DNA from: a virus
Reading direction: 5' to 3' (one strand)
DNA length: 24,845 bases
Virus record (IMG/VR): IMGVR_UViG_3300020469_000250
Location: 1-24,845 of that record
How positions within the stretch are numbered: the stretch's first letter is position 1; each line of letters opens with the position of its first letter. The notes below the pieces were generated by a model, which saw nothing but the letters and a program-made list of their open reading frames with translations, was not told the origin of the DNA and did not search any database. This document shows, one piece after another, positions 1 through 24,845 of this stretch. The position numbers were made by a program, and so were the translations under genes.

Positions 1-379
1 AAGCACCTGAAAAAGTTGTAGCAGTTAAAGTACCGCCTACAACAGCATTATTACTAGCGTCTTCAAATACAGCTTTACTTGCAGGTAAAGTACAAAATAC
101 ATCTTTAGTTCCTGCAGAAAAATTTACATTAGAATCAGAATTTGAACTACTTATAATTGTTGTTCTAGCTAATGTATCAGGCGTGGCATCGGTAACAGTA
201 CCAAGACCTACTTCAAACTCATCTGCAGTTTGATGAACAATAGCATAGTAGACAGTATTGGAATTACCAATACCTGCTACAAAAGATTCAAAGCCTGTTT
301 CAGCACCAGCTAAATTTATAGTACCTGTGCCTACTGTAGTCGTTGTTTCCTTAACTCTATCGTTAAGAACTAATGCCAT
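1..379 (-). CDS. virion-associated protein, 3' end cut by window edge
   Basis: The reading frame starts at the ATG at 379 and is still open at position 1, so only the first 126 residues are visible. The protein begins MALVLNDRVKETTTT and is rich in Thr, Ser, Val and Gly, with a phrase around GNSNTVYYAIVHQ. I recognise it as a type common next to neck and tail genes in marine phages, but its function is not established and I see no enzyme motif. Its start codon overlaps the stop of the upstream gene (TAATG), so translation is probably coupled within the late operon. A tail, fibre or virion-surface role is inferred from position and composition only. Confidence 0.75.
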   Translation of the reverse strand, partial: MALVLNDRVKETTTTVGTGTINLAGAETGFESFVAGIGNSNTVYYAIVHQTADEFEVGLGTVTDATPDTLARTTIISSSNSDSNVNFSAGTKDVFCTLPASKAVFEDASNNAVVGGTLTATTFSGA

Positions 380-810
380 TAAGCTATTCTAATTATTGCG
401 TTAGATGCGTCTGGTGTTGGAAACTGAATAGTGAAGTCACCATTTGTAGAAGTCTTATCTCCACCAAAAGCTAAGATAGCTACTGATGGGTCTCCTGATG
501 CGCTGTCATTAAAAATCATTGCACCATTAGCAGTAATAGTTGAACTACCAAAAGTTAAATCTGCAAAGTCAGTAAATGCAGTAGTACCTGATGTAGTAGG
601 GTCTACTCTTGTTAAAGCTCCACCCTTTGCAGTATAGCCTGTGCCTGATACTTCATTACTTGTTGTATACGCAGTAGTTGCTGCACCTAAAGAAGCACTA
701 CTTGTATATAGTGCTAAGTTAAATGTACTACCACCTGAGTTTTTAAAATTGTGTACAGCTTCCATTAATTCTTTTTTAAAAGAAGTACACATTGCTTGAG
801 ATATTGCCAT
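379..810 (-). CDS. probable virion structural protein, 143 aa
   Basis: This small protein starts MAISQAMCTSFKKELMEA, which is probably helical, and continues as a Thr/Ser/Ala/Gly-rich region likely to be beta-structured, ending in FTIQFPTPDASNAIIRIA. No signal peptide, membrane segment or catalytic motif is visible. Such proteins recur beside neck and tail genes of marine phages and are generally uncharacterised. A good ribosome-binding site (AAGGAGG) precedes the ATG, and the ATG overlaps the stop of the upstream gene, so it belongs to the same late operon. A tail or decoration role is inference. Confidence 0.8.
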   Translation of the reverse strand: MAISQAMCTSFKKELMEAVHNFKNSGGSTFNLALYTSSASLGAATTAYTTSNEVSGTGYTAKGGALTRVDPTTSGTTAFTDFADLTFGSSTITANGAMIFNDSASGDPSVAILAFGGDKTSTNGDFTIQFPTPDASNAIIRIA

Positions 811-1100
811 TACAGCCTCCTTATTATTTCAGCCATATCTTTATGACCTTGTTTTTCTAATAAACCAGCTACTGTGCTTCTGTCACTAGCTATAGCTTGT
901 TTCATATATATTAAAACTACTTGAGCAATACTACTTCTAAAAGCATCTGCTTGTGCTTTAACCATAGGGTCTGCACCATCGCTAATAGAAATTAATCTTT
1001 CAAGTATTCTTTCAGTCCAGTATTCAGGACTTAAACCTTTATTTTCTGTAGCTATGACATTTACGCTGCCTACTTCTGGTTTTGTATCTACGCTAATCAT
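810..1100 (-). CDS. small conserved phage protein, 96 aa
   Basis: Function unknown. The sequence is mostly hydrophilic and probably helical in its second half (SPEYWTERILERLISISD, then KAQADAFRSSIAQVVLIY). It has no cysteine cluster, signal peptide or membrane helix. It lies between the neck adaptor and the 143-aa virion protein and shares stop/start bases with both neighbours, which suggests co-translation. I have the impression of similar small proteins at this place in marine phage neck modules, but cannot name the family. It could be a neck or tail-assembly component. Confidence 0.75.
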   Translation of the reverse strand: MISVDTKPEVGSVNVIATENKGLSPEYWTERILERLISISDGADPMVKAQADAFRSSIAQVVLIYMKQAIASDRSTVAGLLEKQGHKDMAEIIRRL

Positions 1101-1741
1101 TAGCTCCTCTCTCTTTTAAATGTACCATTACTATAAGTATCAATAGTATTGTCGGCTTCGCCAAGATTTTGTAATCTTGATATAGCTTGAAAATATCTTT
1201 TTTCATACTCTGCTTGTAACTCTGGACTACCTTTCATGTATACATATGATTCAACTAAACATCCATAGAGTAAAGCATTAGAAGCATTTTCTGAAAGCCA
1301 TGTTGTTCCACTTCCAGCTCCTGCAGTCAAAGAGGCAGGGCGATAAAAGTAGTGTAATTCTGCTGCATAATCCAAGTTAGGAACAGGAGCAACGATAAAA
1401 CTATTATCATCGTATAGTGCATAATGTTGTGGCTTTTGTTGTAATGATGTATCTGGGTAAGCTTCTCTTATAAAGTTTACATCTCTAAAATATAAAAAAT
1501 CTAAATTAGTTCCTGTGCCTATTGCTAAAGAAAAATTATCTAAGAAATCAGAAGGCGTTGATAAAAATTGATTGCCTGCTGATAATGTGCCTGTAACATT
1601 TTTTCTAAATACAGGAAGCTTTACTGATTTTAATATTCTTTCTTCAGCTTGTTTAATAATCTGTGGCAAATCTCCTACAAAAGTAGTTTCAGAATTTTCT
1701 AAATAATTTTGTATTAGAGTTTGTAATTCAGTATAAGTCAT
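1100..1741 (-). CDS. head-tail neck adaptor-like protein
   Basis: Predicted neck protein of about 213 residues. The helical N-terminus (MTYTELQTLIQNYLENSE, then QIIKQAEERILKSVKLPVFR) followed by a mixed middle part and a helical C-terminus (LYGCLVESYVYMKGSPELQAEYEKRY) is the pattern of the adaptor proteins that sit under the portal in short-tailed phages. I place it in that group by pattern recognition, not alignment. An upstream in-frame ATG at 1768 would overlap the previous gene by 23 bases. I prefer the ATG at 1741 because MTYTEL is the start I recall for such proteins and it lies just after the upstream stop. Neither start has a strong ribosome-binding site. Confidence 0.75.
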   Translation of the reverse strand: MTYTELQTLIQNYLENSETTFVGDLPQIIKQAEERILKSVKLPVFRKNVTGTLSAGNQFLSTPSDFLDNFSLAIGTGTNLDFLYFRDVNFIREAYPDTSLQQKPQHYALYDDNSFIVAPVPNLDYAAELHYFYRPASLTAGAGSGTTWLSENASNALLYGCLVESYVYMKGSPELQAEYEKRYFQAISRLQNLGEADNTIDTYSNGTFKRERS

Positions 1742-1745
1742 AGTT

Positions 1746-2558
1746 TTATGGTGTGTTAGCCTGACCACCCATACCAGAGTGATTAGTACAGTAATAATAA
1801 AGTGTTGGCGCTCCTACTGCTACAGTAATTCTTGTATAAGCTCCTGCATTTCCGGGAGTTCCATTAGTCGTAACTCCTGTTGTATATTCTGTTCCCCCTG
1901 CATGAGTACCATTAGAAGTAGTTGAAAATCTTAGCGGGTGATTAGCATTACTTGCATTTGATTGGTCAAAAGTAAATGTAGCTCCTTCTGCAAGATTAAG
2001 AGTTGGATAGACAACTCCATTTACATAAAATCTATTAGCTCCTGCATATGAGGCAACTGTAATTGCAAAAGTTTGACCAGCTAATATATTTACATTTCCA
2101 ATATTAGTAGAAGAACTATTACCAGTCACATTTGCTGTATCTGAATTACTAACTACAAATAATGTTCCTACTTCAGTAGTCCCTAGATTTGTTGTTAAAG
2201 AAACATTTGTATTTACAGTACCTGCTCCTCCGCCTCCGCCATCAGTATCTCCGCCAAATGTTATCCTGCCTACAGCTCCTCTTAATGCTAACCCTGTTCC
2301 ATTTAAAGGATTGAATCCATAATAAGAAGCAAAATCATTTCTATTTGTATCTGGTCTAGGATTAAATAAAGATATAGCATCGGATGTATCTACTTCACCA
2401 ATTCTAAATTGTGGCTGGTCAGGGTCTAAACATGATGTACAAATTCTACTGCCAGTTCTTTTTTGGTCTTGTACTTCGTACTTTAATTCTTTAAGTTTGT
2501 AGGTAAAGCCACATCTATCACAAAGACCTAATGCTTTTTTTCCTGCAGCGTACGACAT
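1746..2558 (-). CDS. virion protein with zinc-ribbon N-terminus and cupredoxin-like C-terminus
   Basis: 270 residues. The N-terminus carries two cysteine pairs (C13/C16 and C40/C43) typical of a zinc ribbon. The middle is Gly/Thr/Ser-rich with a GDTDGGGGGAG linker. The C-terminal third looks beta-rich and contains H207 in SNANHPLRF and then C257-x-x-H260-x-x-M263 in YYYCTNHSGMGG. This His...Cys-x2-His-x2-Met arrangement equals the type 1 copper ligand set and spacing of amicyanin-type cupredoxins. Its position between the two neck adaptor genes argues for a virion component. Whether it binds zinc or copper is inference. The fold could also be a tail-spike-like module in which these residues have another role. 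Confidence 0.75.
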   Translation of the reverse strand: MSYAAGKKALGLCDRCGFTYKLKELKYEVQDQKRTGSRICTSCLDPDQPQFRIGEVDTSDAISLFNPRPDTNRNDFASYYGFNPLNGTGLALRGAVGRITFGGDTDGGGGGAGTVNTNVSLTTNLGTTEVGTLFVVSNSDTANVTGNSSSTNIGNVNILAGQTFAITVASYAGANRFYVNGVVYPTLNLAEGATFTFDQSNASNANHPLRFSTTSNGTHAGGTEYTTGVTTNGTPGNAGAYTRITVAVGAPTLYYYCTNHSGMGGQANTP

Positions 2559-2560
2559 TT

Positions 2561-3250
2561 TTAGTAATTGTTCATATTAGGAACAAATCTTACAGGCGCT
2601 CTTTCTCTGTCAGCTTCTGAAACTTCTTTCCATAATTCATCATATCTAGCTTTAATCATAGGAACTCGTGGCTGAGACTCATTATTTTTACAAGCAATGT
2701 TATATGCCAAAGCATAAGTTAAACAAGGTAAGTATCTTGCTGGTACATCAGTATTTAAACTTGCATTAGTTCCTGAGTCTTCAATTCTTTTTATGTAGTC
2801 ATATATGATTGTATATGTTTGCGCAGAATCTGGTGTTGCCCATACGCCAATTTTTAAAGTTATTCCTTTGTCTACATAAAATTGCGTGGGTTTAGATTGC
2901 ATTAATTTTTTAGCTTGATGTATATATTCAGTTCTACTAATTCTATTTAGTCTTTGGTCAAATTGTTTATCTGTATCTCCTGAGTCAGTTCTTAAAACTA
3001 CATCTACTATTTCTAGTGCAGAAGCATCTGCATCGTATAAATTAGCGCCAGCAACTAAAGTTATACTGCCTTGTTCTACTTTCCAAAGATTAAGACCTTT
3101 ATTTTGCCATTCAAGAAAAATTAAATCTAATGCTCTTTTTGCTGTATTGTAATCTCCACCTGATGACATAGACAAACCACAGAGGTCGTAAGCCTCTTCC
3201 ATTATTTCCGTTATATCTAAATTGAATGTATAAGTTCCACTAGTCGCCAT
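2561..3250 (-). CDS. head-tail neck adaptor-like protein (P22 gp4-like type)
   Basis: 229 residues, predicted to bind the portal and extend the DNA exit channel. The helical N-terminus (DITEIMEEAYDLCGL, then YNTAKRALDLIFLEWQNKGLN), a central beta-rich part (VWATPDSAQTYTIIYDYI) and a helical C-terminus (ARYLPCLTYALAYNIACKN, then IKARYDELWKEVSEADRER) are what I associate with gp4-like tail accessory factors of short-tailed phages. It lies downstream of the portal and capsid genes, the usual place for neck proteins. A second adaptor-like gene follows one gene later, so the two may form successive rings. The family call is by memory. Confidence 0.72.
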   Translation of the reverse strand: MATSGTYTFNLDITEIMEEAYDLCGLSMSSGGDYNTAKRALDLIFLEWQNKGLNLWKVEQGSITLVAGANLYDADASALEIVDVVLRTDSGDTDKQFDQRLNRISRTEYIHQAKKLMQSKPTQFYVDKGITLKIGVWATPDSAQTYTIIYDYIKRIEDSGTNASLNTDVPARYLPCLTYALAYNIACKNNESQPRVPMIKARYDELWKEVSEADRERAPVRFVPNMNNY

Positions 3251-3362
3251 ATCTAACTCTTATTACTGTTATGTCTCCTCGTTTTTCTTGGGTTACTATT
3301 TTTTGTTTTTTTTTACCAGACTTTTCAATCTGTTGTTGCATATTAGTTCTAGCTATTGTCAT
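3240..3362 (-). CDS. very small basic protein, 40 aa
   Basis: A short frame starting MTIARTNMQQQIEKSGKKKQ and ending VIRVRYGD. Support comes from its fit: its ATG overlaps the stop of the upstream gene (ATGA), GAGGT lies upstream at ribosome-binding distance, and it ends 11 bases inside the next gene, filling an otherwise empty gap. It contains a nine-base A tract coding for lysines, a possible slippage site. Function unknown; it resembles its lysine-rich neighbours in charge. Confidence 0.55.
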   Translation of the reverse strand: MTIARTNMQQQIEKSGKKKQKIVTQEKRGDITVIRVRYGD

Positions 3363-3598
3363 CTGTACCTCGCTGTTTTCTTTGCAATATTCTTTGGTTG
3401 TTTTACAAACTGCTTACCTTTTTTAGTTCCTTTTCTTTTGGCTTTAGTAGTAGCTGCATATTCTTTAGAAGATAATGCTTTGATAGCTTTTTCAGGTAAA
3501 TAGCGTTCACCAGTTTTAGCTGATGGCTTTCCTGATTTAGTTCTCCATTTTTGCTTAGTCCAATTTTTTAAAGACCTTTGCGATTTTTTTAAAGGCAT
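3359..3598 (-). CDS. small lysine-rich protein (DUF5872-like)
   Basis: 79 residues, about one third Lys or Arg, without acidic stretches or cysteines. It begins MPLKKSQRSLKNWTKQKWRT and includes TGERYLPEKAIKALSSKEYAATT. I recall this sequence type as a widespread small family of marine phages and giant viruses (DUF5872), of unknown function. Its charge would allow DNA binding inside the capsid, but that is inference. It is part of a run of six or seven tiny basic genes, each overlapping or abutting the next, within the structural operon. Confidence 0.8.
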   Translation of the reverse strand: MPLKKSQRSLKNWTKQKWRTKSGKPSAKTGERYLPEKAIKALSSKEYAATTKAKRKGTKKGKQFVKQPKNIAKKTARYR

Positions 3599-3858
3599 TA
3601 CGCTTTATGTTGTTTTTGTATATCAAACTTAGCTTCTAAAGTTGCGCCTTTATGTGCTTTAAATTTACCTTCATGTTTCATGAGATTATATCCGCCACCT
3701 TCTTTCTTCATCCAATGAAAACCATCAGGAGCTTTTACTCCCTTAGAAGATGTAGTCTTTCCGCCAGACTTCATAAATCCCATATTGTTTCTTGCTTCTG
3801 TAGGAAGCTTTGCTAGTCCTTTGTTTCCTTCAGGGACTGGTTTGAGTTGTTTCTTCAT
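3598..3858 (-). CDS. small basic phage protein, 86 aa
   Basis: Function unknown. The protein is basic and glycine-rich, with MKKQLKPVPEGNKGLAKLP at the start and a HWMKKEGGGYNLMKHEGKFK segment suggestive of a small beta structure, then a helical tail. It overlaps both neighbours by one to four bases, so translation is probably coupled. Similar short proteins occur in the lysine-rich gene runs of marine phages. A capsid-internal or DNA-binding role is a guess from charge and position. Confidence 0.78.
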   Translation of the reverse strand: MKKQLKPVPEGNKGLAKLPTEARNNMGFMKSGGKTTSSKGVKAPDGFHWMKKEGGGYNLMKHEGKFKAHKGATLEAKFDIQKQHKA

Positions 3859-4046
3859 TTATAGCCACCACCTTTTTCTTTATAGCGTTTTGCCAACATC
3901 TGAGCCTTACGAGCAGACCATTGTCCGGGTTTACCGCCCTTACTTCCTGCTTTAATTCTATTAAATAAATTTTTACGCATAGTAGGTTTAGTATAGTTAC
4001 CAGCTTGATTAACCTTTGATTTAGATTTTTTAGCTCTACTCACCAC
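3855..4046 (-). CDS. small lysine/arginine-rich protein, 63 aa
   Basis: Very basic protein (MVSRAKKSKSKVNQAGNYTK at the start, GGKPGQWSARKAQMLAKRYK toward the end). The final KEKGGGYK resembles the GGGYN segment of the next gene, so the small basic genes may be related by duplication. It overlaps the upstream gene by seven bases and the downstream gene by four. No catalytic motif. Nucleic-acid binding is plausible from charge alone. Confidence 0.78.
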   Translation of the reverse strand: MVSRAKKSKSKVNQAGNYTKPTMRKNLFNRIKAGSKGGKPGQWSARKAQMLAKRYKEKGGGYK

Positions 4047-4333
4047 TTCACCTTATCTGCCCAATAAGCTGCTGACATCTTACCTCTTTTTATATTCTTT
4101 GCATGACGAGCTTTGAAGGATTTTCGTTTTGCTTTCATTCTTGCAGACTCACCAGCTTTTGGTTTACCTGCAGTCTTAGCGCCTTTCTGTCCAAATCTAA
4201 TCGTCTTTACTTTGCTACCTTCTTTGGCAACAACTATATGAGATTTCTTAGGATGGTTGGGAGTACGCTTAGGTTTATTATAACCAGATACTCCAGCATT
4301 TTTTAAACGAGAGTCCTTCTTAGCTCCAGACAT
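4040..4333 (-). CDS. small basic conserved phage protein, 97 aa
   Basis: Function unknown. The protein starts MSGAKKDSRLKNAGVSGYNK, followed by KRTPNHPKKSHIVVAKEGSK and a Lys/Arg-rich helix ending KRGKMSAAYWADKVKW. I recognise this sequence type, including the SGYNKPKRTPNHPKKSH and AAYWADK parts, as common in cyanophage and other marine phage genomes, where it has no assigned role. It overlaps both neighbours at the start/stop bases. Nucleic-acid binding is inferred from charge. Confidence 0.82.
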   Translation of the reverse strand: MSGAKKDSRLKNAGVSGYNKPKRTPNHPKKSHIVVAKEGSKVKTIRFGQKGAKTAGKPKAGESARMKAKRKSFKARHAKNIKRGKMSAAYWADKVKW

Positions 4334-4485
4334 TATTTGCCAGTCTTACCGCCACGAAACATTGCAGACATAGGTGCTTTCTTTTTCATTACACCTCCGC
4401 CCATGTAAGATTTTTCATCTTGTTTTTTCATCTTACCGCCATGTCCATAACCTTCGACTCTTTTCTTTTTCATTCCACCGGGCAT
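4333..4485 (-). CDS. very small Gly/Lys/Met-rich protein, 50 aa
   Basis: A 50-residue frame, MPGGMKKKRVEGYGHGGKMK at the start and ending AMFRGGKTGK. Its stop shares bases with the start of the 97-aa gene (TAATG), and TGAGGTA lies just before its ATG. The GHGGKM and GGGVMKKK pieces repeat within the protein. I recall similar MP-GG-KKKRVEGY peptides in marine phages. Function unknown. It fills the gap between its neighbours, which supports it as real. Confidence 0.68.
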   Translation of the reverse strand: MPGGMKKKRVEGYGHGGKMKKQDEKSYMGGGVMKKKAPMSAMFRGGKTGK

Positions 4486-4492
4486 GATTACC

Positions 4493-4801
4493 TCACTTTT
4501 TTGTAGTAGCTTTTTTCTTTGCTACGGATTTTTTAGTTGTTTTTTTTGTTGCTTTAGTTTTTGGTGTTTTACCTCCAACATAAGCTTCGTTTACATCTGG
4601 AGTAGATGGGTCATCAGCCACATAGTGACCTTTAGTTGTTCTAGCTCTAACACCATTTAGTTCATCTGCTTTTCTTTGAGCATCTTCTAAATCTGGGTCA
4701 GGTCCAAATACAATTTCATAAATACCATCTTCATTTTCCATCAAAACATTATATTGTGCTGGAAAACCACTCATAGATATTATTGCTTTTTTAGTAGCCA
4801 T
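4493..4801 (-). CDS. small protein with lysine/threonine tail, 102 aa
   Basis: The first two thirds form a possible compact domain (ISMSGFPAQYNVLMENEDGI, then DPDLEDAQRKADELNGVRA). The last 25 residues are an alternating Lys/Thr/Ala tail (TKATKKTTKKSVAKKKATTK) like histone H1 or bacterial Hc1-type tails, which are disordered and bind DNA. An AAGGAG ribosome-binding site precedes the ATG. It is the first of the run of basic genes. DNA compaction in the head is an idea from composition only. Confidence 0.75.
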   Translation of the reverse strand: MATKKAIISMSGFPAQYNVLMENEDGIYEIVFGPDPDLEDAQRKADELNGVRARTTKGHYVADDPSTPDVNEAYVGGKTPKTKATKKTTKKSVAKKKATTKK

Positions 4802-4810
4802 ATAAACTCC

Positions 4811-5215
4811 TTATGAATATATTTTAGTCATTTCAACTGTTATCGAATAAGTGTCGCCATTACTAGCTCCCTTAGTCGTTAAAAGAATGTCTCCAGTCTT
4901 TCCAGTTCCTGCATTATTTGGAATACCACCAAAGTCTTTAAAGTCCATATGTCCATTACTGCTTTCTGCTAACTCTGCTATTAATGTATTAGCATTAGCG
5001 TCAAAAAATAATTGAACAGACATACCAACGATGGCGTGACTTACTCTAAGAACTCTTACCTCAGAACAAGAACGACCTGCATTATCAGTTCCCAAAGCAG
5101 AAACATCTACTTTAGCAACTGCAGCTTCGCCTGTGCCATCGCTGACATTGGTAAACTTCATAATACAGTTTCTTGACCCATCATTAATTATTTGGGTTGT
5201 TACTGCATCTGCCAT
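4811..5215 (-). CDS. probable virion structural protein, 134 aa
   Basis: The protein starts MADAVTTQIINDGSRNCIMK and appears beta-rich, with alternating hydrophobic residues and Gly/Asn turns, ending TYSITVEMTKIYS. I recognise a type frequent between capsid and neck genes of marine phages, without an assigned function. No enzymatic motif or targeting signal. The gene is ten bases downstream of the 151-aa gene, in the same operon. A head decoration or head-fibre role is plausible and unproven. Confidence 0.78.
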   Translation of the reverse strand: MADAVTTQIINDGSRNCIMKFTNVSDGTGEAAVAKVDVSALGTDNAGRSCSEVRVLRVSHAIVGMSVQLFFDANANTLIAELAESSNGHMDFKDFGGIPNNAGTGKTGDILLTTKGASNGDTYSITVEMTKIYS

Positions 5216-5224
5216 AATTTACCT

Positions 5225-5680
5225 TTAACTTAAGTTGTTATTTTGAATATACATTACTGTAACTGTAGCTGCACCTGTTGTTGCATCACCATTAGCTCCA
5301 GTAAAATCTGCTAAAACTTGAATATCAGTTGTGCCTACATCAGTAGCTTCTGTATCTAAAGTACCTCTGGTAGTTCCTAATGCTTTAGCATTTGCATCAT
5401 TAATAAAAGCATCACCATCTGCAACAGTACCAACATTTACTAATGCTGCACCGCCATCATTATTAACAGTAGTTACATTTAATATGACATCTATAATTTG
5501 TGAATTAGCTGGAACAGTAGCCATTACTTGGTTCAAGTGACTTGCACCAATAATATCTACTACAGCAGATTGAGCCATAACGACAGAGCCGGTATTAGCA
5601 ATATCAGTACCTACAGTAGTTCCAGTTGTATCTTTGATTGAACCAGCTTTAACTGGTCCTGAGAATGTTGTTGTTCCCAT
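5225..5680 (-). CDS. probable virion or head-decoration protein, 151 aa
   Basis: First gene after the capsid terminator. It begins MGTTTFSGPVKAGSIKDTTG, and the remainder is rich in Ala, Thr, Val, Asn and Gly with predicted beta strands (QIIDVILNVTTVNNDGG, GAATVTVMYIQNNN). The N-terminal TTTFSGPVK phrase recurs in marine phage proteins encoded next to the major capsid gene, which suggests a capsid-associated fibre or decoration protein. AAGGAGG lies at good distance before the ATG. The gene may be read by partial read-through of the terminator at 5766-5790 or from a promoter in the short gap. Confidence 0.75.
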   Translation of the reverse strand: MGTTTFSGPVKAGSIKDTTGTTVGTDIANTGSVVMAQSAVVDIIGASHLNQVMATVPANSQIIDVILNVTTVNNDGGAALVNVGTVADGDAFINDANAKALGTTRGTLDTEATDVGTTDIQVLADFTGANGDATTGAATVTVMYIQNNNLS

Positions 5681-5702
5681 TATTCCCTCCTTAAAGGAAA
5701 AA

Positions 5703-5742
5703 ATCTATCATCTTGGGTTGTCTGCTAGGTCAGTTGATAGAT
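5703..5742. repeat. inverted repeat before the 151-aa gene
   Basis: ATCTATCA at 5703-5710 is the exact reverse complement of TGATAGAT at 5735-5742, with 24 bases between. On the minus strand the second arm is followed by a run of T, so it could act as a weak second terminator or an mRNA 5'-end stabiliser. It might equally be an operator. Confidence 0.45.
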
Positions 5743-5765
5743 AATTAATTAAACCCTAGATATAG

Positions 5766-5790
5766 AAAAAGGGGAGACCGAAGTCTCCCC
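5766..5790 (-). terminator. intrinsic terminator after the capsid gene
   Basis: Read on the minus strand, GGGGAGAC, a TTCG tetraloop and GTCTCCCC form a perfect eight-pair GC-rich stem followed directly by TTTTT. It lies eight bases beyond the capsid stop codon, the right place to end or attenuate the abundant capsid message and lower expression of the genes below. Confidence 0.9.
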
Positions 5791-5797
5791 TAAATTC

Positions 5798-6709
5798 TTA
5801 ACTCGCTCCCGGACTTGCGTATATACCTAGAGGGTCTGATACTCCAAAGGAATATCTTTCTCTAGCTTTATATCTAACATTTCCAGTCTCGAAGTCACCA
5901 TCCATGCTGGTAGTCATCGGACTTCTAACAAAGTGCTTCATGCCATCAGGAATATCCGTAGTAATGAAGAAAGCGTTAGTGTCAGTAAGATAATGATTTA
6001 CAACAAAACCTTCAGGAATTACTCCGTTAGTTTTAAGTGCATTAATGTCATTATCTGCAGTACCAACTCTGTAGTCACTTTGAAGTAGTCTAGTTGCTAC
6101 AAATTGTAAGTCAGAAGGTATGATTAACTTCTTAGCTCTTGCAGCAATTTTAAGACCCCTTTCATCTGTGTACTTACCAATTTGAATAATTGCATCTTCT
6201 AAAGAAGCTTCATTCAAGTCAGCACCAGTTGTTGGTCTGTTTGAGTTTGTACCACCATTTACAAGTGGGTGAGCTGTATTAAATAAACTCACGCCATCTC
6301 CACTATTGAATGTGGTAAAACCATTATTCAAAGGTGTAGCGGCTTTCACTTGTTTTGTGTACGCCATTGCACGCGCTAAAGCTTTGGTATATCTGGCAGA
6401 AAGTTGCACATAGAGGTTATCCTCCATGGCTTCTTCTGTTACAGCGAATCCCATTGCTATAGTTTCGTGTGTGTATCTTGCGACAAAAGATTCTTGCGCA
6501 GTATCATAACTGATAGCAGCACCTTCATCTTTTACTGGAGCAGCACCAAATCCAGATAACTTTAACTCTTCTTCGAAACTTCTTTCAGAGTTTTCAGTTA
6601 CATAGATTTCCTCATGTTCATTGTCATGAGTTGTGTACTCTTCGCCAAAAAGGGCATTTAATCCCGGTAGAAGCTGTTTAAGCTCATTTGCTCTTGATAT
6701 AGCAGCCAT
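5798..6709 (-). CDS. major capsid protein
   Basis: 303 residues forming the head shell. Features suited to an HK97-fold capsid protein of the Mu gpT-like kind are the N-terminal MAAISRANELKQLLPGLNAL segment, a charged region resembling an E-loop (HEEIYVTENSERSFEEE), a long helix (NLYVQLSARYTKALARAMAY), and a C-terminal part with AKKLIIPSDLQFVATRLL and ARERYSFGVSDPLGIYAS. The family call is from general pattern and gene order. The gene follows scaffold and minor head genes and is followed by a strong terminator, both usual for a capsid gene. A GGAGACTAATT leader sits before the ATG. No protease gene is visible in this window. Confidence 0.87.
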   Translation of the reverse strand: MAAISRANELKQLLPGLNALFGEEYTTHDNEHEEIYVTENSERSFEEELKLSGFGAAPVKDEGAAISYDTAQESFVARYTHETIAMGFAVTEEAMEDNLYVQLSARYTKALARAMAYTKQVKAATPLNNGFTTFNSGDGVSLFNTAHPLVNGGTNSNRPTTGADLNEASLEDAIIQIGKYTDERGLKIAARAKKLIIPSDLQFVATRLLQSDYRVGTADNDINALKTNGVIPEGFVVNHYLTDTNAFFITTDIPDGMKHFVRSPMTTSMDGDFETGNVRYKARERYSFGVSDPLGIYASPGAS

Positions 6710-6720
6710 AATTAGTCTCC

Positions 6721-7308
6721 TTAACCGATACCAGTCGCATTAAGCAACTGATGTCCTACATTAAACATTACGAGTACATCAGTTTTTGCATCACCAATAG
6801 CACTATCAGGACCATCGACAAAGTCGATAATCTTTAAAGGTAGTGTGTTGGTAGTGTTTGCTGTACTCCCGTCGATTGCATTTTTGCTTGTCCCAATCGC
6901 TGTTGAACCTGCAGTTTGAATAACTGCAACATTCTTGCCCAAGTCGTCTTGGTCAAGAGATTCATCGGATTGCATCTGCATTACTAAGAATGGGTCAGAA
7001 GCAACATATGCCATAATATCATCGGCTGCTGTATTAGCAGGATAATATTGATTGAAAGTGGTTTGACCAGTTGAAGGGTCAGTATACGAACAACCTAAAA
7101 ATACTCCAATAGGAGTCATGGAAGTAGTTCCAGTATCCTTTTGGATTGTAGTGTTTGGGTTGTTATCTGCCCACTTAACAAAGTCGCCATAAAAAATATC
7201 AGTCGCAAAACCGCTAGTTATTTTATAGTGAGTAATCTTTGCATTGTAAGCACACGATACTAACGAGCCTTGTGGTCTAGCACCCATAGGTGTAGCTGTT
7301 GAAGCCAT
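6721..7308 (-). CDS. probable capsid-associated structural protein, 195 aa
   Basis: Located between the scaffold-side genes and the capsid gene. It starts MASTATPMGARPQGSLVSCA and is rich in Thr, Asp, Ala and Gly, with predicted beta strands (FLVMQMQSDESLDQDDLGKN, then DVLVMFNVGHQLL). There is no signal peptide or catalytic motif. Comparable proteins occur immediately before capsid genes in marine phages. Capsid stabilisation or decoration is a sensible guess. The AGGAG ribosome-binding site lies directly beside a small hairpin in the gap upstream. Confidence 0.75.
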   Translation of the reverse strand: MASTATPMGARPQGSLVSCAYNAKITHYKITSGFATDIFYGDFVKWADNNPNTTIQKDTGTTSMTPIGVFLGCSYTDPSTGQTTFNQYYPANTAADDIMAYVASDPFLVMQMQSDESLDQDDLGKNVAVIQTAGSTAIGTSKNAIDGSTANTTNTLPLKIIDFVDGPDSAIGDAKTDVLVMFNVGHQLLNATGIG

Positions 7309-7322
7309 AGTATTAAACTCCT

Positions 7323-7369
7323 CTGCAATAAATTGCAGAATAAATTATTAAATTAGACTCTAAGAGTCT
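7323..7369. repeat. pair of short hairpins between two head genes
   Basis: CTGCAA/TTGCAG (7323-7338) forms a six-pair stem with a four-base loop beside the ribosome-binding site of the 195-aa gene. AGACTCT/AGAGTCT (7355-7369) is a perfect seven-pair inverted repeat spanning the stop codon of the gene above. Neither has a proper T run, so they may be RNA-processing or stability elements instead of terminators. Confidence 0.5.
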
Positions 7370-7866
7370 TTACCAAAAGTCGTTTTTGATTTGCGTTCAT
7401 ATACTTCTTTAGTAGCCATCCTACTATCTTGGTCTTTAAAAAAGGTATTATCAACTGCATCTATTTGTTGTTTAGCTAAGTTATCAAAGTGCTTGTTCCT
7501 TTCGTCTACAACTTCCTTTGGTATCTTACATAACAGCAAACCAGCAATTTCAATATTACCTTTAGTTGCCCATTCAGATTGATGGTCCATCATATGTATT
7601 TGAAGTTCAGGGTGGTCTTCCAAACGACATGGTTGCCAGCCTTCACGAAACCTTCTTGATACATTAGGATTATCACTATTCCCTAATAGAGAAGTTCTAA
7701 TCCATCTGAAAACCCAGCCATCTTGTGGCTCAGGGTCAGGTAGGTTGCTTTGATTTTCCCAGTCCATTTTTCGCTGGGTAGCCTCTCGACTATCTAATCC
7801 CCTAGGGGAACGCTCTTGGTTTTCAGAAGATTCAATAATCTCTTCAGTTTTATTTTCGTCAGACAT
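7360..7866 (-). CDS. conserved phage head-module protein, 168 aa, unknown role
   Basis: The first 45 residues are acidic and disordered (MSDENKTEEIIESSENQERS). A more compact part follows, with DGWVFRWIRTSLLGNSDN, FREGWQPCRLEDHPELQIHM and a hydrophobic IEIAGLLLCKIPKEVVDERN stretch, and then a charged helix. I recall proteins of this kind beside scaffold genes in marine phages but know no function. It overlaps the scaffold stop codon, which suggests translational coupling and a role in head assembly. Confidence 0.75.
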   Translation of the reverse strand: MSDENKTEEIIESSENQERSPRGLDSREATQRKMDWENQSNLPDPEPQDGWVFRWIRTSLLGNSDNPNVSRRFREGWQPCRLEDHPELQIHMMDHQSEWATKGNIEIAGLLLCKIPKEVVDERNKHFDNLAKQQIDAVDNTFFKDQDSRMATKEVYERKSKTTFGKDS

Positions 7867-8894
7867 TATGTTGCCTCCTTTAATAATTGATTTGCATATT
7901 GCTCAGGACTGATTCCAAGTTGGCGAGCTAGCCTAACTTGTGTCTGAGTCAATCGTACTTGCGAGGGTTTTTTATTACTGCTTTCTCTCGATGCAGTTGC
8001 GACAACTGTTGAAGGCTGTCTTTTTATTGTTTCTTCAGGTGCTTCCACACTTTCAGTTACAACTCCAAAAAAATTTGGAAACTGTTTTCTCATTGCAACA
8101 TCTACTTCTGCGTAGTATTTATCTGCTTGAGCTGTTGGGTCTATTCCTTGAGCTTTTATATTTTGGTCTATGTACATTGCATAGCTAGTCATTTCTTTAT
8201 GAACTGGCTCTGTTCCCATAAACCAAGGATTTTTAGCTGCCCAACTTTTTAATTCGGGGTCTACTTGTTGCTGAGGTTGAGGTACTTCAGCTTCAGGTAT
8301 AACTAATTCTTTTTCTATTTCTTGTTGAACATTGGTTGCCATGTTAGTGGCGGTCTGTTCTGCTAGCACAGCTTTAGATAATAGCTCTTGAGCTTCTGAC
8401 ATTTTATCTGCATCGCCAGCTTCGTAAGCTGCTTTATACATTGCTTGTGCATTTTGTTTTGCCCAAAGTGCATTGTTAGCTGCTTGTTTATTTAAGACTT
8501 CTCCGCCTTGGTCTACAAAAGCTTGTAACTTTTGATTCTCTGTCATTAAGGATTGTAGTCTAGTGATAGCTTCTTGTGATTCTCTTTGTGCCGATTCCTT
8601 AGCTCTTCGCTCTTCATGGTAATCGTACTTAAGTTTATTTATTCTATCGCCTGCTCTTTTAGAGTAGTCAGTAATTTCTTCATCTAAAGATTCATCTGTT
8701 ACTTCAGTTTCTGCAGTCTCATCTTTAGGAGGTCGTCTATCTTGTTGAGGAGTATCATCAACAACTTCAACTTTTAAATCTTCCGGTATAGAATTGTTTA
8801 TTTCAGTAGTCTTGCCAAAGAATTTATCTTCTTCTGTAGTTACTGGTGTATCGGGTATATTAGGTTCTTCGTGTATTATTTCTGTTTCGCTCAT
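7866..8894 (-). CDS. putative capsid scaffolding protein
   Basis: 342 residues, strongly acidic and probably extended or helical. The first 90 residues are disordered and acidic. Residues of roughly 85-210 form a long helical or coiled-coil region (KLKYDYHEERRAKESAQRES, then AKQNAQAMYKAAYEAGDADK), followed by a Pro/Gln-rich linker and a more compact part. The C-terminus is positively charged (KKPSQVRLTQTQVRLARQL), as in scaffolds that bind the inner capsid surface. The position between portal and capsid genes agrees. It overlaps the co-chaperonin gene by four bases. The scaffold call is inferred from composition and gene order, not from a catalytic motif. Confidence 0.75.
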   Translation of the reverse strand: MSETEIIHEEPNIPDTPVTTEEDKFFGKTTEINNSIPEDLKVEVVDDTPQQDRRPPKDETAETEVTDESLDEEITDYSKRAGDRINKLKYDYHEERRAKESAQRESQEAITRLQSLMTENQKLQAFVDQGGEVLNKQAANNALWAKQNAQAMYKAAYEAGDADKMSEAQELLSKAVLAEQTATNMATNVQQEIEKELVIPEAEVPQPQQQVDPELKSWAAKNPWFMGTEPVHKEMTSYAMYIDQNIKAQGIDPTAQADKYYAEVDVAMRKQFPNFFGVVTESVEAPEETIKRQPSTVVATASRESSNKKPSQVRLTQTQVRLARQLGISPEQYANQLLKEAT

Positions 8895-9271
8895 GCTCTT
8901 ACAACTCCTGTTGGGTCTTCGACAACTGCTTCCACAGTATCGTCATTGATTAAACGAAACTCTTGTCCATACATCATAATCCTAGTTCCAGAGTAAGCTC
9001 TAAAGATTACCCAGTCACCTTTTTTACACCAAGGTTCTGCAAATCTTTTTTTGTCTTTGTATGCGTCTGGTCCTAACTCCATGACATAACCACAAATATT
9101 AGACACTTCTTCATCTCTTATTGTAGTTGATGCTTTAATAATACCACCATCAGTTTTTTCATCTGCTTGTGGCATAGCAACTAAAACCTTCCAGCCTTTA
9201 GGGTCAGGTAATTGTTTCCTTTTATCTTCTTCTATTTCTGGATTGATTTCTTTTTTAATTGCTTCTGTCAT
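8891..9271 (-). CDS. GroES-like co-chaperonin
   Basis: 126 residues matching the Cpn10/GroES pattern: GWKVLVAMPQADEKTDGGII (family: strand plus start of the mobile loop, with GGI), NICGYVMELGPDAY (family: GxVxAVGPG), KKGDWVIFRAYSGTRIMMYG (family: VGDxVLFxxYAGTxVxxxG) and FRLINDDTVEAVVED (family: LRExDILAVxE). An N-terminal extension of about 25 residues and an insertion with a Trp-Cys pair distinguish it from host GroES. By analogy with gp31 of T4 it may cap host GroEL so that the capsid protein can fold. Its place between scaffold and portal genes fits. Confidence 0.85.
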   Translation of the reverse strand: MTEAIKKEINPEIEEDKRKQLPDPKGWKVLVAMPQADEKTDGGIIKASTTIRDEEVSNICGYVMELGPDAYKDKKRFAEPWCKKGDWVIFRAYSGTRIMMYGQEFRLINDDTVEAVVEDPTGVVRA

Positions 9272-9301
9272 ATTATTTGCACGACTTTAGGAGTCGAGTT
9301 C

Positions 9302-9505
9302 CTATTCACGAGTATGTCTGTCTATCCAGTCAGCCAACTCTCTTTCTGCAAGGGCAATGCCCTCGATTATTCCAGAGAACCTTTTGTATTCAGCAAAGTC
9401 TTTCAAGTTTCCTGTACTCAAATGGTCTCTATGTTCAACTTTGATTTCAGTAAGTCTATCCTTCAGAAACTCTGAAAGTGATTGCTCTTTGAAATCAATC
9501 GCCAT
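9302..9505 (-). CDS. small helical protein, 67 aa
   Basis: The protein is all-helical by appearance and charged (EFLKDRLTEIKVEHRDHLST, then RFSGIIEGIALAERELADWI). It overlaps the portal gene end by 11 bases and has no recognisable domain. Small helical genes between portal and capsid modules are common in marine phages. Function unknown, possibly head assembly. Confidence 0.72.
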   Translation of the reverse strand: MAIDFKEQSLSEFLKDRLTEIKVEHRDHLSTGNLKDFAEYKRFSGIIEGIALAERELADWIDRHTRE

Positions 9506-11975
9506 TATTATTAGAATCTTGTAGCAAGTCTTTTGCTATGTCAAGTCCTAATTTAAAATCTTCTCTCTTTTTGCTATCATCTAGCTGTTGATTGTCTAGC
9601 AAATCACTAGCAACCTTTTGTCCAATCCTTGCGCCAGCAATCTCTTCTTGAGATGATATTCTTTCTCTTTCTATCTCATCTCGGTTTTCTGCTTTCTCTG
9701 CATCAAGTTGAATCTTAGCAGTATCAACTGCAATTTTTCTTTGAACATCAGCTTCTTTAACTGCAACTTCTCTTTCTTTCATTTGCAGTAGTGGGTCTTG
9801 TTGTTGTTCCTGTATTCTAGCTTGTTGTGCTTTAGCTTGAGATGTAAGAGCAACTCTTTGTGCAGCTTCCGCTACTAGGTCTGATATTCTCTTTTCAACT
9901 TCAGGAGGTAATGGTTCTCCTTCTGCAGGAAGTGGTATACCCATTTCTTCTTCAACTTGTTTTCTAAACATCATAGTTAGATGTTCATTTACATAAGCAC
10001 TTGCATTGGCAAGAATAGAGTTTTGATTTGGACTCTGTTCAAGCTTCTCAAGTATCTCTGCATTTTGTTGTGCAGCAGCAACTGTTTCAATATGTGCTTC
10101 ATGGTCTTGATAGCTAAATGCTTTCACCGGTTTACCATTAATTAAATTCTGTACTGCAGTAACTGGGTCTACAGGTTTTATATCATCTGTATCAGGAATA
10201 ATATCTTCAACATTTCTGATACCTAATGTTTCAAGCATTTGTCTATGTAGCTCAGGCATATTATAAATTTGTGGAGCTGTAGTAGCTAATTGCATAGCAG
10301 CTTGATACTGCATAATTCTTTGTGCCATAGTAGAAGCATTGGGGTCTGATACTGGCAATACATCTATTCTATTATCAAAGTCTTCTGCTTTAATAAATTC
10401 TTCTTCATCCATTTCATATGGATAAGCAGGATTGGTAAAGTCTCTAACAATGCCAACAAGAATTTCAAATTCTTTTCTCATGGAAGCATGAAGTCTTGCT
10501 TGTACTGCTGACATAACTTTCATGTTTCTTTCAAGCAAAGCTAAGGTAGTTCCTACAGGAGCTTGATTATTCATGTCAGATACTTTCATATCATTCATGC
10601 TAGCAAAACGCCTACCCTCTTCTACAATGTTTTGTAAGAGTTGATACAAAGTTCCTGATGGTTCTTTGTAAGGTAAGAAGGTTATGTTATCTCTAATTGC
10701 ACCACCGGGTACATCAACATCTCTGAACTCTCCGGGCATGATAGGAGTATCATCGCCTTTGATTCTTAAACCTCTAGCTTTTAAACCACCCGGCAAATTA
10801 GATAATGTTCCTGCATCTACTAATTGTCTTAGTATTGATGTTGCAGATTTAGCTAAACCACCAACCATATGTATTAAACCAAAACCATAAAAACCTAAAC
10901 CCGGAAGATATTGGTAATGTACAAAGTGCATACGCCTTAATCTTTTAGGGTCATCTTGATAATAGTTTCTTCTAATGCTTAATACTTGTCCGCTTGGGTA
11001 ATCTATAGATACAACATAAGGCAAAGCTATCCCAGTTTTTTCACCATCTGTCATGTCTTCATAACCTTCTAAATCAAGGTCTACTTGCATTTCTAAAACA
11101 GTATGTCGGTCATCGTAGTTATAAGTTTTACTTTCCCCAGTCATCTCATCATACTTCTTACGAATATCTGATTGATTATCTGCTGGCTCTGGAATATCTA
11201 CATCTCGATAGAATCCAGCTACTTGCATCTTACGAATATCATTTGTTGATTTGTGCATTACATGAGTTGCACGTTGACAAGTTTCTAAATCACTTGCGCC
11301 ATAATTAACTACAACATCTTCTGCTGGGACAAAGATTGAACTAGGTCTTTCTAAGTTCGGGTCATAATAAACTTTTCTAAATGCAGACCCTGCCAAGGGT
11401 AAAGAGAAAAGCATCTTTTCAGTTTCAGTTCGATACTCTGACATTTCATAAGTCAGAAGATAGTTTAAATAATCTTGTACTCGACCAGCTTGTTTTGTTT
11501 TATCTTCAGTAAGCTTGCCTACTATCTTAGTTCTAACTGGTCCTTGAGCAGGAAACATCTCAGATATGGATTGAGATTGAAATCTAATTACAGCTTCACT
11601 TAGCATAGGATGAAAGACTCCACACGCTCCTGCCCAAGGAGTTGTTCTTTCTTCTATCTTCAAACCTAATTGGTCTAAACCTTTTACATAACTTTCTTCC
11701 CATTCAGAACGAGAATCCTTGTCTGCTTGATATTGGCTTATTAATTCTGTGCCTAGTTTGCTTAGGTTATCTTCTGACATATAGTCAGCAAGATTAGAAC
11801 TAAAGTCTTCTGCCATAAGCTTTTCTGATTCTGGATTAAAATCAATCAGTAAGCCTCCATCATCGGTCTCTATTGAGACCGAGTCAGGATTATCTATGGA
11901 GATTGATAAATCTTCTTCAGGCATTTCGTCTGTACCAGCTATTGGAGTTGCTGGGTTATTTTTTTCTATTGCCAC
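9495..11975 (-). CDS. portal protein (P22-like, large form)
   Basis: 826 residues, predicted to form the dodecameric portal at the packaging vertex that docks the terminase. The N-terminal part has GLDQLGLKIEERTTPWAGA and SEAVIRFQSQSISEMFPAQG, a pattern I associate with P22 gp1-type portals. The central part continues with SLPLAGSAFRKVYYDPN and YLPGLGFYGFGLIHMVGGLA, and the stem/clip region with EGRRFASMNDMKVSDMN and ARLHASMRKEFEILVGIVRD. The last 170 residues are Gln/Glu/Lys-rich and coiled-coil-like (QARIQEQQQDPLLQMKEREV), resembling the long C-terminal barrel of P22 portals. The length exceeds that of typical siphovirus portals and suits a short-tailed phage. It lies nine bases below the large terminase. 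Confidence 0.88.
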   Translation of the reverse strand: MAIEKNNPATPIAGTDEMPEEDLSISIDNPDSVSIETDDGGLLIDFNPESEKLMAEDFSSNLADYMSEDNLSKLGTELISQYQADKDSRSEWEESYVKGLDQLGLKIEERTTPWAGACGVFHPMLSEAVIRFQSQSISEMFPAQGPVRTKIVGKLTEDKTKQAGRVQDYLNYLLTYEMSEYRTETEKMLFSLPLAGSAFRKVYYDPNLERPSSIFVPAEDVVVNYGASDLETCQRATHVMHKSTNDIRKMQVAGFYRDVDIPEPADNQSDIRKKYDEMTGESKTYNYDDRHTVLEMQVDLDLEGYEDMTDGEKTGIALPYVVSIDYPSGQVLSIRRNYYQDDPKRLRRMHFVHYQYLPGLGFYGFGLIHMVGGLAKSATSILRQLVDAGTLSNLPGGLKARGLRIKGDDTPIMPGEFRDVDVPGGAIRDNITFLPYKEPSGTLYQLLQNIVEEGRRFASMNDMKVSDMNNQAPVGTTLALLERNMKVMSAVQARLHASMRKEFEILVGIVRDFTNPAYPYEMDEEEFIKAEDFDNRIDVLPVSDPNASTMAQRIMQYQAAMQLATTAPQIYNMPELHRQMLETLGIRNVEDIIPDTDDIKPVDPVTAVQNLINGKPVKAFSYQDHEAHIETVAAAQQNAEILEKLEQSPNQNSILANASAYVNEHLTMMFRKQVEEEMGIPLPAEGEPLPPEVEKRISDLVAEAAQRVALTSQAKAQQARIQEQQQDPLLQMKEREVAVKEADVQRKIAVDTAKIQLDAEKAENRDEIERERISSQEEIAGARIGQKVASDLLDNQQLDDSKKREDFKLGLDIAKDLLQDSNNNGD

Positions 11976-11983
11976 TTAATACC

Positions 11984-13480
11984 TCAGTAATAGTCTGCGA
12001 CTTTATTATGTTCTAAAGGTTCTTCTTCTTCATCTGAATCTAGAGGAATAAAACCACCTTGTCTAAATCTTAACAGAGCTTGCGTGCTGCTATCAACTAA
12101 ATCATCATGTTCCATATTTGGAAAACCTGCAAACTCTTCCATAACTTCTTCTGCCCATCTAGTTTCTGGACACCATACAACACCAGATGAAAATAAATCT
12201 GATACTGCATTTACTCTGGAAATCTTATCATTACCTCTGCTTGGTGTATATTCTTGAACTGGTATACCAATAGCACGCAATTCAAATATCAAAGGCATCC
12301 CTGCTGCTTTTGCCTCAACGATAAAAGCATCGGGTTTAAATTCTTTATATTTATCCAAAGCTCTAACCTTTAACTCTGGAAACTCTAATCTTTCTTTATA
12401 AGCATCTAGCAATATTACATTGGGTGCTAGCATCCCTTCATCGTTTTGTTGGTAGAAAACTCCCCATGTAGTACAAGCAGAAAAGTCAGCTCGTTGATTC
12501 TTCATGAAAGCAGTATCCCAAGATTGTATTATGAATTCACATTCTGGTGGTTCTCTGCCTTCCCATGTACGCCACCATTCTCTTTTAACCAAAGCACTTT
12601 CTTCTGCTGTTGGGTCTTGTTGATACTGTGCTTGCCATTTACTGTTTGGCAGTTCTGCTCTTAAAGCTTCTAATTCTGTAAGCGACCAAAACTCTTCCCA
12701 CAATGGATTACCTGAAGGCATGATGGCTGGGAGTTCTATTACTTCCCATTGGTCTGCACCACCCCGCTTTATGCTAGCATCTACTACCTGACCTGTTAGG
12801 TCTCGTTGATGCCATCTAGTCATTACGACAACAATAGCTCCATTGGGTTGCAAACGCTGTCTAGGTCCAGAGGTATACCATTCATAAGTTCTATTAAAGA
12901 CATTGTTATCGCCACTCGCACCTTCTTGTTCAGAATGAGGGTCATCAATAATCAATAGGTCTGCACCTTTACCTGTTACCGCACCGCCTACACCAATCGC
13001 AAAATACTCCCCACCTTTGTTGGTATTCCAACGACCAGCAGCTTTACTATCTGCTTGCAAACTGACATCAGGGAATATCTTCTTATAGTCCTTACTGTTC
13101 ACAAGGTTTCTAACCTTCCTACCAAAGCCAACCGCTAATTCTGCAGTATGGGCAGTCTGGATTATCTTCTTATCAGGAGAACGCCCTAAGAACCACGCAG
13201 GGAGCAAATAAGAAGCGAACTCACTCTTGGTATGTCTAGGAGGCATATTAATAATTAAACGCTTTATCTCGCCCTTAGCGACTTTCTCAAAAGCTTCAGC
13301 CATAATCTCATGATGTCTACCATGAATAAACGCTGACCACATCTCTTGTACAAAATGCAGATAGTTATCATGGGATAACTCTCTCTGCTTTGCATCTTCA
13401 TACTCATCAAGCAAATCTAATAGTTCTGCTTTCTGCGAAGTATTAAGACTTCTTATCTGTTTTAAAACATTCTGATTCAT
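11984..13480 (-). CDS. terL: terminase large subunit
   Basis: 498 residues; the ATP-driven packaging motor and headful nuclease. Walker A is MPPRHTKS (79-86) and Walker B LLIIDD (175-180), followed by DPHSEQEGAS. The coupling segment TRWHQRDLTG is at 221-230. The RNase H-like nuclease has SWDTAF (first acidic residue near 322), DAFIVEAKAAG and a C-terminal HDDLVDS. This is the terminase type shared by many podoviruses and siphoviruses. No clear ribosome-binding site precedes the ATG; instead the ATG directly follows a TACCTACT repeat on the coding strand, so the message could have an unusual leader. A promoter-like sequence lies about 110 bases upstream. Confidence 0.95.
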   Translation of the reverse strand: MNQNVLKQIRSLNTSQKAELLDLLDEYEDAKQRELSHDNYLHFVQEMWSAFIHGRHHEIMAEAFEKVAKGEIKRLIINMPPRHTKSEFASYLLPAWFLGRSPDKKIIQTAHTAELAVGFGRKVRNLVNSKDYKKIFPDVSLQADSKAAGRWNTNKGGEYFAIGVGGAVTGKGADLLIIDDPHSEQEGASGDNNVFNRTYEWYTSGPRQRLQPNGAIVVVMTRWHQRDLTGQVVDASIKRGGADQWEVIELPAIMPSGNPLWEEFWSLTELEALRAELPNSKWQAQYQQDPTAEESALVKREWWRTWEGREPPECEFIIQSWDTAFMKNQRADFSACTTWGVFYQQNDEGMLAPNVILLDAYKERLEFPELKVRALDKYKEFKPDAFIVEAKAAGMPLIFELRAIGIPVQEYTPSRGNDKISRVNAVSDLFSSGVVWCPETRWAEEVMEEFAGFPNMEHDDLVDSSTQALLRFRQGGFIPLDSDEEEEPLEHNKVADYY

Positions 13481-13568
13481 AGTAGGTACATACTAGTTAA
13501 GTAGAAACTAAATAAAATAAATCCTTAGTGGGTATATAACCTAGTAAGTATATACTAAGTAGTAGGTA
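13481..13568. repeat. TACYTACT repeat cluster upstream of terL
   Basis: The plus strand has AGTAGGTA at 13481-13488, AGTAAGTA at 13543-13550 and AGTAGGTA at 13561-13568, with the perfect palindrome AGTATATACT at 13547-13556. On the minus strand these read TACCTACT and TACTTACT. The 13-mer TATATACTTACTA (minus strand 13554-13542) recurs exactly at 23479-23491 before the primase-helicase gene. The cluster lies downstream of a promoter-like sequence and up to the terL start codon, where a repressor or activator would be expected to bind. Confidence 0.6.
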
Positions 13569-13857
13569 TATCTACTGCTAGACTTTAACATATTATAGGG
13601 TCTTCACATTAAATGCAACATATAACTAAAAAAATATACTATGGGGGTATAGGATTCCTACCCCTTATCTAAAATCAATTATATATACGAAACAAAACAG
13701 CTATCATTATGCAATACAATAGGGGGGGGTTATAAAAGTACAACATCAAATGTGTGAATCACTATGTATGTATGTTATGCAAGTACATCTTTCTCACAGG
13801 GGGGATGGGGGTCTTCTGATTTCCGAATCTTCAAAATCAAAAGGGGGGTCTTTTTTT
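13569..13857. other. non-coding gap with G tracts between terminase genes
   Basis: No credible gene lies here. It contains the promoter-like site, a hairpin GGGGTA/TACCCC at 13644-13664, an eight-G run near 13722, and further G tracts around 13799-13850 that could form G-quadruplex or hairpin structures on the plus strand (C tracts on the minus strand, just past the small terminase stop codon). A T-rich tract follows the last G run. It may hold termination signals for the small terminase message or a packaging (pac-type) site; neither is proven. Confidence 0.5.
13592..13618 (-). promoter_or_regulatory. possible promoter for the terL-capsid operon
   Basis: On the minus strand TATAAT lies at 13597-13592 with TTGCAT at 13618-13613. 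The spacer is 15 bases, shorter than ideal, but the -10 box is perfect. Transcription would start near 13585, immediately before the TACYTACT repeats. Confidence 0.4.
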
Positions 13858-14343
13858 CTAGGACTCTGAGTTCTCTTCTAGTAGAGCGATTATCTTCTCC
13901 TCTATATCAGTTGCTATCTCTTCGCTATCTCTGCTCTCTTTTACTTCGACTGTGTCTGTGAATATGCCTATGGTCTTTCCCAGAAGTTCGAGCGCACGAA
14001 TTCTAGATGCGTCTGAGTCTGCCTCTTTGGATTCATTAAAGAGCCTCTCAAGAACATACTCCCTCGTTCGGACAGAGGATGCCACTGAGGATGCCTCTAC
14101 TCTTTGTATTGCTCTTTGTATGCTTAGTGCAATCTTAGGGTTAGCTAATAATTTTGAGGACTCTGTCTCAGTCCATTTAGGCGGAGTACCATCCTTTTTC
14201 ATCTTCACATCATAGACCTCACAATATGCGTCTTTGTATGTGTGCTTTCCTTTTATGATTAGGTCGACAAATTTTCTTTGCTTCGGTGTCAGGTCGGTTT
14301 GATTCGGTACGATTTTTAATTCTGGTTTTTTGTTTTCGCTCAT
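13858..14343 (-). CDS. terS: terminase small subunit
   Basis: 161 residues; recognises phage DNA and hands it to the large subunit. The segment LTPKQRKFVDLIIKGKHTYK, followed by DAYCEVYDV and SSKLLANPKIALSIQRAIQR, is the helix-turn-helix DNA-binding pattern of Terminase_2-type small subunits. RTREYVLERLFNESKEADS and RALELLGKTIGIFTD form the oligomerisation helices, and the acidic tail (EEIATDIEEKIIALLEENSE) is usual for the large-subunit contact. It is separated from terL by a 377-base gap, so it is probably transcribed separately. No strong ribosome-binding site is visible. Confidence 0.88.
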   Translation of the reverse strand: MSENKKPELKIVPNQTDLTPKQRKFVDLIIKGKHTYKDAYCEVYDVKMKKDGTPPKWTETESSKLLANPKIALSIQRAIQRVEASSVASSVRTREYVLERLFNESKEADSDASRIRALELLGKTIGIFTDTVEVKESRDSEEIATDIEEKIIALLEENSES

Positions 14344-14352
14344 GCGGAAATT

Positions 14353-14369
14353 TTACTAGTTATATTTTC
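14353..14369 (+). repeat. degenerate copy of the ACTAGTAAATATTTT repeat
   Basis: TTACTAGTTATATTTTC differs from the four exact copies at two positions. It lies ten bases before the terS start codon, overlapping any minus-strand promoter of that gene. Confidence 0.4.
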
Positions 14370-14412
14370 TAATCCCTAGGCTCTGCTGTATTGCTTTTAG
14401 CTTTCATTACGC

Positions 14413-14440
14413 TTGCTCGAATGGGTGCATTTGTTATAAT
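14413..14440 (+). promoter_or_regulatory. sigma70-type promoter for the structured RNA and ATPase operon
   Basis: TTGCTC at 14413-14418 and a perfect TATAAT at 14435-14440 are separated by 16 bases. Transcription would start near 14447, at the beginning of the helix-rich non-coding segment and about 510 bases before the first coding sequence. Confidence 0.65.
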
Positions 14441-14446
14441 CCCTTT

Positions 14447-14836
14447 ATGGAAACGACTTTTGACCTACACGATTTTCCAGAGCGACAAGTTCTGTCGCTT
14501 AGTCGTGGAGATAATATGGAGGGTAGAAACGATAGGCTAGTCTAATTTTGCTTTGACCGCTTGCGGAAAACATCTAGAGAAGGTGGCAAGCGTGGAGTCA
14601 ATCCTTGGCTCTTTAACTCAGGAAGGAAAACTCGCCGACAGGCTGATGAGGTAGAACAATAAATCCTCGGACTGACAGCGAAACAAGACAAGGATGTCGC
14701 AAAATGTAAATGATGGTCACTACCGAGTGACGAATGGATGAATAGAGCAGAGTGACAGAGACCGCTAACTCATCCGACTCTGGAACGAGAATAAAAAAAC
14801 ATTTATGTAAAACAAATTCCTTTAATAAAATTTTTT
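14447..14836 (+). ncRNA. large structured non-coding RNA, unassigned family
   Basis: No good coding frame covers this stretch, and it is more GC-rich than nearby intergenic DNA. Helices readable by eye are: 14453-14458 with 14501-14506 enclosing the perfect seven-pair hairpin 14481-14499; 14553-14564 with 14586-14601 (12 pairs with one internal loop); 14634-14643 (GCC-GACA-GGC); 14648-14651 with 14665-14668; 14687-14698; 14716-14731 (six pairs, ACCG loop); and the interleaved pair 14736-14741/14770-14775 and 14748-14753/14777-14782, which is a pseudoknot or a switch. I found no tmRNA, RNase P or group I intron signatures. Phage ornate RNAs such as GOLLD or ROOL are possible comparisons, but I cannot assign it. 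The 3' end would be generated by the ribozyme at 14871. Confidence 0.6.
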
Positions 14837-14865
14837 GTGAGGGATGGCTCTTTGCTGTCCCTCGC
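14837..14865 (+). other. strong hairpin before the first ribozyme
   Basis: GTGAGGGATGGC pairs with GCTGTCCCTCGC over twelve consecutive pairs (including G-U) around a TCTTT loop. There is no T run after it, so it is not a normal terminator. After ribozyme cleavage it would be close to the new 3' end of the upstream RNA and could protect it. Similar long hairpins lie upstream of the other two ribozymes. Confidence 0.7.
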
Positions 14866-14870
14866 AATAT

Positions 14871-14922
14871 CTGTCACGAGGTGTGTACCTCGTCTGATGA
14901 TGGAACGAAAGTTCCGAAACAG
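14871..14922 (+). ncRNA. type III hammerhead ribozyme 1, leader of the AAA+ ATPase gene
   Basis: Stem III is CTGT (14871-14874) with ACAG (14919-14922). The cleavage triplet is GTC, cut expected after 14875. Stem I is ACGAGGT/ACCTCGT (14876-14882, 14887-14893) with a GTGT loop. The core is CTGATGA (14894-14900). Stem II is GGAAC/GTTCC (14902-14906, 14911-14915) with a GAAA loop, followed by GAA (14916-14918). All invariant hammerhead nucleotides (C3 U4 G5 A6 N7 G8 A9, G12 A13 A14, U16.1 H17) are present. One extra U sits between A9 and stem II, a place where an extra nucleotide is known in a viroid hammerhead. Stem III is short. Confidence 0.85.
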
Positions 14923-14924
14923 TT

Positions 14925-14952
14925 CTTTTAACTTTCACAATTTGCGGAGGTG
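14925..14952 (+). promoter_or_regulatory. small-RNA target-like leader and ribosome-binding site 1
   Basis: CTTTTAACTTTC (14925-14936) and GGAGGTG (14946-14952) precede the ATG at 14957. Both blocks are exactly complementary to the small RNA encoded at 20290-20365. The pyrimidine-rich 12-mer could alternatively be a ribosomal protein S1 binding enhancer. Confidence 0.7.
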
Positions 14953-14956
14953 CAAT

Positions 14957-16033
14957 ATGAGTGAAGAAAATAAAATGATGGAAGCCTCTCCATCACAAGC
15001 TATGAGGCTAATGAAAAACATAACCGATGCGAGCAGAGTTCCGATGCTCTTAGGGGGTGTTGGTGTTGGGAAATCTGCAATCGTAAATGAGTTCGCTCAG
15101 GTGCTAGCAGAAGATAGAAATGTCGTTGAGACAATCAAGCCTAAGAAAAATGAATTCGGTTTCATTGATTTTAGAGCGAGTCTGTATGAGACGATTGAGT
15201 TGGGTGGTCTACCTTACATTGACAATGGTGAGCAGAGGAGAGCGTTTCTCGGAAACTTACCGACTCAAGGAGAGGGTCTACTTTTCATTGATGAGTTCGC
15301 ACAAGCGACAGCAGATATGCAAAAGCTTCTCGGACAGTTGGTCAATGAGAAAAGATTAGGTGAGTATCATTTACCAGAAGGTTGGAAAATTGCGATGGCG
15401 GGAAACAGAGCGAGCGATAGGTCAGGTGCTAACAAGGTGCTAGCGCATATGACTAACAGAGTGTCCTTGATACATTTCAAGCACGATGTAAACGATTGGC
15501 TCTCATGGGGTTCTGAGAATGGGGTTCATCCTTCTATCTTAGGGTTCATTAATTTTATGCCTAAGCTACTCTGGAAATTTGATGCTAAGGATACTAATCC
15601 TCAACCATCTCCGAGAGCGTGGTCGAGATTATCCGATGTCATAAAGGCTACGCCTGAGAGCGATAAGGATTTATTACCTTTTCACGCTCAGGGTAATGTT
15701 GGAATTGAAAGCGGATTAGAGTTTATGAATTTCATTACTCTGTCTCAGGATATTCCGAACCTTGCAGACATTGTCGATGGTAAGGAGGTCGATATTCCTG
15801 AGAGTCTGGGTCTTCAATATGCGACTGCAGTTGCTTTGGTTTCTGCGATTCAAGATGTAGACAAAAAACTACAGCCTAAATACTTCGAGAATTCTTTGAA
15901 GTGGATAGATACTTTTCCTTCGAAAGAGTTTTCTATCTTCTTTATGAGAGCGGTGGTTGGTGCTGTGCCTGAGTTAAAGAACACAAAAACTTTTTCGGTT
16001 TTCAATACTGAAAATAAAGATGTTCTAATTTAG
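14957..16033 (+). CDS. MoxR/CobS-like AAA+ ATPase
   Basis: 358 residues. Walker A is GGVGVGKS (33-40), Walker B LLFIDEF (108-114), and the sensor-1 region AGNRASDR lies near 148-155. The insertion before Walker B (IELGGLPYIDNGEQRRAFLG) and the overall length fit the MoxR/AAA_5 branch, whose members work as chaperones with VWA-domain partners; here that partner is encoded two genes downstream. The frame is open further upstream, but the ATG at 14957 follows GCGGAGGTGCA and is the only start outside the ribozyme leader. Expression should depend on leader processing and possibly on the small RNA. Substrate unknown; metal insertion (CobS), activation of a protein complex, or host take-over are all possible. 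Confidence 0.88.
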   Translation: MSEENKMMEASPSQAMRLMKNITDASRVPMLLGGVGVGKSAIVNEFAQVLAEDRNVVETIKPKKNEFGFIDFRASLYETIELGGLPYIDNGEQRRAFLGNLPTQGEGLLFIDEFAQATADMQKLLGQLVNEKRLGEYHLPEGWKIAMAGNRASDRSGANKVLAHMTNRVSLIHFKHDVNDWLSWGSENGVHPSILGFINFMPKLLWKFDAKDTNPQPSPRAWSRLSDVIKATPESDKDLLPFHAQGNVGIESGLEFMNFITLSQDIPNLADIVDGKEVDIPESLGLQYATAVALVSAIQDVDKKLQPKYFENSLKWIDTFPSKEFSIFFMRAVVGAVPELKNTKTFSVFNTENKDVLI

Positions 16034-16040
16034 TTTGAGT

Positions 16041-16083
16041 TGAGTGGGGAGAAATATTACTAGTAAATATTTTTCCCCCCTCG
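16041..16083 (+). other. long hairpin downstream of the ATPase gene, built on the ACTAGT repeat
   Basis: GAG-T-GGGGAGAAATATT pairs with AATATTTTTCCCC-C-CTC, giving about 16 pairs (one G-U) with a single mismatch around an ACTAGTA loop. It starts seven bases after the ATPase stop codon and ends eight bases before the second ribozyme. It lacks a final T run. A 3'-end stabiliser for the cleaved upstream message is the likeliest role. Confidence 0.7.
16059..16073 (+). repeat. ACTAGTAAATATTTT repeat, copy 1
   Basis: First of four exact 15-base copies (others at 19007, 20159 and 21373). With TT before it, the 17-mer is shared with copies 2 and 4, and TTTCCC following is shared with copy 2. Confidence 0.8.
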
Positions 16084-16090
16084 CTTTCAC

Positions 16091-16145
16091 AAACTGTAAT
16101 CGAGTGGGTACTCGGTCTGAAGATTGCAAAAGCATGAAACAGTTT
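16091..16145 (+). ncRNA. type III hammerhead ribozyme 2, leader of the DUF3150-like gene
   Basis: Stem III is AAACTGT (16091-16097) with ACAGTTT (16139-16145), seven pairs. The cleavage triplet is GTA, cut expected after 16098. Stem I is ATCGAGT/ACTCGGT (16099-16105, 16110-16116) with a GGGT loop. The core is CTGAAGA (16117-16123; A at the variable N7). Stem II is short, TGC/GCA (16125-16127, 16132-16134) with an AAAA loop and a flanking U-U pair, followed by GAA (16136-16138). Stem I and III sequences differ from copy 1 yet still pair, which is internal covariation evidence. The weak stem II is its least convincing part. Confidence 0.8.
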
Positions 16146-16175
16146 TTAACTTTCTTTTAATAAAATGCGGAGGTG
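16144..16175 (+). promoter_or_regulatory. small-RNA target-like leader and ribosome-binding site 2
   Basis: TTTTAACTTTCT (16144-16155) and GGAGGTG (16169-16175) precede the ATG at 16180. Both match the complement of the small RNA at 20290-20365; the spacer between the blocks is longer than in leaders 1 and 3. Confidence 0.65.
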
Positions 16176-16179
16176 CAAA

Positions 16180-17148
16180 ATGAAAAAGAAAAAAATTGAA
16201 ACCACAATAGGGGATACTTTTACTAAGGTCAGATTTTATTCGTCTGCGATTAGTGGTATCAAAAAAGACTCGGATGCGTCATGGGAAATGGCATATACAA
16301 ATGGCGCAGTCGAGGGTCAGGTAGCGGTAAACAAAAAAATCTTTGGTCGTGACATCAACAAAGAGTTTAGAAATATACAGAATAAATTTAGAAATAAAGT
16401 TCTGTATCCCACTACCTATCCTTGGACTGATGGTGATGAGATGACTTCTGAATGGAGAATAGTTTCTAATGAAAAGTATGACTTTTTAATGGAAGGATTC
16501 GAAAAGTATCAGAAGGAATTCTTTGACTTAGTGAATGAGATTAAGACCGACTATCTCAGTATGATTCAAGAAGGTATGGCGAGACTCGGTAAGCTTGCTA
16601 ACGAAGATGACTACAAGGATTGGATTGATATTGAACACAAGTTCAATTTCGCTATGGGAGTAGATGTTTTCACTTCGTATAACACTAGTAATGATACGAG
16701 GATTAATCTTTCTGAGAAGCAGAGAACAGCGATAGAGAATTCTATTGCCTCTAACTATGAAGCTAACTTCAAGTCTCTGTTAGAAGAGGAAAAGAAAACT
16801 CTCGAAGAGTCTGTTCAAAATATCATCGATGCTCTTAAGAAAGATGGCTCAGGAAAATCTTTCTTTAAAGACAGCGTATTCAAAAATCTGAAAGAAAAAG
16901 TTGAGAGGGTCAGAGACCTAAACAAAAATATCTATCAGAGTTCTGAGTTAGATAAAGCTATAGACATTATTGTTGGCTCGCTTGCTTCGGTAAATGACAT
17001 TGACTCATTGAGAGACAAGGGAGAAATCGGTAAGTCTAAAAGAGCGAAAGTCTCTGCGGATATGGAGAAAGCGAAGTCAAGCTTAAATCAAAATACGCTT
17101 GGCAAGATTTTCTCTGGTAGCGGATTATCGGAGGGGAACGATGAGTAA
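16180..17148 (+). CDS. helical partner protein of the ATPase module (DUF3150-like)
   Basis: 322 residues, charged and mostly helical, with coiled-coil-like stretches (SNYEANFKSLLEEEKKTLEE, then KNLKEKVERVRDLNKNIYQS). The N-terminal region has NGAVEGQVAVNKKIFGRDIN and KVLYPTTYPWTDGDEMTSEW. No catalytic motif is visible. From memory, DUF3150 proteins are found between CobS-like ATPases and CobT/VWA-like proteins in phages and plasmids. Gene order and the helical pattern agree, but this is not an alignment. The ATG at 16180 follows GCGGAGGTGC, and the gene overlaps the next start by eight bases. Probably a structural or adaptor subunit of the ATPase-VWA complex. Confidence 0.75.
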   Translation: MKKKKIETTIGDTFTKVRFYSSAISGIKKDSDASWEMAYTNGAVEGQVAVNKKIFGRDINKEFRNIQNKFRNKVLYPTTYPWTDGDEMTSEWRIVSNEKYDFLMEGFEKYQKEFFDLVNEIKTDYLSMIQEGMARLGKLANEDDYKDWIDIEHKFNFAMGVDVFTSYNTSNDTRINLSEKQRTAIENSIASNYEANFKSLLEEEKKTLEESVQNIIDALKKDGSGKSFFKDSVFKNLKEKVERVRDLNKNIYQSSELDKAIDIIVGSLASVNDIDSLRDKGEIGKSKRAKVSADMEKAKSSLNQNTLGKIFSGSGLSEGNDE

Positions 17149-18658
17149 TTACGATAAATCGAAGAGGGCATTACATGGTGTCCTCTCTGGAAATGAAGTC
17201 ATGGTTAAAGCTAAGAGCAAGCTAATGAATTCTGAATCTGGTCTAGCTTCGATTCTTTTGGGTCTGCCTTTAGAAGAAGACAATTCTTTTGACACGATGG
17301 CGACAGATGGCAAGGTCATAAAATACAATTCTGATTTTGCTCTCGGTATTCCTATGGAGGAAATCAAAGGTGTCCTAATTCATGAGGCTCTTCATGTTGT
17401 CTGGGGTCATCACCTTAGAAGAGGGAACAGAAATCCTAAGCTTTGGAATATTGCTACTGATTATGCAATCAATGGCTATATTGTTTACAAGCTTAGAAAG
17501 CAGTTGCCTCAAGGTGGTTTGCTCTCTCATAGGTATGTCAAAAAAGATGGCTCAGTCATGAGTGCGGATGAAATCTACGACATTTTGTTTGGTGATGATG
17601 AGGCTCTCGAAGAGGCTATCAATGAGATGCAAGAACAAATGGGCGATGACTCAGACGAGAATGAGGGTCAAGGTCAGGATGATTCTGAAGAGGATACTCA
17701 AGGCTCTGGCGATGGCGATGGCGATGAAGAATCTGATGAGGATTCCGAAGGTCAGGGTTCAGGCGGAAGCGCAGAGGATGAAGGCGTTGATAAAAATATT
17801 ACTAGTCAGGGTTTGTCCGATGAGCGTTCTCCTCAGACTAATCAGTCAGGCAAGATTGATTTGAATGAGTTGCCTCAGATGGCGGGCGGTATTTTCGACA
17901 TGACTAACGAAGATGGTTCTAAGCTTTCAGAAGGAGAGACTCAGGAACAGATTACTTTGCTTGATGCTCAGGTAGTGATGGCAGAGAAAGTGCAAGGGAT
18001 GCTTGTCTCTGGCGGTTCTGGTGTTGATTACCTCGGAGGTCGTAAGGCTGAGTTGGTTGAACAGGTTGTACCTTGGGAAGATATGTTTAGAGATATGTTC
18101 TCTCAGGTTGCCTCTAACAATAATACTTGGAGGATGCCTCATAGAAGACATATGGCTCGTGGAATTCATATGCCTAGCAAGGACATTGAGCCATCAATCA
18201 AGAATGTCGTTATGTTGGTTGATGTTTCTGGTTCTACTTCTGGCGATAGAGACTCATTCATTACTGAGGCGATTGCTATCATGGAAGAGTTTCAAGTTCA
18301 AAAGTTATCGGTCAATAGATATGCAGGCATAGCCTTGCGTAATAAACAGGGCGAATACTTTGATGTCTGGGATTCTGAGCAAGGTGACGAGATGCCTGAG
18401 AAAGAAGAGATTAATTTCTCTGGGTCAGGAGGCACAAACTTTGATGCGCCTTTCAATGCTGTCGAAGAGTTCCTTGACCTTGATGAGATAGACTTGATTG
18501 TTCACTTCTCGGATGGCGAAGGCTACTTCAAAGATGACCATGATGAGTTGCTTGATACTCCTATCTGCCATGTCTTTAGTTATGGTAAGGATGGCGATAA
18601 CTATGGAGGCAAAGGTGTCGAAGAGTTAGGATTCGGAGATGTTATCTACATGAGTTAA
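17141..18658 (+). CDS. metallopeptidase-like and VWA-domain protein (DUF2201/COG3864 type, CobT-like)
   Basis: 505 residues. The N-terminal domain has HEALHVVWGHH (HExxH at 81-85 plus a following His), the zinc-site pattern of the predicted metallopeptidases in this family. Residues of about 163-215 form a Glu/Asp/Gly/Ser-rich acidic linker like that of CobT. The C-terminal VWA-like domain carries the MIDAS motif DVSGSTS (361-367), GGTNFD (430-435) and HFSDGEGYF near 455. A protein with these domains downstream of a MoxR-like ATPase is the classical ATPase/VWA pairing. The ATG at 17141 follows GGAGGGG inside the end of the previous gene. Peptidase activity is predicted from the zinc motif and not shown. 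Confidence 0.85.
   Translation: MSNYDKSKRALHGVLSGNEVMVKAKSKLMNSESGLASILLGLPLEEDNSFDTMATDGKVIKYNSDFALGIPMEEIKGVLIHEALHVVWGHHLRRGNRNPKLWNIATDYAINGYIVYKLRKQLPQGGLLSHRYVKKDGSVMSADEIYDILFGDDEALEEAINEMQEQMGDDSDENEGQGQDDSEEDTQGSGDGDGDEESDEDSEGQGSGGSAEDEGVDKNITSQGLSDERSPQTNQSGKIDLNELPQMAGGIFDMTNEDGSKLSEGETQEQITLLDAQVVMAEKVQGMLVSGGSGVDYLGGRKAELVEQVVPWEDMFRDMFSQVASNNNTWRMPHRRHMARGIHMPSKDIEPSIKNVVMLVDVSGSTSGDRDSFITEAIAIMEEFQVQKLSVNRYAGIALRNKQGEYFDVWDSEQGDEMPEKEEINFSGSGGTNFDAPFNAVEEFLDLDEIDLIVHFSDGEGYFKDDHDELLDTPICHVFSYGKDGDNYGGKGVEELGFGDVIYMS
17793..17806 (-). repeat. partial inverted copy of the ACTAGT-AATATTTT repeat
   Basis: AAAATATTACTAGT inside the acidic linker region of the VWA gene is the reverse complement of ACTAGTAATATTTT, one base shorter than the standard repeat. 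It may be chance. Confidence 0.35.
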
Positions 18659-18674
18659 TCTCAATGAGCGTTCT

Positions 18675-18721
18675 GAGAGGAGGTTTTTAGGGTGATAGTA
18701 AGCCTTAGCCTCCTCTCTTTT
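18675..18721 (+). terminator. terminator-like hairpin after the VWA gene
   Basis: GAGAGGAGG (18675-18683) pairs perfectly with CCTCCTCTC (18709-18717) and is followed by TTTT. The loop is 25 bases, so termination may be partial, allowing transcription into the third ribozyme leader. Confidence 0.7.
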
Positions 18722-18759
18722 CGTCTGCGAGAGAGCCTCTATGGAGGTCAAATTTAGTA

Positions 18760-18843
18760 AACTGATAGGGAGAATGTGTGTTTTCCCCTGATGACTCTAT
18801 ATGAGAGCGTGTAAGCGTTGGTTCAAAAGAATCGAAATCAGTT
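18760..18843 (+). ncRNA. type III hammerhead-like ribozyme 3 with a 25-nt insertion
   Basis: Stem III is AACTGAT (18760-18766) with ATCAGTT (18837-18843). The cleavage triplet is ATA, cut expected after 18767. Stem I is GGGAGAA/TTTTCCC (18768-18774, 18781-18787) with a TGTGTG loop. The core is CTGATGA (18788-18794). Stem II is GGTTC/GAATC (18820-18824, 18829-18833) with an AAAA loop, then GAA (18834-18836). Between A9 and stem II lie 25 extra bases, which can form two small hairpins. The extra U of copy 1 occupies the same place. All helices have new sequences but keep pairing. Activity is less certain than for copy 1. Confidence 0.68.
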
Positions 18844-18844
18844 C

Positions 18845-18868
18845 CTTTTAACTTTCAAATGCGAGGTG
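18845..18868 (+). promoter_or_regulatory. small-RNA target-like leader and ribosome-binding site 3
   Basis: CTTTTAACTTTC (18845-18856) is identical to leader 1, and GAGGTG (18863-18868) precedes the ATG at 18872. Both blocks are complementary to the small RNA at 20290-20365. Confidence 0.68.
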
Positions 18869-18871
18869 CAT

Positions 18872-19054
18872 ATGAAAACTTTATATAAAAAGTTTATGAG
18901 TCTTTTCAAAACTCAAAAGGTGGAAGATAAACCTTATTATCTTTCGTATGAAAATGGTGGAGTTCTTGTTTTACAGAAACCTGTAGCACAGGATAGAGAA
19001 AATGTTACTAGTAAATATTTTTCCCTAGTCCACAAAACAGGAGGTGCGCTATGA
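18872..19054 (+). CDS. small protein, 60 aa, unknown
   Basis: The protein begins MKTLYKKFMSLFKTQKVEDK and continues PYYLSYENGGVLVLQKPVAQ. The N-terminus is basic and could form an amphipathic helix; no membrane segment is evident. The start follows GCGAGGTGCAT, the third copy of the module's leader, which is why I choose it over an upstream in-frame ATG inside the ribozyme. The end contains ACTAGTAAATATTTT translated in frame (VTSKYFS). Its stop overlaps the next start (ATGA), so it may mainly serve to couple translation to the ART-like gene. Confidence 0.75.
   Translation: MKTLYKKFMSLFKTQKVEDKPYYLSYENGGVLVLQKPVAQDRENVTSKYFSLVHKTGGAL
19007..19021 (+). repeat. ACTAGTAAATATTTT repeat, copy 2
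   Basis: Exact copy inside the end of the 60-aa gene. Flanking bases allow a hairpin of about nine pairs around the ACTAGT centre, weaker than that at 16041-16083. Confidence 0.8.
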
Positions 19055-20058
19055 GTCTTATTTCAAAAGCTAATCCTACATGGTTGAATTTGGATGTTAT
19101 TGAAGAACATTTCTCTACCATGCCTCAAGCAAGTGTCTACAAAATGGATGGTCACTTTAGTGTTGAGAGTAGATACAACACTTGCGACTCGGATGCTGTG
19201 TTCATTACTTCTATGCTTGACTATGTAGATGTCAATGGAGAATGGATTGATAGGTTCATTGATGAGGATGTTTTGCTCGAAGAGTTAAAGGCTCATATGC
19301 AAAACCTTCATGGAAACGAGGATGAAATGAATGATACTCTCGAAGATAATCTCTCATGGGATTGTCATAAGCGAGAGTATGGAGGGCGAGGTAATTTCAT
19401 GCTTCACCATCCATTAATTATTTCAATCATGTATCCATCTATACCTTGGCAAATTCATGAAACTAATCTCAGGTATTGGTTGAAGGTTGTTGCTCTGAGG
19501 AAAGCTTATCTTGAAAAAGATATTGACTCTTACTTGATGACGATAGAAAGACCTTATCGAGTGCCTGAGTTTATTCGTTGGTGCTTACATGACAAGCAGA
19601 AAAATGATTGTAATCCCCATAAATTTACTAAGCATTGTAATCTCTCAAAAGAAAAGTATTGGGAGGTTGTTCGTTGGTTGTGGACTGATACAGAGAATAT
19701 CTACGAGCATTTTGTCGCTTGGATGGCTCTGATATTAGACCACGATACGAAAGACATAAGGCTCATGATGGATAAAGAAGACAAGAAAACCTTTGACTCT
19801 TTACCTGACGAGTTCACAGTCTATCGAGGTGGAGAGTACGAGCATATGTCTTGGACTTTGAGCAAAGAAAAAGCTGAATGGTTTAGAGATAGATACAAAG
19901 GGTTGCAAGACTGCAAGCTTTTTGAGAAGCGTATCAAGAAGGATGAGGTGCTTGCTTATATCAATGCAAGAGGCGAGGAGGAGATTATTCTCAGACCTCC
20001 ATCCGAAACCTTTGTTGATTTCTGTATCGAAGAACAATTCAGAATAACGAAAGCATAA
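19051..20058 (+). CDS. protein with ADP-ribosyltransferase-like C-terminal domain
   Basis: 335 residues. The first 230 are unfamiliar, with aromatic-rich helical parts (IRWCLHDKQKNDC, EKYWEVVRWLWTDTENIYEH). The C-terminus shows EFTVYRGGEYEH with R259, SWTLSKEKAEWFRDRY (267-282) and ARGEEEIILRP with E309/E311. This R / S-T-S / E-x-E order and spacing is the signature of arginine-type mono-ADP-ribosyltransferases such as the T4 Alt/Mod enzymes. I infer NAD-dependent modification of a host target; catalysis is not shown. It is the last gene before the strong terminator and is translationally coupled to the 60-aa gene, with AGGAGGTGC just before its start. Confidence 0.75.
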   Translation: MSLISKANPTWLNLDVIEEHFSTMPQASVYKMDGHFSVESRYNTCDSDAVFITSMLDYVDVNGEWIDRFIDEDVLLEELKAHMQNLHGNEDEMNDTLEDNLSWDCHKREYGGRGNFMLHHPLIISIMYPSIPWQIHETNLRYWLKVVALRKAYLEKDIDSYLMTIERPYRVPEFIRWCLHDKQKNDCNPHKFTKHCNLSKEKYWEVVRWLWTDTENIYEHFVAWMALILDHDTKDIRLMMDKEDKKTFDSLPDEFTVYRGGEYEHMSWTLSKEKAEWFRDRYKGLQDCKLFEKRIKKDEVLAYINARGEEEIILRPPSETFVDFCIEEQFRITKA

Positions 20059-20080
20059 AAAAAACAAGGAAGTAAAAACT

Positions 20081-20130
20081 AGCGGAGGCTATGTAGTATT
20101 AATTTACTGCATAGCTTCCGCTTTTTTTTT
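20081..20130 (+). terminator. strong intrinsic terminator of the plus-strand module
   Basis: AGCGGAGGCTATG (20081-20093) pairs with CATAGCTTCCGCT (20110-20122) over 13 pairs including one G-U. Inner AGTA/TACT pairing extends the stem, and a run of nine T follows. It lies about 20 bases after the ART-like gene. On the opposite strand an A tract precedes the stem, so it may be bidirectional. Confidence 0.93.
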
Positions 20131-20158
20131 GGTCTAAATTCCTCCCCGAAAAACGATG

Positions 20159-20173
20159 ACTAGTAAATATTTT
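20159..20173 (+). repeat. ACTAGTAAATATTTT repeat, copy 3
   Basis: Exact copy in the intergenic region, about 48 bases before the first DnaA box. It makes an AT-rich stretch that could serve as a DNA-unwinding segment. Confidence 0.8.
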
Positions 20174-20220
20174 TTAAGCAGGCTGGTGTGCTGGGTTCAA
20201 ACAGGTGAGAAAAAATTGTA

Positions 20221-20241
20221 TGTGGATAACTCTGTGGATAA
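20221..20241 (-). promoter_or_regulatory. two perfect DnaA boxes (possible origin or DnaA-controlled promoter)
   Basis: TGTGGATAA occurs at 20221-20229 and again at 20233-20241, the exact complement of the DnaA consensus TTATCCACA, twelve bases apart. They lie 14 bases before the -35 box of the small-RNA promoter and between two replication-neutral gene blocks. They may mark a phage origin that recruits host DnaA, or make transcription DnaA-responsive. Confidence 0.72.
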
Positions 20242-20254
20242 GCTGTTAATAAAT

Positions 20255-20283
20255 TTGACGAGGTACAAGACGATTGTTATAAT
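20255..20283 (+). promoter_or_regulatory. consensus sigma70-type promoter of the small RNA
   Basis: TTGACG (20255-20260), a 17-base spacer and TATAAT (20278-20283) form the best promoter match in the window. The start would be near 20290. Confidence 0.85.
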
Positions 20284-20289
20284 TATTTT

Positions 20290-20365
20290 TTAAGTTAGGT
20301 GTTCATCACCTCCTTTGAGAAAGTTAAAAGTTGAGAGAGGTAATAGACTGCCTCTCTCTTTTTTT
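20290..20365 (+). ncRNA. small antisense-type RNA complementary to the ribozyme-linked leaders
   Basis: A unit of about 76 nt between a consensus promoter and an intrinsic terminator (GAGAGAGG 20333-20340 / CCTCTCTC 20351-20358, then seven T). It holds CACCTCC (20307-20313), complementary to GGAGGTG ribosome-binding sites, and GAAAGTTAAAAG (20319-20330), the exact complement of the 12-mer in leaders 1 and 3 (leader 2 also offers a 12-base match, shifted by one). The two blocks stand in the correct order to pair with all three leaders at once. A 5' hairpin AGGTG/CACCT (20297-20311) would partly hide the anti-ribosome-binding-site block. No coding frame of note. I infer a trans-acting repressor of translation; the target set is predicted by complementarity alone. 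Confidence 0.72.
20333..20365 (+). terminator. terminator of the small RNA
   Basis: An eight-pair GAGAGAGG/CCTCTCTC stem with a ten-base loop and seven T. It follows the complementary region directly, as in many bacterial small RNAs where the terminator is part of the RNA. Confidence 0.9.
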
Positions 20366-20407
20366 ATATAATAAGTAAATGGTTTTTTTTCATGACCATT
20401 CTCCCAA

Positions 20408-20461
20408 GAGGAGGTGCTAGACGAAAGATAATTCTCCAAATTGTTATACTAGTATCTCCTC
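20408..20461. repeat. inverted repeat GAGGAG...CTCCTC
   Basis: GAGGAG (20408-20413) and CTAG (20417-20420) are mirrored by CTAG (20449-20452) and CTCCTC (20456-20461). GGAGGTGCTAG here also matches the ribosome-binding-site motif but has no gene behind it, so it might act as a decoy or partner for the small RNA, or as an operator for the promoter at 20474. Confidence 0.4.
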
Positions 20462-20473
20462 GCTAAATTAAAA

Positions 20474-20502
20474 TTGAATTACTGATAGCATTTCTCTACA
20501 AT
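20474..20502 (+). promoter_or_regulatory. promoter giving a probably leaderless message
   Basis: TTGAAT (20474-20479), 17 bases, TACAAT (20497-20502). The ATG of the next gene begins seven bases after the -10 box, where transcription would start, and no ribosome-binding site is possible in between. Confidence 0.65.
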
Positions 20503-20508
20503 AGCATT

Positions 20509-20817
20509 ATGTATGCAGTTGTAAGACACACTTACGAATTAGATTTACCAGAGCCTTTTGTTAAGTCTTCTCAAAAAAGTGTTGGAAGATGGGTTCACAA
20601 AGTATGGGTACATGACTCTGAGTTAGATGCTATTGCTCATGCGATTAAATTACTTGATGAACCTCTACTAAAACATAATGAGTGGGCGATGGAGACAGCG
20701 ATAGAACAATTAAAAGTTAATAGGTTTTATCAGTTGGGTAAAGAAAGCGTAGCGATAGCGGAGGTAGAACCTTCGCCTGACATAGTGTACTTACATGAGG
20801 AAGATAATATTAATTAA
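20509..20817 (+). CDS. small protein, 102 aa, unknown, likely leaderless
   Basis: The protein starts MYAVVRHTYELDLPEPFVKS, followed by WVHKVWVHDSELDAIAHAIK, an alpha/beta pattern without catalytic or metal motifs. A later helix (NEWAMETAIEQLKVNRFYQL) and an acidic end follow. I recognise no family. The message probably begins at or next to the ATG (see the promoter entry). It is followed twelve bases later by the ribbon-helix-helix gene, suggesting a two-gene operon read early in infection. Confidence 0.72.
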   Translation: MYAVVRHTYELDLPEPFVKSSQKSVGRWVHKVWVHDSELDAIAHAIKLLDEPLLKHNEWAMETAIEQLKVNRFYQLGKESVAIAEVEPSPDIVYLHEEDNIN

Positions 20818-20828
20818 GGAGAAAAAAT

Positions 20829-21182
20829 ATGGCTGAGAAAAATTTATATATTAGGTGTGATGAAGAAACTTATTTGATGGCTAGAGAGTTAGCACAAAAA
20901 AATCTTCGTTCTTTAAACAGACAAGTAATTCATTTGATTCATGAAGCGCATCGTACAGTATTCGCTGAAAGCTTTACTAAGGCAGAAGAAGAAAAGATAA
21001 ACAAGTCTGAAACAAAGCTAACTGAAGCAGAGATTGAAAATGTATTTGTTAGCAACCAAGAACCAGAAACCAAAGAAGATGTTGCTAATGGTGTCTTAGA
21101 AGATTGGGAAAGCAGAGACAGTCTTAGTCAATCAGGTTTAGAAAAGCTTTCTGAAATAAGGAAATCGGACTCGTCTGACTAA
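20829..21182 (+). CDS. ribbon-helix-helix-like DNA-binding protein
   Basis: 117 residues. The first 45 (KNLYIRCDEETYLMARELAQ, then KNLRSLNRQVIHLIHEAH) fit an Arc/MetJ-type ribbon-helix-helix: a short strand, a first helix, a Ser-Leu-Asn turn and a second helix. The remainder is acidic and disordered. Such phage proteins usually repress nearby promoters as dimers. The inverted repeat at 20408-20461 or the repeat families in this window are possible targets; this is inference. GGAGAA precedes the ATG. Its 3' end overlaps the convergent minus-strand gene by 59 bases. Confidence 0.75.
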   Translation: MAEKNLYIRCDEETYLMARELAQKNLRSLNRQVIHLIHEAHRTVFAESFTKAEEEKINKSETKLTEAEIENVFVSNQEPETKEDVANGVLEDWESRDSLSQSGLEKLSEIRKSDSSD

Positions 21183-21672
21183 GATACCAGAAGTTTAGCA
21201 TCGCATCTGAACAATCAATCAAGCTATCAAGTTGCGACTGAGTAATCCTATCAGGGTTCTCAGTCATGACTTTCCAAAACTCTTTCTCCTTCTTACTCCC
21301 ACAATCCTCCACCAATCTACTTTGAACTTGGCTTAATACAAGTGGTTTTGTATTGACGCTGGCAGAACTATTACTAGTAAATATTTTGTCTAGGTTTGAA
21401 GCAGAACTCTGTGGAAAAACTCCTGACCTAGAAATTAATCCATAATATTTATCACAAACATTGTGTTGCTTCTCGTTGATTAGTTGTTCGGTATAAAGTT
21501 TATCAATGATATGTTGGTCAAAGACTATTGCTCTGCCAACCTTAGTGTTGTCAATACTTCTGACTTTTACTTTGTGTCTTAGATGTAAATAGGAATTGCC
21601 GACATCATTGACTATGAGTATGTCTTCAGAAATCCCAATCGAAGTTGTCTTCTTGCTCTTCAATCTCTCCAT
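21124..21672 (-). CDS. putative regulatory protein downstream of the primase-helicase gene, 182 aa
   Basis: Starting at the ATG at 21672 (MERLKSKKTTSIGIS) the protein overlaps the helicase end by 47 bases; earlier in-frame ATG codons (21681, 21708) would overlap more, so the start is uncertain. The middle part (DQHIIDKLYTEQLINEKQHN, then VCDKYYGLISRSG) has the helical look of a small DNA-binding domain. It faintly recalls DUF6456-type phage regulators, but I cannot confirm that. The second half is charged and helical. The coding sequence contains copy 4 of ACTAGTAAATATTTT on its antisense strand. It converges on the ribbon-helix-helix gene. Confidence 0.65.
   Translation of the reverse strand: MERLKSKKTTSIGISEDILIVNDVGNSYLHLRHKVKVRSIDNTKVGRAIVFDQHIIDKLYTEQLINEKQHNVCDKYYGLISRSGVFPQSSASNLDKIFTSNSSASVNTKPLVLSQVQSRLVEDCGSKKEKEFWKVMTENPDRITQSQLDSLIDCSDAMLNFWYLSQTSPISLFQKAFLNLID
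21373..21387 (+). repeat. ACTAGTAAATATTTT repeat, copy 4
   Basis: Exact copy within a minus-strand coding sequence (read as KIFTSN on that strand). It has the same plus-strand orientation as the other three copies even though the local gene runs the other way. Confidence 0.8.
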
Positions 21673-23458
21673 ACCTACCATTAACAGGGTTATAATTAAG
21701 CTTAACACAGCCGAGTTTAGCGTTCCAATACCATCTTGCTTTAGTACAATGTATTTCGACAGCCTCGTTGCCTCTATGGACTGCTAAACAAACATCAGGC
21801 TTGGTACTCCATGCCATTGACTTAGCTATATCAAGCGGAGTTGGGTGTCCTACTTTCTCTTTGTTGAATGGCTTGCTTGGATGTGCCACAAACCAAACCA
21901 AACAATCAGTCTGCTTGGCAAACAGTTGCACCTTGCTCAACATATCACTAACCATATCTGTTTCTAGAGCATAGCTTTTATCTGAATGTATAAAATTAAA
22001 AGGGTCTATCACTAACATTCTACATCCCATCCTTTGAATACTTGCTTGTGCTTTTTCTAAGACAGCTTCTATTGTAGGCAAACCACCATCCAAATAGTCT
22101 TGAAACAATATATGCTCATCTATCCATGCTGAAGCTTGGTCTCTTTCAGACTCACTCATTCTAATATTGTTGCCTTCGAAGAAGGGTTTTCCTGTTAGTA
22201 TCTGTGCAAGCTGTACGCTATGATACGAAGGCGGTTTCTCAAAACTAGCATAACAAGTTTTCCAACCATACATCTTGCCAGCATTGACTATCACTTGGTC
22301 GAGAAAGGCAGACTTACCATGACCAGCCCATCCTGTGACGACATAAAGCTGACCTGTTTGCAAAGTGAATATATCATCTAATGATTTAATTCCTGTAGAA
22401 ATACCAGAAGGCTTACCATCTTTGTACAAGCTTTCGAATTCATCCGAGTAATGCTTCATGCTGTTCAGACCATGCAAGGGTATAGGCTCTGCACCTAGAA
22501 CTTGTTTCCTTAGAGTTGCTTCGTCTGTGTTCATAAGTAATTCGTTAGCATCTTTGTAGCCATTGTAATTAACACGATAGCACTTTGCTTTGCCTAGTCT
22601 TCGGCTTAACTCATGAACTAAACAATCTCCAGCAGTATCAATATCTGAGGCTAGTATTATTTTGTCGTATCTATCTAGCAGTTCTTTATCATTCCAAACA
22701 TACTTGAATCTGCCATCTTCGCTTGGGTCTACCTTACCATCGGTTATCTTGTTCGGACTACCATTAGGCACAGAGAAAACAGAGACATCCATATCTGCTT
22801 CTAAGAAAGCTTGCTTGATAGAAAGAGCATCCATCTCACCTTCAGTAATAACCAAACCTTCAATTACATTATCTCCTTCAACCTCTTTTCCCCACAATCT
22901 GCTAGCACTATTAGTCCACCAAAAATCTTTCTTACCATTTGCAGTACGCCATTTACAGGCAGAAACTTTTCCGTTTTCCCTGAATGGGAAACCTATAACT
23001 GGTAAATGTTTTGTCTCCTCCCAAACACAATCCATCTTTTCGGCTGTCTTCAATTCAATTTTTCTTTCACCTAACCATTGACTTATTTTATCCTCGCATT
23101 TTGATAGCTTATTTTTTTGTATCTCTCCATCAGAAATGCTTCCACCACTAGAACTTACTATGCTCTTGTCACTATTAGAACCTAAGTTTGCTTTGGCACT
23201 CTTAGTCTCACCTTTAATTTCACTTACTATTTTCATGTTTCTTTCTCCACTTTTTGGTATGCCTCCCTTAATATTACAATGATGGCAATAATAGGTAATC
23301 ATATCTACGCTAATGTTTACACTCAAAGGGGTATCCTTTTTGTGCTTCCTTCTTTGGTCAGAACAGTTGGGACAGTAGAGTTTGTATTGACCTAACTTAA
23401 GACTTGCTGTCCTTGGGTTGCTATCAATATGATTGCGAATAATCTGTTTCTCTTCCAT
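21626..23458 (-). CDS. bifunctional DNA primase-helicase (T7 gp4-like)
   Basis: 610 residues. The N-terminal zinc-binding domain has CPNC (C29, C32) and CHHC (C58, C61). The TOPRIM primase core has TEGEMDAL (205-212) and ASDIDTAGD (270-278), followed by YKDANELLM. The C-terminal RecA-like helicase has Walker A GWAGHGKS (376-383), Walker B MLVIDP (481-486) and WFVAHPSKP (522-530). This domain order and length match T7 gp4, which unwinds the fork and primes lagging-strand synthesis. GGAGAG precedes the ATG, and the TACTTACT repeat cluster lies just upstream. DNA polymerase is not in this window; presumably it lies to the right. Confidence 0.93.
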   Translation of the reverse strand: MEEKQIIRNHIDSNPRTASLKLGQYKLYCPNCSDQRRKHKKDTPLSVNISVDMITYYCHHCNIKGGIPKSGERNMKIVSEIKGETKSAKANLGSNSDKSIVSSSGGSISDGEIQKNKLSKCEDKISQWLGERKIELKTAEKMDCVWEETKHLPVIGFPFRENGKVSACKWRTANGKKDFWWTNSASRLWGKEVEGDNVIEGLVITEGEMDALSIKQAFLEADMDVSVFSVPNGSPNKITDGKVDPSEDGRFKYVWNDKELLDRYDKIILASDIDTAGDCLVHELSRRLGKAKCYRVNYNGYKDANELLMNTDEATLRKQVLGAEPIPLHGLNSMKHYSDEFESLYKDGKPSGISTGIKSLDDIFTLQTGQLYVVTGWAGHGKSAFLDQVIVNAGKMYGWKTCYASFEKPPSYHSVQLAQILTGKPFFEGNNIRMSESERDQASAWIDEHILFQDYLDGGLPTIEAVLEKAQASIQRMGCRMLVIDPFNFIHSDKSYALETDMVSDMLSKVQLFAKQTDCLVWFVAHPSKPFNKEKVGHPTPLDIAKSMAWSTKPDVCLAVHRGNEAVEIHCTKARWYWNAKLGCVKLNYNPVNGRYGEIEEQEDNFDWDF

Positions 23459-23471
23459 CTTCTCTCCTATA

Positions 23472-23553
23472 TACTTACTATATACTTACTAAGTATCTAC
23501 TTACTAAGTATTAACTTACTAATATACTTACTTAATACCTACTACCACTTACT
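23472..23553. repeat. TACTTACT repeat cluster upstream of the primase-helicase gene
   Basis: Six copies or near-copies of TACTTACT start at 23472, 23483, 23498, 23513 (AACTTACT), 23525 and 23546 (CACTTACT). Two extend to the near-palindrome TACTTACTAAGTA (23483-23495 and 23498-23510). The 13-mer TATATACTTACTA at 23479-23491 is shared with the terL upstream region, in the opposite orientation relative to the gene. An operator array or origin iterons are the obvious candidates. Confidence 0.72.
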
Positions 23554-23793
23554 ATCTACCATGCGATTTATTTCATTCGCTAGGTTCTTTCTTGATATTA
23601 AAGGTAGGTCGTAAAGTTTCGTGACCGCTATGTTGATATATTCAGAATCAATCTGATATTTTATGCAGAGATTTTTAAATGGCTCTGATGAAAAATACTC
23701 AATAGCTTCTGTAGAAATATCTAAGTTTTTGGAAGCTATGTCTCTTATTGCTTGTTGCAAAATTTTCTTATCGAGTTGCTTACCAAAATCCAT
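23542..23793 (-). CDS. small helical protein, 83 aa, unknown
   Basis: The protein starts MDFGKQLDKKILQQAIRDIA and continues KNLDISTEAIEYFSSEPFKN and YINIAVTKLYDLPLISRKNL, an all-helical pattern with a possible helix-turn-helix near the C-terminus. No cofactor or metal motif. It is encoded just upstream of the TACTTACT cluster, whose last copy overlaps its 3' end, and of the primase-helicase gene. It could bind that cluster, but this is only suggested by position. Confidence 0.68.
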   Translation of the reverse strand: MDFGKQLDKKILQQAIRDIASKNLDISTEAIEYFSSEPFKNLCIKYQIDSEYINIAVTKLYDLPLISRKNLANEINRMVDSKW

Positions 23794-23844
23794 GCCTCGC
23801 AGTTTAAACTTTTTTATTATAGATTACTAGACCTGATTTACTTT

Positions 23845-23866
23845 TATGTGATACAGTATGCACATA
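23845..23866. promoter_or_regulatory. possible operator between divergent genes
   Basis: TATGTG (23845-23850) and CACATA (23861-23866) form an inverted repeat in the 93-base divergent gap. TATAAT-like boxes occur on both strands here, but I see no well-spaced -35 box, so exact promoters are not called. Confidence 0.35.
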
Positions 23867-23886
23867 TTATATACACATTAAATATT

Positions 23887-24138
23887 ATGAAATACGAAAT
23901 TGAAAAAGATGTGCCTATGCCTGAGCGTAATGTTAGGGGTAAACCTATCAAGTACGACTTGCCTCTTGCCAACATGGATAAGGGAGACCATATTTTTATT
24001 AAGATTAACAAAACTAAAATTGATAAAGAAATTAAGATAATAAGAAACGCAGTTCACAGGTTTAAGTCTGTGCGACTTGATGTGTCGTTCTCTGTTATTA
24101 AGATGAAAAGCGGTGTTGGTATATGGAGAACAAACTAA
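23887..24138 (+). CDS. small conserved phage protein, 83 aa, possibly DNA-binding
   Basis: The protein begins MKYEIEKDVPMPERNVRGKP and continues KYDLPLANMDKGDHIFIKIN, then IIRNAVHRFKSVRLDVSFSV. I recall short proteins with this KYDLPL-x-x-M-x-x-G-D pattern in many marine phages, usually unannotated. The basic second half suggests nucleic-acid contact. The frame continues upstream, but the start at 23887 keeps the conserved MKYEI beginning. The message leader has no evident ribosome-binding site. It is followed three bases later by the nuclease gene, so both are probably early replication-operon genes. Confidence 0.75.
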   Translation: MKYEIEKDVPMPERNVRGKPIKYDLPLANMDKGDHIFIKINKTKIDKEIKIIRNAVHRFKSVRLDVSFSVIKMKSGVGIWRTN

Positions 24139-24141
24139 GCT

Positions 24142-24845
24142 GTGAAGTACACGAATAAAAATAACTTACCAGAAGAGATTGTTCGTGCTGTACAGCAAGA
24201 TACTTATTCTAAGGGCAAGGCTTCTATTAGTGTCACAGGTTTACTGTCTGCGCCTAGACCTACTATCTTGGCACGAGAACATCAAGACGAATTGGTTGTC
24301 GATGTCTCAGATGAGATATGGAAGATGTTGGGTACAGCCTCACACTACATAATGGAACAAGCAAATATCGGACACGAGGGAACGATAACCGAAGAAAGGT
24401 TGTATTGGAATGTAAGAGGTTGGACTATCTCAGGACAGTTTGACTCGATGTCATTAAAAGATTCTGCTCTCAGGGATTTAAAGGTCACTTCCTCATGGAC
24501 TGTAATGCACGCTCTGAAGGAAGGAAAGATTGAATGGGAACAGCAGTTGAATTGTTATGCTTGGTTGTATAAGAAGAATCATAACGAAGATGTTAAGAAG
24601 CTTGAGATTATAACTATCAATAGAGATTGGTCTGAGAGGCAGAAGCAGAGAAGCGGTGGCGATTATCCTAACGCACAGGTATCAATAATACCTATCAAGT
24701 TATGGACTGAAGAAGAACAAGAAGAATTTATTTTGTCTAGAGTCAAGGCACATCAAGAAGCAGATGCAGACTATCTTATTAGCAAAGACTTGCCTTTGTG
24801 TACTGACGAGGAACGATGGAAGCAAGCTGACTCTTATAGAGTATT
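24142..24845 (+). CDS. PD-(D/E)XK nuclease (RecB/Cas4-like exonuclease), cut by window edge
   Basis: It starts with GTG (VKYTNKNNLPEEIVRAVQQD); GGAGA lies at ribosome-binding distance inside the end of the previous gene. The visible 234 residues contain the nuclease core: GTASHYIMEQA (helix with E72), SGQFDSM (D101), RDLKVTSS (112-DLK-114, the D/E-x-K pair) and QQLNCYAWLY (Q135 and Y139, the conserved helix after the core). This is the phage exonuclease/RecB-like fold used in recombination or host-DNA breakdown. A lone Cys near 220 may begin the iron-sulphur cysteine set of Cas4-type members, but the rest lies beyond the window. Confidence 0.85.
   Translation, partial: MKYTNKNNLPEEIVRAVQQDTYSKGKASISVTGLLSAPRPTILAREHQDELVVDVSDEIWKMLGTASHYIMEQANIGHEGTITEERLYWNVRGWTISGQFDSMSLKDSALRDLKVTSSWTVMHALKEGKIEWEQQLNCYAWLYKKNHNEDVKKLEIITINRDWSERQKQRSGGDYPNAQVSIIPIKLWTEEEQEEFILSRVKAHQEADADYLISKDLPLCTDEERWKQADSYRV

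Follow-up and report, generated by a model that had tools for sequence, protein, structure and literature searches.

A predicted phage small RNA complementary to the ribosome-binding regions of genes preceded by hammerhead-like ribozymes

Introduction

Bacterial trans-acting small RNAs that block Shine-Dalgarno (SD) sequences are short, have their own promoter, end at an intrinsic terminator and pair imperfectly, in two parts, with the ribosome-binding site. The c4 RNA of P1/P7 is processed out of the transcript that also carries its target, and hok/Sok and RNAII/RNAIII of pIP501 are antisense pairs that each come from one locus. A phage antisense RNA, c4 binds in the region of a ribosome-binding site and prevents translation; its complementary stretches probably lie in loops (PMC12197685). 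A 5' YUNR U-turn motif is associated with rapid sense/antisense contacts (PMC6562991). Hammerhead ribozymes flank phage genes and have been proposed to cut long transcripts, and in the HF1/HF2 haloviruses a hammerhead lies 13 nt upstream of the helicase start codon (PMC3088659); bacterial hammerheads are enriched near Mu-like phage genes (PMC10085705). Hammerheads in phages (PMC3088659) and phage antisense RNAs at ribosome-binding sites (c4; PMC12197685) are already known, separately. No report joining a trans-acting small RNA with hammerhead-processed phage messages was found among the titles and abstract beginnings listed by searches of open-licence PMC papers, and none of the terms small RNA, sRNA, ribozyme and antisense turned up when a two-pelagiphage transcriptome paper was searched for them (PMC12753301).

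Here we analyse a locus in a 24,845-nucleotide stretch of DNA from an uncultured phage (the window). Like c4, the RNA predicted from it is a phage antisense RNA at a ribosome-binding site; whereas c4 acts on an antirepressor message, the window RNA has its own promoter and fits several messages, each with a hammerhead-like element. Anatomy and two-part pairing are shared with the bacterial SD-blocking small RNAs, but the predicted targets are ribozyme-linked phage messages and the seeds of the phage RNAs differ almost wholly between lineages.

Results

Anatomy of the small RNA gene

A first-pass annotation had placed at 20255-20365 a consensus promoter with a 17-base spacer, then about 76 nt of RNA, then an intrinsic terminator. 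All three are present on the plus strand, the promoter being near consensus. The sigma70-type promoter (20255..20283) reads TTGACG-17-TATAAT with a TG before the -10. The small RNA spans 20290..20365 (about 76 nt; its start is predicted). Its fold comprises a 5' hairpin, AGGTG-TTCAT-CACCT (20297..20311), a stretch containing the anti-SD box CACCTCC (20307..20313) and GAAAGTTAAAAG (box 2; 20319..20330), and a terminator (20333..20365) whose stem, 20333-20358, is followed by a T-run. The CACCT is partly paired within the 5' hairpin, and the anti-SD box of the window is mostly paired (unpaired 0.37). Box 2 is complementary to a stretch 5' of the SD in three leaders. The small RNA matches no known sRNA family model in Rfam.

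Between 12000 and 24845 the promoter ranks top among 28 promoter-like sites (11/12 matches). Such sites are not enriched as a class, 34.0 being expected from shuffles, so the case rests on the score of this one site and on its conservation: close relatives have an equivalent promoter. Promoters are weaker in many other lineages; 12 of the 23 examined outscore 90% of random windows. The upstream gene has a separate terminator (stem 20081-20122), and the small RNA therefore looks like a unit of its own. The window clade thus meets one criterion for a trans-acting base-pairing sRNA, namely an independent promoter and an intrinsic terminator in an intergenic position. Downstream lies a gene for a 102-aa protein (MYAVVRHT...; 20509..20817, plus strand), which we used as a marker to locate the syntenic RNA elsewhere.

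Complementarity to three leaders

Three plus-strand leaders, at 14925, 16143 and 18845, match the two boxes, and each lies at the 3' edge of a hammerhead-like ribozyme. Site 1 (14925..14952) consists of CTTTTAACTTTC and GGAGGTG, with the SD in the loop of TTGC-GGAGGT-GCAA, and precedes an ATPase gene (14957..16033; PHROG 1297, 358 aa). Site 2 (16143..16175), TTTTTAACTTTC and GGAGGTG with the SD in the loop of TGC-GGAGGT-GCA, precedes a partner gene of 322 aa without Pfam or PHROG match (16180..17148), next to which a DUF2201 gene begins at 17141. Site 3 (18845..18868), CTTTTAACTTTC and GAGGTG with the SD in the loop of ATGC-GAGGT-GCAT, precedes a 60-aa gene (18872..19054) that overlaps an ART-like gene of 335 aa at 19051; the three target genes lie on the plus strand. 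The upstream stretch is exact at 14925 and 18845 and carries one change at 16143, making that pair G-U; the SD portion reads GGAGGTG at 14946 and 16169, but GAGGTG at 18863. The 6-7 plus 12 pairs annotated earlier are therefore found in all three leaders, one of them as a wobble in the second, and the two-box complementarity is borne out, except that the spacing between the boxes differs between RNA and leaders. The observation of an sRNA-like element complementary to three leaders is confirmed.

This complementarity exceeds chance, a further criterion for an sRNA being complementarity of this kind to translation-initiation regions of mRNAs. Core-duplex energies, computed with a 24-nt core of the small RNA, are -24.3, -23.0 and -21.9 kcal/mol for the three leaders, the best three among 39 predicted window leaders (some of doubtful genes); the next is -17.0. 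Random 75-mers equalled the three leaders in only 3, 3 and 10 of 3,976 cases (windows containing the box excluded), and one of 500 dinucleotide shuffles of the 5' part of the RNA matched the third-best target energy. With self-folding of both RNAs allowed, the three come first, third and fourth among the 39; the leader in second place belongs to a 49-codon TTG frame, whose status as a gene we doubt. Scrambling box 2 in silico weakened net binding from -12.9, -10.7 and -12.1 to -6.4, -3.2 and -6.1, whereas altering the anti-SD left it at -13.1, -8.2 and -11.0, barely weaker for two of the three targets. Box 2 hence carries most of the predicted binding.

In the window, 1.4-5.4 kb separate the small RNA gene from its sites. 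No hammerhead was found before the ART-like gene (19051) or the DUF2201 gene (17141), and both would be reached only through coupling to the preceding gene. Neither product had a sequence match in the PDB, with E limits of 1 for the 335-aa protein and 0.1 for the DUF2201 protein.

Conservation in close relatives

The ATPase is encoded at 83-89% identity on ten IMG/VR contigs. The syntenic RNA could be read in seven of them (L002, L003, L005, L007, L008, L009, L010) and in L045; the contigs L001, L004 and L006, only 5.5-7.4 kb long, break off shortly past the third leader. CACCTCC and GAAAGTTAAAAG are the same in all eight relatives and the window. The 5' part of the RNA is very different, with a second hairpin and another spacer in the relatives; promoter and terminator are kept. 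The terminator is in fact identical in the window and five aligned relatives, so conservation alone does not single out the boxes. BLASTN of 14400-20500 against the phage collection gave no match.

Pairing is retained as well. In the relatives G002, G003, G001 and G004, with 79, 83, 57 and 51 predicted leaders respectively, these three again take the first three places. A 96-aa gene for which no hammerhead was found pairs at -19.3 in these four genomes, ranking fourth or fifth, and with self-folding allowed the ATPase leader falls outside the top 8 in G002 and G003. Duplex prediction with the whole 5' part of the relatives' longer RNAs was abandoned as noise, since it ignores self-structure; restriction to the core worked.

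In G002-G005 a fourth hammerhead cassette, with CTTTTAACTTTT and GAGGTG, precedes a small gene. By eye, the flank before the window's ATPase hammerhead (14820-14880) resembles the flank of this fourth cassette in G002. To judge from sequence, the window may have lost the cassette and its small gene through recombination between cassettes.

Read on the minus strand, the window at 20328 gives CTTTTAACTTTC, GGAGGTG and an ATG, much like a leader, which raises the question of whether the locus is merely an inverted leader copy and its complementarity a functionless relic of duplication. We regard this as very improbable: the promoter and terminator lie on the plus strand and are kept in relatives, the minus-strand ATG is missing from close relatives, and complementarity persists across differing sequences, where a relic would lose it.

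Distribution in distant relatives

A profile scan brought in distant ATPases of 35-53% identity. A leader-driven scan of distant genomes for antisense sites by summed energies mostly returned the leaders' own reverse strands, but in G009 and G016 it exposed a site that was not such a self-match; a terminator follows it, and an orthologue of the window gene at 20509 lies downstream. We fetched loci with an alignment of this marker gene (A2) and kept the best 80 of 100, which with the window and seven close relatives make 88 loci; in the fetched loci the marker is 46-100% identical to that of L018. It has no match in the phage collection, and no relative was confirmed in genome contigs.

CCTCC and a terminator occur upstream of the marker in 67 of the 88 loci; 19 lack them by our rule and two are too short. 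The 67 loci with an sRNA-like element fall into 23 sequence clusters, the sequence being highly variable. Among the 19, three (L131, L142, L178) have a CCTCC just past the 95-nt limit, and 15 have at least one hammerhead-like leader; terminators were sought in 15 of the 19. Twelve loci have hammerhead-like leaders, yet no such RNA was found there. The frequency of CCTCC near terminators (23/38 versus 2/15) is circular, the loci having been chosen for the site, and was not counted as evidence.

CCUCC is at least 70% unpaired in 16 of 21 folded clusters, the window (0.37) and L002 (0.43) being among the five exceptions. Distant syntenic RNAs carry an anti-SD and a box 2 of their own: the RNA of L189 (the same contig as L032) reads AGACCTCC and AAGTTAGTT, and its ATPase leader AACTAACTT and GGAGGTCT. 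Complementarity in related phages, the lack of which had been named beforehand as grounds for refutation, holds in close and distant relatives alike.

Hammerhead-like elements and SD hairpins

Each target gene in the window is preceded on the plus strand by a hammerhead-like ribozyme: a type III element before the ATPase gene (14871..14922; no Rfam match), another before the partner gene (16091..16145), whose last three bases overlap site 2, and, before the 60-aa gene, one whose stem II region is enlarged (18760..18843). The criterion for type III, a CUGANGA and GAAA core with stems I and III correctly ordered, is met; one window core reads CUGAAGA, and some relatives deviate from the hammerhead core. 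Curated Rfam models detected no hammerhead at gathering score in the window or 13 loci, nor did an Rfam search of 14400-20500 at E up to 10, and in many elements the base of stem II shows a mismatch or an additional nucleotide. For these reasons we call the elements hammerhead-like and treat cleavage as inferred. Extra hairpins are present in the stem II region upstream of the ATPase gene in L038, L041 and L043, as in window 18760-18843; they possibly represent an enlarged hammerhead form.

All 40 type III elements scoring at least 18 in 18 loci have an SD and ATG within 85 nt, and none arose in three first-order shuffles per locus. The available parts of the papers on phage hammerheads mention no small RNA partner (PMC3088659, PMC10085705), whereas here every one of these high-scoring elements directly precedes a ribosome-binding site. 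In the closest named phages by terminase (53-60% identity), HTVC027P, HTVC023P, DSL-LC04 and 023Pt_psg01, no type III hammerhead-like element scoring at least 16 was found in the first 50 kb of each.

A looser rule, which lets in type I forms as well, gave 62 hammerhead leaders; a few of them, such as the third leader of L125, are probably false hits. The SD lies in a hairpin loop (stem score at least 4) in 42 of these 62, while among other SD leaders the figure is 48 of 217 (Fisher p 8e-11); 200 flank shuffles of the 62 gave a mean of 18.7 and a maximum of 28. The stems vary widely (ATTAC/GTAAT, TGTCC/GGACA, AATTC/GAATT, TTGC/GCAA). The loop of the best SD hairpin is TTGGAG in 18 of the 62, and the UUGG of this UUGGAG loop fits the YUNR motif. 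Antisense RNAs such as hok/Sok and RNAII/RNAIII of pIP501 are likewise loop-targeting; unlike theirs, the window RNA gene is distant from several sites, and the window loops read GGAGGT or GAGGT.

Covariation of the RNA with hammerhead leaders

For 18 cluster representatives with hammerhead-like leaders in the same locus, we compared duplexes of each RNA with its own leaders and with those of other lineages. The mean was -20.19 kcal/mol for cognate and -15.32 kcal/mol for non-cognate pairs (z -8.0), and none of 20,000 permutations was as good. With CCTCC masked, the means were -9.97 and -7.37 (0/20,000, z -5.7). Two lineages fit poorly, L159 and L127 ranking their own leaders 15th and 10th of 18. 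Lineages are not independent samples; kinship, we infer, should improve non-cognate pairs rather than worsen them.

CCUCC imitates the 3' end of 16S rRNA, and the RNA might accordingly be a general SD blocker that dampens all strong phage or host ribosome-binding sites and has no special targets. A stricter run (n=16, fixed 42-nt leaders, without L002, which is near the window, and L151, which has fewer than four other leaders) bears on this point. Hammerhead leaders gave z -7.4 in full and -5.4 masked; other SD leaders showed a weak cognate effect, z -3.4 (7/20,000) in full and -2.2 (264/20,000) masked, as such a blocker might. It would also account for CCUCC being the most constant feature of the RNA, though this was a search criterion too, and for the good pairing of the gene without a hammerhead. 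Within loci, however, hammerhead leaders out-pair other SD leaders in 16 of 17 cases (above 0.5; mean AUC 0.86), and with CCTCC masked in 13 of 17 (AUC 0.67), four showing no preference. Moreover, RNA sequence beyond the anti-SD covaries with hammerhead leaders, whereas no such signal is detectable for other leaders: when the RNA downstream of CCTCC was set against the leader stretch preceding the SD, z was -7.1 (n=17; 0/20,000), as against z -1.4 for other leaders. The 5' flank of the RNA alone gave z 3.1 (n=17; 62/20,000) and 1.2, respectively. We hence consider unselective blocking quite unlikely. The pattern suggests, at the level of sequence, that the RNA seed has changed in step with the hammerhead leaders, as would serve a joint switch-off of those messages.

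Discussion

What the computations establish is an sRNA-like anatomy, its conservation, a preference for hammerhead leaders and the covariation of both pairing surfaces. We think it likely that these reflect a phage trans-acting antisense sRNA that represses translation of hammerhead-processed messages. The RNA would be made from a sigma70-type promoter of its own, which in the window follows directly on a DnaA-box-like array, and end at the intrinsic terminator, offering two pairing surfaces: the anti-SD CCUCC beside or within a hairpin, and the second box 3' of it. A hammerhead ribozyme would cut each target message shortly before the gene; the short leader that remains would carry a sequence box and, in many cases, an SD in the loop of a small hairpin. 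By pairing with the SD and the upstream box, the RNA would cover the ribosome-binding site, and translation of the ATPase, the partner and the 60-aa gene would be lowered jointly. The proposal that one small RNA co-regulates the ATPase, its partner and the 60-aa/ART-like genes is upheld in so far as the complementarity is kept in relatives; transcription of the RNA, ribozyme cutting, actual pairing, repression as the direction of the effect, and control by DnaA are all inferred.

The sign of the effect is not fixed by sequence. Pairing as described might instead protect cut messages or recruit a nuclease, or several leaders could serve as a sponge, their titration of the RNA freeing another target in the host, and host targets were outside the analysis. 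The predicted duplex covers the SD itself, which is hard to square with activation of the same message, and we hold a positive or stability effect to be unlikely.

Should joint repression prove correct, phage hammerheads, whose purpose is unclear, would gain a context: the short leaders they produce could be addressed collectively by a single RNA, and that RNA would be a phage sRNA that Rfam searches do not recognise. The covarying pairs form a natural collection of matched RNA-target sets, testable by swaps between lineages.

Directly upstream of the -35 of the small RNA lie, on the plus strand (20221..20252), two tandem TGTGGATAA sites (20221-20229, 20233-20241) and a degenerate third (20244-20252), which are DnaA-box-like by the DnaA-box consensus. 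Only two TTATNCACA-type sites occur in the window. Across clusters, 11 of 23 have one at most 250 nt upstream of CCTCC, compared with 3.2% of random windows, and strict two-box arrays are present in eight of 23, with none elsewhere in those eight loci. Of the 25 loci listed as having a box, many of which are close relatives, 16 have one that starts at -68 to -70 relative to the predicted RNA start, and L149 and L034 have one at -58 or -59; in L018, L117, L129, L133, L153, L169 and L189 the automatic start call or the spacing differs. The array could serve transcription control or be part of a replication origin. A bolder proposal, to which we give little weight, is a replication-coupled regulon: host DnaA at the boxes would set the level of the RNA, which would silence the ribozyme-cut messages, and the fast seed change (23 clusters) would reflect selection for lineage specificity, as in plasmid incompatibility, such that silencing by a resident phage's RNA is confined to close relatives that enter the same cell. 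In several lineages without the array, CACAACATCTTGTG-type palindromes, often two, were seen by eye in the same place (upstream of 7662 in L127, and in L128, L136 and L155).

Other repeats accompany the locus. The 15-base repeat ACTAGTAAATATTTT has four exact plus-strand copies in the window, at 16059, 19007, 20159 and 21373, and ACTRGTAAATA is found, in up to 11 copies, in 12 of the 14 genomes or contigs that were inspected. Downstream of the small RNA, at 20399-20465, GAGGAGGTGCTAG and a near-complementary partner form an inverted repeat that, by eye, is kept in close relatives.
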